Origin: an uncultured Erysipelotrichaceae bacterium
GTDB lineage: Bacteria > Bacillota_I > Bacilli_A > RF39 > UBA660
Assembly (NCBI GenBank): GCA_902785135.1
Contig: CACZXL010000001.1
Coordinates: 128,109-192,108 of the forward strand
Length of the DNA: 64,000 nt
Direction: 5' to 3'
Made by a program: the position numbers and the translations under genes
Shown: positions 1 through 64,000 of the stretch, piece after piece
How positions within the stretch are numbered: position 1 is the stretch's first letter
Layout of the letters: every line of letters begins with the position of its first letter
The notes under the pieces: model-generated
Seen by the model: the letters and a program-made list of their open reading frames with translations, nothing else
The model's database searches: none
Told to the model about the DNA's origin: nothing

Positions 1-1859
1 TGTTTGTAGATAATAATAAAGCTGTAGACACATTAAAGTTGGAGTCCAAGATTAAGAGTATTAAGGGTGTTAATAAAGTATTTAGTATATATGATATTAC
101 TGATACTACAATACCAGTTGAATTTATTCCAGATGAATTAAAGGATAAATTAGTTAAGAAAGATTCAACTCTAATGCTTGTGACTTTTGATAAAGGAACA
201 TCAGATGAAGAGACTATTGAAGCGGTTAGAGAACTTAGAATAGTTTCTAAAGATTCTGCGAAAGTTAGTGGTATGACTGCGATGGTTGTAGATACTATGG
301 AACTATCTGATCAAGAGATAACTGCGTATGTTCTTATTGCGGTAGTGTTATGTTTAATAGTATTAATATTCGCTACTGACTCATATATGGTTCCTATATT
401 CTTATTAGGTAATATAGGTATGGCTATTTTATATAATTTAGGATCAAATATATTCTTAGGTCAAATATCATATATTACTAAAGCTATAACAGCAGTATTA
501 CAACTAGGTGTTACTACTGACTTCTCTATATTCTTATATCATAAGTATGAAGATGAAAAAAAGAAGAATGATGATAAGAAAAAAGCTATGGAGAACGCTA
601 TTAATGAAACATTTAAATCTGTTATAGGTTCATCCCTAACAACAATCGCAGGTTTCTTAGCACTATGCTCTATGGATTTAACACTAGGTAAAGATATAGG
701 TATAGTAATGGCTAAAGGAGTATTATTTGGTTTACTATGTGTTCTAATAATATTCCCATCTTTATTACTATTATTTGATAAACCTATAGAAAAAACTAAA
801 CATAAAAACTTTATGCCTAAATTTGATAAATTAATAAACGTAATTATAAAAAGAAGAAATATAGTTCTAATAATATTTGTATTATTAATAATCCCTGCAA
901 TATATGGAAACAAGAATGTAGGAGTATATTATAAACTAGATAAATCTTTACCAAATTATTTAGGTAGTTCAATTGCAAATTCTAGATTAAAAGATGAATA
1001 TAATATAGTTTCACCTGAAGTAGTATTACTAGATAAAAATATAAAGAAAGAAAAAGTAGAAGAATTAGTTAACGAATTAAAAGAAGTAAAAGGTATTGAT
1101 TTAGTTTTATCTCCTAAAACTTTAACTAATATACCAACTGAAATAATGCCAGATGATGTAGAAAGTATTATGGATAGTGATAAATATCAATTAATAATAA
1201 TTAATTCAACTTATGAAATAGCGTCAGATGAATTAAATGAACAAGTTGGAGTAGTTAATGACATAGTTAAAAAATATGATAAAAAGGCTATTGTCGCAGG
1301 TGAAGGACCATTAATGAAAGACTTAACTGTAATCGCAGATCATGACTTTAAAATGGTTAATTATGCATCTATATTAGTTATTTTTATATTAATGCTTATA
1401 GTACTTAAATCTATTGGATTACCAATTATATTAATAGTAACAATAGAATTTGCGATATTTGTAAATATGGCAATCGCATATTATACAGGTACAACCTTGC
1501 CATTCATTTCAAGTATAGTTGTTGGTACTATTCAACTAGGTGCTACCATAGATTATGCCATACTTATGTCTACTACCTACTTGAAGGAGAGAACTAAAGA
1601 AAAGAATAAAGAACTTGCGATGAAGAATACATTATATTCTTCAGTACCATCTATATTTATTTCAGCATTATGTTTCTTTGGTGCGACATTTGGAGTATCA
1701 GTTTATTCAAAGATAGATATGATTGGTTCTATATGTACACTACTTTCTAGAGGTGCGATTATATCTATGTTAGTAGTAATATTTATTCTTCCAGCTTTAT
1801 TACTTTTATTTGATAAATTAATTATGAAAACTACTAAAAATATGAAGGAGGTTTTATAA
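1..1859 (+). CDS. MMPL/RND-family transporter permease, 5' partial
   Basis: The reading frame is open from base 3 and has no start in the window, so the gene begins upstream and its first membrane segment is missing. About 619 residues remain, in two similar halves. Each half has an extracytoplasmic stretch, then a bundle of hydrophobic helices, and a conserved acidic-aromatic pair (GVTTDF and GATIDY) typical of the proton-relay helix of RND/MMPL proteins. Each half ends in a matching LLLLFDK helix. MMPL proteins export lipids, siderophores or peptides by proton antiport; the substrate here cannot be told. The stop codon abuts the ATG of the next gene, a secreted heptad-repeat protein, so the two are surely co-translated and probably form one complex. 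Confidence 0.85.
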   Translation, partial: FVDNNKAVDTLKLESKIKSIKGVNKVFSIYDITDTTIPVEFIPDELKDKLVKKDSTLMLVTFDKGTSDEETIEAVRELRIVSKDSAKVSGMTAMVVDTMELSDQEITAYVLIAVVLCLIVLIFATDSYMVPIFLLGNIGMAILYNLGSNIFLGQISYITKAITAVLQLGVTTDFSIFLYHKYEDEKKKNDDKKKAMENAINETFKSVIGSSLTTIAGFLALCSMDLTLGKDIGIVMAKGVLFGLLCVLIIFPSLLLLFDKPIEKTKHKNFMPKFDKLINVIIKRRNIVLIIFVLLIIPAIYGNKNVGVYYKLDKSLPNYLGSSIANSRLKDEYNIVSPEVVLLDKNIKKEKVEELVNELKEVKGIDLVLSPKTLTNIPTEIMPDDVESIMDSDKYQLIIINSTYEIASDELNEQVGVVNDIVKKYDKKAIVAGEGPLMKDLTVIADHDFKMVNYASILVIFILMLIVLKSIGLPIILIVTIEFAIFVNMAIAYYTGTTLPFISSIVVGTIQLGATIDYAILMSTTYLKERTKEKNKELAMKNTLYSSVPSIFISALCFFGATFGVSVYSKIDMIGSICTLLSRGAIISMLVVIFILPALLLLFDKLIMKTTKNMKEVL

Positions 1860-3734
1860 ATGAATAATATATTAAAAAAAGGATTTATATCGTTATTAAG
1901 TATATCAGTTATGTGTCCAGTAAGTACTCTTGCTTATACTAAAACTGAGTCTATATTTTCAAATTTAAATACTGATGGAGTAGTTAATAAGACTACTGTT
2001 ACAAATCATATATGTTCAAAAGATAAAGATGAATATATAGATAATTCTTCTTTAGATGAGATAATTAATTTAAATGGTTCAGAAACATTTACTAAAGAAG
2101 GAGATACTTTAAAGTGGAAAAGTGATGGTAAAGATATATATTATCAAGGTTCTACTTCTAAAGAAGGACCAATTAAAATTAGTATTAATTATTATTTAGA
2201 TGGAGAAAAAAAGACTGCTAAAGAAATGGTTGGTAAAAAAGGAAATGTTAAAATAGAAATAAATTTAGAAAATAGATTAAAAAATAATGTTAATATTAAT
2301 GGTAATATAGAGGAAGTATATACACCTTTTGTAGTTATGGCAGGAACAATATTAGATACTAAAAATAATAGTAATATAAATATAACTAATGGTAAGGTTG
2401 TAGAAACTGGTTCTAAAGCTATAGTAGGGTCCATTGCTTCTCCTGGTCTATATGAAAGTTTAAGTATTAATAAATTGAGTAATTTAAATAAAATAGAAAT
2501 AACTTATGATACAAATAAATTTAGTTTAAATAATATTTATATAGTTGCAACACCTAAATTAATTGAAGAAAAAGATCTAGGAGCGTTTAAAGATATAGAT
2601 ACTTTAGTAAATAGTATTAATTTATTAGAATCTAATATGGACAAAATAGAAACTGGTTCAAAAGAATTAAATAATGGTTTAAAAACTGCATATGATGGAT
2701 CTAGTTTAATTACTAAAAAAGTAAGTGAATCAATAGATTCTTTAGAAGATAGTGATGAAAACGTACTAGATGAAGAAACAATAGAAAAAATAAAAAATAG
2801 TGCAGTAGCAGGAGCAACTTTATCAGAAGAAGAATTAAATCAAATTGGTAATATGGCAGCTTCTAAAACTAGTTTAAGTGAAGAACAATTAAATTATATA
2901 TCATCACTTGCATTACAAGAAGTTGGAACAATTACATTAACTGAAGAACAAAAACAAAGTATAATTTCTAGTGTAGATTATGCTGTGGAAAATATATATG
3001 GTGAATCTATAAAATCAGGAGCTAGATCACAAGTAGATAATCTAATATCTGGAATTAGTTCAGGTTTAAGTATTACTCCAGAAACAATAATTGCATTATC
3101 TAATAATCAAGTAAGTAATGAAGTTGCAACAACTCTTAGCACAAATTTAAATGCTACCATATCAAGTAATTTAAGTGCATCAAAGAGCCAAATGTATTCG
3201 TTAGCAGAATCTTCTGCAATGGCTAGTGCAAAACAAATTGCTGAAAATTCTGCCTTGAGTTCTGCCGAAAGCGTTGCTAATCAAACAGCATCTACATTAA
3301 CTCCAGTTATTTCAAGAGGAACAGCTATTAAAGTTGCACCTATTGTAGCTAGTGAATCTGCTAAACAAACAGCAGCAACTACTTCAACTATGGTAGCAGA
3401 AAAATTATCACCAGTTGTTGCGGAATCTGTTGCAAAAGAAGTAAAAAAAGAAGCAACAAAACAAATAAAGAATAATATGATAACATTAAATAATGGATTA
3501 CTTGAATTAAATAATGGATTAGAAAAATTATATAATGGTTCAAGTGAGTTATCCACAGGTATAACTACATTTAATAATGAAGGAATAAAGAAATTAGGAA
3601 GTTATACTGGAATTATTAATACGTATACATCAAAAGCGGAAGCATTAGTTTCTTTAAGTAAAGAATATAAAGGATTTACTACTAATAATTCTAATGAAAC
3701 AATTTTTATTAACAAAGTAAAATCTGAAAAGTAA
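1860..3734 (+). CDS. Secreted coiled-coil protein with xxxLxxG heptads, MMPL partner
   Basis: 624 residues. An N-terminal signal peptide (about 1-25, ending near Leu-Ala-Tyr) precedes a beta-rich domain (about 30-240). A long Ala/Ser/Glu-rich coiled-coil region (about 240-560) follows, flanked by repeats such as LNNGL, LYNGSSELSTG and LEKLYNG, the xxxLxxG heptad pattern. That pattern is known from Gram-positive YhgE/Pip-like and MMPL-associated proteins. No C-terminal membrane helix is visible, so after export it would be soluble or held by partner contacts. It starts immediately after the stop of the MMPL permease, with an AAGGAGG site inside the permease end. The inferred role is the extracytoplasmic arm of that exporter. 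No clear terminator follows. Confidence 0.7.
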   Translation: MNNILKKGFISLLSISVMCPVSTLAYTKTESIFSNLNTDGVVNKTTVTNHICSKDKDEYIDNSSLDEIINLNGSETFTKEGDTLKWKSDGKDIYYQGSTSKEGPIKISINYYLDGEKKTAKEMVGKKGNVKIEINLENRLKNNVNINGNIEEVYTPFVVMAGTILDTKNNSNINITNGKVVETGSKAIVGSIASPGLYESLSINKLSNLNKIEITYDTNKFSLNNIYIVATPKLIEEKDLGAFKDIDTLVNSINLLESNMDKIETGSKELNNGLKTAYDGSSLITKKVSESIDSLEDSDENVLDEETIEKIKNSAVAGATLSEEELNQIGNMAASKTSLSEEQLNYISSLALQEVGTITLTEEQKQSIISSVDYAVENIYGESIKSGARSQVDNLISGISSGLSITPETIIALSNNQVSNEVATTLSTNLNATISSNLSASKSQMYSLAESSAMASAKQIAENSALSSAESVANQTASTLTPVISRGTAIKVAPIVASESAKQTAATTSTMVAEKLSPVVAESVAKEVKKEATKQIKNNMITLNNGLLELNNGLEKLYNGSSELSTGITTFNNEGIKKLGSYTGIINTYTSKAEALVSLSKEYKGFTTNNSNETIFINKVKSEK

Positions 3735-3805
3735 GTTTTGGTGTACATGTTACATTAAAGAAAATAAATTTAATAGAGTCTTTAAAAAGTGTAGAGTAAA
3801 TATGA

Positions 3806-3811
3806 TATAAT
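3806..3811 (+). promoter_or_regulatory. -10 box (TATAAT) of the GNAT gene
   Basis: TATGATATAAT is an extended -10 only 8 bases upstream of GGTGAT, the Shine-Dalgarno of the next gene. The -35 region (near 3783) is poor. It is a clear example of the very short leader arrangement seen throughout the window. Confidence 0.6.
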
Positions 3812-3828
3812 CATATTGTGGTGATAAT

Positions 3829-4317
3829 ATGGACATTAAATTAGAACAAATTAATATGAATACTGGTATAGATGGATTAGAAGTTTTAAATGAGATTGCG
3901 AGTGATGATACTATTTTTGGTGAGTCACCTATACCAGAAGTTATAGATGAATATTTATATAAAGGATTCTTATTGTTATCAGAGGAAGAGTCATTAGATG
4001 AATCTAATCCTATCTATAGATATTTTATTGTTAAAGATAATTCTAAAATAGGTTATGCGGATATAAATATGAGTGTTAGTAGTAATATAGGAATTGTTTT
4101 ACTTAAGAAATATAGAAGTATGGGATTAGGTAAAGTAGTTTTTAGTAAATTATTAGAGGAAGCATATAATAAAGGGTTAGATGATATAGTTGTTGCTACA
4201 GATAAAGATAATGTTAAGATGAGAAATTTATGTACTAGTATGGGCGCAGAATTAACTGATATAGATGGTCAATATCATTATACTTTTAAGAATAAAAAAT
4301 CTATTAAAAAGAGATAA
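3829..4317 (+). CDS. GNAT-family N-acetyltransferase
   Basis: 162 residues, usual size for a single GNAT domain. The acetyl-CoA pyrophosphate loop is seen as KKYRSMGLGK (about residues 88-97, R-x-x-G-x-G), preceded by the beta strand IGIVLL and followed by helix VVFSKLLEEA. The C-terminal half has the usual NVKMRNLCTSMG segment. Its substrate cannot be predicted. The start follows GGTGAT at 3820-3825, itself just after a TATAAT. It is a single-gene unit closed by a hairpin terminator. Confidence 0.85.
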   Translation: MDIKLEQINMNTGIDGLEVLNEIASDDTIFGESPIPEVIDEYLYKGFLLLSEEESLDESNPIYRYFIVKDNSKIGYADINMSVSSNIGIVLLKKYRSMGLGKVVFSKLLEEAYNKGLDDIVVATDKDNVKMRNLCTSMGAELTDIDGQYHYTFKNKKSIKKR

Positions 4318-4343
4318 ACATATACGTTTGTATATGTTTTTTT
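4318..4343 (+). terminator. Intrinsic terminator after GNAT gene
   Basis: ACATATAC-GTTT-GTATATGT stem followed by a run of T, starting at the stop codon. Confidence 0.8.
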
Positions 4344-4395
4344 GTGTCAAAATTAGGTCTTTATCATAGTATAATCTAGGGGAGGTTATGCTTAT

Positions 4396-5619
4396 ATGAT
4401 AGTAATTGATTCTGGACATGGAGGAAGTGATTATGGGGCTTCTGGTAATGGAATTAATGAAAAAGACTATACTTTAATGATAAGTGAATATATGAAAAAT
4501 AGGTTTGATGAATTAGGTATACCGTCTAAAATGACAAGAACAACAGATGAAACATTAACGCCATCTGAAAGAGTTAATAGAATATTAAATGCATATGGAA
4601 ATTCACCAGATGTATTAGTTATATCAAATCACTTAAACGCAGGTGGAGGTTCTGGATCAGAAGTAATATATGCACTTCGTAATAATGATATATTAGCGAA
4701 GAATATTTTAAAGGGGTTAGGTGAATCTGGCATGCCAATTAGAAAAGTATATCAAAGAAGATTACCTAGTGATATGACAAAAGATTATTATTTTATACAT
4801 AGAAACACCGGTTTAACAGAACCATTAATAATAGAATATGGATTTATTGATAATAAAAATGATGCGGATATGATAAAAAACAATTATAAAAGATACGCCG
4901 AAAGCGTTGTGAAAGAAATCGCAAATTATAAGGGATATAATTATGTTGAACCTAGGGTTCAAGAAGAGTATATTGTACAAAAAGGAGATACTTTATGGAA
5001 TATTTCTAAGAAATTAGGTATTAGTGTTGATGAAATAAAAAGACTTAATAATTTAAATAGTAATTTATTGTTTGTGGGTCAAAAATTAAAAGTACCTTCT
5101 TTTATGACCGCAGAAGATTCTAATATTATTTATGTAGTTAAATCAGGTGATAATTTATATAATATCGCAAAAATTTATAATACTACTGTCAATGATATTA
5201 AGTCATTTAATAATCTAACTTCTGATAATTTAAGTATAGGTCAAATAATAAAGATTCCAGAGTCTACATCTATAATAACACCATCAGAAGATGAAGTTAT
5301 TAATGAAGGAAGTGTTTACGTAGTTCAAAAAGGAGATACTTTATATAGTATTGCGAAAAAGTTTAATACTACTGTGGATAATTTAAGAAATATAAATTCT
5401 ATTGTAGGAGATGTACTAAGTATTGGTATGAATTTATTAATACCGGGAGGAAATGTATTAGGAGATATAATAATTCATAAAGTAGTGTCAGGTGATAGTT
5501 TATGGAATCTAGCGAATAAATATAATACAACTGTAGATGTGATAAAACAACTTAATAATCTTATGTCAGATTTATTAGTAGTAGGTCAAGATTTACAAGT
5601 AAAAAGAAATACTAAATAG
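4396..5619 (+). CDS. N-acetylmuramoyl-L-alanine amidase (Amidase_3) with four LysM domains
   Basis: 407 residues. The N-terminal zinc amidase domain (1-178) keeps all key residues: His8 in DSGHGG, Glu22 in NEKDY, His79 in SNHLNAGG and the catalytic Glu147 in IIEYGF. Four LysM modules follow (about 192-235, 246-289, 308-350 and 357-401), each with a (V)xxGDxLWxI start and an N-N-L-xS repeat end; they bind peptidoglycan glycan strands. There is no classical signal peptide, so export must be non-classical, or the enzyme acts in a mother-cell/spore-like compartment or on lysis. A paralogue at 21633 aligns without gaps over the first 150 residues but has lost the active site. AGGGGAGG lies upstream; an overlapping three-codon ATG-CTT-ATA-TGA precedes the real ATG. 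Confidence 0.9.
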   Translation: MIVIDSGHGGSDYGASGNGINEKDYTLMISEYMKNRFDELGIPSKMTRTTDETLTPSERVNRILNAYGNSPDVLVISNHLNAGGGSGSEVIYALRNNDILAKNILKGLGESGMPIRKVYQRRLPSDMTKDYYFIHRNTGLTEPLIIEYGFIDNKNDADMIKNNYKRYAESVVKEIANYKGYNYVEPRVQEEYIVQKGDTLWNISKKLGISVDEIKRLNNLNSNLLFVGQKLKVPSFMTAEDSNIIYVVKSGDNLYNIAKIYNTTVNDIKSFNNLTSDNLSIGQIIKIPESTSIITPSEDEVINEGSVYVVQKGDTLYSIAKKFNTTVDNLRNINSIVGDVLSIGMNLLIPGGNVLGDIIIHKVVSGDSLWNLANKYNTTVDVIKQLNNLMSDLLVVGQDLQVKRNTK

Positions 5620-5634
5620 TATTTTCTTTTTTAT
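5608..5634 (+). terminator. Terminator overlapping the amidase stop codon
   Basis: AAATACT-AAAT-AGTATTT stem containing the TAG stop, followed by a T-rich tract. Confidence 0.7.
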
Positions 5635-5673
5635 TATTTTATGTTAATATAACACTTGTTTTGAGGGGATATT

Positions 5674-6810
5674 ATGTCAAAAACAGAGTTTAAAAGAGAT
5701 GAAAAAAGAAATATATTTATAAACTATGATTCATTAGAAGAAAAGAAAGAATCTTTAAGTGAATTTGTTTCTAATGAACCATTATTAAATAAGTCTAAAT
5801 TTAGTAAAACTGATTTTCCACAGGAAATTAAATTTAATAACGCAATTGAAGGTATTGATGATGATGTATCAGATATTGAAAAATTATTAAGTAGATCATT
5901 TATGCCTGTTAATAGAGATAAAACAAGAATATTAAATTTATATAATGGATATAAATATATATTAAAGAATAAAGAAATTAATAAAGATAATTTAAGAGAA
6001 CTATATGGAATTCTTAGTAATGATTTATTAAAAGTAAATGATTCTAAGAGAATGGGTGAATATTATAGAGAAGGACCTGTTTATATATTAAGAGGAATTA
6101 GTTTTGATAGATATTTTGAAGGAGTACCAGTAGAACATATAGATGAATATATGAATATACTATTTGATTATATAAATCGTAATGATGATAATATTGATAT
6201 AGATACTTTTATTAAATCACAAATAATACACTGTTATTTAGTATATATTCATCCATATTTTGATGTTAATGGAAGAACTAGTAGAACACTTGCCATGTGG
6301 TATCTATTTAATAAAAAAGATCTATCTTATATGACATTTAATAGATCTATATCATTTATGAAAAGTAAATATGAAAAAAGTTTAATAGAATTAAGAGAAA
6401 AAGGAGATATGACTCCATTTCTTAAGTATATGTTAGATGCTGAAAGATTAGAATTAGAAAAAGAATATGTTATTAATAATATAGAAAAAAATATTGGAAA
6501 AAAATTATCTAATGAAGAATATTTAACACTTGAATATTTACTTAGTATGAATAGTCATTTAACATTATTAGATTTAATTCGTATGTATAATGAATTTAAT
6601 ACTAAAAAGAAAAAACATATAGTATTAGAAGATGAAATAAATCCATTAATAGAAAAAGGTATAATACTAGAAAAGGATCCTACAAAACATGGTATCGCAG
6701 ATGGTATTCAAAATAAAAGAATACTAGTAAATGGTGATATGATAGATGTAGATACTAAAAAGATAAAAATATTAAAACTAGATAAGTATACAAAAGAAAA
6801 CCAAGATTAA
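5674..6810 (+). CDS. Fic-family protein
   Basis: 378 residues. The Fic core motif is at 193-204 (HPYFDVNGRTSR, matching HPxFDxNGRxxR), so the catalytic His and the phosphate-binding loop are intact. NNAIEG at 55-60 lies where class II Fic enzymes carry the inhibitory (S/T)xxxE(G/N) helix; Glu is kept, Ser/Thr is Asn. The C-terminal 100 residues look like a winged-helix extension, as in many Fic/DUF4172-like proteins. Fic proteins usually AMPylate or de-AMPylate a target; none is identifiable here. No antitoxin gene adjoins, consistent with intramolecular inhibition. SD GAGGGGA at 5663. It ends tail-to-tail with the hydrolase gene on the other strand, overlapping by 4 bases. Confidence 0.88.
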   Translation: MSKTEFKRDEKRNIFINYDSLEEKKESLSEFVSNEPLLNKSKFSKTDFPQEIKFNNAIEGIDDDVSDIEKLLSRSFMPVNRDKTRILNLYNGYKYILKNKEINKDNLRELYGILSNDLLKVNDSKRMGEYYREGPVYILRGISFDRYFEGVPVEHIDEYMNILFDYINRNDDNIDIDTFIKSQIIHCYLVYIHPYFDVNGRTSRTLAMWYLFNKKDLSYMTFNRSISFMKSKYEKSLIELREKGDMTPFLKYMLDAERLELEKEYVINNIEKNIGKKLSNEEYLTLEYLLSMNSHLTLLDLIRMYNEFNTKKKKHIVLEDEINPLIEKGIILEKDPTKHGIADGIQNKRILVNGDMIDVDTKKIKILKLDKYTKENQD

Positions 6811-6821
6811 TATAATCTTGG
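6801..6821. terminator. Perfect inverted repeat between convergent genes
   Basis: CCAAGATTA-ATA-TAATCTTGG covers the stop codons of both convergent genes. There is no T-run on either side, so termination efficiency is uncertain. Confidence 0.5.
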
Positions 6822-7235
6822 ACATACACCTTGACTAGGTTTATAAAAACAGTGATTTTTATATCTACCAGCATTCGCTTGATTAAACCATGTACTTCTA
6901 CATGGATTAGATGAACCAGGTGCATAAAACCATAATGCATTAGTCGCTGGATAAAAATCTTCACCATCAATAACTCGCTTTGCGAGTTTTTTTTCTTTAG
7001 TGGTAGGACTACTATTAAAAATAGAACTATTTATTGATGAAAAACCTCCAGGTGATTGATATACCATATCTGTTATTGATCTTATATTTTTAAAATCTAT
7101 ACAATTACATATAATTCTATTTATCGCAACATTACCAACCATAAGCATACCAAGATCTCCTTCACCTAAAGCTTCCGCTCTCATTAACCTAGCAAGTAGA
7201 TCTAATTCTTTACTATTATATTGAACTACACTCAT
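6807..7235 (-). CDS. Cell-wall hydrolase, SleB/CwlJ (Hydrolase_2) family
   Basis: 142 residues covering the whole Hydrolase_2 domain with no signal peptide. Recognisable family features are the AxxLxRLMRAEALGEGDLG segment with the catalytic-type Glu near residue 21, VGNVAINRI, the VYQSPGGFSS stretch and the C-terminal ALWFYAPG. In Bacillus and Clostridium, CwlJ and SleB degrade spore cortex peptidoglycan at germination, and CwlJ lacks a signal peptide, as here. Whether this organism sporulates is not shown by the window; together with the YutH-like gene at 56333 it hints at a sporulating ancestry. Single-gene unit, divergent from the coiled-coil pair. Confidence 0.8.
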   Translation of the reverse strand: MSVVQYNSKELDLLARLMRAEALGEGDLGMLMVGNVAINRIICNCIDFKNIRSITDMVYQSPGGFSSINSSIFNSSPTTKEKKLAKRVIDGEDFYPATNALWFYAPGSSNPCRSTWFNQANAGRYKNHCFYKPSQGVCPRLY

Positions 7236-7361
7236 AATATATTATATGTTTGAATTATTTTATGATTACTTTTTTTGTAAATATATGTAATATGCATATA
7301 TAATAATTATTGACTATAATTAATATTATTATATATAATGTATTTAAAGTAGGAGGTTTTT

Positions 7362-7952
7362 ATGAGAGAATATCAAAAATTATGTGATGAATTAAAGAAA
7401 AAATTAGAAGAATTGAAAAGTTTATCATCTGATCCAGCTAGAGAATCAAAACTTAAAACTGAAATATCACTATTAGAAGAAGAAATAGTTACTTTTCCTA
7501 TTCAAGGAACAAAACTATCAGAAGAACAGGATGAAAGACTTAGAAAATCTGTTGTAGGTGAAATTGTTAAAACTGCTAAGAATGAATATGATAAACAAAT
7601 GGAAGAATATATGAGTATGAATTTTTGGGGAAAAGCAAAAACTATGTTCACTGGAAAGAAACCTAAAAAAGATTCTTCTGATATAGAAATAATAGATAAA
7701 TATGGAGAAGAATATAAAAACAAATGCATGCAAGGAGAAATAGCAAGGGCAAAAAGAGAATATGATGCTCTTGTAGAATGGCTAAAAAATTATTATGAAA
7801 AACATCCAGAAGACCAAGAAGCTTCTTTAGAAGATAGATTAAATGAAGAAAAAGAAAAATATGAAGCAAGAGTAAGAGAAAAAATTGAAAGAAATAATAG
7901 TTATTTAGAAGAAGCAAAAGAAGTAGTAAGTGAAGGAAAAATAAAACTATGA
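7362..7952 (+). CDS. Hypothetical coiled-coil protein
   Basis: 196 residues, very rich in Lys and Glu, predicted almost wholly alpha-helical with two coiled-coil blocks (about 1-45 and 130-190). A short Trp/Phe-containing stretch near 86-95 (MNFWGKAKTMF) could be amphipathic. No recognised domain, signal peptide or membrane helix. Strong SD AGGAGG at 7351. Its TGA stop overlaps the ATG of the next gene (ATGA), so the two are translationally coupled and probably work together. Function unknown. Confidence 0.75.
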   Translation: MREYQKLCDELKKKLEELKSLSSDPARESKLKTEISLLEEEIVTFPIQGTKLSEEQDERLRKSVVGEIVKTAKNEYDKQMEEYMSMNFWGKAKTMFTGKKPKKDSSDIEIIDKYGEEYKNKCMQGEIARAKREYDALVEWLKNYYEKHPEDQEASLEDRLNEEKEKYEARVREKIERNNSYLEEAKEVVSEGKIKL

Positions 7953-8218
7953 GTGATTTTGATAAAGTATTTGAATTATATAAAGCTTTAAATGATGAAG
8001 AAAAAGAAAAAGCAATTATTGAATTTTTAAAGAATAATATTTATCATTTAAATGAAATAAATAAACAAATAAATAATGATTATTCAGTTGAAGATATTTC
8101 CAATATAACTAATGCTGAATCTACTAAATACTTAGATATTATTTATCAATTATTACATGTCATGACTGAACAAGTAGAAATATTTACTGAAAAAGTATCA
8201 AATGATTTTTATGAATAA
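7949..8218 (+). CDS. Hypothetical small helical protein
   Basis: 89 residues, acidic and helical, no recognised motif. Begins inside the stop of the preceding coiled-coil gene (4-base ATGA overlap), which supports the start and indicates one operon. A large inverted repeat (8247-8333) follows and may end the transcript. Function unknown. Confidence 0.7.
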   Translation: MSDFDKVFELYKALNDEEKEKAIIEFLKNNIYHLNEINKQINNDYSVEDISNITNAESTKYLDIIYQLLHVMTEQVEIFTEKVSNDFYE

Positions 8219-8246
8219 TATTTGATATATTAGGATTGTAATGATG

Positions 8247-8333
8247 AGAACCTTAGAATCTCCTCATGAATGACAAAACACACAGAAAAAATTTTTGTGT
8301 TGATTTTTGCTGTTCATGAAAGGAGGTTCTTTT
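8247..8333 (+). other. Large nested inverted repeat, putative structured RNA or terminator
   Basis: Outer arms AGAACCT (8247-8253) and AGGTTCT (8324-8330), middle arms CTCCT-CATGAA (8260-8270) and TTCATGAA-AGGAG (8313-8325), and an inner hairpin CACACA (8279-8284)/TGTGT (8296-8300) make one long imperfect stem-loop of about 85 bases followed by TTTAT. It is larger than the simple hairpins used as terminators elsewhere in the window. It could terminate the preceding operon or be a small RNA. Confidence 0.45.
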
Positions 8334-8366
8334 ATAATAACAAATATATAGAAAACGATGTTTTTC

Positions 8367-8395
8367 TTGAAATATAGTTCTATTTATGGTATTAT
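8367..8395 (+). promoter_or_regulatory. Promoter of tRNA-Trp
   Basis: TTGAAA (8367-8372), 17-base spacer ending TATGG, TATTAT (8390-8395); transcription would start about 12 bases before the tRNA. Confidence 0.65.
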
Positions 8396-8413
8396 TTATA
8401 TGTCCACAGGAAT

Positions 8414-8487
8414 AGGGGCGTAGTTAAATGGTATAATAGGAGTCTCCAAAACTTTAGTTGGGAGTTCGATTCTCTCCGCCCCTGCCA
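8414..8487 (+). tRNA. tRNA-Trp (CCA)
   Basis: 74-base cloverleaf. AGGGGCG pairs with CGCCCCT, the anticodon loop is CTCCAAA (anticodon CCA), TTCGATT lies in the T loop, and CCA is encoded. It stands alone with its own promoter and terminator. The only tRNA-Trp in the window reads UGG, in line with TGA being a stop. Confidence 0.93.
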
Positions 8488-8497
8488 TTAAGAAAGT

Positions 8498-8527
8498 AAA
8501 ACACTAACTATTTAGTTAGTGTTTTTT
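8498..8527. terminator. Bidirectional terminator, tRNA-Trp / macro-domain gene
   Basis: AAAACACTAACTA-TT-TAGTTAGTGTTTT followed by T on the plus strand and preceded by A on it, so it can serve both convergent units. Confidence 0.8.
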
Positions 8528-8533
8528 GTTAGA

Positions 8534-9067
8534 CTATATATAATAATGTCTATCTGCTTCATTATATAAAACTAAATCCATATTAATATCTTTATCCAAT
8601 ACATAATTATTTAGTAATTCTGTCACCATTTTTCCTACTTCTCTATGTTCAAATCCATAATCTCCTGTACCTAAACTTGGAATTAGAATGTTTTTATATC
8701 CGTTATCCAATATTTTTTTTAACATATTATTATATGTTTCTTTTAACAATTCTAGTGAATTATTGTGTTCCCATTTTTTTGGTCCTTGTACAAACATTAT
8801 ATCCATATGTAAATTAAAACCCGGTGTTATTCTAATCTCACCAATTTTCATTATATTCTCTTTTTTATAACTATCAGAAAAATAGTTAATATCGTAATGT
8901 ATTTGAGTGTATTTTTCTAATAAATCAACTCCAGCTTTTTTAAATATTGCCCCTGAAACACCAGCGCCAGCAACCATTTGAGGGTTAGTTGGATTTATAA
9001 TTAAATCATGATTATCTAATAGTTTGTCTGATGTAATGTCTCCAACAATGATTTGAAATTTTCCCAT
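8534..9067 (-). CDS. Macro-domain ADP-ribose-binding protein
   Basis: 177 residues, a stand-alone macro domain. Signature segments are VGDIT at 8-12, INPTNPQMVAGAGVSGAI (about 24-41), which holds the Asn and Gly-rich ADP-ribose loop, and IPSLGTGDYGFEH (about 128-140), the second phosphate loop. Such proteins bind or hydrolyse ADP-ribose derivatives, for example removing ADP-ribose from proteins, or handle O-acetyl-ADP-ribose. No ADP-ribosyltransferase lies next to it; the following plus-strand gene may be a Nudix-like protein. The start has TAAATCACC upstream (GGTGAT SD on the minus strand). Confidence 0.87.
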   Translation of the reverse strand: MGKFQIIVGDITSDKLLDNHDLIINPTNPQMVAGAGVSGAIFKKAGVDLLEKYTQIHYDINYFSDSYKKENIMKIGEIRITPGFNLHMDIMFVQGPKKWEHNNSLELLKETYNNMLKKILDNGYKNILIPSLGTGDYGFEHREVGKMVTELLNNYVLDKDINMDLVLYNEADRHYYI

Positions 9068-9125
9068 ACATAAATCACCACACTTACATATTATAACATA
9101 TTGTTGTCATATTATTTTTACAATG

Positions 9126-9198
9126 TATAATAGTTTTAAACTCCTATGATTATCGTGCCATTATGATTATTAGTCGAACTATTAGTTCGATTTTTTTT
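9126..9198 (+). ncRNA. Candidate short orphan transcript with its own promoter and terminator
   Basis: TTGTCA (9104-9109), 16 bases, TATAAT (9126-9131), about 45 bases containing AACTCCTATG, then CGAACTATTAGTTCG and a run of eight T. No ORF is present between promoter and terminator, and the gene upstream is on the other strand. The unit could be a small RNA of about 60 bases; the CTCCT stretch is anti-Shine-Dalgarno-like. Confidence 0.3.
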
Positions 9199-9236
9199 AT
9201 TCTTTATGATATAATTATCTATGTAAGGAGTAGCCT

Positions 9237-9581
9237 ATGGGAAGTATACATTCAATAATTATAATAAAAAAAGATGATAAATTTCTAAATTATTATGATG
9301 ATAGATGGGATATGTATTTGTTTCCAAATATCAAAGGAAATAATATCGATGAAATAAAAGAAAAGTATAATACTGATAATGTAAAATTTTTATTTGATAA
9401 AGAGCATGATAAATATTCTGTTTCCCATGGTGAAAATAGAACATATCATCATTATTTTTATGAAGTAAAAAGTGATATAGACGGTGAATATTTTACTTTA
9501 GATGAATTGTTAGAAGATCCTAAAGTAAAAGAAAATAATTCTGATATAATTGGATTTATTAAAGAGTTTTATAATATATAA
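9237..9581 (+). CDS. Hypothetical protein, possible Nudix fold lacking the Nudix box
   Basis: 114 residues. Layout resembles a small Nudix protein: IHSIIIIKKDDKFL as a first strand, WDMYLFPNIKG where Nudix enzymes have W-x-FPGGK, and C-terminal TLDEL. The catalytic GX5EX7REUXEEXGU helix is not there, however; NIDEIKEKYNTDN occupies its place. If the fold is right, it would be a non-catalytic nucleotide binder. SD AAGGAG at 9225 with TATAAT at 9210-9215. Single-gene unit with its own terminator. Assignment tentative. Confidence 0.55.
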   Translation: MGSIHSIIIIKKDDKFLNYYDDRWDMYLFPNIKGNNIDEIKEKYNTDNVKFLFDKEHDKYSVSHGENRTYHHYFYEVKSDIDGEYFTLDELLEDPKVKENNSDIIGFIKEFYNI

Positions 9582-9612
9582 AAAATCAAACTTATAAAGA
9601 TTGATTTTTTTT
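9581..9612 (+). terminator. Intrinsic terminator
   Basis: AAAAATCAA and TTGATTTTT arms around an 11-base loop, then T-rich sequence. Confidence 0.7.
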
Positions 9613-9687
9613 AATTAATTTAATAAAAAAATTGTTTTATTTATTATATGGGTATGCTATAATATGTTTTATTCAAGGGGGAATACT

Positions 9688-10371
9688 ATGATATTCGATT
9701 CAAAAACTTGTTTTTATTATACTATTAAAAATTCAGAAAATATTAATGATGCTGATATTTTAAGTATAAATAAAGTAATGGGAGATTATTCTTTTACTCC
9801 GGGAGCTTTAAAAAAAGAAGAAATAAATGAAAACTCTAATAATTATGTGTTTGAAGATCTATATTTGGAAAATCCTAATTTTATATGTAGAAAATCTAGT
9901 TACAATCCTTCAACTGGTATTTTGATTAACGGATTATTAAATATTAAACCAATTAGACTTAATGTTAGTTGTATAAATATTATGGAGAAAACTTGCTTAA
10001 TAGACTTCGCAATTATAGAAGAAGATGAAGGAATTCATTTATTTTCAAATCATGTTTTTAATCCTGATTCAGCTTCAACAGGACCATGTTATGCATTTTA
10101 TGATGAAGAAACATTAAAGGTATTAAAACAAGGCTTTGGATATAGTGAAGAAGAAGTGTTAGATTTAAATACTTATAAATTGTTTAAATTAGGATTTAAA
10201 CCAGATAAACGAATAACTGAAGGAATATTTGAAGATGGAAATATGTTTGATTTTGCTCATAATATTTTTACTAAATATTCATTAGAAGAGTTAAAAAGTC
10301 AACTTAATGGTATGAGTAATAATAATAGTACAGCAAAACACTTATCTTTGGAAAATAAAACAAATGAATAA
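9688..10371 (+). CDS. Hypothetical protein
   Basis: 227 residues. The ATG at 9688 is chosen because AAGGGGG lies 6-7 bases before it. An upstream in-frame ATG at 9664 is directly next to the TATAAT at 9658-9663 and would lie before the transcription start. The protein is acidic, with a mixed alpha/beta pattern and no signal peptide or membrane helix. Conserved-looking stretches are GDYSFTPGAL near the N terminus and FNPDSASTGPCYAF in the middle. I recognise no family. Single-gene unit ended by a strong bidirectional hairpin. Confidence 0.7.
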   Translation: MIFDSKTCFYYTIKNSENINDADILSINKVMGDYSFTPGALKKEEINENSNNYVFEDLYLENPNFICRKSSYNPSTGILINGLLNIKPIRLNVSCINIMEKTCLIDFAIIEEDEGIHLFSNHVFNPDSASTGPCYAFYDEETLKVLKQGFGYSEEEVLDLNTYKLFKLGFKPDKRITEGIFEDGNMFDFAHNIFTKYSLEELKSQLNGMSNNNSTAKHLSLENKTNE

Positions 10372-10373
10372 TA

Positions 10374-10402
10374 AAAAAACACTAACTTATGTTAGTGTTT
10401 TT
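10374..10402. terminator. Bidirectional terminator between convergent genes
   Basis: AAAAAACACTAAC-TTAT-GTTAGTGTTTTTT; A-run on one side, T-run on the other. Confidence 0.85.
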
Positions 10403-10404
10403 TA

Positions 10405-10992
10405 TTATTTAGCTGGTTTAGCTTCAGTTCTATTACAAGAACCGCCGTTATTTTTTACATAGGCATCTATAACATCTAATGCTTGATATGCATCACTGTA
10501 ATCATTAACATTAGTTACATTAGATATATATCCATCTCCACCAGCTTCTTTAATTTCGCCAGTTGTTTCATAATAATTAAATTCATAACTATATTCTTTA
10601 TCATGTAATGTACAGCTAATTGAAACATTCATTAGTCTTCCTGAATTATTTTCATGAATACTAGTAAAAATAATTCTTAAAACAATTAAAAGAATTGGAA
10701 CGACTATTATAAAAATAATCATAAATTTTAATAGTTTTAATATTAAACCTGCTAATTTTTCTGTATTAGATGTTTTTTCAACTAAAACATTTTTAATATC
10801 ATTATTAACTAATTCATCCAAACTAACATTAAATATTTTTGATAATTCTTTTGATTGTTTTAAATCTGGTGATGTTTCTCCTAATTCCCATTTTGAAATG
10901 GTTTGTCTTGCTACGCCTACTTTTTCAGCAAGTTCTTCTTGAGAAAGTCCATTTTTCTTTCTCAAATCCATAATTTTTTTTCCAATTTCCAT
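10405..10992 (-). CDS. XRE-family transcriptional regulator with membrane anchor
   Basis: 195 residues from the ATG at 10992, preceded by AGAAGGGA; an upstream in-frame ATG lacks a good site. The N-terminal Cro/C1 helix-turn-helix (about 1-55) reads IGKKIMDLRKKNGLSQEELAEKVGVARQTISKWE. A single membrane helix (about 85-108) leads to an extracytoplasmic domain of about 80 residues ending with a Cys-containing tail. This makes it a membrane-tethered DNA-binding protein that may sense something outside the cell. The related regulator at 61779 shares the HTH but has several membrane helices. Target unknown. Confidence 0.85.
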   Translation of the reverse strand: MEIGKKIMDLRKKNGLSQEELAEKVGVARQTISKWELGETSPDLKQSKELSKIFNVSLDELVNNDIKNVLVEKTSNTEKLAGLILKLLKFMIIFIIVVPILLIVLRIIFTSIHENNSGRLMNVSISCTLHDKEYSYEFNYYETTGEIKEAGGDGYISNVTNVNDYSDAYQALDVIDAYVKNNGGSCNRTEAKPAK

Positions 10993-11086
10993 AATTTTCC
11001 CTTCTTTCAAGTACAATTATATGATATTTGAAATATGTTCTCTACCAGTTTTCACTGGAATATTCGCCCGTTTTTATAACAATTTA

Positions 11087-11629
11087 TTATTTTTCAAAAG
11101 ATAAATTAGGATCTTTTGAAAAATCTATTCCATATATTTTTTCATATATACTTTCTACATCTAAAGATGTAGCTTTTTCTTTAGGAATACCTAGTAATTT
11201 AAGAGTATTATATACTTCTTCTTCACTTGTTCCTTCTATTTCTAAATATGTAGGTATTTTAGGCCATGTATCAATGTCTACTTCTACACCATTTAAATTA
11301 TATTTAATTCTTTTATTTTCTTGTATTCCTCTTGGAGTATATCCTAATTCTTTTAATATTTCATTTGTAGTATCAAAATCACTTACTTCTATTTCTACTT
11401 CTTTAGTTCCATCTATTTTAGATGATTCTACATCCTTAATAGTAAGAGTAGTTTTTGACCCATTTGTTCTTAATCTAATCCATTTGTTAGGAAGAACAGG
11501 TTTAAAATCATAAACATATCTTTTTTGAAATACATCTTCTATTAAAACTGCATTTAATTCAGTTAATTTCTTTTGTATTTCATCTTTATTAATTTCTAAT
11601 ACTCTAACTTCATATTCTATATGACTCAT
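11087..11629 (-). CDS. CYTH-domain protein (CyaB/ThTPase-like)
   Basis: 180 residues. The N terminus has EYEVRV, the ExExK-type metal-triphosphate motif of the CYTH superfamily with Arg in place of Lys. Other charged strands of the tunnel follow: WIRLRTN, TLTIKD, EVEIEV, KRIKYN and VEVDIDTWP. The C-terminal PTYLEIEG is characteristic of the class IV adenylate cyclase-like group. CYTH enzymes hydrolyse triphosphates (thiamine triphosphate, polyphosphate) or cyclise ATP; the activity here cannot be chosen. It is divergent from the LysR gene at 11713. Confidence 0.85.
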   Translation of the reverse strand: MSHIEYEVRVLEINKDEIQKKLTELNAVLIEDVFQKRYVYDFKPVLPNKWIRLRTNGSKTTLTIKDVESSKIDGTKEVEIEVSDFDTTNEILKELGYTPRGIQENKRIKYNLNGVEVDIDTWPKIPTYLEIEGTSEEEVYNTLKLLGIPKEKATSLDVESIYEKIYGIDFSKDPNLSFEK

Positions 11630-11712
11630 ATTATCACTTCCTATATAAATTATATCATATATTAATTTACTTTTTTATAATCAATCATGATATAATACTT
11701 TTAGGTGATAGT

Positions 11713-12606
11713 ATGTATAAAAATATCAATTTAAATTTGTATAAAGTTTTTTATGACGTTGCGAAATATGGAAGTTTTTCTAAGACTGCAGAATTTACTT
11801 ATACTACTCAATCAGCGATAAGTAAATCTATTAAAAAATTAGAAGATGAATTAGAGACACAATTATTTTATAGAAATAATAATGGTATAGAATTAACTGA
11901 AAAGGGTAGAGAATTACTTTTCTATGTGGAAAAGTCTTACGGTAATTTATTAACTGCGGAAAGAATAATGCTTGAAGCAGAAAATTTAGAAAGAGGTAAA
12001 TTAAATATTGGTTTACCATCACACATCGCATCATTCTTTTTCTTTGATAAGATAGTAGATTTTCATAATAAGTATCCTAACATAGAAATAACTCTTATGA
12101 ATGGATCAACAAGACAATTACTAGAATTACTTGATAAACATACTATTGATTTTATTATAGATACTGGACCTGTTATTACTAATAATAAAGATTTTAATAT
12201 TATTAAGTTATCCACAGTTAAATATTCATTTATTTGTAATAAAGATAATTATAATAATTATAAAAATATAAAATCCATAAAGGATTTAGAAAGTATACCT
12301 CTAATATTACCTATTGAAGGTACAAGTAATAGAAAAGCATTAAATGAAGTATTCTTAAAGAATGGTGTTAAGCCTAAAAAGATAATGAATATACATAAAA
12401 GTGAAGTAATACTTAATGCGGTTGATAATAATTTAGGTATTGGTTATATAATTAGTAATATAGTTAAAGAAAATGATAAATACAAAGAAATAAGAATAAA
12501 AGAAACATTACCAACAACAGATATAGATGTCATTTTTAATAAGAAATTTTTAACAAATGCTCCTAAAAGATTTATACAAGAATATATAAATATTGAAATT
12601 AAATAG
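11713..12606 (+). CDS. LysR-family transcriptional regulator
   Basis: 297 residues, normal LTTR length. The winged HTH at 5-65 shows NLNLYKVFYDVAKYGSFSK, then TTQSAISKSIKKLE and the wing FYRNNNGIELTEKG. The remainder (about 92-295) is the periplasmic-binding-like effector domain beginning GKLNIGLPSHIA. It is divergently transcribed from the CYTH gene, a common arrangement for an LTTR and its target, but the effector is unknown. SD GGTGAT at 11703 is close behind TATAAT (11691-11696). Confidence 0.9.
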   Translation: MYKNINLNLYKVFYDVAKYGSFSKTAEFTYTTQSAISKSIKKLEDELETQLFYRNNNGIELTEKGRELLFYVEKSYGNLLTAERIMLEAENLERGKLNIGLPSHIASFFFFDKIVDFHNKYPNIEITLMNGSTRQLLELLDKHTIDFIIDTGPVITNNKDFNIIKLSTVKYSFICNKDNYNNYKNIKSIKDLESIPLILPIEGTSNRKALNEVFLKNGVKPKKIMNIHKSEVILNAVDNNLGIGYIISNIVKENDKYKEIRIKETLPTTDIDVIFNKKFLTNAPKRFIQEYINIEIK

Positions 12607-12630
12607 GTATTCCATATTGGAATACCTATT
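12602..12630 (+). terminator. Hairpin after LysR gene
   Basis: AATAGGTATTCCA-TAT-TGGAATACCTATT, a perfect 13-bp stem; little T-run follows. Confidence 0.7.
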
Positions 12631-12697
12631 ATGCTTTTTATTCACTTTTCAATATACCTAAATTATTCTATAATGATAATAGAAAAGAGGTATAAGT

Positions 12698-13120
12698 ATG
12701 AACAAGAAGAAAATAGTAGAAGTAGTTGCGGGAATTATTGTTAAAGAAGGTAAAATACTTGCGACTCAAAGAGGATATGGTGAATTTAAAGGTAAATGGG
12801 AATTTCCTGGTGGAAAAATAGAACATAATGAATTTGATGAACCAGCTTTAATTAGAGAAATAAAAGAAGAATTAAATGCCGATATAAATATAATAGATTT
12901 TTTAAAAACTATTCAGTATGATTATCCTAAATTTCATCTTATTATGCATACTTATATTTGTACTTTGAAAAATGATGTAGAGTTTGTTAGACATGATGAT
13001 AAGAATATGGAATATGATGATATGAAATGGCTTGATAAGACTGAATTAGAGTCAGTAGACTGGTTACCTGCGGATATAGAAGCAGTAAAAGAATATAAAC
13101 ATTTAAGAAGGATTGCATAA
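12698..13120 (+). CDS. mutT: Nudix hydrolase, MutT type (8-oxo-dGTP diphosphatase)
   Basis: 140 residues. The Nudix box is complete from about 39 to 61: GKIEHNEF, then REIKEEL, with all catalytic Glu residues. KGKWEFPGGK just before it and VVAGIIV with ATQRGYG at the N terminus are typical of MutT/8-oxo-dGTP pyrophosphatases that sanitise the nucleotide pool. The C-terminal MKWLDKTELESVDWLPAD matches the family end. SD AGAGG at 12686. Ends in a hairpin terminator; the PPOX-like gene follows. Confidence 0.88.
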   Translation: MNKKKIVEVVAGIIVKEGKILATQRGYGEFKGKWEFPGGKIEHNEFDEPALIREIKEELNADINIIDFLKTIQYDYPKFHLIMHTYICTLKNDVEFVRHDDKNMEYDDMKWLDKTELESVDWLPADIEAVKEYKHLRRIA

Positions 13121-13130
13121 TCCTTTTTTT
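13108..13130 (+). terminator. Terminator at mutT end
   Basis: AAGGATT-GCAT-AATCCTT plus seven T; the stem lies in the last codons and stop of the gene. Confidence 0.75.
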
Positions 13131-13158
13131 GTGGTATATTTATATTAGGAGGTATAGT

Positions 13159-13551
13159 ATGAAAGAAGTATATGAATTTTTAAAAGAATGTGGTGTATTT
13201 TTTATTGCGACAGAAGATGGTGATCAACCTAGAGTTAGACCATTTGGTGCATTAAATATATTTGAAGATAAACTATATATTCAAACAGGAAAAATAAAGA
13301 ATGTTTCTAAACAAATGAAAAAAAATCCAAAAATAGAAATATCTAGTTTTTTAAATGGAAAATGGATAAGATTAGAAGCAGAAGTAGTAGAAGATAATAG
13401 AAGAGAAGCAAAGGTAAGTATGTTAGATGCTAATCCTGAATTAAAAGGTATGTATTCAGCAGATGATGATAATACAGAAGTACTATATTTAAAGAATGCT
13501 AAAGCAAGCATTAATTCATTTACTGAAGAACCAATTTTTATAGAATTTTAA
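13159..13551 (+). CDS. Pyridoxamine 5'-phosphate oxidase-family flavoprotein
   Basis: 130 residues from the ATG at 13159, which has AGGAGG 7 bases before it; an upstream in-frame ATG lacks a site and overlaps the preceding terminator. The split-barrel FMN-binding fold is suggested by GVFFIATEDGDQPRVRPFGALN, LYIQTGKIKNVSKQM and the repeated strand WIRLEAEVVED. Homologues bind FMN and reduce small molecules or act in stress responses; a specific role is not known. Closed by a hairpin shared with the convergent gene. Confidence 0.82.
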   Translation: MKEVYEFLKECGVFFIATEDGDQPRVRPFGALNIFEDKLYIQTGKIKNVSKQMKKNPKIEISSFLNGKWIRLEAEVVEDNRREAKVSMLDANPELKGMYSADDDNTEVLYLKNAKASINSFTEEPIFIEF

Positions 13552-13552
13552 A

Positions 13553-13582
13553 AAGAGATTCAAATGAATCTCTTATTTTTTC
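13553..13582. terminator. Bidirectional terminator
   Basis: AAGAGATTCA-AA-TGAATCTCTT with flanking A- and T-rich tracts between convergent genes. Confidence 0.8.
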
Positions 13583-14112
13583 TTTTTTATTTCAGAATGA
13601 CCTTTAAAACCATATTTATTTGTTATTGGATCTTTAAATATAAAACCTTTGCCAGGTAATGCAGTATGTATTAAGTAACCAGCAAATATAATAAATATTC
13701 CTATTAAAGATAAATATCTAATAACACTATTAACACTGCTCATATTAATTATATAGTAGAATGCTAACTGACTAGCAGTAATAACTATATAAAATATTAA
13801 TATATCAAATATAACTACATCTTTTTTAGTAAATAATTGATATCCATAGAATAATATAGGCATTAATAATATTACTACTAACAAACTAATAAATTTAGCT
13901 AAGAAATAATTTGGTTCAGATCCATACCTTATTCCATCAACTAAACTCCATAAAAGAGTAGGAGTAAGTGCTATTTTAATGTGTTCCCATGTACTTTCAT
14001 TAACTGCACTAAATAAACCAATAAATTTATTATGATTACTTATATCATATAGGAAATGCGATATAGTACCTATTATTGATATAATAACAATACTTATAAT
14101 TACAAACAACAT
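13573..14112 (-). CDS. DUF6512-like integral membrane protein
   Basis: 179 residues with about five to six hydrophobic helices and a short basic C terminus. The segment HFLYDISNHNKFIGLFSAVNESTWEHIKI near the N terminus is the recognisable signature of a family of small Gram-positive membrane proteins (DUF6512, recalled from memory). No enzymatic motif is visible. It follows the remains of an ASCH gene on the same strand. Role unknown. Confidence 0.65.
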   Translation of the reverse strand: MLFVIISIVIISIIGTISHFLYDISNHNKFIGLFSAVNESTWEHIKIALTPTLLWSLVDGIRYGSEPNYFLAKFISLLVVILLMPILFYGYQLFTKKDVVIFDILIFYIVITASQLAFYYIINMSSVNSVIRYLSLIGIFIIFAGYLIHTALPGKGFIFKDPITNKYGFKGHSEIKKKK

Positions 14113-14136
14113 ATAAAAACCTCACTTTATATAATT

Positions 14137-14320
14137 TTATTTAATTATATCTATTTTTATACCTAATACCCCATATTTTTCTTGTTCATCATCAGAATAG
14201 AATTCACTAAGTATATTTAATAAGTTTTCTTTAGAATCATTTTTATCTTACTTCAATTCTTTTTGTTCCATTAAGCATACAATCAAAGTATTTTGGTTGT
14301 AATTTCATTTTATGTTCCAT
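14137..14320 (-). pseudogene. Decayed ASCH-domain protein gene (N- and C-terminal remnants)
   Basis: Reading from an ATG at 14320 gives MEHKMKLQPKYFDCMLNGTK followed by RIEVR and a stop. This is the characteristic start of ASCH-domain proteins, where xKxxxGxKxxExR forms the nucleic-acid-binding site. A second frame then gives a segment ending EKYGVLGIKIDIIK and a stop at 14137, which looks like the C terminus of the same family. About half of the roughly 110-120 residue protein is missing between them, so an internal deletion with frameshift is the simplest explanation. Confidence 0.6.
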
Positions 14321-14324
14321 ATAT

Positions 14325-14918
14325 TTAACTCAATAACAATTTTTTAACTTCTTTCCAACCAGTTCTCCATTCATAACCTGCTCTTATAACGCCTTTTTCT
14401 TTTAATTCTTTATCTGTTATATCTTTATTATGATATGAAGGGAATAATATCTTAACTTCTACTTCTTCTTCACTGTTAAAGTTTTCTAATAAATTATCTA
14501 TTTTAGCATATGCTTTAAATAATCCTTTAGATCCAGTAAATATGAATTGTTTAGGATTTATAAAAGGAAAATTCTTTCTTAAGAAATTATATTTATCCAT
14601 AAATACTCTTCCACAACCATCTAAATTAGCTTCATTAACACATGATGTTAAGAAATAAGTGTTATATTCTTCGTTTAATTCTTTTATAGATTCTATAGCA
14701 TCAGGTAATATTTCTGCATATTCATATAAGTTTCTACCATCTAAAAACTTATTAAAATCATCCATTTTTTCTTTTGGTATAGCAGCTTCATCTATATAGT
14801 ATTCAGTAAAATCATCTATTACATAATTAGTACCCATAAAGTCATTAACTGCCTCTACAAATCCAGAAAATACTATTACCTCATCTACATCTATTAATAT
14901 ATCTTTTTTCTTTTCCAT
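14325..14918 (-). CDS. HAD-family 5'(3')-deoxyribonucleotidase-like phosphatase
   Basis: 197 residues. HAD motif I is DVDEV near residue 10-14 (nucleophile Asp and acid-base Asp), motif II is LTSCVN (about 90-95), and a Lys plus the acidic patch KIDNLLENF provide motifs III/IV. The layout matches the cytosolic NT5C-like nucleotidase group that dephosphorylates nucleoside monophosphates. Its ATG overlaps the stop of the pnuC gene (TAATG), so it is coupled to a nicotinamide riboside-type transporter. A role in nucleotide or NMN dephosphorylation in that pathway is an inference. Confidence 0.78.
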   Translation of the reverse strand: MEKKKDILIDVDEVIVFSGFVEAVNDFMGTNYVIDDFTEYYIDEAAIPKEKMDDFNKFLDGRNLYEYAEILPDAIESIKELNEEYNTYFLTSCVNEANLDGCGRVFMDKYNFLRKNFPFINPKQFIFTGSKGLFKAYAKIDNLLENFNSEEEVEVKILFPSYHNKDITDKELKEKGVIRAGYEWRTGWKEVKKLLLS

Positions 14919-15595
14919 TATTTTACCTCCGTTTGCTTTTTCTTTAATCTTTTCCAGTTATATACACCATATATATCATTTATAAATAATAATAATGGTC
15001 CAAATATTACAGAGAACACTGCTTCTTGTCCATTTAAAATAGGCATTATCCATAATCCTATTCCAACTATATCATTTAATATATAAAAAATATAACATAT
15101 TTCACTTCTTCTAGAACCAAAATATAATGCAAGTAAACTCATTACTATCGATAAACTACTGACAACTAACATATTTGTATTAAATAGTTTTAAAATATAG
15201 TAATATAAGAAGAACATAATTACTTGTGAAAGTAACGCTAAAAATATTTCTTTCTTAGATATTGTATTAATAATTATAGTATCATCATCTTTATTTTTTA
15301 ACCAACTAATAACACCCATTATCATTACTGGAGTCGCTAAAAATAACAGTATTAACACTTCTCCATAGTATTTTTGAGAGAATGATAAGTATCCATAAAA
15401 TATCATACCTATAAAACCAAATATATAACATTCAGGTTTACCTTTTGATGATAATAAAGCATTAGTTATATACGTAATAACATATAACATACTTATAATA
15501 GAACTTTTAGTTATTATAGATATTATAATAGTTAATAATAAACCTAATGATAAATATAGTTTTTCATATAAATTCCAATCTTTAAAATATTTCAT
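14918..15595 (-). CDS. pnuC: PnuC-family nicotinamide riboside transporter
   Basis: 225 residues with about seven membrane helices. PnuC features are ITNALLSSKGKPECYIFGFIG in the first third, FGSRRSEICYIFYILNDIVGIGLWI toward the end and the final INDIYGVYNWKRLKK. PnuC transporters import nicotinamide riboside by facilitated diffusion coupled to intracellular phosphorylation; related PnuT/PnuX carry thiamine or riboflavin. There is no visible riboswitch in the 87 bases to the divergent gene. It is the first gene of a two-gene operon with the HAD phosphatase. Confidence 0.85.
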   Translation of the reverse strand: MKYFKDWNLYEKLYLSLGLLLTIIISIITKSSIISMLYVITYITNALLSSKGKPECYIFGFIGMIFYGYLSFSQKYYGEVLILLFLATPVMIMGVISWLKNKDDDTIIINTISKKEIFLALLSQVIMFFLYYYILKLFNTNMLVVSSLSIVMSLLALYFGSRRSEICYIFYILNDIVGIGLWIMPILNGQEAVFSVIFGPLLLFINDIYGVYNWKRLKKKQTEVK

Positions 15596-15682
15596 ATATT
15601 ATTCCTCTTACTTGATTATATCATGAAAATTGACAAATAATACTAATTATTATATATTAATGTAGTAATAAGGGGGATAGTT

Positions 15683-16468
15683 ATGGCTATTAATTATTAC
15701 TTAATGAATGGAAAAAATGGAATTGGTAAAGCATTAAATGTACCAGTTGATGGAGAATTACGTAGAGATTTCATAGATATTTCATCTTTAGACTTAGTAA
15801 CAATGGATATAAAAAAAGAAGAAGCTAGAAACTTCTTAAAAGAATATAATCCTAGAGTAACATTAGATGGTACATTTTATGATGCGTCTTTTCCACATAA
15901 AAAAACAGAAACAAGAACATATAGTCCAATATTTGATATGTGTTCAGAAAATACACAAAAGTATTTAAATAGTCTAAGAGAATTTGCTGAAAGAAGAGAC
16001 TATCAAATTAGACATGGGAAGCAAAAAAAATTAGAAGTAGATAAAAAGTTAGATAAATTTATTAAAGAATTATCTATGATCATATTAAAAAAATATAATG
16101 ATAAATTATTAGGTTATGAATCATTAATTGCGTCTAACTTAAAAGATATTTATAGAGAAAGATTTACTTTTGATAAGAATAAGGGAACTGAACAATATAT
16201 GTTAAGTAAATTACAATTACTAAGAAGTTATCTTTCTAATTATACTCAGTTAAGAAATCTAGTAATTGAATATATATCACTTGTAGAAGAAAACAAAATA
16301 GTTCAAAGAACAGATATAAACAGATATAGTCATTGGGATAATTATGGTATGGAAGTAAAAACACCTATTATTATTAAACCAGAAGAACCAATAAAAGAAG
16401 AACCAGTATATAAACAATTAACTTTAGATATGTTTATGGATATGAATCCAAAAAAAAGAACTAATTAA
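15683..16468 (+). CDS. Hypothetical protein
   Basis: 261 residues, soluble, charged. The N-terminal 70 residues look alpha/beta, the middle (about 90-215) is helical, and the tail is Pro/Glu-rich, ending in QLTLDMFMDM. That tail faintly resembles the QLxLF peptide used to bind the sliding clamp, but this is only a resemblance. I recognise no family. AAGGGGGA precedes the ATG. Single-gene unit. Confidence 0.7.
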   Translation: MAINYYLMNGKNGIGKALNVPVDGELRRDFIDISSLDLVTMDIKKEEARNFLKEYNPRVTLDGTFYDASFPHKKTETRTYSPIFDMCSENTQKYLNSLREFAERRDYQIRHGKQKKLEVDKKLDKFIKELSMIILKKYNDKLLGYESLIASNLKDIYRERFTFDKNKGTEQYMLSKLQLLRSYLSNYTQLRNLVIEYISLVEENKIVQRTDINRYSHWDNYGMEVKTPIIIKPEEPIKEEPVYKQLTLDMFMDMNPKKRTN

Positions 16469-16483
16469 TTAGTTCTTTTTTTT
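16451..16483. terminator. Bidirectional terminator
   Basis: AAAAAAAGAACTAATT and AATTAGTTCTTTTTTTT, centred on the end of the hypothetical gene; also serves the convergent DUF5684 gene. Confidence 0.85.
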
Positions 16484-16957
16484 GAAAATAATGTCATTCA
16501 TTGGATTAACTTTACCATATTTAGCTGATCCGAATCCAAGAATTGGATAGAATACAACTGGTAATAAAATTAAACCAACAGCGAATCCATCAGATTTTCC
16601 AAATGCTCTTGCTAAACTTACGTTTAGTAAAATAGCAAAGTAAATTAGAGCAGCTGCAGTAGCTAACCAACCAATAATTGGAATAATACAAGCAACTGAA
16701 CTATAAACTACTATTAATACCCAACGTGGATCAATTCCAGCAACTTCACAAAGTAAAATTGAATCATAACCTGGAACCCATGCTCCCCAAGATGGTTTAC
16801 CTGCTTTCTTAAGAATCTTCATAACACCTATTAAATAAACAATAGCTGCTGCTAAAGCAATAATTCCTAAGATAACAAATAAAACAATTAGACCAGCTGC
16901 TAATCCTGCTGCTGTAGTAGCAGTAGTAGTACCATAATTGTAATAATCGCTATACAT
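16469..16957 (-). CDS. DUF5684 membrane protein
   Basis: 162 residues, four to five membrane helices. After a short Tyr/Thr/Ala-rich N terminus comes a first helix, then KILKKAGKPSWGAWVPGYDSILLCEVAG, the hallmark stretch of DUF5684. It is followed by IPIIGWLATAAALIYFAILLNVSLARAFGKSDGFAVGLILLPVVFYPILGFG. The same block is the C-terminal half of the thioredoxin-like protein at 19945. Function unknown; the repeated presence next to envelope redox genes is suggestive only. AGGAGGAG precedes the ATG. Confidence 0.8.
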   Translation of the reverse strand: MYSDYYNYGTTTATTAAGLAAGLIVLFVILGIIALAAAIVYLIGVMKILKKAGKPSWGAWVPGYDSILLCEVAGIDPRWVLIVVYSSVACIIPIIGWLATAAALIYFAILLNVSLARAFGKSDGFAVGLILLPVVFYPILGFGSAKYGKVNPMNDIIFKKKN

Positions 16958-17064
16958 ACCTTCTCCTCCTATCTACACTAATTATATCATATTCTATAAA
17001 AAATATTATACTTTTTTTAAAAAATTGTCGATTTTTAGTGTTAAAATGTTTATAGGTGATAAAT

Positions 17065-18528
17065 ATGAGCAATATTTCAAAGTCATTATACTGTAATTAT
17101 ATACAATGTAAAAAACAAATTTGGTTAAATAAATATAAACCAGAAGAATATATAGAAACAAAAAATGAAAGTGTTATGGAAAATGGTAATGAAGTAGGAG
17201 ATCTTGCTAGAAGGTATTTTGGAAATTACTCTTTAGTTAAGTTTAATGAAGTTTTAATTAAAATGATAATGGAAACTAAAGAATATTTAAAACAAAATAA
17301 AAGTGTTATTTGTGAAGCTTCATTTAAATTCGATAATTTATTTGCGAGTATAGATATATTAAAAATCGATGATGATGGAGTAAATATATATGAAGTTAAA
17401 AGTTCTACTGAAGTAAAAGATATCTATAAAGATGATGCTTCATTTCAAGCATATATATTAAAAAAATTAGGTTATAAAGTTAAATCAGTTAATATAATGC
17501 ATTTAAATTCTTTTTATGAATTTAAAGATGAACTAGATTTAAAAGAATTGTTTTCTATTGAAGATATTACATCTTTATCTATAAAAAAAGAATCTGAAAT
17601 AGAAGAAAATGTTAAAGAAATAAATGAGATATTAGATTCAGAAAAAGAACCAGATATTGATTTAGATATTCATTGCTTTAAGCCATATGATTGTCCGTTT
17701 TTTAAATACTGTTCAAAACATATAAAAGATAATAATGTATTTGAAATAAGAGGTATGACTATTAATAAAAAGATAGATTTATATAAGAAAGGTTTAATTA
17801 ATTTTGAAGATTTAATAAATGAAAAATTAAATGATAAATATTTAGAACAAATGGATTATAGGTTACATGATAAAGAACCTAAAATTAATAAAGATAAAAT
17901 CAAATTGTTCTTATCTACATTAAAAGAACCATTATACTTTTTGGATTTTGAAACATATCAAGACGCTATTCCTAAATATAATGGTCAAAGAGTATATGGA
18001 CAAGTACCATTTCAATATTCACTTCATTATTATGAAAATAATGAATTAAAACATAAAGAATTTTTAAGTGAACCAGATATAGATCCTAGAAGATCTTTAG
18101 CAGAACAATTAGTAAAAGATATTCCAACTAATGTTGATGTACTTGCGTATAATATGTCTTTTGAAAAAGGAGTTATAAAATCACTTTCAAACATATATCC
18201 TGATTTATCAGAATCATTAATGAAAATACATGATAATATCAAAGATTTAATGATACCTTTCTATAATAGAGATTATTATGTAAAAGAAATGGACGGTTCA
18301 TACTCAATTAAATATGTATTGCCAGCGTTATTTCCTAATGATAAAGAACTAGACTATCATAATTTAGATATGGTTCATAATGGAGGAGAAGCAATGGATA
18401 CATTTAAAAAACTAGGAACATTATCTAAAAAAGAACAAGAAATAGTAAGAAATAATTTATTAAAGTATTGTAAGTTAGATACTTATGCAATGGTTAAAAT
18501 ATATCAAAAATTAAAAGAAATTGAATAA
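17065..18528 (+). CDS. DUF2779 nuclease: RecB/Cas4-like domain plus RNase H-like exonuclease domain
   Basis: 487 residues from the ATG at 17065, preceded by GGTGAT. An in-frame GTG lies inside that site and is rejected. N-terminal part: a Cys pair (LYCNYIQC), then the PD-(D/E)XK set ASIDILK, EVKSST and FQAYIL (the QxxxY motif), then three Cys in HCFKPYDCPFFKYC. One N-terminal plus three C-terminal Cys around a RecB nuclease is the Cas4/AddB arrangement that holds a 4Fe-4S cluster. C-terminal part: FLDFETY, LAYNMSFEKG and KYCKLDTYAM look like DEDD exonuclease motifs. The organisation matches DUF2779 proteins, whose biological role is not established. Single-gene unit. Confidence 0.82.
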   Translation: MSNISKSLYCNYIQCKKQIWLNKYKPEEYIETKNESVMENGNEVGDLARRYFGNYSLVKFNEVLIKMIMETKEYLKQNKSVICEASFKFDNLFASIDILKIDDDGVNIYEVKSSTEVKDIYKDDASFQAYILKKLGYKVKSVNIMHLNSFYEFKDELDLKELFSIEDITSLSIKKESEIEENVKEINEILDSEKEPDIDLDIHCFKPYDCPFFKYCSKHIKDNNVFEIRGMTINKKIDLYKKGLINFEDLINEKLNDKYLEQMDYRLHDKEPKINKDKIKLFLSTLKEPLYFLDFETYQDAIPKYNGQRVYGQVPFQYSLHYYENNELKHKEFLSEPDIDPRRSLAEQLVKDIPTNVDVLAYNMSFEKGVIKSLSNIYPDLSESLMKIHDNIKDLMIPFYNRDYYVKEMDGSYSIKYVLPALFPNDKELDYHNLDMVHNGGEAMDTFKKLGTLSKKEQEIVRNNLLKYCKLDTYAMVKIYQKLKEIE

Positions 18529-18566
18529 TTATAATTAATATTCATATTATTCATTAGGTGAGTAAA

Positions 18567-19022
18567 ATGGATATTAAAGTAGAAGGAAAGAATAAAAAAT
18601 ATGCTGAATTAATAAAAAAGAATTATTGCTCTAAATTCAGTGATTTAACTTCTTTCCTTTTATATAAATATGAAAACTATTTATTTAGTGAAACAGATAC
18701 ATATTTTTCAAATAATATAAATAAACTATCTAATGATTCTTTAGCGCATCTAGAAATATTTGGAAGAATTATAACTATGCTTGGAGATATACCTAATTTT
18801 AATAATTATAATATAGATGAAATATTCTTCTTAGAAGATAAAGAAAAATTAATAGAAGTTAATATAAGATTAACTAAAGAAAAAATAATTTTATATACTA
18901 AAAATTTAAATGAAATAGATGATCTGTATATAAAAAATATACTAACAAATTTTATAGTTGAAGAAAGAAAAAACTTAGAAATATTAGAATTATTACAACT
19001 ACGTTATAAAAATAAAAAATAA
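18567..19022 (+). CDS. Hypothetical helical protein
   Basis: 151 residues from the ATG at 18567, with AGGTGA 5 bases upstream; a GTG inside that site is rejected. Predicted all-helical, with repeated Asn/Lys/Glu-rich amphipathic segments and no known motif, signal or membrane helix. The gap to the DUF2779 gene is 38 bases with no terminator, so the two may be co-transcribed. Function unknown. Confidence 0.65.
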   Translation: MDIKVEGKNKKYAELIKKNYCSKFSDLTSFLLYKYENYLFSETDTYFSNNINKLSNDSLAHLEIFGRIITMLGDIPNFNNYNIDEIFFLEDKEKLIEVNIRLTKEKIILYTKNLNEIDDLYIKNILTNFIVEERKNLEILELLQLRYKNKK

Positions 19023-19050
19023 AAAGCAACATTGTTGCTTTTTATTTTTT
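19021..19050 (+). terminator. Intrinsic terminator
   Basis: AAAAAGCAAC-ATT-GTTGCTTTTT followed by T-rich sequence. Confidence 0.85.
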
Positions 19051-19080
19051 ATTTTGATACTATACATTTAGGTGTAAGAT

Positions 19081-19911
19081 ATGAAAAATAAAAGTGAATT
19101 AAAAACTATATTAATGGTTATTTGTTTAGTATTAATACTATTATTATTACTTGTAATTTTTTCTTTGTATAAATTAGTGTTTGTTAAGCATGATAAGAAG
19201 ATTAAAAAAGTAGTAGCAACTGAAATAATAAAAGAATACAAAATAGATGATATAGAAGATCTATTTTTTGATTTTAGAAATGCGAATGTAAAATATGTTT
19301 TATCTAATAAAACAGAATTAGTTATAAAACAATCTGGAAAGACTAATAAAATGTTTTTTAAAAAAACTGAATATAATAATTCAGTACATATAAAAGAACA
19401 AGTAACTAATGCATTTGTTAAAACTAGTTATATAGTTTATATTCCTGAAACATATTATGGAAATATAACTATAATAAATGGTTTTGGTAATATTAATATA
19501 GGAAATTTTGTTAACGAAATTAATGTAGATAATAATTCAGGTACTGTTACAGTTGGAGATGTTAATAAAATAAATATTAAAACAGTATCAGGTAATATAA
19601 ATATAGATAGTGTTGATACTAGTCTTATTTTAACTAGTTCAACAGGAGATATTTTTGTTAAATCATTAAGAGGTAATACAAATATAGATACTATTACTGG
19701 AGAAGTACTAATAAAGAAATTAATGATATTAGGTGATTCATATATTGAAAGTACATCAGGTGATATTTCTATTAATGTAGAAAAAAATTCTATATGTAAG
19801 TTAAAAATAGATAGTGATAATCCAACTAATTCTATTTCTAAAAATGTATGTAAATATAAAAAGAATGTTTTAAAAATAAAAGATGTTACAGGTATAGTAA
19901 CAATTAAATAA
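19081..19911 (+). CDS. Membrane-anchored DUF4097-like beta-helix protein
   Basis: 276 residues. A strong membrane helix at about 8-32 anchors the N terminus. The rest faces outside and consists of short repeating beta strands, for example FGNINIGNF, SGTVTVGDV, SGNINIDSV, TGDIFVKSL and SGDISINVE, the G-(D/N)-I-x-(I/V) pattern of DUF4097 repeats, which build a right-handed parallel beta-structure. Such proteins often sit beside envelope-stress regulators. It lies 33 bases before the thioredoxin-like cluster with no obvious terminator between, so it may belong to the same transcript. Confidence 0.75.
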   Translation: MKNKSELKTILMVICLVLILLLLLVIFSLYKLVFVKHDKKIKKVVATEIIKEYKIDDIEDLFFDFRNANVKYVLSNKTELVIKQSGKTNKMFFKKTEYNNSVHIKEQVTNAFVKTSYIVYIPETYYGNITIINGFGNINIGNFVNEINVDNNSGTVTVGDVNKINIKTVSGNINIDSVDTSLILTSSTGDIFVKSLRGNTNIDTITGEVLIKKLMILGDSYIESTSGDISINVEKNSICKLKIDSDNPTNSISKNVCKYKKNVLKIKDVTGIVTIK

Positions 19912-19944
19912 AAGTGATATAATTGTTTTGAAAGGTAGGAGTAT

Positions 19945-20901
19945 ATGAAAAGATTTAAATTATTATTAGTTGCATTAGTGTTAATGATAATACCATTTTT
20001 CTCAGTAGATGCAGCTCAAAAAGTTAATGTTTATTTATTTAGAGGAGAAGGTTGTCCTCATTGTGCAGAAGCAGAAAAGTTCTTTGAAGCTTTATCTAAA
20101 GATGCTGAATATAGTAACTACTATGAATTAGTAGATTATGAAGTTTGGTATGATGAAGATAATGCAGATTTAATGAATGATGTTGCAGAAGAATTAAATA
20201 CAGAAGCAAATGGAGTTCCATTTATGGTTATTGGTGATAAATACTTTAGTGGTTATACTTCATCAATGGATACTCAATTAAAAGATCAAATTAAAGCTTC
20301 TTATAATTCATCTAGTTATGAAGATGTTGTTAAGAAAGTACAAGATAATAATATAACAGAAGATGATGACGATGACGATGAAACTTCAGATAGCTCTTTA
20401 ATATCATCTAAAGATGAAGATGGAGATATGACAATTAATATTGATTCAGATGATATAGAAGAATTCAATGGTATGTTTAAACAATTATTCTATATGTTTG
20501 CAGAAGTATTCACTGCAATTGGAATAGGTACTTTAATTGCATTCTTATTTATAGCATTCCCATTTGTAATATTTGGAATAATAGTTAAATGGATATTATT
20601 TAAAAAAGCTGGTAGAAATGGATGGGAAGCAATTATTCCTTTCTATAATAGATGGGTATTATATGAAATATCAGGTTATCCAGGTTATTATATGTTCTTT
20701 ATATTTATACCATGTGTTGGATATATAATTGACTTTGTATTTACTATAATGGCTGCTATTTCAATCTCTAAGAAATTTAAACAAGATCCTGCTTATGCAA
20801 TACTAATTATTTTACTTCCTCTTATAGGATATGCAGTATTAGCATTTGGATCAAGTGAATATGATGATTCATTAGGTGAACAAAAAAACAAAAAAAACTA
20901 A
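19945..20901 (+). CDS. Exported thioredoxin-like protein fused to DUF5684 membrane domain
   Basis: 318 residues. Signal sequence 1-24 (ending VDAA), then a thioredoxin fold (about 26-130) with the active site CPHC in RGEGCPHCAEAE and the cis-Pro loop GVPFMVIG. A very acidic linker rich in Asp (about 135-175) leads to four membrane helices with WILFKKAGRNGWEAIIPFYN, the DUF5684 signature also present at 16469. The redox domain therefore sits outside and is tethered by a family of unknown function. The next gene is a close paralogue of the thioredoxin half. A role in disulfide exchange of envelope proteins is inferred. Confidence 0.85.
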   Translation: MKRFKLLLVALVLMIIPFFSVDAAQKVNVYLFRGEGCPHCAEAEKFFEALSKDAEYSNYYELVDYEVWYDEDNADLMNDVAEELNTEANGVPFMVIGDKYFSGYTSSMDTQLKDQIKASYNSSSYEDVVKKVQDNNITEDDDDDDETSDSSLISSKDEDGDMTINIDSDDIEEFNGMFKQLFYMFAEVFTAIGIGTLIAFLFIAFPFVIFGIIVKWILFKKAGRNGWEAIIPFYNRWVLYEISGYPGYYMFFIFIPCVGYIIDFVFTIMAAISISKKFKQDPAYAILIILLPLIGYAVLAFGSSEYDDSLGEQKNKKN

Positions 20902-20917
20902 GTAATTAGTTTTTTTT
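20891..20917 (+). terminator. Terminator overlapping the stop codon
   Basis: AAAAAAACTAA and AATTAGTTTTTTT arms. The T-run continues directly into ATGTTATAAT, the -10 of the next gene. Confidence 0.75.
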
Positions 20918-20948
20918 ATGTTATAATGAAATAGAAGGAAGGTTATTT

Positions 20949-21476
20949 ATGAAGAGATTATTTAAGGTATTAGTATTTGCATTAGTATTATTTATTCCAT
21001 TCGCAATAGTAAATGCAGATACAAAAGAAAAGAGTAAAATAAATGTTTATTTATTTAGGGGTGAAGGATGTCCTCACTGTGCAGAAGCAGAAGAATGGTT
21101 CTCAGAATTAGATAAAGATGAAGAATTCTCAAAATACTATACATTAGTAGATTATGAAGTATGGTATGATGAATCAAATGCTACTTTAATGGATAATGTA
21201 GCTAAAGAATTAGGTACAGAAGCTAATGGAGTTCCATTTATAGTAATTGGAGACAAATATTATAGTGGATTTGCTTCAAGCATGGCAGAAGATATTAAAA
21301 CTACTATCAAAGAAGCATATAATAATAAAGATTATAAAGATGTAGTAAAAGATTTTAAAAAAGGTAATAAGAAAAAAGAAGAAAAAACAAAATCTGCTTT
21401 ATTACCTATAATTGTTGTTTCAGCAGTAGCGGTTCTTACTGTAATCGCAATGATATTCTTTACAAAAGAAAAATAG
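20949..21476 (+). CDS. Exported thioredoxin-like protein with C-terminal membrane anchor
   Basis: 175 residues. Signal sequence at 1-23, thioredoxin fold with CPHC (RGEGCPHCAEAE) and cis-Pro GVPFIVIG, a Lys-rich linker, then one C-terminal membrane helix (about 147-170). The thioredoxin half is strongly similar to that of the preceding gene (shared LVDYEVWYDE and EANGVPF), a tandem duplication in which the membrane part differs. Its promoter is an extended -10 (TATGTTATAAT) at 20917-20927. A tRNA-Glu gene begins only 20 bases after the stop codon. Confidence 0.85.
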   Translation: MKRLFKVLVFALVLFIPFAIVNADTKEKSKINVYLFRGEGCPHCAEAEEWFSELDKDEEFSKYYTLVDYEVWYDESNATLMDNVAKELGTEANGVPFIVIGDKYYSGFASSMAEDIKTTIKEAYNNKDYKDVVKDFKKGNKKKEEKTKSALLPIIVVSAVAVLTVIAMIFFTKEK

Positions 21477-21493
21477 ACTTTAAGTCTATTTTT
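21470..21493 (+). terminator. Hairpin between thioredoxin-like gene and tRNA-Glu
   Basis: AAATAGACTT-TAAGTCTATTT plus TT. It lies 3 bases before the tRNA and leaves no room for a separate tRNA promoter after it, so it may be a leaky terminator or processing hairpin. Confidence 0.55.
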
Positions 21494-21496
21494 AAT

Positions 21497-21572
21497 GGCC
21501 TGTTGGTGAAGCGGTTAACACATTGCCCTCTCAAGGCAACATTCATGGGTTCAAGTCCCATACAGGTCACCA
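21497..21572 (+). tRNA. tRNA-Glu (CTC)
   Basis: 76 bases, GGCCTGT paired with ACAGGTC, anticodon loop CTCTCAA (anticodon CTC), T loop TTCAAGT, encoded CCA. The D arm GGTGAAGCGGTTAACAC is typical of tRNA-Glu. A CTC isoacceptor is a minor species for such an AT-rich genome, where GAA codons dominate. Confidence 0.9.
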
Positions 21573-21582
21573 TTTAAATCAT

Positions 21583-21606
21583 AACTAGTTAATAACTAGT
21601 TTTTTT
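21583..21606 (+). terminator. Terminator after tRNA-Glu
   Basis: AACTAGTT-AAT-AACTAGTT followed by seven T. Confidence 0.75.
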
Positions 21607-21632
21607 GTGCATATATTTATATTGGTGATTAT

Positions 21633-22640
21633 ATGATAGTAATTGATGCCTATAGAGGTGGAAATGACATAGGTTTTAACGCTAATGGAATAATAGAAAA
21701 AGATTTTAATTTAATGATAAGTAAATATATTAATGATAGATTAAATAGTTTAGGAATAAATACTTATCTAACAAGAGATACTGATACTGATTTAAATATA
21801 AGTCAAAGAGGTAGTCTAATAAAAGAAGCATTTGGAAATACAAGTAATATAATTGCGATATCAAATAGACTTAGAAATGATAATGATGAAGGAGTAGATA
21901 TAATATACTCTCTTAAAAATTCTAATGCTCTTTCAAATAAGTTAGAAAATAGTTTTAAAGAAAGAGGTATAAAAGTAAATAAAGTTTATCAAAGAAGAGA
22001 TGAAAATGACACAAGTAAAGATTATGATGAATTATTAAAGAATACAGGTAATATAGAGACAATTATTATTAATTATGGAAGCGTAAATAACCAAAATGAT
22101 ATAAAAAATCTTAAAAATGAATATATTAAATACGCAGAATCTATAATAAAAGTTATTGCAACTCAATTAGGAGTTCCATATTCTTATACTTTAGATAATG
22201 AATATATTGTCAAAAAAGGAGATAGTTTATGGTCAATAAGTAAAAAATATGGTATTTCGGTAGATGAATTAAAGAATTATAACAATTTAAAAACTAATAA
22301 TCTAAGTATTAATCAAATATTAAAAATACCTTCACCAGGATCTTCATCATTAAACACTAAAACTTATACGGTAGCAAAAGGAGATAGCTTGTGGTCAATA
22401 TCCCAAAAATTTAATACAACTGTTAATGAGTTAAAGAATCTTAATAATTTAAGTAGTAATTTGTTAAGTATAGGAATGATATTAAAGATTCCTTCCAATA
22501 ATAGGACATATATTGTTCAAAAAGGAGATAGTCTATGGTCTATTTCTAGGGCTAATAATACTACTGTGGATAAAATAAAAAGTCTAAATAATTTGAATAA
22601 TAATATATTAAGTATAGGGCAAGAGTTATTATTACCTTAA
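21633..22640 (+). CDS. LysM protein with a degenerate, inactive amidase_3 domain
   Basis: 335 residues. The first 150 residues align without a gap to the amidase at 4396 (MIVID, NGIIEKDF, VYQRR, TSKDY shared). Three of four active-site residues are replaced, however: His8 is Arg, His79 is Arg and the catalytic Glu147 is Asn; only Glu22 is kept. Zinc binding and hydrolysis should be lost. Three LysM modules follow (about 193-236, 247-290 and 293-335), well conserved, including GDSLWSIS. It is probably a glycan-binding pseudoenzyme that could regulate or compete with the active paralogue, or be a structural wall protein. It is a full-length ORF with a GGTGAT ribosome site, so not a pseudogene by appearance. 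Confidence 0.88.
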   Translation: MIVIDAYRGGNDIGFNANGIIEKDFNLMISKYINDRLNSLGINTYLTRDTDTDLNISQRGSLIKEAFGNTSNIIAISNRLRNDNDEGVDIIYSLKNSNALSNKLENSFKERGIKVNKVYQRRDENDTSKDYDELLKNTGNIETIIINYGSVNNQNDIKNLKNEYIKYAESIIKVIATQLGVPYSYTLDNEYIVKKGDSLWSISKKYGISVDELKNYNNLKTNNLSINQILKIPSPGSSSLNTKTYTVAKGDSLWSISQKFNTTVNELKNLNNLSSNLLSIGMILKIPSNNRTYIVQKGDSLWSISRANNTTVDKIKSLNNLNNNILSIGQELLLP

Positions 22641-22680
22641 ATTAACTCTTTTTTTATGTTATAATTATATTGGTGATTTT

Positions 22681-22944
22681 ATGAAGATTATTAAAATTGG
22701 TGCATTATGGTGTCCTGCTTGTTTAATTACTAATAATGCATTAGATAAGATAAATAAAAATTATGACGTTGAAATTGTAAGTTTGGATTATGATTTTGAT
22801 GAAGAAGAAGTAAGTAAATATAATGTTGGTGAAACTTTACCAGAATTAATATTTATAAAAGGTGATAAGGAAGTTAAGAGATTAATAGGGGAGAAAAATT
22901 ATAAAGATATAGAAGAGGTGTTAAAAGAATATGAAGAAGTTTAA
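22681..22944 (+). CDS. Small cytoplasmic thioredoxin-fold protein (WCPAC)
   Basis: 87 residues with no signal peptide. WCPAC at about 10-14 is the redox active site and TLPELIFI the cis-Pro strand; the fold is a minimal thioredoxin/glutaredoxin-like domain. It overlaps the following Trx-CcdA-like gene by 14 bases. The pair is therefore a cytoplasmic electron donor plus a membrane carrier, comparable to thioredoxin feeding DsbD/CcdA (inference from family knowledge). SD GGTGAT directly behind TATGTTATAAT. Confidence 0.82.
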   Translation: MKIIKIGALWCPACLITNNALDKINKNYDVEIVSLDYDFDEEEVSKYNVGETLPELIFIKGDKEVKRLIGEKNYKDIEEVLKEYEEV

Positions 22945-24121
22945 GATATTATTTCTTTTATTATTAACTTTATTAATACCAATATCAGTAAAAGCTGATA
23001 ATAAGGTTAATTTATATCTTTTTTATGGAGATGGATGTCCACATTGCGCTCAAGAAGAAGAATTTTTAAAAGAATACTTAAAAGAAGAAAAGAATGCTAG
23101 TTTAGTAAAATATGAGATATGGCATAGTGAAGATAATAGAGAAAAGCTAATAAAAGTACAAAATAAACTAAATAATCATGAAAATGGAGTTCCTTATTTA
23201 GTAATTGGGAATAAAGTAATAGTTGGATATAGTAAAGGATCAACTGATAAAAGAATAAAAAAATATGTAGATAATTATAAAAAAGATAAGAAATATGAAG
23301 ATGTGGTTGGAAAAATATTAAAGAATAAAAAAGTAAATGAGATTAAGCCAACAACAGAAGAAGTAGAGGAAGTTAATGTACCTATTTTTGGAAATGTAAA
23401 AGTAAAAGAGCTTTCTTTACCTATTTTAGCAGTGGTTTTAGGGCTAGCAGATGGATTTAATCCTTGTGCTATGTGGATACTTTTATTCTTGATTACAATG
23501 CTATTAAATACTAAAAATAGAAAAAGAATGTGGATATTAGGTCTAACATTTATATTAACATCTGGTTTAGTATACTTATTATTTATGATCTCATGGCTAA
23601 GTCTTGCATCATTTATAAGTAAAATATATTTAGTTAGAATACTTATTGCTTTAGTAGCATTTATAGTAGGATTTATTAATCTTAATAATTATTATAAATC
23701 TAGAAAGAAAGATTCAGGCTGTGAAGTAGTTAAGAATAAAGATAGAAAGAAAATAATGACAAAGATTACTAAAATAACAAATGAAAAGAGTTTTATATTA
23801 GCAATTTTAGGTATTATTCTTTTAGCAGCATCAGTTAATATAATTGAGATGATGTGTTCTATAGGATTACCTATTATATTTACTCAAGTACTTGCGATGA
23901 ATAATTTATCTGTAGGTAGTTATGCATTTTATATGTTTTTATATATATTGTTCTTCTTAATAGATGATATAGTTGTATTTGTTATTGCTATGACTACATT
24001 AAAGGTAACTGGAATATCAACAAAATACAGTAAATATTCTCATTTAGTTGCCGGAATAATAACAATTTTAATTGGTTTGTTATTACTTTTAAAACCATCG
24101 ATTTTAATGTTTAACTTTTAA
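22931..24121 (+). CDS. Exported thioredoxin domain fused to CcdA/DsbD-like transmembrane redox domain
   Basis: 396 residues. Signal sequence 1-23, thioredoxin fold with CPHC (GDGCPHCAQEE) and cis-Pro GVPYLVIG (about 25-130), linker, then six or more membrane helices. The membrane part has two buried Cys in the contexts DGFNPCAMW and MMCSIGLP, the paired cysteines by which CcdA/DsbD-beta move electrons across the membrane. It thus holds both the transmembrane and the outer carrier in one chain, while the overlapping upstream gene gives the cytoplasmic donor. Likely to keep the neighbouring exported CPHC proteins reduced. Ends in a strong terminator. Confidence 0.85.
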   Translation: MKKFKILFLLLLTLLIPISVKADNKVNLYLFYGDGCPHCAQEEEFLKEYLKEEKNASLVKYEIWHSEDNREKLIKVQNKLNNHENGVPYLVIGNKVIVGYSKGSTDKRIKKYVDNYKKDKKYEDVVGKILKNKKVNEIKPTTEEVEEVNVPIFGNVKVKELSLPILAVVLGLADGFNPCAMWILLFLITMLLNTKNRKRMWILGLTFILTSGLVYLLFMISWLSLASFISKIYLVRILIALVAFIVGFINLNNYYKSRKKDSGCEVVKNKDRKKIMTKITKITNEKSFILAILGIILLAASVNIIEMMCSIGLPIIFTQVLAMNNLSVGSYAFYMFLYILFFLIDDIVVFVIAMTTLKVTGISTKYSKYSHLVAGIITILIGLLLLLKPSILMFNF

Positions 24122-24144
24122 AGGGTAGAAATACCCTTTTTTTT
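24122..24144 (+). terminator. Intrinsic terminator
   Basis: AGGGTA-GAAA-TACCCT followed by eight T, one base after the stop. Confidence 0.85.
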
Positions 24145-24185
24145 GATAAAAAACGCTAAAAACTCTTATAAAATAAGGAAAACAC

Positions 24186-24215
24186 TTTACAAAGTACTAG
24201 TTTTTTAGGTATAAT
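24186..24215 (+). promoter_or_regulatory. Sigma-A-type promoter
   Basis: TTTACA (24186-24191), 18 bases, TATAAT (24210-24215), ahead of the gene at 24248. Confidence 0.7.
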
Positions 24216-24247
24216 ATAATTGTATTAGAATAGGAGACGAGATTTAT

Positions 24248-24931
24248 ATGGTAGGAAATTTTGATTATAACAACGATGAAGTTATGAGAATATTAAATAA
24301 TCCAAATTATACAGATGAACAAAAGAAGGCATTATTTGAAAAATATAAGTCAGATTTAAAAGAAACAAGAAGAAAAGAAATTATTGATCGTTTAAATGAA
24401 TGTGCTAAAAATAATCCAATTATTACTCAAGAAGAATATGTTAGTTTCTTAAAGAAATATAATGACGATGATTTAAGTAAACCTTTTGAAGTAATAGAAC
24501 AAGAATTAGAAACATTTAGCAGACAAATGCAAGATAAGTATGATGCTTATATGAAGGCTAAAGAAATTCAAGCTGCTCCAGTAGCACCAGTTGTTCAAGA
24601 ACAAGCTGCAATGGTTGCTGAAGAACCAACACCAGTTGCTCAACCTGAACCTGAACAAGATATTGCTGATGAGATTAAACCTGATGTAACTCCTGTTTCA
24701 TATAATAATGATGAATTATCTGATACTGTATTTAATCAAGCTCCAATAACTACAGATACTGTTAATAATTTAAATCCAACAGTATTTGAAGATAAAGAAG
24801 TAAAAGAAGTAATGCCAGAAGAAATGCCTGAAGCATTAGATGAAAAAGGAAATGCAAGTGCAATTATAATTAGTATTATTGCTATTATAATTGGAATGGT
24901 TATAATGTATTCAATAATCAAATTAAAATAG
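24248..24931 (+). CDS. Hypothetical tail-anchored protein
   Basis: 227 residues. Helical N-terminal domain (1-105), then a Pro/Glu/Ala-rich disordered linker (about 108-185) with PVAPVVQEQ and PTPVAQPEPEQ, then a single C-terminal membrane helix (about 202-224) ending IKLK. This gives a cytoplasmic domain tethered at the membrane by its C terminus. No known motif. It has a good promoter and is a single-gene unit. Function unknown. Confidence 0.7.
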   Translation: MVGNFDYNNDEVMRILNNPNYTDEQKKALFEKYKSDLKETRRKEIIDRLNECAKNNPIITQEEYVSFLKKYNDDDLSKPFEVIEQELETFSRQMQDKYDAYMKAKEIQAAPVAPVVQEQAAMVAEEPTPVAQPEPEQDIADEIKPDVTPVSYNNDELSDTVFNQAPITTDTVNNLNPTVFEDKEVKEVMPEEMPEALDEKGNASAIIISIIAIIIGMVIMYSIIKLK

Positions 24932-24954
24932 AAACCAAATGGTTTCTATTTTTT
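24926..24954. terminator. Bidirectional terminator
   Basis: AAAATAGAAACC-AAA-TGGTTTCTATTTT between two convergent genes. Confidence 0.85.
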
Positions 24955-25581
24955 AAATATTCTTTTTTCTCCAATTGCTTCAGTATCTATTATTTTATAT
25001 TTTTCTACTATATTTGGATGTTTATCAGAATATATAAAATCAATTGCAAATAAAGTAAATAAGAATAAACATATAACTGCAACATATTTTAATTCAAATT
25101 TTTTCATAAATTCCTTTATTCTAGGAGCGAATATATAGATACAAGCAAGTCCTGATATACCAAAGAAGATAGATGCTAATAAACAAATTCTTCCTTCTAT
25201 ATTAAATGGCATATTTACATAACTCCACCATTTATGATGTTTAAATGTTTCTAGATATAATGCTGTACAATATTCTATTATAGTACAAAAAACAAATCCA
25301 CCCATAAATACTATTATCCAGTTCTTTTTATATCTATTTAGCATTAGATACATAAATACACCACCACCACCATAAATTGGTAACCATGGGCCATGTAATA
25401 CTCCGTGATTAGCGAGTACACCATGTTTTAAGAAATCATATAATAGTTCCCAACACCAACCTAACATAGAGAATAGTATAAACATTAGAATTATATATAT
25501 AACTCCTTCAAATTGTTCAATTCTTTTTTGCTTTTCTTCTTCAATTAGTTTTTCAATTTTTTTTCTACTAATAAACTTCAT
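24946..25581 (-). CDS. CmpB-type putative ABC-transporter membrane protein
   Basis: 211 residues, five or six membrane helices after a charged N-terminal 22 residues. Signature segments are MLGWCWELLYDFL, NHGVLHGPWLPIYGGGG, IEYCTALYLE and KWWSYVNMPFNIEGRICLLASIFFG, matching the ABC_trans_CmpB (PF06541-type) family. Despite the family name no ABC ATPase is nearby, and the true function is not established. A second, more diverged member is at 31224. Single-gene unit sharing a terminator with the convergent tail-anchored gene. Confidence 0.82.
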   Translation of the reverse strand: MKFISRKKIEKLIEEEKQKRIEQFEGVIYIILMFILFSMLGWCWELLYDFLKHGVLANHGVLHGPWLPIYGGGGVFMYLMLNRYKKNWIIVFMGGFVFCTIIEYCTALYLETFKHHKWWSYVNMPFNIEGRICLLASIFFGISGLACIYIFAPRIKEFMKKFELKYVAVICLFLFTLFAIDFIYSDKHPNIVEKYKIIDTEAIGEKRIFKK

Positions 25582-25697
25582 AAAACTTCACCTATTGTTT
25601 TCATTTTATCATTATTTAAAGTAAAAGTTAAGTCAATTAAGAAAAATAGTCTTGTTATTTGTCAAATAATGTGTTATATTATGTATGCATTGTTTAT

Positions 25698-25774
25698 GGC
25701 GGAGTTGGTGAAGTGGTTAACACGCCGGATTGTGGCTCCGGTATGCATGGGTTCGATCCCCATATTCCGCCCCA
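25698..25774 (+). tRNA. tRNA-His (GTG)
   Basis: 77 bases including the extra 5' G (G-1) opposite C73. Acceptor GCGGAGT/ATTCCGC, anticodon loop TTGTGGC (GTG), TTCGATC T loop, CCA encoded. Preceded by TTGTCA and TATATT (near 25659-25680); followed by a hairpin terminator. Confidence 0.93.
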
Positions 25775-25785
25775 TTAGAAAAAGT

Positions 25786-25810
25786 CGAACTAGTAATAGT
25801 TCGTTTTTTT
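25786..25810 (+). terminator. Terminator after tRNA-His
   Basis: CGAACTA-GTAA-TAGTTCG followed by seven T. Confidence 0.8.
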
Positions 25811-25859
25811 ATGGTGATAGGATTGCTTTTTTATGTTATAATTTTCTTGGAGGGTTAAC

Positions 25860-26243
25860 ATGTTGAGTATAAAAGAACGTAATAATAAATTAATAGATTT
25901 AGTAGAAAAATCTGATTATGATGAAGCAACTAAAGATGATTTGATTTGTCATTTATTAAGAGAGATAGAAAGTGTTGAAAATGGAGAAGTAATAGATATG
26001 TCTTCTAGAAGTGGAATGGTTATAGAACCAGTTGCGGATCCATTTAAAAGTAGAGAAGTAGCGATAGAAAAGTATAAAATGTCGATGGAAGAAATAGCAG
26101 AGTGGCAATCATTGGTTGATGAACATGAATATGATTATATGACAGAAGATATAATAAAACAAGCATATGGTCCTGTTTTTAAGAAGCCTAAATTTTTATC
26201 AAAAATATTTAAGAGAAAGAATAATAATGAAAACCAAAACTAG
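25860..26243 (+). CDS. Hypothetical protein
   Basis: 127 residues, acidic helical N terminus, a middle stretch EVIDMSSRSGMVIEPVADPF and a basic C terminus (KKPKFLSKIFKRK). No recognised family. Promoter TATGTTATAAT at 25832-25842 and SD GGAGGG support expression as a single gene. Function unknown. Confidence 0.65.
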   Translation: MLSIKERNNKLIDLVEKSDYDEATKDDLICHLLREIESVENGEVIDMSSRSGMVIEPVADPFKSREVAIEKYKMSMEEIAEWQSLVDEHEYDYMTEDIIKQAYGPVFKKPKFLSKIFKRKNNNENQN

Positions 26244-26261
26244 AGTATATACTCTAGTTTT
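26236..26261 (+). terminator. Intrinsic terminator
   Basis: AAAACTAGAGTAT/ATACTCTAGTTTT, a perfect palindrome just inside and after the gene end. Confidence 0.75.
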
Positions 26262-26291
26262 ATTATATAATGTAGTTAGGTTGGTGATACT

Positions 26292-26444
26292 ATGAAATAT
26301 GATGTTTTAATAATTGATGACGAAAAAGAACTTGCGGATAATACTTGTGATTATTTAAATATGTTTGATGTTAAGACGTATGCTTGTTACTCAAAAGAAG
26401 AGTTTAATGAGTTCCTTAAAGATAAGAAAAATAGAACCTACTGA
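26292..26444 (+). pseudogene. Truncated response-regulator receiver domain
   Basis: A 50-codon ORF with promoter (TATAAT 26266-26271) and SD GGTGAT gives MKYDVLIIDDEKELADNT, then CDYLNMFDV and YSKEEFNEFL before a TGA. This is the beginning of an OmpR-type receiver: the DDE acidic pocket is present, while the phosphorylated Asp, the rest of the receiver and the DNA-binding domain are missing. No histidine kinase follows; instead a terminator comes within 20 bases. It is most simply the residue of a deleted two-component system. Confidence 0.7.
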
Positions 26445-26462
26445 TTTATTAGTCAGTGAATA

Positions 26463-26490
26463 AAAAAGTCTGAATTAATTCAGACTTTTT
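26463..26490. terminator. Bidirectional terminator
   Basis: AAAAAGTCTGAATT/AATTCAGACTTTTT palindrome between the truncated regulator and the convergent gene. Confidence 0.85.
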
Positions 26491-26495
26491 AATTA

Positions 26496-27389
26496 TTACT
26501 TTAAACGAGGATGATAAGAATTAACATACGTATATTCTTTAACTATTTTTTCTTCTTTATTATATTTTAACATCTTTATTGCTCTTAATACTTTAGAAAT
26601 ATCATTTATTAAATCGTTACTTAAACCAGGATTATTTCTCTTTATATCAAACAATAAAGAATCTATACTGCTCTCTTGGATAAATTCTATACCATTCCTA
26701 TTCATATAATCAATACATATATTCATTGCTATACTATAATTCTTATATTGAATAATATTATTTTCTGCTATATATTTTTTTAAAAGAGTTTTAAATTCTT
26801 CTGTTCTTTCTCTATTAATTGACTTTAGATGTAATTCTATACTTTGTTCTTTAAGATTAATTAAAAACTTTTTATATGATTCTATATCTTGATGATTTTT
26901 AATATAATCCCATATTGATTTAATTTTATCATTTTTCCTTAATGGTTCATCAACAACAAAACAATCTAATTCTTCTTGACATGAATAAATCTCATCTCTT
27001 ATATCAACAGCAAGAAAAGAAAAAATACTTTCGTGGTTTTTATCATAATCAATAATATCTGGTTTTGCAAAACCAACATAATCAAATTTTTCTTCTGTTA
27101 ATAATTCTTGCGCTTGATCAGATGTTTTCCAAAATTTTTTTCTCAATTTTTTATATACAATTTCTCTTTCCTCAAATACATTATTATCTGGAAAAAAATG
27201 AAGGTTATATCCAGTATTATCAGGATAATCATAAGATGTACGACACATTTTATGAAATACTTCATTTAATGAAATATAACCTTTGTATTCATCTTTTAAT
27301 GTATATAATTTTCCATAGTATAAATCATTAAAATCTATAGAATAATCTTTTTCTATCTTCTTCTTTCTATATTGATTAATTAAAGACAT
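26496..27389 (-). CDS. Hypothetical protein
   Basis: 297 residues, charged, soluble, predicted mostly helical with an alpha/beta N-terminal third. It contains several Trp and Tyr in TSYDYPDNTGYNLHFFPDN and KFWKTSDQAQELL. No signal peptide, membrane helix or family I recognise. The start codon is followed by the natural-looking MSLINQYRKKK and preceded by AAGAAGGGATT. It lies between the truncated response regulator and a C39-like peptidase. Function unknown. Confidence 0.7.
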   Translation of the reverse strand: MSLINQYRKKKIEKDYSIDFNDLYYGKLYTLKDEYKGYISLNEVFHKMCRTSYDYPDNTGYNLHFFPDNNVFEEREIVYKKLRKKFWKTSDQAQELLTEEKFDYVGFAKPDIIDYDKNHESIFSFLAVDIRDEIYSCQEELDCFVVDEPLRKNDKIKSIWDYIKNHQDIESYKKFLINLKEQSIELHLKSINRERTEEFKTLLKKYIAENNIIQYKNYSIAMNICIDYMNRNGIEFIQESSIDSLLFDIKRNNPGLSNDLINDISKVLRAIKMLKYNKEEKIVKEYTYVNSYHPRLK

Positions 27390-27477
27390 ATAATCCCTTC
27401 TTTGTGGGAAAATATATTATCATAATTGTTATTGATAGTCAAATAATTATGATATAATAAAAAAAATAGGAGGTCTT

Positions 27478-28152
27478 ATGAAAAAAGTTAAAAAAATACT
27501 ATCATTTATTATAAGTTTAGTCTTAGTACTAGCCATTATATCAATAGGAGCAATTATACTAAATAATATTAAAACTGTTAATTTAGCGGATGATTATACC
27601 AGTATTTATGAAGATTCAAAATATGAAAAAAGTGTATATGTAACTGGTGCTAATTATATTAAACAGGATGTATCTTGTGGATATGCCGTTATAGAAATGT
27701 TTGCTAAATGGACTAAAAACAATGAAATAACTGAAAAATATTTATATGATAAATATGGAAAAGTTGTAACTTCAACAGGAAAAAAATTTGAAGAGGAAAT
27801 GAATAAACAATTTCCTGATTATAAAACAACAATGTATAAATATCTAAAGAGTTCTGAATTAATAGATAAAGTATATAATAGTTTATCAAATGGGATACCA
27901 GTTCCATTTGAATGGGCAGCTAAATATGAAGGAGAATGGACACTTCACTATTCATTAATCGTAGGTATGGATATTCCTAATGATAAAGTTATTATTCTTA
28001 ATCCTTATGGATATGAAGAAAATATAAGTATAAAAGAATTATTAGAAAGAACTACTTTTGATGCATATGATAATATGCCTATATTCTTAAGACTAGGATT
28101 TGCATTTGGTATATTTGAAAAGAATACTATTTATATTGTGGAGAAGAAATAA
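27478..28152 (+). CDS. C39-like family cysteine peptidase, membrane-anchored
   Basis: 224 residues. An N-terminal membrane helix (about 7-29) acts as signal anchor. The papain-like set follows: Cys67 in KQDVSCGYA, His157 in WTLHYSLIVG and Asn175 in ILNPYG. The order and spacing match the C39-like/BtrH group (Peptidase_C39_2), whose members cleave bacteriocin leaders or act as acyltransferases. No bacteriocin or ABC exporter gene is adjacent. SD AGGAGG. The gene is followed by 84 bases without a hairpin until the terminator at 28238. Confidence 0.78.
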   Translation: MKKVKKILSFIISLVLVLAIISIGAIILNNIKTVNLADDYTSIYEDSKYEKSVYVTGANYIKQDVSCGYAVIEMFAKWTKNNEITEKYLYDKYGKVVTSTGKKFEEEMNKQFPDYKTTMYKYLKSSELIDKVYNSLSNGIPVPFEWAAKYEGEWTLHYSLIVGMDIPNDKVIILNPYGYEENISIKELLERTTFDAYDNMPIFLRLGFAFGIFEKNTIYIVEKK

Positions 28153-28237
28153 GAAGAAAAAAATAATTCATCAGTACTTACAAAACACTTTATAGTTGTC
28201 TATTTTGATTATATAAAAACTCCTAAAAAGAAATATT

Positions 28238-28261
28238 AAACAGTCAATAGACTGTTTTTTT
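28238..28261 (+). terminator. Intrinsic terminator
   Basis: AAACAGTC-AATA-GACTGTTT plus T-run, running into the next gene's TATGTTATAC -10. Confidence 0.8.
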
Positions 28262-28290
28262 ATGTTATACTTTTATTAGGACGTGATAAT

Positions 28291-29094
28291 ATGGCTAAAC
28301 CAAAGAATGGTGTAGTAGTAACAGAAGAATTTAGCGCAAATTATATAAAATTTGGAACTGGTAAAAAGAATTTAATTATGATTCCAGGAGTAGGAGATGG
28401 ATTAAAAACAGTTAAAGGTTTAGCGGTTCCTTACTCTCTTCTTTATAAGATATATTCAAAAGATTATACAGTATATTCATTTAGTAGAAGAAATAAAATA
28501 CCTAAAGGTTTTAGTATAAAGAATATGACTGATGATTTAGTAAAATGTATGGATAAGTTAGGTATTGAAGAAGCGGATGTAATAGGTGTATCTCAAGGAG
28601 GAATGATTGCACAAACACTTTCGATTAATTATCCTGAAAGAGTAAATAAATTAGTTTTAGTAGTAACAACACCTAAACCTACAGAAACACTAAAAGAAGT
28701 AGTTGATAATTGGATTGGTATGGCATATAAAAATGATTACAAAGGAATTATGATTGATACTGCTATTAGATCTTATACAGGAAAATATATTGAAAAAGGT
28801 AAAAAAATATATAGTCTACTTAGTAATATAAGTAAACCAAAGAGTTTTGATAGATTTATAGTAATGGCAAAATCATGTATGGTATTTGATGTTTACAAAG
28901 ACCTAAATAAGATAAAATGTCCTACATTTATTATTGGTGGATCAGATGATAATGTATTAGGAGTAGATGGTTCTATATTATTAAATAAAAAAATAAAGAA
29001 TAGTAAATTATATATTTATGAAGGATACTCTCATGGATTATATGAACAAGCTAAAGATTTTAATGAAAGAGTATATAACTATTTAAAAAAGTAA
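28291..29094 (+). CDS. Alpha/beta-fold hydrolase
   Basis: 267 residues. Oxyanion region PGVGDG (about 32-37), nucleophile elbow GVSQGG (about 98-103, catalytic Ser), acid Asp in IIGGSDDNVLG (about 217-227) and His in GYSHGLYEQ (about 248-256) form a complete triad in the order of the superfamily. No signal peptide, so cytoplasmic. Substrate unknown; such hydrolases act on esters or lactones. Single gene, terminator shared with the convergent MscS gene. Confidence 0.87.
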   Translation: MAKPKNGVVVTEEFSANYIKFGTGKKNLIMIPGVGDGLKTVKGLAVPYSLLYKIYSKDYTVYSFSRRNKIPKGFSIKNMTDDLVKCMDKLGIEEADVIGVSQGGMIAQTLSINYPERVNKLVLVVTTPKPTETLKEVVDNWIGMAYKNDYKGIMIDTAIRSYTGKYIEKGKKIYSLLSNISKPKSFDRFIVMAKSCMVFDVYKDLNKIKCPTFIIGGSDDNVLGVDGSILLNKKIKNSKLYIYEGYSHGLYEQAKDFNERVYNYLKK

Positions 29095-29112
29095 CTATAA
29101 AGTTACTTCTTT
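29089..29112. terminator. Hairpin between convergent hydrolase and MscS genes
   Basis: AAGTAACT-ATA-AAGTTACTT with flanking A/T tracts. Confidence 0.7.
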
Positions 29113-29903
29113 TGATGTATATCTAATTGATTATATGGAACATCAATCTTGTGTTCTTCTAATCCTAATAAAACTTGTTTTAAAGAATCTCTTCTAACTT
29201 GTCTTTTATATTCTGCATTAGTTTTTATTTCTAATAAATAAAGTATACTAGATTCTCCTAAATCATTAACACTTTTATAAACACAATCATCTACATGTTC
29301 TATATCTTTTATCTTATTAATAATTGTATCTATAGCTTTTTCAGCTTTATCTATTTTTACTTCATATGGCATTGGTATATTAATATATACATAGTTGGAT
29401 ACTACTTCTATTTCATCAATATTTCTATTTGCGATAGAAACTATATTTCCAGTTTTTAAATCTTTGATTTTAGTAGTCTTTAGACCTAGAATAAGTACTT
29501 TACCTTCTACTTCTTTATATTTTACTATATCTCCAACTTTAAAATAATCATCAGATAGAATACTAGTTCCTCTTATAATATCTTTTATAAAATCTTGAAG
29601 AGCTAGTCCAAAAACCGCACCTAATAAACCAACACCTGCGATTATAGAAGTAATATTTATTTCTAATATTTGTAATATTATTAAAAATGTTATTAATATA
29701 AATAAATATCTAGTAATTGATCTTGCTAATCTCATATATGTAGTAGTTCTTTTTCCTGCTAATGACTCAAATCTATTACTTTTAGAATATTTTTTAATGA
29801 TACCAGCAACTATTGAATATATTATTAAACTAATAACAATAGTCATTACTACTTTAATACCCTTTATTACCAAAGGATTTTTTAATAATTCTTTTATATC
29901 CAT
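29103..29903 (-). CDS. mscS: MscS-family small-conductance mechanosensitive channel
   Basis: 266 residues from the ATG at 29903, preceded by GGTGAT on the minus strand; an upstream extension lacks a site. Three membrane helices, then the pore-lining TM3 with IIAGVGLLGAVFGLALQDFI, whose Gly/Ala packing is typical. The beta domain begins DDYFKVGDIVKY, and the alpha/beta C terminus ends with ILYLLEIK. The channel releases solutes on hypo-osmotic shock. It is the last minus-strand gene before the convergent hydrolase. Confidence 0.88.
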   Translation of the reverse strand: MDIKELLKNPLVIKGIKVVMTIVISLIIYSIVAGIIKKYSKSNRFESLAGKRTTTYMRLARSITRYLFILITFLIILQILEINITSIIAGVGLLGAVFGLALQDFIKDIIRGTSILSDDYFKVGDIVKYKEVEGKVLILGLKTTKIKDLKTGNIVSIANRNIDEIEVVSNYVYINIPMPYEVKIDKAEKAIDTIINKIKDIEHVDDCVYKSVNDLGESSILYLLEIKTNAEYKRQVRRDSLKQVLLGLEEHKIDVPYNQLDIHQKK

Positions 29904-29929
29904 ATTATCACCTATAAAAATTATAACAC

Positions 29930-29962
29930 AAAATAAAAGATGGAGAAATATTATTCTCCATC
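29930..29962 (-). terminator. Terminator upstream of mscS
   Basis: GATGGAGAA-TAATA-TTTCTCCATC then T-rich on the minus strand; it ends the Thr/Glu-repeat gene, overlapping its stop. Confidence 0.75.
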
Positions 29963-31057
29963 TCTCCATTGTTGATATTTATCTGAGATTATTTTCTTTA
30001 ATAAATGTCCAGTATCTTTTATAGTATCAATAGTATCATTTTTTACTTCACCGGCTTGATTATAATAATCATCACCCATTTTTTCTTTTAACTTGTTTTT
30101 TGCTTTTTCTAAAGTCATTGATCCTAAATCTTTTAAGTTACTATATTTTTCACCTAAACTATCTATATAATTTGGATCATATTTATTAATAAATTTAACT
30201 GATTTTTGTGCTACTTCATAAGCCTTAGCTTTTCCTTCTTCAGTTAAATCACTAAAGTATACACCATTGATATCTTTTCCGTAGAATACGAAATCTATAT
30301 ATTTTGTTGCATTACTTTTAGCGGTTTCTTTAACTTCTTCTCTCTTATCTGGATCAGATATAGTTTCTTCCATAGTATCTATATATTTATCTGCAGTTTC
30401 AAAATATTTATCTGCAAATTCTACAGTATTAGGATTTAACTTATCTATACTCCAGTCATCATCTATATTTTTAGCTGGTTCATATGTTTCAGTAGTAGCT
30501 TCAGTAGTAGTTTCAGTAGTAATTACTTCAGTAGCAGCTTCTGTAATAATTTCAGTAGTAGCTTCAGTAGTTACTTCAGTAGTTATAATTTCTTCAGTAG
30601 TAGCTTCAGTAGGCATTTCAGTAGTAGTTTCTACTGCAACAATAGTTTCGGGTAATTCTTCCACATTATTTTTTCTGTGATTTTTAATAGTAAAACCTGC
30701 TACACCAGCAGTTAGTATACTGGCAGCAATTAAAGCATATAATCTAGCGATTTTTCTTTTTCTATTAACGTTTAAAGCACCATATCTTTTATTAATTATT
30801 TCTTGAATATATACTTCATTTTTAATATAATTTTTCTTTTCTTTTAATAAATTTTTATATTTTTTATATTCTTCTATAGTTAATCTGTCGCCATCAATTT
30901 TTGATTTGATTTTATCAACATTAACTCTATCAATAACGGCTTTTTGAGTTTCAACTAATTTTCTAATCTTTTCTAATTCTGAATCGTTATAAGAATAATC
31001 TTTAGATAAATTCATCGCTTCTTTAATAAGTGGTTTAATAGGTTTTAATTTAGCCAT
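29951..31057 (-). CDS. Membrane protein with Thr/Glu repeat tract
   Basis: 368 residues from the ATG at 31057, preceded by AAAGGGGG; the upstream in-frame ATG has no site. Helical basic N-terminal domain (about 1-98), one membrane helix (about 104-121), then a low-complexity stretch of about 70 residues built on TTE, VTTE and ATTE units (about 140-205), and a helical extracytoplasmic domain (about 210-368). The Thr/Glu stretch resembles a cell-wall-spanning or O-glycosylated linker. The DNA of the repeat (about 30490-30640) is an imperfect tandem array and probably length-variable. Function unknown. Confidence 0.7.
   Translation of the reverse strand: MAKLKPIKPLIKEAMNLSKDYSYNDSELEKIRKLVETQKAVIDRVNVDKIKSKIDGDRLTIEEYKKYKNLLKEKKNYIKNEVYIQEIINKRYGALNVNRKRKIARLYALIAASILTAGVAGFTIKNHRKNNVEELPETIVAVETTTEMPTEATTEEIITTEVTTEATTEIITEAATEVITTETTTEATTETYEPAKNIDDDWSIDKLNPNTVEFADKYFETADKYIDTMEETISDPDKREEVKETAKSNATKYIDFVFYGKDINGVYFSDLTEEGKAKAYEVAQKSVKFINKYDPNYIDSLGEKYSNLKDLGSMTLEKAKNKLKEKMGDDYYNQAGEVKNDTIDTIKDTGHLLKKIISDKYQQWRDGE
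30485..30640 (-). repeat. Imperfect tandem repeat encoding Thr/Glu tract
   Basis: Repeated units of roughly TTCAGTAGTAGC and TTCAGTAGTTAC (plus-strand reading) encode ATTE/VTTE blocks. Units vary by single bases. Confidence 0.7.
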
Positions 31058-31223
31058 ATATAATACCCCCTTTTTCAATGGCCTATAATATACCATAAAA
31101 TGCGAAAAAAGTCAAAAAATGAGACACCTATTTGATACTTATAATATGTTAATAAAATGTAAAATTTTTATGATCTATCGCTTTTTTCTTGATATTATTG
31201 GTATAATAATAATTGGTGATGAT

Positions 31224-31913
31224 ATGAGTCTGTTTTTGATATTTGTATTTATATTTTTTATAGGAAGTACATTTGGTTGGATTCTAGAATTAATATTTAG
31301 AAGATTATATCATGGTAAATGGGTTAATCCAGGATTTTTAATTGGACCTTATTTACCTATATATGGTTTAAGTTTAACTCTTATGACAGGTATGCATGTT
31401 TATTTTGAACATTTTAATCTGGAACCAATATATCAATATATATTAATGGGATTATCTATTACTTTAATTGAGTTAGTCGGTGGTTTAATATTCTTAAAAC
31501 AAGGTGTTAGATTATGGGACTATAGAGATAGAAAATTTAATTTTAAAGGTGTTATATGTCCATTATTTACTATAATATGGATTCTAATGGGTGCGGTTTA
31601 TTATTATTTTATCGCAGAAAGAGTATTTAATGCGATCACATGGTTTAGTAATAATTTATCTTTCTCATATATATTAGGTATTTTTACTGGATGCATTGTT
31701 ATAGACTTTTGTTATTCTACTAAATTATATAAAAAGGTTAAAAAATACGCTAAAAATAATGATATTGATATCATTTATGAAAAACTTAAAGAACATATTA
31801 AAGAAGCACAAAAAGAAACAAGAGAAAAGTATTCTTTCTTATTTCCGTTTAGACATGTTCATAAACTTAGCGATTATGTTAGTTCATATAAAGATAAAAA
31901 TAAAAGAAGGTAG
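31224..31913 (+). CDS. CmpB-type membrane protein (second copy in the window)
   Basis: 229 residues from the ATG at 31224, preceded by GGTGAT which follows TATAAT at 31202-31207; upstream in-frame codons would lie before the transcription start. Six membrane helices. FGWILELIFRR, NPGFLIGPYLPIYG and LWDYRDRKFNFKGVICPLFT match the CmpB family signatures seen in the protein at 24946 but are more diverged. A cytoplasmic Lys/Glu-rich tail ends KDKNKRR. The Mbeg1-like gene starts 3 bases after its stop, so the two form an operon. Confidence 0.8.
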   Translation: MSLFLIFVFIFFIGSTFGWILELIFRRLYHGKWVNPGFLIGPYLPIYGLSLTLMTGMHVYFEHFNLEPIYQYILMGLSITLIELVGGLIFLKQGVRLWDYRDRKFNFKGVICPLFTIIWILMGAVYYYFIAERVFNAITWFSNNLSFSYILGIFTGCIVIDFCYSTKLYKKVKKYAKNNDIDIIYEKLKEHIKEAQKETREKYSFLFPFRHVHKLSDYVSSYKDKNKRR

Positions 31914-31916
31914 ACT

Positions 31917-32984
31917 ATGAATATAATTGATTATGTAGAATATTTTGGAGATTATTCTTTTAAAGAAAGACCATTTAATGAAGTAGATAATATTATTTTT
32001 TCTTGTTTAGCGTATGTAGATTTTAATGGTATAGTACCAGAATCAAGAAAGATATTAACAATAGTAGAAGCTTATGGTATTTTTAAAGATACATATAAAC
32101 CAAGAAAAAAAGAGATGCTTGCGGTTAAAAATGCGAATATTTTATTTGAAAAAGTAAGTAAATCAAAAAGATTTAAAGATATTGGTTTATTAAATTATAA
32201 GTATGTGGGTGATGATATATCTCAGTTTTCTGCGATAACATTTATGCTTGATAAAAAGAATTATTATGTTGCTTTTGAAGGAACAGATAGTTTATTAAGT
32301 GGATGGGAAGAAGATTGCAAGATGGCTTATCACTTTCCAGTAGAAGCACAGGTTCTTGCGAAGAATTATTTAGATAAGAATTTTACTATGAAAAAATGCA
32401 ATATTATAGTAGGAGGACATTCTAAAGGAGGTAATCTAGCTTTAGTATCTTCTATGTATGCGAATTACTTCGTTAAGAAAAAAATTAAAAGCATTTATAG
32501 TAATGATGGACAAGGATTAAGAAAAGCTCAAATAGAATCTAAGTTCTATCAAAAAATAGAATCCAAGTATATACATATAATACCTAATTATTCAATTGTT
32601 GGTTTATTACTAAGACACAAAGATAATTATGTTGTTGTTAAATCAAGTAAAAAAGGATTCTTAGCGCATGACTTATTAACATGGCAAGTAAGTTATGATC
32701 ATTTAGAAAAAGATCTTTTAAGTAGATCTTCAAAAGTATTTGATGAAGGTTTTACTAAATGGTTAGATAATTATGACGATGAAAAAAGAAAACTTTTTGT
32801 TACTGAAGTATTTAAAATAATGAAAGAAAACGGTATTAAAGATTTAATGGAAATAAATTTAAAAAAAGAACTTATTCTAAATATTATTAAACAATCAAAA
32901 GAAATAAATCCATTAGTAAAAGAAATGACTATTGAATTATTTAAAGTAATTGGTAAAACAAACTTTGAATATCCGCTGTTCTAG
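31917..32984 (+). CDS. Mbeg1-like (DUF2974) alpha/beta hydrolase
   Basis: 355 residues. FEGTDSLLSGWEEDCKMAY (about 119-137) and the nucleophile elbow GGHSKGGNLA (about 167-176) are the class-3-lipase-like core of the Mbeg1/DUF2974 family; catalytic Asp and His are likely in SNDGQGL and FLAHDLLTW. Homologues are found across Gram-positives without a settled substrate. It is in an operon with the CmpB-type protein and has AGAAGG only 6-7 bases before ATG, inside the end of that gene. Confidence 0.85.
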   Translation: MNIIDYVEYFGDYSFKERPFNEVDNIIFSCLAYVDFNGIVPESRKILTIVEAYGIFKDTYKPRKKEMLAVKNANILFEKVSKSKRFKDIGLLNYKYVGDDISQFSAITFMLDKKNYYVAFEGTDSLLSGWEEDCKMAYHFPVEAQVLAKNYLDKNFTMKKCNIIVGGHSKGGNLALVSSMYANYFVKKKIKSIYSNDGQGLRKAQIESKFYQKIESKYIHIIPNYSIVGLLLRHKDNYVVVKSSKKGFLAHDLLTWQVSYDHLEKDLLSRSSKVFDEGFTKWLDNYDDEKRKLFVTEVFKIMKENGIKDLMEINLKKELILNIIKQSKEINPLVKEMTIELFKVIGKTNFEYPLF

Positions 32985-33011
32985 TGTATAATTTAAATAA
33001 GAGGTGATAAT

Positions 33012-33551
33012 ATGGAACTAAAAGGATCTAAAACAGAACAAAATTTATTAAAAGCATTTGCAGGAGAGTCACAAGCTAGAAATAAATATACTTATTTTGC
33101 TAGTAAAGCTAAAAAAGATGGCTATGAACAAATAGCTGCTATATTTGAAGAAACTGCTAATAATGAAAAAGAACATGCAAAAATGTGGTATAAAGAATTA
33201 CATGGAGGTGCTATTCCTGATACAGTAGAAAATTTAAAAGAAGCTGCTGATGGAGAAAATTATGAATGGACTGATATGTATGAAGAATTTGCTAAAACTG
33301 CAGAAGAAGAAGGATTTACAGCTTTAGCATTTAAATTTAGAGCAGTTGGTCAAATAGAAAAACATCATGAAGAAAGATATAGAAAATTACTTAAAAATAT
33401 TGAAGATAAAGTAGTATTTTCTAAAGATGAAGAATGTATTTGGATATGTAGAAACTGTGGACATGTAGTAATAGGAAAATATGCTCCAGAAGTATGTCCA
33501 GTATGTAATCATCCAAAGTCATATTTTGAATTAAAGAGTGAAAATTATTAA
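33012..33551 (+). CDS. rbr: Rubrerythrin
   Basis: 179 residues, usual length. The ferritin-like diiron domain (1-140) shows [25 protein letters not shown] and [25 protein letters not shown] with the expected Glu and His ligands. The C-terminal rubredoxin domain has ICRNCGH and VCPVCNH (two CxxC). The enzyme reduces hydrogen peroxide in the cytoplasm of anaerobes, with electrons from NADH through rubredoxin reductase. Suggests an anaerobe with oxidative defence. SD GAGGTGAT directly after TATAAT (32987-32992). The hairpin at 33536 ends the unit. Confidence 0.93.
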
Positions 33552-33566
33552 TTTTCACTTTTTTTA
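33536..33566 (+). terminator. Terminator at rubrerythrin stop
   Basis: AGTGAAAATT-ATT-AATTTTCACT plus seven T. Confidence 0.8.
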
Positions 33567-33625
33567 ATAAATTTTAATATTTATATTTTCTTTACTATGT
33601 TATAATAAAAAGGCAGGAGTAAAGT

Positions 33626-34345
33626 ATGAACAATAGTTATGAAATATTAATAAATTTATTTGATAAATATGATCTTCTAGAAACAGAAAGAATAGAAATA
33701 TATAATATTATTAAAAACATATTCTTACATAAAGAATTTCAAAGAAGATTTAATAATGATTTTTTACATCATGGAAATACTACATTAGGAGAACATATTT
33801 TAGAAGATACAATCATTACTTATTTATTATTAAGTAATGAAAAAGGAAAAGGTATAGATACAGAACTTGCTTTAAAGATATCTATGATGCATGATCTATA
33901 TACTAATCCTTGGCAAAATTCAAAGGTAAAGAAAAAAAGTGTATATCACTTACATGGTTTTTCTCATCCTTTAGAAGCTGTAATTAATTCAATTTGCTGG
34001 TTTAAAGAAGAATTTAAAGATGATTATAAAGCAAGAATTTTAATTGATGGTATTATTCATCATATGTATCCATTACCAGTATTATCATATAAAGAAAGTA
34101 ATGATAATGAATTAGAATTAAATAATTATAAATTGTTAAAAAAGATATCAAAAAAGCATAAAAGTATGATATTTGAAAGTTCTAATAGAAATAAAATGGG
34201 TAAATTATCTTTATCTCCAAGTTATTATATAGAAGGAAGAATAATGGCTAGAGCAGATAAAATAGCAAGCGTAAAACAATTAGATTGTGTATGTGATGCG
34301 ACAGCATTAGTAACAGGAAAAAATAAGAAATTAGTTCAAAACTAA
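33626..34345 (+). CDS. HD-domain phosphohydrolase
   Basis: 239 residues. The metal ligands are His57 (TLGEHILED), the HD pair at 89-90 (MMHDLYTNPW), an additional His in HGFSHPLEA, then IIHHMYPLP and the distal Asp in MARADKIAS. This order matches HD hydrolases with an inserted His pair. The substrate (nucleotide or signalling molecule) is unknown. Own promoter TATGTTATAAT at 33597-33607; the terminator overlaps its last codons. Confidence 0.8.
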   Translation: MNNSYEILINLFDKYDLLETERIEIYNIIKNIFLHKEFQRRFNNDFLHHGNTTLGEHILEDTIITYLLLSNEKGKGIDTELALKISMMHDLYTNPWQNSKVKKKSVYHLHGFSHPLEAVINSICWFKEEFKDDYKARILIDGIIHHMYPLPVLSYKESNDNELELNNYKLLKKISKKHKSMIFESSNRNKMGKLSLSPSYYIEGRIMARADKIASVKQLDCVCDATALVTGKNKKLVQN

Positions 34346-34353
34346 TTTTTTTT
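34331..34353 (+). terminator. Terminator at the HD gene stop
   Basis: TTAGTT-CAA-AACTAA plus eight T; the left arm is coding. Confidence 0.8.
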
Positions 34354-34362
34354 GTGTAAAAA

Positions 34363-34389
34363 TTAGCACTCTCTATTGACAAGTGCTAA
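34363..34389. promoter_or_regulatory. CIRCE operator (HrcA-binding site)
   Basis: TTAGCACTC, nine bases, AAGTGCTAA. It differs from the CIRCE consensus (TTAGCACTC-N9-GAGTGCTAA) by one base. It overlaps the -35 of the htpG promoter, so HrcA should repress by blocking RNA polymerase. Heat or misfolded protein would relieve it through GroEL titration (known for the family). Confidence 0.92.
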
Positions 34390-34404
34390 TAAAAGTGGTA
34401 TAAC
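34376..34404 (+). promoter_or_regulatory. htpG promoter
   Basis: TTGACA (34376-34381), 17 bases, TATAAC (34399-34404), with the -35 inside the CIRCE operator. Confidence 0.85.
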
Positions 34405-34427
34405 TTAAATTGTAAGAAGGTGAGGAA

Positions 34428-36239
34428 TTGAAGAAACAATTTAAGAGTGAATCAAAAAGATTACTAGATTTAATGATTAATTCTATATATACAAATAAAG
34501 ATATATTTTTAAGAGAATTAATCTCAAACGCATCAGATGCTTTAGATAAGTTATATTATGAATCATTAACTAATAAAGATGTTAGTGTTAAAAAGAAAGA
34601 TTTAAAGATTAGTTTATCAGTTAATGATACTAATAAAGCATTAATTATTTCTGATAATGGATGCGGTATGGATGAAACAGAACTTGAAAACAATCTTGGA
34701 ACTATCGCTAAAAGTGGTAGTTTAGCTTTCAAAGAAATGATGGATAAAAAGAAAAATGTTGATATTATTGGTCAATTTGGTGTAGGCTTTTATTCAGCAT
34801 TTATGGTTAGTAAAAAGATAGTAGTTGAATCAAAAAGTATTCATTCTGATAAATCTTATATATGGGAAAGTGATGGAGCTTCTGGTTATTCTATATCAGA
34901 AGGTACTAAAAAAGATAATGGTACAACTATTACATTATATTTAAAAGATGATACAGAAGATATTACATATAGTGATTATATATCTGATTATAAGATTAAG
35001 AGTCTTATAACTAAATATTCTGATTATATTAGATATCCAATAGTATTTAAAGATGAAACACTAAACTCTATGATTCCACTATGGAAGAAAGATAAGAGTA
35101 AAATAACTGATACTGATTATAATAATTTCTATTCAGATAAATATTATGATTATGAAGCACCTTTAAAAGTTATTCATACTAGTGCTGAAGGTATGGTATC
35201 TTATAAAGCATTATTATTTATCCCATCTCATACTCCTATGGATTACTATACTAAAGAATATGAAAAAGGATTAAGTTTATATTCAAACGGTGTTCTTATA
35301 ATGGATACTTGTAAAGATCTTCTTCCAGACTATTTAGCGTTTGTTAAAGGTGTGGTAGATACAGAAGATATATCACTTAATATAAGTAGAGAAATGCTTC
35401 AACAAACTAAATCTATACAGTTAATATCAAAAAATATTGATACAAAAGTGAGAAAAGAATTAGAAGAAATGTTAAAAGAAGATAGAGATAATTATAAAAA
35501 ATTCTTTGAAGCTTTTGGACCACAATTAAAATTTGGTATATATAATAATTTTGGTATGGATAAAGATAAGTTAAAAGACTTGATATTACTTTATTCATCT
35601 AAGAAAAAAGATTTAGTAACGTTTAAAGAATATATAGAAGAATCAGGACAAGATGTAATCTATTATGCTTCTGGTGAAACTATAGATAAGATTGATAATT
35701 CACCACAAGTAGAACCTTATAAAGAAAAAGATATAGATATACTTTATTTAACAGATTATATAGATGAATTTATGATAAGTGCTCTAGGAGAGTATGAAGG
35801 TAAGAAATTTGTTAATATAAAGGAAGAAAAGTCTGATTTAGAAGATGAAAAATCAAAGGAAGTTACTAAGAAGTTAAATGAAGAAAATAAAGATATGTTA
35901 GAATCTATGAAAGGATATATAGATGTTTCAGAAGTTAGATTTACTAACAAACTAAAGAATCATCCAGTATGTCTAAGTAGTAAAGGTGATATATCTTTAG
36001 AAATGGAAAAAGTTATTAATGCTATGCCTACTGATGAAACAGTTAAAGCAGAAAGCATACTTGAAATAAATGAAAATCATCCTATAAAGGATAAATTAAT
36101 TGAATTATACAATAATAATAAAGAAGAGTTAGAAAAGTATACTAAAATACTTTATTCAGAAGCTCGTTTAATAGAAGGATTACAAATAGATAATCCAAGT
36201 GAAATTAGTAGTTTAATCTGTGACATAATATCTAAGTAA
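34428..36239 (+). CDS. htpG: HtpG, Hsp90-family chaperone
   Basis: 603 residues, normal for HtpG. TTG start, with AAGGTGAGG just before it. The GHKL ATPase domain shows RELISNASDALDKL, SDNGCGMDETEL, GQFGVGFYSAFMV and GTTITLYL; the middle domain has SLYSNGVLIMD and LNISREMLQQ with the catalytic Arg loop; a C-terminal dimerisation domain follows. ATP-driven cytosolic chaperone. It is first in a two-gene heat-shock operon with hsp20 (1-base overlap region, TAATG), controlled by CIRCE. Confidence 0.95.
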   Translation: MKKQFKSESKRLLDLMINSIYTNKDIFLRELISNASDALDKLYYESLTNKDVSVKKKDLKISLSVNDTNKALIISDNGCGMDETELENNLGTIAKSGSLAFKEMMDKKKNVDIIGQFGVGFYSAFMVSKKIVVESKSIHSDKSYIWESDGASGYSISEGTKKDNGTTITLYLKDDTEDITYSDYISDYKIKSLITKYSDYIRYPIVFKDETLNSMIPLWKKDKSKITDTDYNNFYSDKYYDYEAPLKVIHTSAEGMVSYKALLFIPSHTPMDYYTKEYEKGLSLYSNGVLIMDTCKDLLPDYLAFVKGVVDTEDISLNISREMLQQTKSIQLISKNIDTKVRKELEEMLKEDRDNYKKFFEAFGPQLKFGIYNNFGMDKDKLKDLILLYSSKKKDLVTFKEYIEESGQDVIYYASGETIDKIDNSPQVEPYKEKDIDILYLTDYIDEFMISALGEYEGKKFVNIKEEKSDLEDEKSKEVTKKLNEENKDMLESMKGYIDVSEVRFTNKLKNHPVCLSSKGDISLEMEKVINAMPTDETVKAESILEINENHPIKDKLIELYNNNKEELEKYTKILYSEARLIEGLQIDNPSEISSLICDIISK

Positions 36240-36256
36240 TGAAAGGAGAGATGTAT

Positions 36257-36658
36257 ATGTTATTACCAGATTTATTTGATGATGTATTTGATTTTGGGGA
36301 ACCAATGAGAGGGCCTAGAGGACCTAAAGAAAGAATGGAATGTGATATCTATGAAAAGGATGGAAAGTATGTAGTTGAAGCATCAGCTTTCGGTTTTAAT
36401 AAAGAAGATATCAAAATAGAAGCAGAAGATGGAAATATCATTATTACTGCTGAAAAGAAAGAAGATTCTAAAGAAGAAAATGAAGACAAAAAATATCTAA
36501 GAAGAGAAAGACATTTTAGAAGTAGAGTTCAAAGAGCATTCTATTTAGGAGATATTGATGAAGAAAATATAAAGGCTTCATTTGATAATGGTGTTCTTAA
36601 AGTAGAAGTTCCTAAGAAACAACTAGAATCAAATAGAAAATACATAGACATAGAGTAG
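36257..36658 (+). CDS. hsp20: Hsp20-family small heat-shock protein
   Basis: 133 residues from the ATG at 36257, which is correctly spaced from AAAGGAGAG; in-frame ATGs at 36239 and 36251 precede or touch that site. The alpha-crystallin domain runs ERMECDIYEKDGKYVVEA to VKVEVPKK, with the terminal beta9 motif GVLKVEVPK. It holds unfolding proteins for ATP-dependent chaperones. Being behind htpG and the CIRCE box puts it in the HrcA regulon. Confidence 0.92.
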   Translation: MLLPDLFDDVFDFGEPMRGPRGPKERMECDIYEKDGKYVVEASAFGFNKEDIKIEAEDGNIIITAEKKEDSKEENEDKKYLRRERHFRSRVQRAFYLGDIDEENIKASFDNGVLKVEVPKKQLESNRKYIDIE

Positions 36659-36678
36659 TGTAAAACTACTCTTTTTTT
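36653..36678 (+). terminator. Terminator of the htpG-hsp20 operon
   Basis: GAGTAGT-GTAAA-ACTACTC plus seven T, spanning the stop codon. Confidence 0.88.
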
Positions 36679-36723
36679 GTATATTATTCAACTATTTTTC
36701 CACAATATAAATGGAGGAATAAT

Positions 36724-37066
36724 ATGAACGAAAGAATAGAATTATATAAACATATTTATTAATGGGTTTAAACCATACAAATCTTATTCTAAAAAAGTAT
36801 TAAAAGAATTAAATAGTGAACCAGAAGAAACTAATTTTATGGTCAAAATGATGGCTGATATGGGCATAAAAAAAGAAGTTCTAGTAGATAATTCTGATTC
36901 ACATATGGCTGACTTATTGATACAAGGTATATCTATGGGAAGTATTAATATGGAAAAGAAAATAGATGATTATAAAGATAAGTTAGATTCTAAAGATATT
37001 AATTACGCAAAAGATTTTTTAAAGTTTGAACAAGAAAAAATTGAAGAACTCAAAAATTATTTATAA
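36724..37066 (+). pseudogene. Frameshifted small hypothetical gene
   Basis: A strong SD (GGAGG, 36714-36718) precedes the ATG at 36724, which gives MNERIELYKHIY and stops. Deleting one T from the TTT near 36763 restores a single frame, continuing INGFKPYKSYSKKVLKEL and on to the stop at 37066, 113 residues in all. The intact remainder alone would begin at an ATG (36839) without a ribosome site. It is a one-base insertion, either real decay, a slippery-site frameshift or a sequencing error. The protein is helical and of no recognised family. Confidence 0.72.
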
Positions 37067-37124
37067 GTTCTTTAATTTTTTTGGATTTTATTATATAATG
37101 ATATCAGAATAGAGAGGGATTATT

Positions 37125-39425
37125 ATGCTTAGTGATAAAGAATTAAATATTTTAAATAGATATTTTAATGGCGCTAATTACTTGTCTGTTGCGCAGTTAT
37201 ATCTAAGAGATAATCCACTTCTTGAAAGACCTTTAGAAATAAATGATATTAAAAAGAAAATAGTTGGGCATTTTGGTACAGTCCCTGGGCAAAACTTTAT
37301 TTATACTCATTTAAATAGAATAATTAATAAATATGATTTGAATATGTTTTATATTTCTGGTCCTGGTCATGGAGGAAATGCATTAATTTCAAATACATAT
37401 CTTGAAGGAACATATAGTGAAGTATATCCTGAAATAACTGAGGATAAAGAAGGATTAAAAAAACTATTCAAACAATTTTCATATCCTGGAGGAGTATCAT
37501 CTCATGCCGCTCCTGAAACTCCTGGTAGTATTCATGAAGGTGGAGAACTAGGATACAGTCTTGCGCATGCATATGGTGCGGTACTAGATAATCCTGATTT
37601 AATTGTGGCATGTGTTGTAGGTGATGGAGAAGCCGAAACTGGTCCTCTTGCGACTTCATGGCATTTAAATAAAATAATAAATAAAAAGACAGATGGTATA
37701 GTATTACCTATATTACATTTGAATGGATATAAAATATCTAATCCTACGATATTAGATAGAATATCAGTAGGTGAACTATTAGAATTATTTAAAGGATATG
37801 GATATGCGCCTATCATCGTAGAAGGTTCAGATATAGATAAGATGCATATTAATATGGCTGATGCTTTAGATAAATGTATAGAAATGATTAAAGATATAAA
37901 AAATGATGAATCAGATGAAAGACCAATATATCCTATGATCATTTTAAAAACACCTAAAGGATGGACTGGTCCTAAATTAATTGATGGAAAGATGGTTGAA
38001 GGTTCTTTTAGATCTCATCAAGTACCATTACTCGTTGATAATGATCATTCTGAAAATTTGATTGAATTAGAAAACTGGTTAAGAAGTTATAAAATAGAAG
38101 AAGTATTTGATAAAGAAGGAAAATTACAAGAAGATATTAGAAATTGGCTTCCTAAAGGTGAAAAAAGAATGGGAAGTAATAAAAATACTAATGGTGGATT
38201 GCTATTAAAAGAACTAAATATGCCTGATTTTAAAAAATACATGATAGACTTTGATACACCAGGTACGGTTATCAAACAAGATATGATAGAACTTGGCAAA
38301 TATTTGAGTGAAATTATCGTAAATAATAGTGAAAACTTCAGAATTTTCACTCCAGATGAAGCATTATCTAATAGATTTAACCATTGTTTTGAAGTTACCA
38401 ATAGAGAATTTAATGGAACTATAAAAGATACAGATGAATTTTTAAATAATAATGGAAGAATTATAGATTCTGTTCTTTCAGAACATGTTTGTGAAGGTTT
38501 ATTAGAAGGATATTTATTAACTGGAAGACATGGTATATTTAGTTCATACGAAGCATTCATTAGAATTATAGATTCTATGGCTTCGCAACATGCTAAATGG
38601 TTAAAAGTAAGTAAAGAACTTCCATGGAAGAAAGATATATCATCACTAAATCTTTTATTAACATCTCACATATGGCAACAAGATCATAATGGTTATACTC
38701 ATCAAGATCCTGGATTTATGAATCATATGGTTACTAAAAAGAGTGATATTACAAGAATATATCTTGCTCCTGATACAAATACATTAATAAGTACAATGGA
38801 TCATTGTTTAAGGTCAAAAAATTATATAAATGTAATAGTAGCATCTAAACATCCTAGAAAACAATGGTTTAATAAAGAAGAAGCAATTAATCTATGCAAA
38901 AGAGGTATAGATATAGTTAAATGGTCTTCTGATAATAATCCAGATGTAATACTTGCGGCCGCAGGTGATACACCAATGATAGAAGTATTTGAATGCTATA
39001 AATTATTAAAACAATTTTTGGATATAAATGTAAGGGTAGTAAGCGTAGTAGATTTAATGAAACTACAATCTGATAGAAAACATCCACATGGATTAACAGA
39101 TACTGAATATAACAATTTATTCACAACTACTAAACCTATAATATTTGCGTTCCATGGATATCCAAATCTAATTCATGAATTAACTTATGATAGAGTAAAT
39201 AAAAACTTACATGTACATGGTTATAAAGAAGAAGGAACAATAACAACTCCATTTGATATGAGGGTACAAAATGAAATAGATAGATATCATTTAGCGCTAG
39301 ATGTATTAAATTATATACAAGTGACTGATGAAACACCTTTAAAAATATATTGTAGACAAATGCTTAATAAACATTATGAATATATAAGAGAATATGGTGT
39401 AGATATGCCTGAAATAGATGAATAG
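37125..39425 (+). CDS. xfp: Xylulose-5-phosphate/fructose-6-phosphate phosphoketolase
   Basis: 766 residues. Thiamine-diphosphate enzyme with family markers SGPGHGGNA, SYPGGVSSHAAPETPGSIHEGGELGYSL, the GDGEAETGPLATSWH cofactor-binding motif and LNGYKISNPT. C-terminal parts SHIWQQDHNGYTHQDPGF and HPHGLTD also match. It splits xylulose-5-P (or fructose-6-P) with phosphate to acetyl-P plus a triose (or erythrose) phosphate, the key step of heterolactic or bifid-type fermentation. It gives the organism an acetyl-P and ATP route in the cytoplasm. Own promoter (TATAAT near 37094) and terminator. Confidence 0.95.
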   Translation: MLSDKELNILNRYFNGANYLSVAQLYLRDNPLLERPLEINDIKKKIVGHFGTVPGQNFIYTHLNRIINKYDLNMFYISGPGHGGNALISNTYLEGTYSEVYPEITEDKEGLKKLFKQFSYPGGVSSHAAPETPGSIHEGGELGYSLAHAYGAVLDNPDLIVACVVGDGEAETGPLATSWHLNKIINKKTDGIVLPILHLNGYKISNPTILDRISVGELLELFKGYGYAPIIVEGSDIDKMHINMADALDKCIEMIKDIKNDESDERPIYPMIILKTPKGWTGPKLIDGKMVEGSFRSHQVPLLVDNDHSENLIELENWLRSYKIEEVFDKEGKLQEDIRNWLPKGEKRMGSNKNTNGGLLLKELNMPDFKKYMIDFDTPGTVIKQDMIELGKYLSEIIVNNSENFRIFTPDEALSNRFNHCFEVTNREFNGTIKDTDEFLNNNGRIIDSVLSEHVCEGLLEGYLLTGRHGIFSSYEAFIRIIDSMASQHAKWLKVSKELPWKKDISSLNLLLTSHIWQQDHNGYTHQDPGFMNHMVTKKSDITRIYLAPDTNTLISTMDHCLRSKNYINVIVASKHPRKQWFNKEEAINLCKRGIDIVKWSSDNNPDVILAAAGDTPMIEVFECYKLLKQFLDINVRVVSVVDLMKLQSDRKHPHGLTDTEYNNLFTTTKPIIFAFHGYPNLIHELTYDRVNKNLHVHGYKEEGTITTPFDMRVQNEIDRYHLALDVLNYIQVTDETPLKIYCRQMLNKHYEYIREYGVDMPEIDE

Positions 39426-39450
39426 AAAGACAATTTATTTGTCTTTTTTT
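39426..39450 (+). terminator. Terminator after phosphoketolase
   Basis: AAAGACAA-TTTA-TTTGTCTTT plus T; continues into TTAATGTTATAAT, the next promoter. Confidence 0.8.
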
Positions 39451-39493
39451 ATGTCTTAATGTTATAATGAAATTGTGAGGGTAAGGTGATAAT

Positions 39494-40888
39494 ATGAAAG
39501 ACGTAATAATTATAGGGGCAGGTCCAGCAGGATTATTCTGTGCGTATGAATTAATTGAGAAAAATCCTAAATTAAAAGTAACAATTTTAGAAAAAGGAAA
39601 ATTTGTTCAAAATAGAGTATGTCCTATGAATAAGATGAAAACAGAATGTAAAAACTGTAATCCATGTAATATCCTATCTGGGTATGGAGGGGCAGGAACA
39701 TTTTCTGATGGTAAATTAAACTTTATTCCTAAACTTGGTAAATCTGATTTATTTAGATATATGTCAGAAGAAGATGCTTATAAATTAGTAGATGAAACAG
39801 AAGAAATATTTAATAAATTTAAGATGGATGCAGAAGTATTCCCATCTGATATGACTGAGGCTAAAGAAATACAAAAGAAATGTACTAAATTAGGTATGAG
39901 ATTACTTTTAATTAAACAAAAACATTTAGGTAGTGATCATTTACCTGAATATATAGATGGTATTGCTAAATATTTAGAAAAAAAAGGTGTAGAAATACTT
40001 GAATCTACCGATGTTATAGATATTGAAAGTATAAAAGAAGATAAACATATTGTTAAATATAAAAAAGGAAAAGAAACTAATGAATTAACAACTAGATATG
40101 TAGTTGTAGCCCCTGGTAGAACAGGTGCTAAATGGGTTCAAGAACTTGCAGATAAGTATAAAATAGACTATTTATCAAAGAGTATTGAAATAGGTGTTAG
40201 AGTAGAAGTTAGAAAAGATGTTTTAGAAGAAATAACAAATGTTATATATGATCCTACTATATTTATTAAGACTAGAACTTATGGAGATGAAATAAGAACA
40301 TTTTGTACTAACCCTGGAGGATTTGTTGCAAAAGAAAATTATTATGGATATATATGTGTAAATGGACATTCTTTAAAAGATATTAAATCTAATAATTCTA
40401 ATTTTGCATTTATATCTAAAGTTAGTTTAACTGAACCAGTTACTAATACTAGAGAGTATGGAGAATCTATCGCTAGAATTGCAAATGTATTAGGTGATTC
40501 TAAACCTATTATTCAGACTCTTAGAGACCTAAAAGAAGGAAGAAGAAGTAAATGGCCTAGAATAAATAAAATGTTTATTACACCTACTTTAAAAGACTGT
40601 GTAGCAGGTGATTTAGCATTAGTACTTCCACATAGAATAGTAACTAACATATTAGAAGGATTAGAACAGTTAGATAAGATTATCCCTGGTGTTAATAACG
40701 ATGAAACATTATTATATGGACCAGAAATAAAATTCTTTAGTAATGAAATAACTACAGATAATAATTTTAAGATAGATAAGAATAATGTATATTTTATAGG
40801 AGATGGTGCTGGTAAAGCAGGAAATATTGTAATAGCAGCTGCAACTGGTCTAGTATCAGCAAGAGATATATTAAAAAGAGTTAAATAA
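39494..40888 (+). CDS. FAD-dependent oxidoreductase, COG2509 type
   Basis: 464 residues. N-terminal dinucleotide-binding motif IIIGAGPAGLFCAYEL at 5-20 with Glu at the end of the second strand (ILEKGK). A Cys-rich stretch VCPMNKMKTECKNCNPCNILSGYGGAGTFSDGK follows and is typical of COG2509-type dehydrogenases. The C terminus has VYFIGDGAGKAGNIVIAAATG, the second FAD motif. The four clustered Cys could bind a metal or Fe-S centre. The physiological substrate is unknown. SD AAGGTGAT. Confidence 0.85.
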   Translation: MKDVIIIGAGPAGLFCAYELIEKNPKLKVTILEKGKFVQNRVCPMNKMKTECKNCNPCNILSGYGGAGTFSDGKLNFIPKLGKSDLFRYMSEEDAYKLVDETEEIFNKFKMDAEVFPSDMTEAKEIQKKCTKLGMRLLLIKQKHLGSDHLPEYIDGIAKYLEKKGVEILESTDVIDIESIKEDKHIVKYKKGKETNELTTRYVVVAPGRTGAKWVQELADKYKIDYLSKSIEIGVRVEVRKDVLEEITNVIYDPTIFIKTRTYGDEIRTFCTNPGGFVAKENYYGYICVNGHSLKDIKSNNSNFAFISKVSLTEPVTNTREYGESIARIANVLGDSKPIIQTLRDLKEGRRSKWPRINKMFITPTLKDCVAGDLALVLPHRIVTNILEGLEQLDKIIPGVNNDETLLYGPEIKFFSNEITTDNNFKIDKNNVYFIGDGAGKAGNIVIAAATGLVSARDILKRVK

Positions 40889-40898
40889 CTCTTTTTTT
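40875..40898 (+). terminator. Terminator at flavoprotein stop
   Basis: AAAGAGTTA-AA-TAACTCTTT plus T, running into GTGGTATAAT of the next promoter. Confidence 0.8.
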
Positions 40899-40930
40899 GT
40901 GGTATAATCTTTCTTAAAGGAAGTGAAACT

Positions 40931-41644
40931 ATGGTTGTTTTAGTAACAGGTTCTAGTAAGGGGATAGGAAAAGAAACTATATTAAAGTATGCTAAAGAAG
41001 GATATGATGTTGTTATAAACTATAATAATTCTTTAGAAGATGCTTTAAAAGTAGAAGAAGAAGCTAAAAAATATAACGTTAATACATTAGTGGTTAAATG
41101 TGATATATCTAATGAAGAAGAAGTTAAAGTAATGACTGATGAAATTAAAAATAGATTTGGTAAAGTAGATATACTAGTAAATAATGCAGGTATTGCTATT
41201 GATACTACTTTTGAAGATAAGACTGTGGATAATTTTAGAAGAATATTGGATGTTAATTTAATTGGTACATTTTTAGTATCTAAATACATATCTAAGATTA
41301 TGGATGAAGGAGTAATTATTAATATATCTAGTACAAATGGAATAGATACTACATATCCTGAATCTTTAGATTATGATGCTTCTAAAGCTGGAGTTATATC
41401 ATTAACTCATAATCTAGCAACTGAATTTGCTCCTAAAATAAGAGTAAATGCTATTTGTCCAGGATGGGTTAATACTGAAATGAATAAAGAGTTAGATGAA
41501 GAATTTATAAATAAAGAAACAAGTAAAATAAAATTGGGTAGATTTGCAGATCCAAAAGAAATTGCGGATGCTATATTTAAGATATCAACTTGTACTTATA
41601 TAAATGATTCAATTATAAGAGTGGATGGTGGAGAACATGCTTAA
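40931..41644 (+). CDS. Short-chain dehydrogenase/reductase, FabG-like
   Basis: 237 residues, normal SDR length. NAD(P) motif TGSSKGIGKE at 6-15, NNAGIA (about 83-88), catalytic Ser in INISSTNG, Tyr and Lys in YDASKAG, and PGWVNTEM after it. It resembles 3-oxoacyl-ACP reductases but could be another sugar or steroid reductase. No other fatty-acid genes are nearby. Its end overlaps the start of the PLP-enzyme gene by 8 bases, giving a coupled operon. Confidence 0.85.
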   Translation: MVVLVTGSSKGIGKETILKYAKEGYDVVINYNNSLEDALKVEEEAKKYNVNTLVVKCDISNEEEVKVMTDEIKNRFGKVDILVNNAGIAIDTTFEDKTVDNFRRILDVNLIGTFLVSKYISKIMDEGVIINISSTNGIDTTYPESLDYDASKAGVISLTHNLATEFAPKIRVNAICPGWVNTEMNKELDEEFINKETSKIKLGRFADPKEIADAIFKISTCTYINDSIIRVDGGEHA

Positions 41645-42863
41645 TATTATTGATTTAGTTAATAAATGTGAACAAGAATGCAAAGATGTTTTTAATGAAA
41701 TAGATAAGGTTTGTGAAATTAATTCTAAAAAAGTATTAAATGCTTTTCAAAAGAATAAATTATCAGAAAATCATTTTAATTCAACAACAGGATATGGATA
41801 TAATGATATAGGAAGAGATGTTATTGAAGATATATATAAAGATATATTTGAAACAGAATCTGCATTAGTAAGATCACAATTTATATCTGGATCTCATGCA
41901 TTAACAGTGGCATTATTTTCATTATTAAGACCTGGAGATCTTCTTCTAAGTATATCTGGTTTACCTTATGATACACTTCATGAAGTAATTGGTATTAAAG
42001 ATAATCCTAGTTCACTTAAGAGTTTTGGAATTAATTATGACCAAATAGATTTGGTAGATAATGATTTTGATTATAAAAAAATAGAAGAATATATTAAAAA
42101 GAATAAGGTTAAAGTTATAGAGATACAAAGATCAAAGGGCTATTCCACAAGAAAAAGTATAACAATAGATAAGGTAGATAAAGTAACTAAACTAATTAGA
42201 TCTATTGATAAAGATATTATTATAATGGTTGATAATTGTTACTCAGAATTTGTTACAGATAAAGAAGTTACTTCTTGTGATATAGATATCGCTGTAGGTT
42301 CTTTAATAAAGAATTTAGGTGCTGGTATCGCTCCTAATGGTGCATATATAGTAGGAAAGAAAAAATATATAGAACTTGCAGGAGAAAGATTAACTTTACC
42401 TGGAGAAGGATTAGAAGTAGGGCCTACATTAGGTATAAATAAGTCTATATTACAAGGTTTATTCTTCGCTCCATCAGTAGTCGCATCATCATTAAAGACT
42501 GCTGTATTAACTAGTAAAGTAATGGAAGAATTAGGATATGAAGTAGAACCTAGATATAATGACAAAAGAGCAGATATAGTTCAAAATATAGTATTTAAGG
42601 ATAAAGATAAATTAATTAAATACGTTGCGGGCATTCAAAAAGGATCACCAGTAGATAGCTTCGTAGACTGCATCCCTTGGGATATGCCTGGTTATGATGA
42701 TCAAGTAATAATGGCAAGCGGTAGTTTTACACAGGGTTCTTCAATAGAATTCTCTTGTGATGCACCTATAAGAGAACCATTTATTGCGTATCAACAAGGA
42801 TCACTTACATATGAATATGGTAAGTTAGGTTTAATAAGAGCGATTGAAGAATTGCTTAGTTAG
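41637..42863 (+). CDS. PLP-dependent enzyme, methionine gamma-lyase/YnbB (aluminium-resistance) family
   Basis: 408 residues from the ATG at 41637 with GGTGGAG before it; another in-frame ATG 12 bases upstream is possible. Family segments are FNSTTGYGYNDIGRDVIEDIY, RSQFISGSHALTVALFSLLRPGD, MVDNCYSEF with the PLP-contacting Asp, and GSLIKNLGAGIAPNGAYIVGK with the Schiff-base Lys. This is the YnbB group of fold-type I enzymes, labelled methionine gamma-lyase or aluminium-resistance protein in databases, with no settled physiological reaction. Coupled to the upstream SDR. Confidence 0.88.
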   Translation: MLNIIDLVNKCEQECKDVFNEIDKVCEINSKKVLNAFQKNKLSENHFNSTTGYGYNDIGRDVIEDIYKDIFETESALVRSQFISGSHALTVALFSLLRPGDLLLSISGLPYDTLHEVIGIKDNPSSLKSFGINYDQIDLVDNDFDYKKIEEYIKKNKVKVIEIQRSKGYSTRKSITIDKVDKVTKLIRSIDKDIIIMVDNCYSEFVTDKEVTSCDIDIAVGSLIKNLGAGIAPNGAYIVGKKKYIELAGERLTLPGEGLEVGPTLGINKSILQGLFFAPSVVASSLKTAVLTSKVMEELGYEVEPRYNDKRADIVQNIVFKDKDKLIKYVAGIQKGSPVDSFVDCIPWDMPGYDDQVIMASGSFTQGSSIEFSCDAPIREPFIAYQQGSLTYEYGKLGLIRAIEELLS

Positions 42864-42874
42864 GGGGAAATAAT

Positions 42875-43744
42875 ATGGGAAATAGTATAAATGAAATAGG
42901 TATTAATGCTTTTATAAGAGAACATATAAAGAAGAATAATAAAAGTGGTCTAAATTTAGGTGATATATCTATAGTAGAATATAATTTAAACTATTATAAT
43001 TCTATTAACAAAGCATTGAATTTCAAAACAAAAGAAGATATTATTATATTTAATACAATATATTCAATTGCGTATTTAGATTCATATAAGATATTATCAA
43101 ATCTTGTTAAAAAGAATTTGGCAACAGAACACGATATAATAAAATATAATGAATTATCGGCTATAAGTAATCCAGAAGAACTTAGAAAGTATTATTTACA
43201 AAATCCAGAAAAAATATTATACGGAATAGATTCAGTACGCGATTTCAGTGAAATGACTGGTATTAATAAGATAAGTATAGTTAAAAATTTAACAAGAGAA
43301 GAAAATGACCGTCTTAATAACGTATCACCATTACACCAAAACGATCTAGATAAATATGATAAAACAATTGATAAAGAAGATTTATATAAGTTTTATAGTA
43401 ATTATAAGGTTCATCTTAATAAAAAGAGTGAAATAGATAGTAAAAAAGCAGTAACTGTGATGGTAACTAACTTTTTAAAGGATATATATTTTACAGAACC
43501 AACAGAAACTGAAGAATTAATAGACTCTATATCTAGAGATGTTTTTAGTCATTTAGATAGTTATAAAAAAACTGTTCCAGAATGTGCAACAGTATTTGAT
43601 AGTTTAACAAAGTTATACGAAAAAGAAGAAAAATTTAGTCTAATGTGTCTAAGAGACTTAGATATTTTAGAAATAGTTTTAGGCTCATATTTTTCAATGA
43701 AAGATTTTAAGATTATTAAGGGAAAGACTTATGAAAAGCAATAA
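42875..43744 (+). CDS. Hypothetical protein
   Basis: 289 residues, soluble, largely helical, with no recognisable motif or signal sequence. Preceded by GGGGGA and only 11 bases after the PLP-enzyme stop, so it is probably in the same transcript. Its last 14 bases overlap the next small gene. Function unknown. Confidence 0.68.
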   Translation: MGNSINEIGINAFIREHIKKNNKSGLNLGDISIVEYNLNYYNSINKALNFKTKEDIIIFNTIYSIAYLDSYKILSNLVKKNLATEHDIIKYNELSAISNPEELRKYYLQNPEKILYGIDSVRDFSEMTGINKISIVKNLTREENDRLNNVSPLHQNDLDKYDKTIDKEDLYKFYSNYKVHLNKKSEIDSKKAVTVMVTNFLKDIYFTEPTETEELIDSISRDVFSHLDSYKKTVPECATVFDSLTKLYEKEEKFSLMCLRDLDILEIVLGSYFSMKDFKIIKGKTYEKQ

Positions 43745-43994
43745 TGAAATTGATAATATTATAATGGAAACTCATAAGAATATGAGTATGAATAAAATTA
43801 ATGATAGATTATATCTATCTAATAATCAAATAGATATTCTTAATAGATATAGTATAGAGTATAAAAGTAAATCTATTGAAGAATTAATGTTTGAATTAGA
43901 TGAAATATTAAATGATACGCCAGATTATGATGATTTAGAAAAATTATCTTTAGAATTAGCAGAGTTTAATTATTATTACAACACAAAAAAATAG
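43731..43994 (+). CDS. Hypothetical small acidic protein
   Basis: 87 residues, helical and acidic (ELMFELDEILNDTPDYDDLEKLSLELAEF cut short here in meaning: one long amphipathic acidic segment). It overlaps the upstream unknown gene by 14 bases, so translation is probably coupled. No homology recognised. A palindromic terminator follows. Confidence 0.62.
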   Translation: MKSNNEIDNIIMETHKNMSMNKINDRLYLSNNQIDILNRYSIEYKSKSIEELMFELDEILNDTPDYDDLEKLSLELAEFNYYYNTKK

Positions 43995-44016
43995 AAGTTT
44001 AAAACTTCTATTTTTT
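43985..44016. terminator. Bidirectional terminator
   Basis: AAAAAATAGAAGTTT-AAAACTTCTATTTTTT, shared with the convergent PBP gene. Confidence 0.85.
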
Positions 44017-47011
44017 ATTGTACTGTTACAGTTCCTGCAGCAGATGGAATAACTACTCCTTGATAAGATATAGTATAATCAATTGAGTATTTACCTGCTG
44101 CTGTAAATGTAGCTAAATCAGAATCAACTGAACAAGATCCAGCTCCTTCTATAGGAGTACATGATGCTGAAATGTTACATTTACTTGTAATATCTTTTCC
44201 GTCTTTATCAGTTACTTTTATATAATTAGATAAATTAGATAGAGTAGCTACAGAACCATCAATACTAATAGTTTTTCCTAGTTCTAATAGATTATCAGTA
44301 TCATAATCATCTGGATCAACAGATGGTTCAACTTTATTTCCGTTAGCACTAACCATATTTGAATCAGCACTTTGAGTTATTAAGTTATTTTGATACATTG
44401 CTCTAACTGTATAATTTGCATCATATGCTTTCTTTTTAAATGAATAAGTTGTACTAGTTGTAAATCCTATAGGTGTACCATTTTCAATAATTGAATATCC
44501 AAATGGACCATTACTACTTTGTAATTCAGCATATTTTTCTTCAACATGTTGTGCATATAATACACTATTCATTTTCTTGAAATAATCAAAACTTGTAGTG
44601 TTAGGTTGTTGTACTGCACCCCAACTTAATGTAACTTTTTCATCAGTTTCAGATATTTTTAAGTTCTTTGGTGCATCAATTTTATTGAATCTTTGAGAAG
44701 CAGTCGAAGGTTCAGTACCCCTCTTACAGTATTCAGTAACAATGAAGTCGCCTGGAGTGTTACTTCCTGGTTTAAGTACTGGATATGTTTCTTTTTCTAC
44801 CGACACCTTAACGACTGAGCTGGGTATCTCAAATTCTTGATTAACATTTCTATCTACTAATGAATCAACTATTTGTCTATATAATTCATTCTTTGTAACA
44901 CCGTTCATATTATAATATCCTTCTCTTAAGATATCATAACCATACCAAATAGAAATAGTTAATTCTGGTGTATAACCAGCAGTCCAAACATCGTTAACTG
45001 CTCCATATGGATAACCATATTTAGCTATTGTTTCTGAATCTAGGTTAGTAGTACCAGTTTTAGCAGCTAATCTAACACCACTAACTGTTCCACCAATATT
45101 ACCTGTTCCTTCAACAGCATATAATAATGTATCAGTAATCATATATGCAGTTGCATCAGACATTACTCTTACTTTTTTACTCTTTAAGCTTACTGTTTTA
45201 CCAGTATCTATATATTCAACTTTACTAACTGAATAAGGTTTATTAAAGTATCCTCCATTACCAAATGCAGCATATGCACCTGCAAGCTGTACTGGATTAG
45301 TACCAGTAAATGCTCCTAATGAGTGAGCTTCATGAAGTTTTCCTTCAGAATCTATTTCAGGAGTCATACCTAAGTTAGTAACAAATTCTTTAATTTTTCC
45401 ATTATCTACTGATTGGAATGCTTTAACAGCAGGGATATTTCTTGATTGTGCCAATGCTTCTTTCAATGTTATAACTCCCATATATCCACCATCCCAGTTT
45501 TTAAGTGCTGCACCACTACTATATGTATAAGGAGCATCATTAAATGGAGTAGATAAGCAGAAATTATTATATTCTATTGCTGGACCATAATCAAATAATG
45601 GTTTAGCAGTAGATCCTATTTGCTTATTAACCATAGTTGCATAGTTATATTGTCTTTCACCAGTTCTATTTCTTCCTCCACCGATAGCAAGAATTGCACC
45701 AGTTTGAGTATCTAGAACACCAACACCGGCTTGAATATAATCATCTTTCCAAGTCCATGTTTTTCCAGACATAATATCATTTAATACTCTTTGTTTACCA
45801 GTATCTAATGTAGTATATATTTTCATACCAGTAGTATATGGACTCTTACCAGTTTTTTCTTCAACTTCATCTATAACTATATCTATAAATGATTGGAATT
45901 CATTTCCGGCAACTTCTGGATTAGAAGGTCTAAGTAAAGATTTAACTGGTATAGCTTTAGCCATTTCTTCTTCTTCTTTAGTTATATAACCATGTAATCT
46001 CATTAAGTATAAAACTGTATTTCTTCTTTCTTCAGTTTCCTCTGGGAATCTATATGGATCATAAGCAGAAGGTGCTTGGAATAAACCAGCAATTATAGAA
46101 GCTTCAGATAAGTTAATATCTGATACTGATTTACCAAAGTAACTTTGACATGCTTGTTCAACACCATAAGAACCATTTCCTAGGAAAGGAGTATTAACAT
46201 AGTATTCTAATATTTCTTCTTTTGAGTAATTCTTTTCAAGTTTAAATATAGAAATATATATATCAGTAAATTTTCTTGTGATTGTTTGATCTACTGTAGT
46301 AAAGTTATTCTTAACAACTTGCATTGAAATAGTAGAACCACCACCAGCATTACCATGGTGAGTTAATTTATTAATAACTTGACCTAGCGCAGCTTTAGTA
46401 AATCTTGGTAAATCGAAACCATTATGTTGATAATATCTTGAATCTTCTGTAGCTACTATCGCATCAACCAATACTTGTGGAAGATCATCATAACTTACTT
46501 TTTTTCTCTTTTCTATACCAATTTTTGTAATTTGATTGCCATTTCTATCATAAATAATAGATGATTCTGCTCTATATAGATTATCTGGATTAAAATCTGG
46601 AGCATTAATAACTATATATATAGCAAATACAATTCCACCAATTAATCCTAATAAAATAAATAATAAACATGTATTTAAAATGAATTTAAAAAACTTACGT
46701 CTTCTTCTTCTCTTTTTCTTTTGCTTTGGTGTAAGATTTTCTTCTTTTTTACTAATCTTTTTAGTACTTGTCTTTTCTTCCTTTTTAATCCCTTTTTTCT
46801 TATTTTTCATTCTTTCATAACCTCCAGTTTTAATAAAAATTATTATTCCTGTTAACCATAATATAATAATTACTAATCCTAATAATGCACTTACAATAAA
46901 TGCAAATATTACCATAATAAATGCCAGAAAATTAATAATCATAAATAAAGGGTAGTCCTTTATATAATTAATTCCATCATTTGTTAGTTTCTTAAAATCT
47001 ATATTTTTCAT
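44015..47011 (-). CDS. pbpF: Class A penicillin-binding protein (PBP1A/1F type)
   Basis: 998 residues. Unusual N terminus: two hydrophobic helices (about 20-60), then a very basic linker (about 66-106, five consecutive Arg), then the canonical membrane anchor (about 107-134). The GT51 transglycosylase domain has catalytic Glu189 in ATEDSRYYQHNGFD and GGGSTISMQVVKN. The transpeptidase domain has Ser near 466 in GSTAKP, SRN in QSRNIPAV and KTGTT. The C-terminal about 250 residues look like Fn3/Ig-like modules. It polymerises and cross-links peptidoglycan. Its ATG overlaps the recU stop (ATGA), the recU-ponA order conserved in Bacilli. Confidence 0.93.
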   Translation of the reverse strand: MKNIDFKKLTNDGINYIKDYPLFMIINFLAFIMVIFAFIVSALLGLVIIILWLTGIIIFIKTGGYERMKNKKKGIKKEEKTSTKKISKKEENLTPKQKKKRRRRRKFFKFILNTCLLFILLGLIGGIVFAIYIVINAPDFNPDNLYRAESSIIYDRNGNQITKIGIEKRKKVSYDDLPQVLVDAIVATEDSRYYQHNGFDLPRFTKAALGQVINKLTHHGNAGGGSTISMQVVKNNFTTVDQTITRKFTDIYISIFKLEKNYSKEEILEYYVNTPFLGNGSYGVEQACQSYFGKSVSDINLSEASIIAGLFQAPSAYDPYRFPEETEERRNTVLYLMRLHGYITKEEEEMAKAIPVKSLLRPSNPEVAGNEFQSFIDIVIDEVEEKTGKSPYTTGMKIYTTLDTGKQRVLNDIMSGKTWTWKDDYIQAGVGVLDTQTGAILAIGGGRNRTGERQYNYATMVNKQIGSTAKPLFDYGPAIEYNNFCLSTPFNDAPYTYSSGAALKNWDGGYMGVITLKEALAQSRNIPAVKAFQSVDNGKIKEFVTNLGMTPEIDSEGKLHEAHSLGAFTGTNPVQLAGAYAAFGNGGYFNKPYSVSKVEYIDTGKTVSLKSKKVRVMSDATAYMITDTLLYAVEGTGNIGGTVSGVRLAAKTGTTNLDSETIAKYGYPYGAVNDVWTAGYTPELTISIWYGYDILREGYYNMNGVTKNELYRQIVDSLVDRNVNQEFEIPSSVVKVSVEKETYPVLKPGSNTPGDFIVTEYCKRGTEPSTASQRFNKIDAPKNLKISETDEKVTLSWGAVQQPNTTSFDYFKKMNSVLYAQHVEEKYAELQSSNGPFGYSIIENGTPIGFTTSTTYSFKKKAYDANYTVRAMYQNNLITQSADSNMVSANGNKVEPSVDPDDYDTDNLLELGKTISIDGSVATLSNLSNYIKVTDKDGKDITSKCNISASCTPIEGAGSCSVDSDLATFTAAGKYSIDYTISYQGVVIPSAAGTVTVQ

Positions 47012-47577
47012 AGTTCATCTCCTATATAATTATCTAATATTTTTATATAATCTATTATTGGATTATAACCATCCTTTAATAAATAGCCTTTTTCTTCAAT
47101 ATATGTAAGTGGTATAGATTTTCTATCATTATTATTAATATAACTAATAAAATCTTTAGTAAATATCAAAAATGTTTTTCCTATTGTCGTAAATCTTATT
47201 ATTAAAAAAGAAATACCTCCATGCTCCAAAACTTTTTTTAAATGAACAATTTGGTGCTTATGAATATTATTTAAAGTAAATGATGTCTTTGATTTTGTTT
47301 CTTTAGCTTCAAAGTCTATATATTTACCTTTATAGATTCCATTATAATCAGTAGTAGAAGGCACTTCATAATAAGCCTCTGTTATTCTAGTGTTAATTCT
47401 CTTATTGTAATCAACTTTTACTACCTTTATTGGTGTAGGTTTTTTATATATAAGTGCTATATCATTATCTAAATAATATTTATTTGATGCATTTATATCA
47501 CTTTCTAAAGTCATACCTCTTTTACTATAATTTATAAAAGAACTTTGACTATTTTCTTTTTTATTGGGATAGTTCAT
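47008..47577 (-). CDS. recU: RecU Holliday-junction resolvase
   Basis: 189 residues. NYSKRGMTLESDINASNKYY is the typical RecU N-terminal helix. The nuclease core shows STTDYNGIYKGKYIDFEAKET (catalytic Asp, Glu and Lys) and HKHQIVHLKKV. It cleaves four-way junctions made by RecA and RuvAB and aids chromosome segregation. It forms a coupled operon with the class A PBP, linking recombination and wall synthesis, as in Bacillus subtilis recU-ponA. Confidence 0.93.
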   Translation of the reverse strand: MNYPNKKENSQSSFINYSKRGMTLESDINASNKYYLDNDIALIYKKPTPIKVVKVDYNKRINTRITEAYYEVPSTTDYNGIYKGKYIDFEAKETKSKTSFTLNNIHKHQIVHLKKVLEHGGISFLIIRFTTIGKTFLIFTKDFISYINNNDRKSIPLTYIEEKGYLLKDGYNPIIDYIKILDNYIGDEL

Positions 47578-47737
47578 ATTACCACCTATATAATTATACT
47601 ATAATTTTTCAATTTTTAATAGATTAATATTCAAAAAAAATATTAAAATTTGTTTAGTTTTTTCTAATAATAAAAAGTATTGTCGAAACTGATGATTAGA
47701 TTTCCTTTTAACTATAAAATATAAATAAGGAGGAAAA

Positions 47738-47851
47738 ATGAACAATTTATATCTTATTTATGTTTTAAATAATATGATTGATGAAGTAACAAATACAAAG
47801 TTAGATTTAAATTCAAAATTATGTAAAACTAGTAAAACGATAGTAAATTGA
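47738..47851 (+). CDS. Possible 37-residue small protein
   Basis: ATG with an ideal AAGGAGG site at 47727-47733. The ORF of 37 codons starts MNNLYLIYVLNNMIDEVTN and ends at a TGA that overlaps the -35 of the gpsB promoter. The N terminus is hydrophobic. No family is known. The strong ribosome site is the main support; it may also be a leftover fragment. Confidence 0.35.
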   Translation: MNNLYLIYVLNNMIDEVTNTKLDLNSKLCKTSKTIVN

Positions 47852-47876
47852 CAAAGACTGTATTTCTTTTTATAAT
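47848..47876 (+). promoter_or_regulatory. Promoter of gpsB-rnpB
   Basis: TTGACA (47848-47853), exactly 17 bases, TATAAT (47871-47876); GGTGAT of gpsB begins 9 bases later. Confidence 0.85.
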
Positions 47877-47894
47877 TATTTATAGGTGATTTAT

Positions 47895-48215
47895 GTGAAG
47901 AATGAAATAGTATTAAGTTCAGATACATTATTAAATTGGGATTTTAAACTTGATGCAAGGGGTTACAGACCACAAGAAGTTGATAAGGTTCTTGATATTG
48001 TAATAAATGATTACAAAACTTTTGCAAAAAAAGAAAAAGAATATCAAGAAAGAATTGATGAATTAAATAAGCAAATATTAGATTTAAAACATCAATTAAG
48101 AAGTGCCAATGAAAATATGGCAATTTATAAATCAAGTGAAAAAGAGATAACAAATATTGATTTAATAAAAAGAGTATCTCAACTAGAAAAAATTATATAT
48201 GGAAAAGATGAATAA
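47895..48215 (+). CDS. gpsB: GpsB, DivIVA-family cell-division regulator
   Basis: 106 residues from a GTG at 47895, 4 bases after GGTGAT. The N-terminal DivIVA-like membrane-binding domain shows LLNWDFKLDARGYRPQEVDKVLDIV, then a coiled coil (about 45-75), then the short GpsB C-terminal trimerisation helix ending IDLIKRVSQLEKIIYG. It shuttles class A PBPs between septum and side wall, which fits a PBP1-recU operon just upstream on the other strand. The rnpB gene follows directly, as in other Bacilli. Confidence 0.9.
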   Translation: MKNEIVLSSDTLLNWDFKLDARGYRPQEVDKVLDIVINDYKTFAKKEKEYQERIDELNKQILDLKHQLRSANENMAIYKSSEKEITNIDLIKRVSQLEKIIYGKDE

Positions 48216-48563
48216 TAATTTTTAGGTAAACGCTGCATTTTAAATGTAATGTAGAGGAAAGTCCAGGCTCACACTGATCTGCGATGACAGTAGTGTTTGT
48301 GTATAGGGAATAAATAACCTATAGTAGCTTTGCTAACGGCGAAAAGAGTCCTAAGGGAAACTATGGATAATTTTCATAAAGTGCCACAGAGACGATTTTT
48401 CTTGAAAAAGAAAACTGAAACGTTGGTAAACCCCACAAGTGAGAAACCCAAAATATGGTAGGGGAACTCTCAAATAGGAATTGAACTAAATGAGAGATGA
48501 GTAATCATAGATAAATGTTTACCGCCGGTAACGGTACAGAACTTGGCTTATTAAAATTATTAT
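48214..48563 (+). ncRNA. rnpB: RNase P RNA
   Basis: About 350 bases. Conserved elements are GAGGAAAGTCCAGGCTC (near 48251), AACGGCGAAAAGAG, GCCACAGAGACGA (near 48383), GGTAAACCCCACAAG (near 48423) and the 3' P4 strand ACAGAACTTGGCTTA (near 48536). The ends AATAATTTTTA and TAAAATTATT pair to close the molecule. Position right after gpsB is the usual Bacilli synteny. The catalytic RNA trims 5' leaders of pre-tRNAs. The 5' end slightly overlaps the gpsB stop region. Confidence 0.93.
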
Positions 48564-48588
48564 TTTTTTATGTTTAAGGAGTGAAAAA

Positions 48589-49074
48589 ATGAAAGATATA
48601 GGTTTAATTTTAAAAACAACACGTGAAAAAACTGGTATATCTATTGAAGAAGCTGCTGAAGATATAAACTATAAAGTTTCTCAATTAGAAGATATAGAAA
48701 ATGGAAATTATAAGAATTTTAAAGATAAATTTGTATTAAAAACTATTGTAAGTGATTATTCTAAGTATTTAGGATTAGATGTTGAAGAAATTATTGATCA
48801 ATTTAATGATTTTGTTTTTGAATCAACATCAAAAATACCATTAGATGATATCGCTAAAGCAAGCAAAATAAAGGAAAAACATGAAGATGTAAAAATAGCT
48901 TCTCCATATACAGCAACTGAAGAAAAGAATAAAGTGCCAAAATATGTATATGTAGTATTAATTTTATTATTATTAGTAGCAGTAATTATATTTTTATATT
49001 TCCAATTAAAGCCAAAGGCTAACGAATCATTTAATATAAGTTATATAGGAGAAACATATGAAGAAAGAATTTAA
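48589..49074 (+). CDS. rodZ: RodZ-like membrane protein with N-terminal HTH
   Basis: 161 residues. HTH_25-type domain at 1-70 (MKDIGLILKTTREKTGISIEEAAEDI then YKVSQLEDIENGN), linker, one membrane helix at about 117-139, and a very short outer tail, so the extracytoplasmic domain of full-length RodZ is missing. In Bacillus subtilis the homologue YmfM lies in the same place before pgsA. RodZ links MreB filaments to the wall-elongation machine. AAGGAG before the ATG; overlaps pgsA by 17 bases. Confidence 0.82.
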   Translation: MKDIGLILKTTREKTGISIEEAAEDINYKVSQLEDIENGNYKNFKDKFVLKTIVSDYSKYLGLDVEEIIDQFNDFVFESTSKIPLDDIAKASKIKEKHEDVKIASPYTATEEKNKVPKYVYVVLILLLLVAVIIFLYFQLKPKANESFNISYIGETYEERI

Positions 49075-49669
49075 TAAGAATATACCAAATTATTTAACTA
49101 TAGCAAGATTAGTTTTATCTGTAATAGTAATTATTTTCTTATTATTTCCATTTGATATGATTAATGTTAGTTTTCCAAAATATTTAATAAATGGAACAGT
49201 AATGTTAGATGTTAAAATGCTAATAGCCGCAATAATATTTGTTATAGCATCAGTAACTGATTTCTTTGATGGAAGACTGGCAAGAAAGTATAATGCAGTA
49301 TCAGATTTTGGAAAAGTAATGGATGCAATTGCAGATAAAGTGTTAGTAAATAGTATATTAATAATATTATCAGGTTTAGGTTATATTTCACCAATAATTC
49401 CTGTAGTAATTATTTTAAGAGATACAGTTGTAAACACTATAAAAATGGTAGCAGGAGAACATGGAGATGTGGTTGCTGCTATAAAAACAGGAAAATTTAA
49501 AACAGCATTTTTAATGATAGGTGTAACTTTAAAACTAATAGGAAATTTCCCAGCAGGATTATATAACATAGCGTTAGATGATTTCTTCTTAATTACAGCT
49601 ACTGTTTTATCATTAGTATCAGGATTTGAATACTTTAACATTTATAAAAAATATTTTATGAATAGCTAA
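49058..49669 (+). CDS. pgsA: CDP-diacylglycerol-glycerol-3-phosphate 3-phosphatidyltransferase
   Basis: 203 residues with four or more membrane helices. The CDP-alcohol phosphotransferase motif DG-x2-AR-x8-G-x3-D-x3-D reads DGRLARKYNAVSDFGKVMDA, followed by IADK. It makes phosphatidylglycerol-phosphate, the first committed step to PG and cardiolipin. NYLTIARLVLS at the N terminus is typical. Overlaps the rodZ-like gene; recA follows after 160 bases with its own promoter. The cinA gene found between them in B. subtilis is absent. Confidence 0.93.
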   Translation: MKKEFNKNIPNYLTIARLVLSVIVIIFLLFPFDMINVSFPKYLINGTVMLDVKMLIAAIIFVIASVTDFFDGRLARKYNAVSDFGKVMDAIADKVLVNSILIILSGLGYISPIIPVVIILRDTVVNTIKMVAGEHGDVVAAIKTGKFKTAFLMIGVTLKLIGNFPAGLYNIALDDFFLITATVLSLVSGFEYFNIYKKYFMNS

Positions 49670-49746
49670 TTTAGAAAGAATTTTTGTAATAAAATTCTTT
49701 TTTCTATTAAGTAAAATAAGGGATTTTACATAATATTTTTAAAAAA

Positions 49747-49760
49747 CAAACAAATGTTTG
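49747..49760. promoter_or_regulatory. LexA/DinR-like operator candidate upstream of recA
   Basis: CAAAC-AAAT-GTTTG, an inverted repeat 9 bases before the -35 of recA. It resembles the Gram-positive SOS box CGAAC-N4-GTTCG with G/C changed to A/T in each half-site. Confidence 0.5.
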
Positions 49761-49768
49761 AAAAGTAC

Positions 49769-49797
49769 TTGCAATTCTTTTTTTTATGTATTATAAT
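49769..49797 (+). promoter_or_regulatory. recA promoter
   Basis: TTGCAA (49769-49774), 17 bases ending TATGTAT, TATAAT (49792-49797); AGGAGG of recA follows at 49814. Confidence 0.82.
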
Positions 49798-49829
49798 GTT
49801 ATTGTATTCAGTTAGGAGGAAAACAAAAA

Positions 49830-50861
49830 ATGGCAAAAGTTAATGAAACAAACGATAAAGATAAAATATTATCTCAAGTATTAACAGATATTGAAAAACA
49901 ATTTGGTAAAGGAGCGATAATGAAGTTAGGTAGTGAATCACATTTAGAAGTAGATTCAGTATCTAGTGGATCATTATCTTTAGATATAGCTTTAGGAATA
50001 GGTGGTTATCCAAAAGGCAGAATTATAGAAATATATGGACCAGAATCAAGTGGTAAAACTACTTTTGCATTACACGCAATTGCAGAAGTACAAAAAACTG
50101 GAGGAAGGGCAGCTTTTATTGATGCTGAACATGCTTTAGATCCAGTTTATGCCAAAAATTTAGGAGTAAATATAGATGAGTTATTATTATCTCAACCAGA
50201 TACAGGTGAGCAAGCATTAGAAATATGTGATGCATTAGTAAAAAGTGGAGCTATTAATATAGTTGTAATCGATTCAGTAGCTGCATTAGTTCCACAAGCA
50301 GAAATTGAAGGTGAAATGGGAGATAACCATGTAGGTTTACAAGCTAGACTAATGTCACAAGCATTAAGAAAATTATCAGGAACAATAAGCAAAACAAATA
50401 CAATTGCAATATTTATTAACCAATTAAGAGAAAAAGTAGGAGTATTATTTGGTAATCCTGAGACAACTACAGGAGGAAGAGCATTAAAGTTCTATTCATC
50501 AATAAGAATGGATGTAAGAAGAGCAGAAGCTATTAAAGTAGGAGAAAATGTCGTTGGAAGTTTCACTAAAGTAAAAATTGTTAAGAATAAAGTTGCTCCT
50601 CCATTCAAAGCTGCGACTATTGAAATAATGTATGGTACTGGTATAAGTAAAGAAGGAGAAATAGTTGATATAGCTGTTGAAGATGGTCTTATTGAAAAAA
50701 GTGGATCATGGTATTCATATAATGGAGAAAAAATTGGCCAAGGAAGAGAAACAGTTAAAGCTTTATTAAAAGAAAACAAGAAATTAGCAACAGAATTAGA
50801 AAATAAGATTAGAGAAAATCATAATTTAAAAACAAAAAACGATGAAAAAGAAACAAAATAA
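49830..50861 (+). CDS. recA: RecA recombinase
   Basis: 343 residues. Walker [17 protein letters not shown], Walker [21 protein letters not shown], loop L2 region [15 protein letters not shown] and the acidic/charged C terminus are all intact. It forms filaments on single-stranded DNA for homologous recombination and triggers LexA self-cleavage. It has a strong promoter with an SOS-box-like palindrome just upstream, suggesting damage induction. Place in the rodZ-pgsA-recA-rny order is conserved among Bacilli. Terminator overlaps the end. Confidence 0.97.
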
Positions 50862-50878
50862 TGTTTCTTTTTTTTCTT
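50847..50878 (+). terminator. recA terminator
   Basis: AAAGAAACA and TGTTTCTTT arms followed by T. Confidence 0.8.
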
Positions 50879-50930
50879 TTATTTATCTTATATAAGTGGT
50901 ATAATTTTATTGTGAAATAGGAGAAGTATT

Positions 50931-52766
50931 ATGTGTGGAATAGTTGGATATACAGGAACAAAAAAAGCAAAACAAGAAATAATTGAAAAAATGGCAAATA
51001 AAATTATCCATAGAGGTCCAGATGCTTTTGGATACTTTGTTGAAGGAAATACTGCATTAGGTCATAGAAGATTATCTATTATCGATTTGGCAAACGGTAA
51101 ACAGCCAATGGAAAACGATGATGGAGACCTAGTTATTGTATTTAATGGAGAAATATATAACTATTTAGAACTTAGAGAAGACTTAAAACTAAGTGGATAT
51201 AAGTTTAAAACTAATTCTGATACTGAGGTACTTTTAAAAGGATATCAAGAATGGGGTTCTAAAGTAACTTCAAAACTAAGAGGAATGTTTGCGTTCGCAA
51301 TTTATAATAAAAAGACTAAAGAAATATTTATGGCAAGAGATCAATGGGGTATTAAACCTTTATATTACGGTCTATTTAATAAGACATTTATATTTGGCTC
51401 TGAAATCAAAGCTTTTATAGATCATCCAGATTTCGAAAAAGAATTTAATGGTGATATACTATCGGCTTATTTATGTTTTAATTCAGTTCCTACTGAAGAA
51501 ACTTTCTTTAAAGGTGTTTATAGATTAAATCCAGGTCATCAATTAACTTTTAAAAACGGAAAAATAAATATAGAAAGATTCTTTAAATTTGAATTTGAAG
51601 TAAGTGATAAAACAGATGAAGAATTAATTGAAGATTTAAAAGAAGCAATGAAGGATTCAGTTGAACATCATAAGATATCAGATGTAGAAGTAGGATCATT
51701 CTTATCTGGTGGTGTTGATTCATCGTATGTTGTATCGTTATTAAAACCAGATAAAACATATACTGCGTCATTTGATACTAAGTATTCAAAGTATGATGAA
51801 ATAAGTAAAGCAAAAGATCTTTGTGAAAAACTAAATATTCATAATAAAGCAAGTATTGTTACTAAAGAAGAATACTTAGAAGAATTCCCAAAAATTATGT
51901 ATTATATGGATGAACCACTAGCAGATCCAGCAGTAATTGCACTTTATTTCGTTGCAAAAGAAGCTTCTAAAGATGTAAAAGTAGTCACATCTGGTGAAGG
52001 AGCAGATGAATTATTCTGTGGATATACCGGTGGAGACTTTAGAGAAGAAGTTGATCACACTTGGTATAACAAAATACCATATCCAATAAGACATTTTGCC
52101 TCAATGTTGGTGTCTGATTATAGGTTAAGAGAGAAAAAAGGCCTTAACTTCATTTATAGAAGAGGTCAAAAACTAGAAAACTACTTTATAGGATGTACAA
52201 GAGTGTTCTCTGATCAAGAAGCTATGGGATTAGTAAAACTAAAAAATCAAATTCATACTAAAAAAATAACTAAACCATACTATGATGAATATAAAAATGA
52301 ACCAGATATTATAAAAAGACAAATAATAGATTTTTATTTCTGTCTTGTTAATGATTTCTTAGCAGGTGTAGATAGAAATACCATGATATTTAGTTTGGAA
52401 GCAAGAACTCCGTTCTTGGATAAAGAAGTATATGAAGTAGCTAGAAAACTACCTAAGCATTTAAAGGTAAATGAAGAAACAACTAAAGTAGGACTTAGAA
52501 TGGCCGCTAAGTCAGTAATACCAAATATGTCACACAAGGAAGCTAAATTAGGTTTTCCAGTTCCTTTAAGAAACTGGGTAAGAGAAGATGAATTATATAC
52601 TAAAATAAAAGAAAAGTTTGAATCCCCAGTTGCAGAAAAGTTCTTTAAAAAGAAAAAAATACTTAAACTTTTAGAGCAACATAAATCTGGTAAAGTAGAT
52701 TGCTATAAAAAAGTATGGAATATATATACATTCTTAGTTTGGTATGAACAATTCTTTGAAGTCTAG
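50931..52766 (+). CDS. asnB: Asparagine synthase (glutamine-hydrolysing)
   Basis: 611 residues. N-terminal Ntn glutaminase with Cys2 (MCGIVGYTG), RGPDAFG, HRRLSIIDL and NGEIYNY. The C-terminal synthetase domain has the PP-motif SGGVDSS (about residues 258-264), the Asp-rich YDEISKA region and EGADELFCGYTG. It makes Asn from Asp, ATP and glutamine. The C-terminal half has EARTPFLDKEV, typical of AsnB. It lies between recA and the histidine-leader/hisG unit, so two amino-acid biosynthetic genes interrupt the recA-rny order. Confidence 0.95.
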   Translation: MCGIVGYTGTKKAKQEIIEKMANKIIHRGPDAFGYFVEGNTALGHRRLSIIDLANGKQPMENDDGDLVIVFNGEIYNYLELREDLKLSGYKFKTNSDTEVLLKGYQEWGSKVTSKLRGMFAFAIYNKKTKEIFMARDQWGIKPLYYGLFNKTFIFGSEIKAFIDHPDFEKEFNGDILSAYLCFNSVPTEETFFKGVYRLNPGHQLTFKNGKINIERFFKFEFEVSDKTDEELIEDLKEAMKDSVEHHKISDVEVGSFLSGGVDSSYVVSLLKPDKTYTASFDTKYSKYDEISKAKDLCEKLNIHNKASIVTKEEYLEEFPKIMYYMDEPLADPAVIALYFVAKEASKDVKVVTSGEGADELFCGYTGGDFREEVDHTWYNKIPYPIRHFASMLVSDYRLREKKGLNFIYRRGQKLENYFIGCTRVFSDQEAMGLVKLKNQIHTKKITKPYYDEYKNEPDIIKRQIIDFYFCLVNDFLAGVDRNTMIFSLEARTPFLDKEVYEVARKLPKHLKVNEETTKVGLRMAAKSVIPNMSHKEAKLGFPVPLRNWVREDELYTKIKEKFESPVAEKFFKKKKILKLLEQHKSGKVDCYKKVWNIYTFLVWYEQFFEV

Positions 52767-52781
52767 AGATAGACTTCTTTT
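52758..52781 (+). terminator. asnB terminator
   Basis: GAAGTCTA-GAGA-TAGACTTC plus TTTT, spanning the stop codon. Confidence 0.82.
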
Positions 52782-52784
52782 AAT

Positions 52785-52813
52785 TTGACTATTATATCTT
52801 GTTATGGTATTCT
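52785..52813 (+). promoter_or_regulatory. Promoter of the hisG leader
   Basis: TTGACT (52785-52790), 17 bases ending TATGG, TATTCT (52808-52813); start expected near 52820. Confidence 0.75.
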
Positions 52814-52838
52814 TATTGCAAGAAAGGGAGAGATTATT

Positions 52839-52910
52839 ATGGTTAAAATAGTAAGATATAGTATTTTTAATCATGTTCATAATAGTCTGCACTTGTTAAT
52901 ACGACATTAA
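52839..52910 (+). CDS. Histidine-rich leader peptide (23 residues) of hisG attenuator
   Basis: ATG at 52839 with AAAGGGAGAG 6 bases before it. The ORF of 23 codons has His at positions 12, 14, 18 and 23, that is four of the last twelve residues (pattern NHVHNSLHLLIRH), and stops at TAA 52908-52910. Its 3' third is also the left arm of the first RNA hairpin (52889-52904). The unusual codons CTG, CAC and CGA lie in that arm. The arrangement is that of an amino-acid leader peptide read by a stalling ribosome, with histidine as the sensed amino acid. Confidence 0.72.
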   Translation: MVKIVRYSIFNHVHNSLHLLIRH

Positions 52911-53010
52911 AAAATCGTAGGTACAAGTGCTATTTGTCGTGCTTGTATCTAGTATAATAACGATAAGTATTCTCTATTATGCTACTGCAAGCACTGCGGT
53001 AGCATTTTTT
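52889..53010 (+). promoter_or_regulatory. Transcription attenuator of hisG (alternative helices and terminator)
   Basis: Segment 1 GCACTTGT (52889-52896) pairs with segment 2 ACAAGTGC (52923-52930), extended inside by TACGA/TCGTA (52900-52904/52915-52919). Segment 2 can instead pair with segment 3 GTGCTTGT (52939-52946, two G-U pairs). Segment 3 can also pair with CAAGCAC (52988-52994), which lies in the loop and inner stem of the terminator ATGCTACTGC/GCGGTAGCAT (52979-52988/52996-53005) followed by six T. The helices are mutually exclusive, so ribosome position on the leader peptide can decide termination before hisG. Confidence 0.75.
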
Positions 53011-53044
53011 ATTATTAAAAAAATGATATGAAAGGAGAATGAAT

Positions 53045-53620
53045 ATGGTTAATATAGTTTTATCAAAAGGTAGAATAGAAAAAACATTTATAAAAAGATT
53101 AATAGATAAAAAAATTATAAATGAAATTGATTATAACAGAGAATTAGTTATAAAAACAGAAAATCTAGAAATTTGGATAGTCAATTCAAAAGATGTTTTT
53201 TCTTTATTGGAAAAAGATTCTAGTATTGGAATAGTTGGAAGTGATGTAATTGAAGAATTTAATCAAGATAACTATGTAGAATTATTAGACTTGAATTCAG
53301 GTATATGTAGTTTTTCTTTAGCGGCAACACCTAAAACCAAATTAGAGGACATAAAAACTGTTGCGACTAAGTATCCTAAAATAGCCAAGAAATGTTTAGA
53401 AGAAATAAAACTTAAATGCGAAATAATTAAAAAAAATGGATCTTTAGAACTATATCCTAGAATAGGCTATGTAGATGGAATAATAGATTTGGTACAAACA
53501 GGAGATACTTTGAAAGCTAATGGATTAGTAGAATTAAAAAAATTCGAAAAAGTATCTACAAAGGTAATAACTAAAAAAGAGAATCAAGAAATAAAAAAAT
53601 TGATAAATAAATTAAAATAG
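53045..53620 (+). CDS. hisG: ATP phosphoribosyltransferase, short form (HisG)
   Basis: 191 residues from the ATG at 53045, 7 bases after AAAGGAG; an in-frame ATG at 53039 is too close to that site. Family segments are MVNIVLSKGRIEK, IGIVGSDVIEE, VATKYPKIAKKCLEE and the C-terminal GYVDGIIDLVQTGDTLKANGL, with the PRPP-binding loop. It is the short form, lacking the ACT-like regulatory domain, which normally needs HisZ; no hisZ or other his gene lies in the window. First step of histidine synthesis (ATP + PRPP). The attenuator upstream supports true HisG function. Confidence 0.88.
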   Translation: MVNIVLSKGRIEKTFIKRLIDKKIINEIDYNRELVIKTENLEIWIVNSKDVFSLLEKDSSIGIVGSDVIEEFNQDNYVELLDLNSGICSFSLAATPKTKLEDIKTVATKYPKIAKKCLEEIKLKCEIIKKNGSLELYPRIGYVDGIIDLVQTGDTLKANGLVELKKFEKVSTKVITKKENQEIKKLINKLK

Positions 53621-53649
53621 ATAGTATAATTGAAATAGTGGTGATAAAA

Positions 53650-54627
53650 ATGTTTGAAAAAATAGTAAAAGAAGTACATCTTGGAAAGCTAATATCTACA
53701 CCTGTAAGAGTATATGGTGGTCTAACACATAAAATGTTCATGTTGGAAACTGAAAAAGGAAAATTTGTAGTCAAAATATTGAACGAAAACATCATGAAAA
53801 GGCCTAATGCAATGAAAAATTTTGAAAAAGCTGACACACTTGAGTGCGTTTTAAAAGGCAATTATATTCCTTGTGTATATTCATTGACAACAAACGGTAA
53901 AAAAATGTACAAAATTGACGGGTTTTATATGTATGTATACCCGTTTTACAGTGGGCAGTCTTTGAAACATGAAGAAATAACTGTTGAACATGTAAAAAAG
54001 ATTAGTAAAATAGTTTCAAAGATACATAACATTGATATTAAAGAGGGTATTAATACTATTCCTGAAAAGACAATTGACTTTAAAAATTACATAGATTTAG
54101 CAAAAGAAAAAAAATCTATAATTTATGATTATTTATATGACATGCTTGATAATTTAAATACCAGTTTAGAGAATGGAAATAATGCTATTAAATATGCACC
54201 AAAAGTATCAACAATATGCCATAACGATTTAGACAGTAAGAATGTTCTGTGGATAGGTGATGAATATAGAATCATAGATTTAGAATGTCTTTGTTACTCA
54301 AATCCATATTTAGAATTAATGACTTTGGCATTATGTTGGTCAGGGTATGAAGAAAATAATTTGAATATAGAATTATTTAAAGCATTTATAGATGAATATA
54401 AAAAGAACACAAAATTAGACATGAATATTGATTGGGAATCAATCTATTACCTAAATAATGATAGATTAAGTTGGTTAGAATTCAATATTAAAAGAAGTCT
54501 AATGATTGAATGTGATTCAAAAGAGGAACAGGAATTAGGAATAAAAGAAGTAAAAAAAACAATAAAACATGTTTTATACTACGATAAAATTAAAGAAACA
54601 ATACTTAGAACATTAAAAAAGGACTAG
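53650..54627 (+). CDS. Aminoglycoside/choline-kinase-like phosphotransferase
   Basis: 325 residues from the ATG at 53650, preceded by GGTGAT; upstream in-frame GTG codons overlap that site. APH-fold kinase: Lys in KFVVKILNE, Brenner motif CHNDLDSKNVLW (about 196-207) and metal-binding Asp in YRIIDLECLCYSNPYLELMTLALCW. Family members phosphorylate choline, aminoglycosides, homoserine or sugars. Own -10 (TATAAT 53625-53630) just after hisG, though read-through from hisG is possible. Substrate unknown; partnership with hisG is not implied by any known pathway. Confidence 0.82.
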   Translation: MFEKIVKEVHLGKLISTPVRVYGGLTHKMFMLETEKGKFVVKILNENIMKRPNAMKNFEKADTLECVLKGNYIPCVYSLTTNGKKMYKIDGFYMYVYPFYSGQSLKHEEITVEHVKKISKIVSKIHNIDIKEGINTIPEKTIDFKNYIDLAKEKKSIIYDYLYDMLDNLNTSLENGNNAIKYAPKVSTICHNDLDSKNVLWIGDEYRIIDLECLCYSNPYLELMTLALCWSGYEENNLNIELFKAFIDEYKKNTKLDMNIDWESIYYLNNDRLSWLEFNIKRSLMIECDSKEEQELGIKEVKKTIKHVLYYDKIKETILRTLKKD

Positions 54628-54645
54628 TAAAAACTAGTCTTTTTT
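54622..54645 (+). terminator. Terminator after the kinase gene
   Basis: GACTAGT-AAAA-ACTAGTC plus T-run. Confidence 0.85.
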
Positions 54646-54653
54646 CTTTTTCA

Positions 54654-54682
54654 TTGACTTATTTAAAAATAAATTTTATACT
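54654..54682 (+). promoter_or_regulatory. rny promoter
   Basis: TTGACT (54654-54659), 17 bases, TATACT (54677-54682). Confidence 0.75.
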
Positions 54683-54734
54683 AGAAGTATATAGTTTATT
54701 AATTTAAGTTATATAAAAATAAAGGAGAAAAAAT

Positions 54735-56279
54735 ATGGAACAAAAATTATTGTTTTCCATATTTGGATTAATTTTTGGTGTAATAATTACATTTGTAATT
54801 ACATTTATTTTAAATAAATCAAAAGAAAAACAATCTGATAATATACTAGAAAAAGCTAAAAAAGAAGCAGAAAAGCATAAAAGAGATGCAATATTAGAAT
54901 TAAAAGAAGAACAATTTAAAATTAAACAAGATTTTGAAAAAGAATTAAAAGAAAAAAAAGAAGAAGCTAAAGAATTAGATGAAAGAATGAGATCTAGAGA
55001 AGAGAGTATAGATAGAAGAGATCAAATTCTTAACGATAGAGAAAATATATTATCAGAAAAAGAAAATAGTATTACAGAAAGACAAAAAGAAATTCAAAAA
55101 TTGGAAGACAGAGCTAACGAAATTGTAAAAGAAGAATTAGGACGTCTTGAAGAAATATCAGGATTAACTAAAGAAGACGCTAAAAAAAGAATAATGTCTA
55201 GGGTTGAAGAAACTATGACAAAAGAAATTGCAGCTTATATTAAGGATAGAGAAGCAGAGGCAAAACTTGATGTAGATAAAAAGGCAAAAGAAATGCTTGT
55301 TTCGTCTATGCAAAAATATAGTGCTGACGTAACAAATGAAGTTACAGTATCAGTAATTAATTTACCTAACGATGATATGAAAGGTAGAATTATTGGTAGA
55401 GAAGGTAGAAATATTAGAACAATAGAAGCAGTAACTGGTGTAGATTTAATTATTGATGATACTCCAGAAGCAATTGTTATATCTAGTTTTGATCCTTTAA
55501 GAAGAGAAATTGCTAAAGTAACAATTGAAAGTTTAATTAAAGATGGAAGAATTCATCCTGGTAGAATTGAAGAATTATATGATAAAACATGTGAAGATTT
55601 CAAGAAAACTATTATTGAAAAAGGTGAAGAAGCAGTATTCAAACTTGGTTTAGGTAAAATAGATCCAGAATTAATTGAAACTATTGGTAAATTATATTTT
55701 AGAACAAGTTATGGGCAAAATGTATTACAACATTCTATAGAAGTAGCTAATTTAGCAGGTATTATGGCAGGAGAAACTGGTGAAAATGTTACACTTGCTA
55801 AAAGAGCTGGTTTACTTCACGATATAGGTAAAGCTATAGATTTTGAAGTAGAAGGTTCTCACGTAGATATAGGAGCAGATATAGCTAGAAAATATGAAGA
55901 AGATGACGTAGTTATTAATACTATTATGTCGCATCATGGTGACTGCGAACCAACTAGTGTTATTGCTGAATTAGTTGCAATTGCTGATTCAATAAGTGCA
56001 GCTAGACCAGGGGCTAGAAATGACTCATTAGAAAACTATGTTAAGAGATTACAACAACTTGAAGAAATCGCAGATGGTTTTGGTGGAATTGAAAAGAGTT
56101 ATGCAGTACAAGCTGGTAGAGAACTAAGAGTTATAGTTAAACCAGAAGAAATAGATGAACTATCTTCAGTTAAATTGGCAAGAGATATTAAGAATAAGAT
56201 AGAAGAAGAACTACAATATCCAGGTACTATTAAAGTAGTATTAATAAGAGAAACAAGAGTAGTAGAAGAAGCTAAATAA
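54735..56279 (+). CDS. rny: Ribonuclease Y
   Basis: 514 residues, usual for RNase Y. N-terminal membrane helix (about 5-27), long coiled coil (about 30-190), KH domain with [12 protein letters not shown], then the HD domain with [10 protein letters not shown] and [10 protein letters not shown] (metal ligands). Membrane-bound endoribonuclease that starts mRNA decay in Bacillota. AAAGGAG before the ATG. Terminator overlaps the stop. Confidence 0.96.
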
Positions 56280-56290
56280 GCTTCTTTTTT
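56267..56290 (+). terminator. rny terminator
   Basis: AGAAGCT-AAATA-AGCTTCT plus T, including the TAA stop. Confidence 0.82.
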
Positions 56291-56332
56291 CATATTTAAA
56301 CAATTAATACATATAATTAATTAGGTGAAAAT

Positions 56333-57250
56333 ATGAAAAATATCATTAATTATTACTATAATTTAAATATTGTAGATTGTTATATTAATAATGATAGATA
56401 TTATTTCTATATTGATAATACTGAATATATATTTATGAATTATGATAAGTCTATTGAAGAATTAAGTGATAAATATAATCTTTATAGTAATCTTAAAAAT
56501 AAGAATATATTGGTAAATGACATTATTACTAACATAAATAATCAAATAATAACTATTGTTAATGGTAAAGCGTATATTCTTTTAAGGAATAATTGCAAAA
56601 GTAGAAATTTTAATTTAAATGATATTTTATATTTACAAAATAATACTGATACTATTTTTAGTAAAAAAAAAGGTCTAGATAATAATTGGATAAAGTTGTG
56701 GAAAATAAAAATAGATTACTATGAGAATCAATTTATAAATTTATCTAAAATAAATAGTCTTATATATAACACACTAGATTATTATATAGGTTTGGGAGAA
56801 AATGCAATCAGTTATTTGTCATTTAATAATTGCTATAATAATCGATATTGTGTTTCTCATAGTAGGATAAGCATAAATGAGCCTGCTTTTGATTTTTATA
56901 ATCCAATAAATTTTATTATTGATAATAGAGTTAGAGATTTTGCAGAATTAATCAAAAATATGTTTTTTTTAGATAAAATAGATTTTGATACTTTTATATT
57001 GTATTTAAATACAATGAATTTTAATAAAAGTGAATATCTTTTGTTAGTTTCTAGATTGTTATTTCCAACATTTTACTTTGATTTTATAGATGATATTTTA
57101 AATAAGAAAATAGATGAAACATATATTAAAAGGATAATAAATAAAACAGATTCATATATATTATTTTTAAAATCTATTATGATGCATATAATTTACAACA
57201 AAAGAATAAATATTCCGATAATTGATTGGATAATAAAAAAAACTGATTAA
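56333..57250 (+). CDS. Kinase-fold protein, possibly YutH/CotS-like spore-coat family
   Basis: 305 residues, very Asn/Tyr/Ile-rich. The C-terminal half has RYCVSHSRISINEPAFDFYNP followed by NFIIDNRVRDFAELIKNMFF. This recalls the protein-kinase-like YutH/CotS spore-coat proteins, where a degenerate catalytic loop is followed by P-x-x-x-x-x-D-x-x-x-RD-x-AE-x-IK. The classical kinase HxDxxxxN motif is not complete, so it may be a pseudokinase. With the CwlJ-like gene at 6807 it suggests sporulation ancestry. The identification rests on memory of the motif and is moderate at best. SD AGGTGA. Confidence 0.55.
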   Translation: MKNIINYYYNLNIVDCYINNDRYYFYIDNTEYIFMNYDKSIEELSDKYNLYSNLKNKNILVNDIITNINNQIITIVNGKAYILLRNNCKSRNFNLNDILYLQNNTDTIFSKKKGLDNNWIKLWKIKIDYYENQFINLSKINSLIYNTLDYYIGLGENAISYLSFNNCYNNRYCVSHSRISINEPAFDFYNPINFIIDNRVRDFAELIKNMFFLDKIDFDTFILYLNTMNFNKSEYLLLVSRLLFPTFYFDFIDDILNKKIDETYIKRIINKTDSYILFLKSIMMHIIYNKRINIPIIDWIIKKTD

Positions 57251-57260
57251 TTATCAGTTT
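57240..57260. terminator. Short palindromic hairpin between convergent genes
   Basis: AAACTGATTA-ATTATCAGTTT, covering both stops. Confidence 0.6.
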
Positions 57261-57492
57261 CATTGTTTAAAATTTGTCTTACTTCTAAAACCTCAGGTAT
57301 TTCAGAAGTTAAAATAGATTCAACAGTATCCTTTATTTCAAAATCAGCAATAGAACAATTTGCGCAGTTTCCAGTTAATTTGACGTATACTATACCATCT
57401 TCGTATTTTATAAATTCAACATCTCCGCCATCATTCATTAAAAAAGGTCTGATTTTTTCAATAATAAATTTAATATGCTCTATTGTGTCCAT
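57247..57492 (-). CDS. NifU/Nfu-type Fe-S scaffold protein
   Basis: 81 residues, equal to the single Nfu domain. The cluster-binding CxxC is in TGNCANCSIAD (about 40-50), preceded by FLMNDGGDVEFIKYEDGIVYVKL. Such proteins carry or deliver Fe-S clusters to apoproteins. Tail-to-tail with the YutH-like gene, overlapping by 4 bases. GGAGGAAAC precedes the ATG on the minus strand. Confidence 0.88.
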   Translation of the reverse strand: MDTIEHIKFIIEKIRPFLMNDGGDVEFIKYEDGIVYVKLTGNCANCSIADFEIKDTVESILTSEIPEVLEVRQILNNETDN

Positions 57493-57591
57493 AAAGTTTC
57501 CTCCATGAACAATTATACATTAAAAAGAAAAGAATATCAAAAAAAAATAATAAATAGCAAAAAAAGTGTTATAATACACGTAGGTGAAAGA

Positions 57592-57939
57592 ATGAAGTAT
57601 AAATTAAATGATATTGTTACAGTTTCAATTACTTCAATTGTTTCATATGGCGTTTTTGTAAAAGTAGATGAAGAGTATACAGGATTAATCCATATATCAG
57701 AGGTTAATGGTTCCTATATTAATGATATAGAAAATTATTTTAAATCTAACAAAGAAATAAAGGCTCGTATAATTGGAATAGATGAAAAAAACAAACATAT
57801 AAGTCTAAGTACAAAAAAAATAAAAGAAAGTACAAGAAAAAACAAGTTAAAAGAAGTAGGATCTGGTTTTAACGAATTAAAAGAAAATTTACCAAAATGG
57901 ATAGATGAAACAAAGAAGGAATTAGAAAATAGCAAATAA
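57592..57939 (+). CDS. S1-domain RNA-binding protein (CvfD/YugI-like)
   Basis: 115 residues from the ATG at 57592, with AGGTGA 4 bases before it and TATAAT at 57570-57575; upstream in-frame ATGs lie before the transcription start. One S1 domain (about 1-72): KLNDIVTVSITSIVSYGVFVKV, GLIHISEV, VKARII-type strand and KHISLSTKK. The C-terminal basic tail ends with a Trp-containing helix. Homologues (general stress protein 13, CvfD) bind RNA or the ribosome and modulate translation. Single gene before the tRNA array. Confidence 0.85.
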   Translation: MKYKLNDIVTVSITSIVSYGVFVKVDEEYTGLIHISEVNGSYINDIENYFKSNKEIKARIIGIDEKNKHISLSTKKIKESTRKNKLKEVGSGFNELKENLPKWIDETKKELENSK

Positions 57940-57962
57940 AATAAAAAAATTTTTAAATCGCA

Positions 57963-57991
57963 TTGACAAAAATAAATAACAATGATATAGT
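57963..57991 (+). promoter_or_regulatory. Promoter of first tRNA array
   Basis: TTGACA (57963-57968), 17 bases, TATAGT (57986-57991). Confidence 0.78.
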
Positions 57992-58010
57992 TAATTACGT
58001 CAATGTTTTT

Positions 58011-58087
58011 GGATTCTTAGCTCAGTTGGTTAGAGCATCTGCCTTACAAGCAGGAGGTCATAGGTTCGAGTCCTATAGAGTCCACCA
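58011..58087 (+). tRNA. tRNA-Val (TAC)
   Basis: GGATTCT/AGAGTCC acceptor, anticodon loop CTTACAA (TAC), encoded CCA; first of five tRNAs in one array. Confidence 0.93.
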
Positions 58088-58092
58088 TGTGT

Positions 58093-58168
<76 letters not shown>

Positions 58169-58177
58169 TTATTTTAT

Positions 58178-58261
58178 GGGAAGATAGCGAAGTGGCTAAA
58201 CGCGGCAGACTGTAAATCTGCTCCTTAGGGTTCGGTGGTTCGAATCCACCTCTTCCCACCA
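58178..58261 (+). tRNA. tRNA-Tyr (GTA)
   Basis: 84 bases with long variable arm; GGGAAGA/TCTTCCC, loop CTGTAAA (GTA), CCA encoded. Confidence 0.93.
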
Positions 58262-58268
58262 CGGGTTT

Positions 58269-58343
58269 TGCCTTGTAGCCAAGTGGTAAGGCATCAGACT
58301 TTGACTCTGACATGCGCTAGTTCGAATCTAGCCAAGGCAGCCA
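58269..58343 (+). tRNA. tRNA-Gln (TTG)
   Basis: TGCCTTG/CAAGGCA acceptor, loop CTTTGAC (TTG), CCA encoded. Confidence 0.93.
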
Positions 58344-58356
58344 TTTTAATTGTTAT

Positions 58357-58432
58357 GTCTCGTTAGCTCAGCCGGTAGAGCACTTGACTTTTAATCAAGG
58401 GGTCATGCGTTCGAATCGCATACGAGACACCA
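58357..58432 (+). tRNA. tRNA-Lys (TTT)
   Basis: GTCTCGT/ACGAGAC acceptor, loop CTTTTAA (TTT), CCA encoded; last of the first array. Confidence 0.93.
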
Positions 58433-58442
58433 TTTTAAAAAA

Positions 58443-58469
58443 ATAGACTTCTTATGAAGTCTTTTTTCT
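58443..58469 (+). terminator. Terminator after tRNA-Lys
   Basis: AGACTTC-TTAT-GAAGTCT plus T-run. Confidence 0.85.
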
Positions 58470-58509
58470 TTGATTGATTAATAGAAATAATAATATTTAA
58501 AAAAAGGTA

Positions 58510-58538
58510 TTGCAATTTTTCATAAAATATATTATACT
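58510..58538 (+). promoter_or_regulatory. Promoter of Leu-Ser-Met tRNA unit
   Basis: TTGCAA (58510-58515), 17 bases, TATACT (58533-58538). Confidence 0.78.
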
Positions 58539-58572
58539 TAAATACGTCCAGCAAAGGACATATTTGGTGCAC

Positions 58573-58661
58573 GCCTTAGTGGCGGAATTGGTAGACGCAC
58601 AGGACTTAAAATCCTGCGGGAGTCAAATCCCGTGCCGGTTCAAGTCCGGCCTGAGGCACCA
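58573..58661 (+). tRNA. tRNA-Leu (TAA)
   Basis: 89 bases with long variable arm; GCCTTAG/CTGAGGC, loop CTTAAAA (TAA), CCA encoded. Confidence 0.93.
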
Positions 58662-58666
58662 TTTAT

Positions 58667-58761
<95 letters not shown>

Positions 58762-58778
58762 TAAAAAAATGTTTACAT

Positions 58779-58855
<77 letters not shown>

Positions 58856-58862
58856 ATGAATT

Positions 58863-58892
58863 TAAAATAACTTATGACAAGTTATTTTTTTT
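58863..58892 (+). terminator. Terminator after tRNA-fMet
   Basis: AAATAACTT-ATGAC-AAGTTATTT plus T-run. Confidence 0.85.
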
Positions 58893-58953
58893 TACTATTT
58901 TTAATTGATAAAAAATATAAATAATGGTAAAATTATCTTTAGTGGAGGGAAGT

Positions 58954-59385
58954 ATGAAAAAAGGTATAGTTTTAAGCTTAATGCTTATTGTAACTGTTTT
59001 ATTAGCTACAGGATGCACTAAGAAAGAATCTAAGTTAACATGTACTCAAACTGCAAGTGGTGTTGATATTGAATTCAACGTTGGATTCAAAGGAAATGTT
59101 ATTGATACTATGGATTTTAACTATGATATGGATTTATCTAAATATTCTGATTTACAAATTAATGCAATCGGAAAACAAGATTTCTGTACTACTGTTAAAA
59201 ACTATATGAGTACTTATAAAGAAGCTTTCACAGATTGCAAACAAAGTATTGAAAATAAACACTTAAAAGTTAATTCAGTACTTGATGTTAATAAAATTGC
59301 TAAGAGTTATTCACAAAAATTGTCATCTCCTAAGAAGGCAAAAGCTGAACTTGAAGCAGAAGGTTATACTTGTACAATCAAGTAA
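58954..59385 (+). CDS. Small lipoprotein
   Basis: 143 residues from the ATG at 58954 with GGAGGGA before it; the in-frame ATG upstream overlaps that site region and would spoil the signal peptide. Type II signal peptide with lipobox LLATGC (Cys21), basic n-region MKKG. The mature part has three further Cys (TCTQT, DFCTTV, FTDCKQ and final YTCTIK) and a beta pattern resembling DUF1307-type lipoproteins. Anchored to the outer face of the membrane; function unknown. Sits alone between two tRNA arrays. Confidence 0.8.
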   Translation: MKKGIVLSLMLIVTVLLATGCTKKESKLTCTQTASGVDIEFNVGFKGNVIDTMDFNYDMDLSKYSDLQINAIGKQDFCTTVKNYMSTYKEAFTDCKQSIENKHLKVNSVLDVNKIAKSYSQKLSSPKKAKAELEAEGYTCTIK

Positions 59386-59388
59386 TAA

Positions 59389-59418
59389 AAATATAACACC
59401 TAGGTGTTATATTTTTTT
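59389..59418 (+). terminator. Terminator after lipoprotein gene
   Basis: AATATAACACC/TAGGTGTTATATT with seven T. Confidence 0.85.
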
Positions 59419-59470
59419 GTTCTTTATTATTATATTATTAATATAATTAAATAGGTGATGCTTTCTGAAA

Positions 59471-60247
59471 TTGTTCTTTAAAAGTATTATTATTGGTATA
59501 TGTGCAATACTACCAGGAGTTAGTGGTTCTGTAATAGCAGTTAGTTTTGGTATATATGATGAATTAATTAGAATAGTTACTAACTATAAAGAAGTTTTAA
59601 AGCATAAAAAGTATTTATTTATTGTTATTATAGGTACATTAATAGGAATTTATTTTTGCAGTTATTTTTTATTGTATATTTATAAATATAAAACTATTAT
59701 TTATTATTCTTTGACAGGAATTATACTTAGTGAAATTCCTTTTTTGGTTAAAAAAATTCATATAAAATCTAAAATATGTATATGTCCTATGCTCATTTCG
59801 TTTTTATTATCTCTATTATTAGATTTAATTAATAGTAATAATAGTGTTAAATCATTTTCTTTTTTTAAATATTTACTAGGTGGAATACTATTTTCTTTTG
59901 GAAAAGTATTTCCCGGGGTAAGTAGTTCTTTCTTTCTGGTAAGTTTAGGAATATTTGAAAATATTATAGTAATAATTACAAATCCTTTTTTAATAATTAA
60001 AAATTTTAACTTATATTTGCCATTTATAATTGGAAGTATAGTAGGCTTTATAATTTTTTTAAAGCTTTTATCATTTTTATTAAATAAAAAGACATCTTTT
60101 ATGTATAGTATTATTCTAGGTTTTATGATTTCTTCAGTATTTGTAATAATTCCTAGTTTTAAATTAGCGATTGAAAATATTGTTGGAATAATCCTAATGA
60201 TATCATTCTTTGTACTTTTTATATACATTAAAGCGAAAAATGACTAA
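59471..60247 (+). CDS. DUF368 protein, probable undecaprenyl-phosphate translocase (PopT-like)
   Basis: About 258 residues, eight or more membrane helices. Two inverted-repeat signatures: GICAILPGVSGSVIAVSFGIYDELIRIV near the N terminus and GKVFPGVSSSFFLVSLGIFENII in the middle, the P-G-(V/I)-S-(G/S) pairs of DUF368. Recent work assigns DUF368 (PopT) to recycling of undecaprenyl phosphate across the membrane for wall synthesis. The start is uncertain: GGTGAT is at 59454-59459, with a CTG at 59465 and this TTG at 59471 as the in-frame candidates; no ATG fits. Confidence 0.8.
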   Translation: MFFKSIIIGICAILPGVSGSVIAVSFGIYDELIRIVTNYKEVLKHKKYLFIVIIGTLIGIYFCSYFLLYIYKYKTIIYYSLTGIILSEIPFLVKKIHIKSKICICPMLISFLLSLLLDLINSNNSVKSFSFFKYLLGGILFSFGKVFPGVSSSFFLVSLGIFENIIVIITNPFLIIKNFNLYLPFIIGSIVGFIIFLKLLSFLLNKKTSFMYSIILGFMISSVFVIIPSFKLAIENIVGIILMISFFVLFIYIKAKND

Positions 60248-60254
60248 TAAACTA

Positions 60255-60284
60255 TTGACAAGTTTATCAAAAATTTAGTATACT
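60255..60284 (+). promoter_or_regulatory. Promoter of second tRNA array
   Basis: TTGACA (60255-60260), 18 bases, TATACT (60279-60284). Confidence 0.8.
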
Positions 60285-60303
60285 AAATTTGCATTTTGGT
60301 TGT

Positions 60304-60379
60304 GGTTCCGTGGTGTAGTGGTTAACACGTCTGCCTGTCACGCAGAAGATCGAGGGTTCAAGTCCCTTCGGAACCGCCA
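60304..60379 (+). tRNA. tRNA-Asp (GTC)
   Basis: GGTTCCG/CGGAACC acceptor, loop CTGTCAC (GTC), CCA encoded. Confidence 0.93.
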
Positions 60380-60424
60380 TTTTTTATTTATGCAAATTTT
60401 TTACTAAATTTTTGTTTATAGTAT

Positions 60425-60500
60425 GGCTCTGTAGCTCAGTCGGTAGAGCACAGGACTGAAAATCCTGGTGTCGGCAGTTCGATCCTGCCCGGAGCCACCA
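60425..60500 (+). tRNA. tRNA-Phe (GAA)
   Basis: GGCTCTG/CGGAGCC acceptor, loop CTGAAAA (GAA), CCA encoded. Confidence 0.93.
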
Positions 60501-60518
60501 TTTTATAATTGTAGTTAC

Positions 60519-60595
60519 GCGCTCGTAGCTCAGCTGGATAGAGTGTTTGGCTACGAACCAAAAGGTCAGGGGTTCGAATCCCTTCGAGCGCACCA
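60519..60595 (+). tRNA. tRNA-Arg (ACG)
   Basis: GCGCTCG/CGAGCGC acceptor, loop CTACGAA (ACG, wobble A34 normally edited to inosine by TadA), CCA encoded. Confidence 0.93.
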
Positions 60596-60615
60596 TTTTT
60601 TGGATTTTATTAACT

Positions 60616-60692
60616 CGGGAAGTAGCACAACTTGGCAGTGCGCGTGGTTTGGGACCATGAGGTTGCAGGTTCAAATCCTGTCTTCCCGACCA
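60616..60692 (+). tRNA. tRNA-Pro (TGG)
   Basis: CGGGAAG/CTTCCCG acceptor, loop TTTGGGA (TGG), CCA encoded; last of the second array. Confidence 0.93.
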
Positions 60693-60702
60693 TTGAGTAT
60701 TT

Positions 60703-60732
60703 TACCCTTATTTTATAAGGGTATTTTTTTTT
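60703..60732 (+). terminator. Terminator after tRNA-Pro
   Basis: TACCCTTAT-TTT-ATAAGGGTA followed by T. Confidence 0.85.
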
Positions 60733-60819
60733 AGGAGAAGATTGGGAGAAGATTTTTTAAAAAAAGTTTTTTTTGAAAAGTCTATTTTTAAACCACACGC
60801 ACAAAAGAGTTTTCTTCTT

Positions 60820-61515
60820 TTATATTAATTGGTATTCAAATAATTCTAAAGGAATTCTATTATATAGTTTTTCAATATCATTTAGACAAATTGAAAAAAT
60901 TGTTCCTCGAGTTTTTATTTTTCCAAAGTTTTCTTTGTCTTTATGAAAACTTATTTTAATTCCTATATTTATTGTTCCTTCTTCAATAAGTTTTATAAAT
61001 GTATCAAAGTCTTTTAAAATATAATAATTAATTTTTTTGTAATAATAATATTCGCTATTATTTTGTTCTTTCGATAATGATTCAATAATAACTAATTTTT
61101 TTAGTTTTAGAAACAATCTTTCTTTTAACATTTTAAATGACCAGGAAGTTTTGATATTCAAATTATTACCTAAATAGTCAACTGCAATAAAATCGATTTT
61201 TTCATTTTTTGAATCTACTATTATTTTTCCCATTTTATATAGACCAATAGGAGTATAGTTGATAGTATTAAAATCCATGTTAAATACTTTTATATTTTTA
61301 TATGTTTTATCTGGGTATCCTAATTTATCAAGAATATTTGTTGGAAAAATGCTATCTCCATCTGGCATAATACTAAACAAATGAATTTTTTTTCTACTAT
61401 TATATCTTACTGTTTTTATTTCTATATTACCAAAATCAGGAAGAGGAAGTGAATCTTCTTTTTTACCTAGTAAATATTCAAATGTATATCCTAATCCTGT
61501 ATAACCTTTCCTCAT
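60820..61515 (-). CDS. MvaI/BcnI-family type II restriction endonuclease, 5' end cut off by TGA
   Basis: 231 residues from the ATG at 61515. RKGYTGLGYTFEYLLG at the N terminus and PDFGNIEIKTVR (about 26-37) are the MvaI/BcnI signature, the latter holding the PD-(D/E)XK residues Asp and Glu-x-Lys. Later WSFKMLKERL and GTIFSICLNDIEKLY also match. These enzymes are monomeric endonucleases nicking CC(W/S)GG-type sites. The frame continues upstream through a TGA to an ATG at 61578 with a strong ribosome site. No cognate methyltransferase is in the window. It sits right after a tRNA array, a common landing place for acquired genes. Confidence 0.82.
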   Translation of the reverse strand: MRKGYTGLGYTFEYLLGKKEDSLPLPDFGNIEIKTVRYNSRKKIHLFSIMPDGDSIFPTNILDKLGYPDKTYKNIKVFNMDFNTINYTPIGLYKMGKIIVDSKNEKIDFIAVDYLGNNLNIKTSWSFKMLKERLFLKLKKLVIIESLSKEQNNSEYYYYKKINYYILKDFDTFIKLIEEGTINIGIKISFHKDKENFGKIKTRGTIFSICLNDIEKLYNRIPLELFEYQLI

Positions 61516-61578
61516 ACTTTTAATTCATCCTAGTTTATTTATTATTAAAAATTTTTTATATAAATTAATAATACTCAT
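61516..61578 (-). other. In-frame 5' segment of the restriction gene ending in TGA
   Basis: GGAAGGAG, 8 bases, ATG (61576-61578). It reads MSIINLYKKFLIINKLG, then TGA (61525-61527), then IKS and the Met of the downstream ORF, all in one frame. In MvaI, as I recall it, the residue after this Gly is Trp (GW then KRKGNTGIG), so TGA replaces a TGG codon. Confidence 0.7.
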
Positions 61579-61670
61579 ATTAAATATCTCCTTCCAATAG
61601 TTTTATTATCTTATTTAATAATTAATTCCCTTATTATTATTAAAAAACTAGAATGATTTAAGAATTTTTA

Positions 61671-61676
61671 GTATAA
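61671..61676 (+). promoter_or_regulatory. -10 box upstream of the XRE/DUF2975 gene
   Basis: TATAAT preceded by TTTTTAG; leaves an untranslated leader of about 100 bases, much longer than most in this window, containing ACGCGCATAATGAAAACGC with no recognised fold. Confidence 0.45.
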
Positions 61677-61778
61677 TTAATTTGTAAACTTTAACGCGCA
61701 TAATGAAAACGCAACTGAAAATTGGTATAAATAAAAATTGAATAGTTTTATCATGGTTGTTGAAAGGAGAGATGTCTA

Positions 61779-62690
61779 ATGAATTTTGGACAAAACTTAA
61801 AAAACTTAAGAAAATCTAAGAATATGTCACAAGAAGAATTAGCAGAAAGAGTTAACGTTTCTCGTCAATCTGTTAGTAAGTGGGAAACAGGTGAAGCTTA
61901 TCCTGAAATGAATAATATACTTGAATTATGTAAAATCTTTCATTGTCATATTAATGATTTAGTTAATGATAACATCCTAGATATAGATTCATTAGATGAA
62001 GATGTTAAAATGAGTGCGGTTAAATTTAAAAAAGAAAAACAAAAACAAATGAAAGGAATAAGTAAAGTATTATCTTTAATTGGTAAAATTGGTGCGATTG
62101 TTGCAAGAGTAGGACTTGTATTCTTAATAATTGCTATGGTTACATTACCATTTGTATTTGCTAATATAGAAGTTAATGATGGAAAAATAATTTCAAATAA
62201 TAATAAAATTGAATTAGTAAAACATAATAATACATATGATGTTAGAATAAATGGTTCAACAGCAGCTACTAACATAAAAGATAAGGATTTAGATATGACT
62301 GCAAAATCTATTGAACATTTTTCTAAACCAGGGGTAATAGTTTTAATGGAATTAGGTTTTGCATTTATAGCAGCTTTCTTAATAGTATTAATTAAGTCTT
62401 TAAAACATTTAGAATTATTATTTGAAAATATTAATAAAGGTGATACTCCATTTACTTTAGATAATGTTAATCATATTAAAAAGATGTCTTATCTTATGAT
62501 TGCATGTTTAATTCTTTCCGCAATTGGAGAATCACTACTTGATATTCCATTTAATGGCGCATTTGTATTTGATTTCAATATTTTAAATATTGTAGAAATA
62601 CTATTCTTATATAGTATGTCTTTAGTATTTGAATATGGCCATGAAATTCAATTAGATTCAAAAGGTAAAATCTATGATGAAGATGTATAA
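61779..62690 (+). CDS. XRE-family regulator with DUF2975-like membrane domain
   Basis: 303 residues. Cro/C1 HTH at about 1-58 (MNFGQNLKNLRKSKNMSQEE, then VSRQSVSKWETGEAYPEM). A basic linker follows, then four membrane helices (about 105-128, 185-205, 230-250 and 265-285). The segment NINKGDTPFTLDNVNHIKKMSY between helices is a DUF2975 signature. DUF2975 membrane proteins usually pair with a separate HTH gene; here the two are one chain, a membrane-bound regulator. Target and signal unknown. AAAGGAGAG before the ATG. Confidence 0.83.
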   Translation: MNFGQNLKNLRKSKNMSQEELAERVNVSRQSVSKWETGEAYPEMNNILELCKIFHCHINDLVNDNILDIDSLDEDVKMSAVKFKKEKQKQMKGISKVLSLIGKIGAIVARVGLVFLIIAMVTLPFVFANIEVNDGKIISNNNKIELVKHNNTYDVRINGSTAATNIKDKDLDMTAKSIEHFSKPGVIVLMELGFAFIAAFLIVLIKSLKHLELLFENINKGDTPFTLDNVNHIKKMSYLMIACLILSAIGESLLDIPFNGAFVFDFNILNIVEILFLYSMSLVFEYGHEIQLDSKGKIYDEDV

Positions 62691-62797
62691 TAATAAAAGA
62701 ACACCAGCAAGATTTCTTTATATACTTAATCTATTATTTCTATAAAATAGAAAAATAGTTATAGTTGAAGAATTAAAAGATACAAAAAAATATAAGG
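62691..62797. other. Short gap with no clear gene
   Basis: AT-rich. One strand has a short open tail (NRKIVIVEELKDTKKYKED then stop at 62803) without a start or ribosome site; it may be the end of a lost gene. Confidence 0.3.
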
Positions 62798-62824
62798 AAG
62801 ATTAGTTTTTACTAATCTTTTTTT
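62798..62824 (+). terminator. Intrinsic terminator
   Basis: AAGATTAGT-TTTT-ACTAATCTT plus T. Confidence 0.82.
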
Positions 62825-62855
62825 ATTTATTATCCATACTAATAATGGTGATTAT

Positions 62856-64000
62856 ATGATTAAGAAAAATACTTTAAGAAGATTAAAAAATAATTATATG
62901 TCTGATGAGAATAACGTTATAAGAAATAGAATACTAAATAAAACAGCTTTAGTTGATTTGGTAATTAATTATGAAGATAATTTAGATACGGTTTTTAATA
63001 TAGAATTAAACACACATAATGTAGTAGATCAAAAATCTACAGGAAGATGTTGGTCGTTTGCTGGATTAAATATATTAAGAGAAGAAGTAATAAAGAATTG
63101 TAATCTCTCGAATTTTGAATTGTCTGGTAGTTATATTGCATTTTATGATAAATTAGAGAGATTTAATTTACTAATGGATAGATTATCTAATTATGAAAAA
63201 AATGTGTATGATAAGTATGTTCAAGATATTTTAAAAACTGGTTTTGATGATGGTAGTACTTTTTTTGAGTTTAAAGCACTAGTGAAAAAATATGGTGTTG
63301 TTCCTAAAAATATTTTTTCAAATAGTTTTTCTTCTAATGACACTGGTGAACTTAATGATGTTTTATCTAGATTATTAAGAAAGTATTATTTAGAATTAAG
63401 TAAGGTAAATAATATAGATAAATTAAAGGATAAATATTTAAACTATGCATATAAAATTTTAGGATCAGCTTACGGTCTTCCAAAAGAAAAGTTTGATTTT
63501 GAATATATAGATAATAATAGTAAATACCATATAGATAAAAATATTACTCCTAAAGAGTTTTATAATAAATATATAAATATTGATTTAGATAATGATTATA
63601 TTGAGGTATATTCATTTGAAGATGAAAAGTATAGTTTTAATAAAATGTATTACTTAGAAGATGGTTCTTTGATAAGTGGATTAAAATCGTCTTCTGTTTT
63701 AAATCTAGATTATAAAAGAGTTAAAGAATTAATAATAAACCAATTAAAGGATAAAGAATTAGTTTATTTTAGTTCATCTACTACTGCTAAGTATGAAAAT
63801 GGTTTATGGATTGATTTGATGAGTAGATATTCAAACTTATTTGATATAGATTTAAATCTGAATAGAAATGATATTATTGAAACTTATGGTACTATGGGCG
63901 AACACTCAATGGTTATTACAGGTGTGAATACTAATAGTGTTTTTAACAAATGGAAAGTTGAAAATAGTTGGGGATCTAAAGAAGGGAATAAGGGATACTT
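62856..64000 (+). CDS. pepC: Aminopeptidase C (PepC, bleomycin-hydrolase type), 3' partial
   Basis: At least 381 residues; the frame runs off the right edge, about 60 short of the usual 440. ATG follows GGTGAT by 3 bases. Papain-like catalytic Cys is in STGRCWSFAGLN (about residue 69), preceded by VVDQK (oxyanion Gln). The His is in MGEHSMVITGVN and the Asn in VENSWGSKEGNKGY near the edge. PepC is a cytoplasmic hexameric cysteine aminopeptidase that trims peptides. Confidence 0.92.
   Translation, partial: MIKKNTLRRLKNNYMSDENNVIRNRILNKTALVDLVINYEDNLDTVFNIELNTHNVVDQKSTGRCWSFAGLNILREEVIKNCNLSNFELSGSYIAFYDKLERFNLLMDRLSNYEKNVYDKYVQDILKTGFDDGSTFFEFKALVKKYGVVPKNIFSNSFSSNDTGELNDVLSRLLRKYYLELSKVNNIDKLKDKYLNYAYKILGSAYGLPKEKFDFEYIDNNSKYHIDKNITPKEFYNKYINIDLDNDYIEVYSFEDEKYSFNKMYYLEDGSLISGLKSSSVLNLDYKRVKELIINQLKDKELVYFSSSTTAKYENGLWIDLMSRYSNLFDIDLNLNRNDIIETYGTMGEHSMVITGVNTNSVFNKWKVENSWGSKEGNKGY

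Follow-up and report, generated by a model that had tools for sequence, protein, structure and literature searches.

Why a bacterium in which no other histidine biosynthesis gene was found should retain a single hisG, and retain it behind a short leader rich in His codons, is the question raised by a 64,000-nucleotide stretch of DNA from an uncultured Erysipelotrichaceae bacterium (herein the window; genome G000). As argued below from sequence and from its comparison among relatives, the region upstream of hisG is very probably a transcription attenuator that acts in cis, is mediated by the ribosome and senses charged tRNA-His through a chain of five RNA segments in which pairing alternates between neighbours.

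An orphan hisG and its leader

The hisG gene (53045–53620; all features described here lie on the forward strand) encodes a short-form ATP phosphoribosyltransferase of about 191 amino acids (TIGR00070, 131 bits against a cut-off of 75.75), with an alternative start possible at the ATG at 53039. The initial annotation, made from the window alone, described the gene as a lone hisG, and this description holds genome-wide: it is the only HisG match in G000, and the HisA/HisF-like matches in the genus (29–39 bits) are partial, the one that was examined, which is also the only such match in G000, being DusB. Because the assembly is 94% complete the absence of any single gene is not proven; HisD, however, is missing from all 12 genomes of the genus. 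Only three of these 12 have kept hisG, which here would have outlasted the rest of its pathway. Orphan copies of hisG behind a His attenuator were seen in the window and also at L002, L003 and L095.

The leader element is located between asnB and hisG on contig C1 of the 1.09-Mb assembly. It opens with a promoter-like site (52785–52813; TTGACT-17-TATTCT, with TG ahead of the second hexamer and 9 of 12 consensus matches) whose score is weak on its own and near chance (three such sites in the region vs. 1.9 in shuffles), and relatives carry a TTGACA/TATAAT-like sequence at the equivalent place. A Shine-Dalgarno sequence (AAAGGGAGAG, 52823–52832; kept in G006 and G010) is followed by a leader open reading frame of 23 codons (MVKIVRYSIFNHVHNSLHLLIRH, 52839–52910), kept in the genus and the family, that ends LHLLIRH before its stop. 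Its four His codons start at 52872, 52878, 52890 and 52905, all within the final 12 codons, and the peptide ending is conserved as HxHNSLHLLIRH among genus mates and as HHHN(S/N)LHLLIRH family-wide. The promoter, ribosome site and His-rich reading frame that had been recognized initially are all present in the sequence, and the leader is a short translatable reading frame with a Shine-Dalgarno sequence and regulatory codons that match the amino acid of the target gene. The His codons had also been contrasted with those of the enteric leader for being interspersed, which is true of the window: instead of the three to five consecutive His codons that lie immediately upstream in the his attenuators of Firmicutes described in PMC9413887, it has HVH. 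Most family members, however, have HHH or HHHH just upstream of the first pairing segment, and the interspersed arrangement is a local peculiarity of the window's genus.

Pairing, conservation and distribution of the leader RNA

The leader RNA has a predicted fold of −63.1 kcal/mol (z −6.1 vs. shuffles), and the region contains two terminators, as compared with 0.1 in shuffles. Segment 1 (GCACTTGT, 52889–52896) pairs with 52923–52930, and the resulting 1:2 hairpin includes an inner helix (52900–52919; TACGA at 52900–52904 with TCGTA at 52915–52919) that holds the leader stop codon in its loop. Segment 2 (GGTACAAGTGC, 52920–52930) can pair with segment 1 or with 52939–52949, and segment 3 (GTGCTTGTATCTAGTATAATA, 52939–52959) with segment 2 or segment 4. 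Segment 4 (TATTATGCTACTGCAAGCAC, 52975–52994) comprises the 5' flank, 5' arm and loop of the terminator, and its partner is segment 3 (as antiterminator) or, via the arm, segment 5. The intrinsic terminator itself (52979–53010), detected by folding and by a terminator scan, consists of the 4:5 stem (52979–53005) and a T tract. The positions assigned at the outset to the pairing segments (52889–52896, 52923–52930, 52939–52946 and 52988–52994) stand as given, and the three mutually exclusive helices proposed there (1:2, 2:3 and segment 3 with the terminator loop) do exist; however, the terminator stem measures 11 bp and not 10, 2:3 is an 11-bp hairpin (52920–52930 with 52939–52949), and the loop pairing is part of a 3:4 helix of about 19 bp (52939–52959 with 52975–52994; duplex energy −21.9 kcal/mol) that includes the entire 5' arm of the terminator. 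The whole can be read as a chain of 1:2, 2:3, 3:4 (antiterminator) and 4:5 (terminator) in which each segment would be able to pair with either neighbour. An extra local hairpin able to occupy segment 3 was seen in the window and in L093.

Two further genus members with hisG carry the same leader (MIKRTKIKKFNHIHNSLHLLIRHC and MYKRFIIQFIHHNSLHLLIRH), and about 75 nt of RNA are near-invariant across the three hisG leaders of the genus, while their HisG proteins are 50–51% identical. A covariance model built from these three leaders (R1) gave matches in 29 of the 291 family genomes searched; these 29 belong to 24 genera and have between one and three copies apiece. With models built from 36 (R2) and 56 (R3) members, the element was recovered in 33 of 385 genomes of the order (every match lying within the same family) and in 14 of 395 genomes of the class, and a sample of the phylum gave matches in seven of 392 genomes, one of which (L168) was rejected, the others belonging to the same class; these genome counts are lower bounds, since searches over 40 genomes used strict filters. 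The L168 match has neither a His or Arg leader nor a terminator and is attributed to chance. A related-looking sequence before an ABC-F gene (L161, 1451–1575), with the leader MFTINITPLSH and no His or Arg run, is maybe an antibiotic-type attenuator or a chance match and was excluded from the element set. Among HisG relatives, a text-pattern search for the genus motif found it in two genus members only, such a search being limited to the genus because the motif is too divergent elsewhere; the covariance model later added L014, L015 and L022, the last of these being the Clostridioides difficile leader, which R2 matched with 60.5 bits (E 2.8e-9).

A vestige of a full his operon, passed down together with hisG and no longer functional in a histidine auxotroph, would suit a genome without hisD and hisA/F in a genus where hisG itself is so seldom kept (3/12), and other families do have the element before hisZ-hisG. 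We nevertheless consider this quite improbable, as the RNA is better conserved than HisG, and in the small genomes of the family the element is also kept ahead of many further genes, in up to three copies per genome and with two specificities.

Covariation across related genomes, which the initial annotation had put forward as a check, also points to a functional attenuator. When 36 members are aligned with MAFFT alone, without fitting to structure, both partners have changed in 12 of the 22 pairs that make up helices 1:2 (inner helix included) and 4:5, and 90.7% of cells are paired, a value that none of 500 shuffles reached and that compares with 20–43% in slid controls. Across 56 members in a model-fitted alignment, which leans toward structure, 19 of the 22 pairs in the same two helices are doubly changed and 96.1% of cells are paired (0/500 shuffles as high). 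Helix 2:3 is paired in 91.6% of cells, but its covariation at fixed columns is modest, in part owing to a change of register in the upper part of the helix in two subgroups. As a way around problems of alignment, we also compared the duplex energies of segments taken from the same leader with those of segments taken from different leaders. Same-leader duplexes were favoured for 1:2 (−15.4 vs. −13.4), 2:3 (−17.9 vs. −14.5), 3:4 (−15.0 vs. −11.9) and 4:5 (−13.5 vs. −6.6), with 0 of 300 permutations as extreme in every case, and the control pairings 1:3, 2:4 and 1:4 gave no same-leader advantage; kinship among the sequences weakens or inflates permutation tests of this kind, and should inflate the control pairings too. 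Applied to members from beyond the family, C. difficile among them, the same test returned 0, 7, 0 and 0 of 2000 for 1:2, 2:3, 3:4 and 4:5, respectively. The mutually exclusive helices that lead to terminator and antiterminator co-vary, 2:3 alone being weak at fixed columns, and the His-coding leader and all of the pairings are conserved and co-varying across related genomes.

Ribosome position and the predicted switch

Ribosome geometry was measured in 55 leaders under an assumed footprint that extends from the first base of the P-site codon over 14 nt in the upstream direction and 15 nt in the downstream direction. With the first regulatory codon in the A site, the ribosome ends before segment 1 in all 55 leaders, leaving a gap of 1–10 nt (median 4), so that under this footprint the first segment is not masked by a stalled ribosome as it is in the enteric design. 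With the ribosome at the stop codon, at least six of the eight nucleotides of segment 1 are covered in 54 of the 55 leaders, and none of segment 2. The position of the stop varies, falling upstream of segment 1 in some leaders with Arg codons and downstream in most with His codons, and the masking holds.

Since the stalled ribosome would leave segment 1 clear and the finished ribosome would mask it, starvation is predicted to give readthrough and plenty to give termination. When histidine is short, the ribosome would stall on the first of the His codons, with its edge just before segment 1, and 1:2 would form; segment 3 would then be free to capture the 5' arm of the terminator (3:4), and RNA polymerase would continue into hisG. 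With ample histidine, the ribosome would reach the leader stop and mask segment 1, which would allow 2:3 to form and the terminator (4:5) to fold. In this model 1:2 and 3:4 would also form without any translation, and a switch that is ON by default appears reasonably likely. Loss of leader translation results in termination in the enteric trp and his leaders; against this textbook behaviour, abolishing leader translation here should switch the genes on, not off. The antitermination geometry had been called unusual in the initial annotation, and we would agree, although for a different reason, namely a five-segment chain with a predicted ON default in the absence of translation.

Equilibrium folding of the full window leader favours the terminator in the first-His stall and the antiterminator in the stop-codon state, opposite to the prediction. 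The predicted order, 1:2 then 3:4 as against 2:3, is seen only when an incomplete transcript is folded. The competition must therefore be kinetic, and the model rests on kinetics, because the needed order of helices appears only when the growing transcript is folded; classic attenuators likewise depend on kinetic competition. In Bacillus subtilis, RNA polymerase can run ahead of the translating ribosome, and this would bear on any switch of the type proposed here. Compared with its relatives, the window's genus has a smaller number of His codons ahead of segment 1, the third (52890) lying inside segment 1, and the second stall position already touches that segment.

This third codon would fit a conventional enteric-type attenuator, in which a stalled ribosome masks segment 1, 2:3 acts as the antiterminator and lack of translation leads to termination (super-attenuation); this is the usual design, and it has a demonstrated Gram-positive example in Listeria Rli60 (PMC5864092). 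Such an arrangement seems improbable here, as the terminator forms without segment 3, which pairs instead with the terminator's 5' arm, and as the His or Arg runs lie upstream of segment 1 rather than in it, leaving the masking to the finished ribosome.

Re-coded leaders, target genes and precedents

Among the 55 leaders, 44 are of His type and 11 of Arg type (for example, the Arg-run leaders MKLFLQNNRRRYR, MKLINILNRRRLIKRLVIR and MNLFMTNIIRRRRYRRHLRKR), which suggests that one attenuator scaffold has been re-coded from His to Arg. Nine of the 11 Arg-type leaders precede ArgE/DapE-like M20 genes, one (L162) precedes a short operon with argS (3.3e-16 to TIGR00456) and one (L156) another protein. 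M20 genes also stand behind some His-type leaders, and in a tree of 16 M20 proteins the Arg-type and His-type targets are split on one branch with 100/100 support. Both types occur together in one genome (G152), which has His-type copies before hisS (L099) and the gene for a 487-aa protein (L122) and an Arg-type copy at L123. The Arg codons of the swapped leaders are mixed (CGT, AGA, CGC and CGA), and thus the amino acid, not the codon sequence, is what is kept.

This codon swap, which follows the target gene, is the strongest evidence that the sensor would be a ribosome and not a ligand pocket. If the short reading frame were incidental and the RNA were a T-box or a riboswitch for histidine, PRPP, ATP or a nucleotide, the very stable fold might be explained, and so might the extreme conservation of bases in the 1:2 and 2:3 core within the genus. 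Such an element would not explain why the reading frame, its Shine-Dalgarno sequence and its frame are conserved, why His codons give way to a mixture of Arg codons as the target gene changes, or why the stop shifts position yet segment 1 stays masked; moreover, none of the Rfam covariance models searched (T-box RF00230, RF00514, riboswitches and sRNA) reached its gathering score, weak matches with E of 0.16 or worse being discarded. We therefore judge a ligand-binding element highly improbable, and the covariance search confirms the initial impression that no T-box is visible. That the progress of the ribosome over the His codons selects among the helices, as was first proposed for this locus, is instead supported by the conserved, co-varying leader and pairings, the lack of a T-box match and codon identities that track the target gene.

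Within the family, hisS is the commonest target of the His-type element (343 bits to TIGR00442 at L094). The others are orphan hisG, GNAT and M20 pairs or M20 alone, a set comprising an 81–107 aa protein, a PRTase-like protein and a TIGR00725/LOG-like protein, a relative of the CntK-like histidine racemase (L118; 7.7e-15 to NF033599, a 150-aa fragment below the model cut-off) and a protein of about 487 aa. The 81–107 aa and PRTase-like proteins (the latter with weak PF24390 similarity) recur together at L096, L107, L109, L112, L121, L137 and L141, joined by the TIGR00725/LOG-like protein where the locus extends far enough, and the set is possibly a histidine-related nucleotide pathway. A protein of about 466–498 aa (beginning MIAGSYPTIITSGGNPR) was seen behind a His attenuator at L103, L104, L106, L122 and L134; a search with the L103 copy returned no PDB or NCBIfam match. 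The genome of L002 has a second, weaker copy of the element (L012, 1351–1513; leader MKNNTFRNFWHHIGNTYTTR) before an M20 peptidase and then a trpS-like gene.

Shared regulation of this kind would assign to histidine or arginine metabolism many genes of uncultured gut bacteria that have had no assigned role, the lone hisG included. We see about an even chance that the element represents a distinct class of attenuator, with five segments, a default ON state, masking of segment 1 by finished translation and re-coded His or Arg specificity, which in a small-genome, probably histidine-auxotrophic gut lineage has spread until it controls a regulon of orphans (the lone HisG, the PRTase-like pair with the LOG-like protein, the M20/GNAT pair, the racemase-like protein and the ~487-aa protein) that marks an undescribed pathway of histidine salvage or modification.

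His leader peptides in Firmicutes are already known, having been proposed in 2010 and 2022: upstream of hisS* and hisZ in Bacillus (PMC2965389), and as candidate histidine attenuators of his operons in the Bacillus cereus group, Peptostreptococcaceae including C. difficile, and Erysipelotrichales (PMC9413887). The initial contrast between his attenuation as classic in enterobacteria and T-boxes as the usual device in Bacillota overlooked these precedents. The Bacillus leaders are alike in having consecutive His codons in a reading frame ahead of hisS-family genes in a Gram-positive and differ in lineage, and the five-segment logic, Arg form and wider targets are absent from their description in the accessible part of PMC2965389. 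The his-operon attenuators share the His-rich leader peptide, the attenuator, terminator and antiterminator hairpins and the lack of a T-box; as far as the accessible part of PMC9413887 goes, they were published for complete his operons only, whereas the window's element belongs to an uncultured small-genome lineage, precedes an orphan hisG and many other genes, and has an Arg form. Leader-peptide attenuation has experimental support in Gram-positives for Listeria Rli60 and the Staphylococcus aureus ilv-leu operon (PMC5864092, PMC5794164); these, however, respond to branched-chain amino acids, and Rli60 has four segments and is OFF by default, start-codon and RBS mutants lowering its expression (PMC5864092). 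With the enterobacterial his leader (RF00514) the element shares the principle that a ribosome on His codons chooses between terminator and antiterminator, and it differs in giving no match to that model, in regulatory codons upstream of segment 1, in an odd number of segments and in its predicted ON default. What is new is the lineage, the wide target set in a small-genome family, the Arg-specific form and the prediction of a five-segment, default-ON switch; in the open-access literature we found no papers on this lineage's element, its Arg form, its target set or such a design.

Outside the family nearly all copies precede hisZ-hisG, including those of two uncultured Clostridia (L014 and L015) and C. 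difficile (L022), gene names that here rest on read translations and position, and the window's element is therefore best seen, on this comparison, as probably descended from the attenuator of a his operon. The C. difficile his leader forms the same four helices as the family element. One locus (L158) has tandem His attenuators before hisZ-hisG (1320–1475 and 1501–1649), each with its own HHH or HHHH leader, and L171 seems to share this arrangement.
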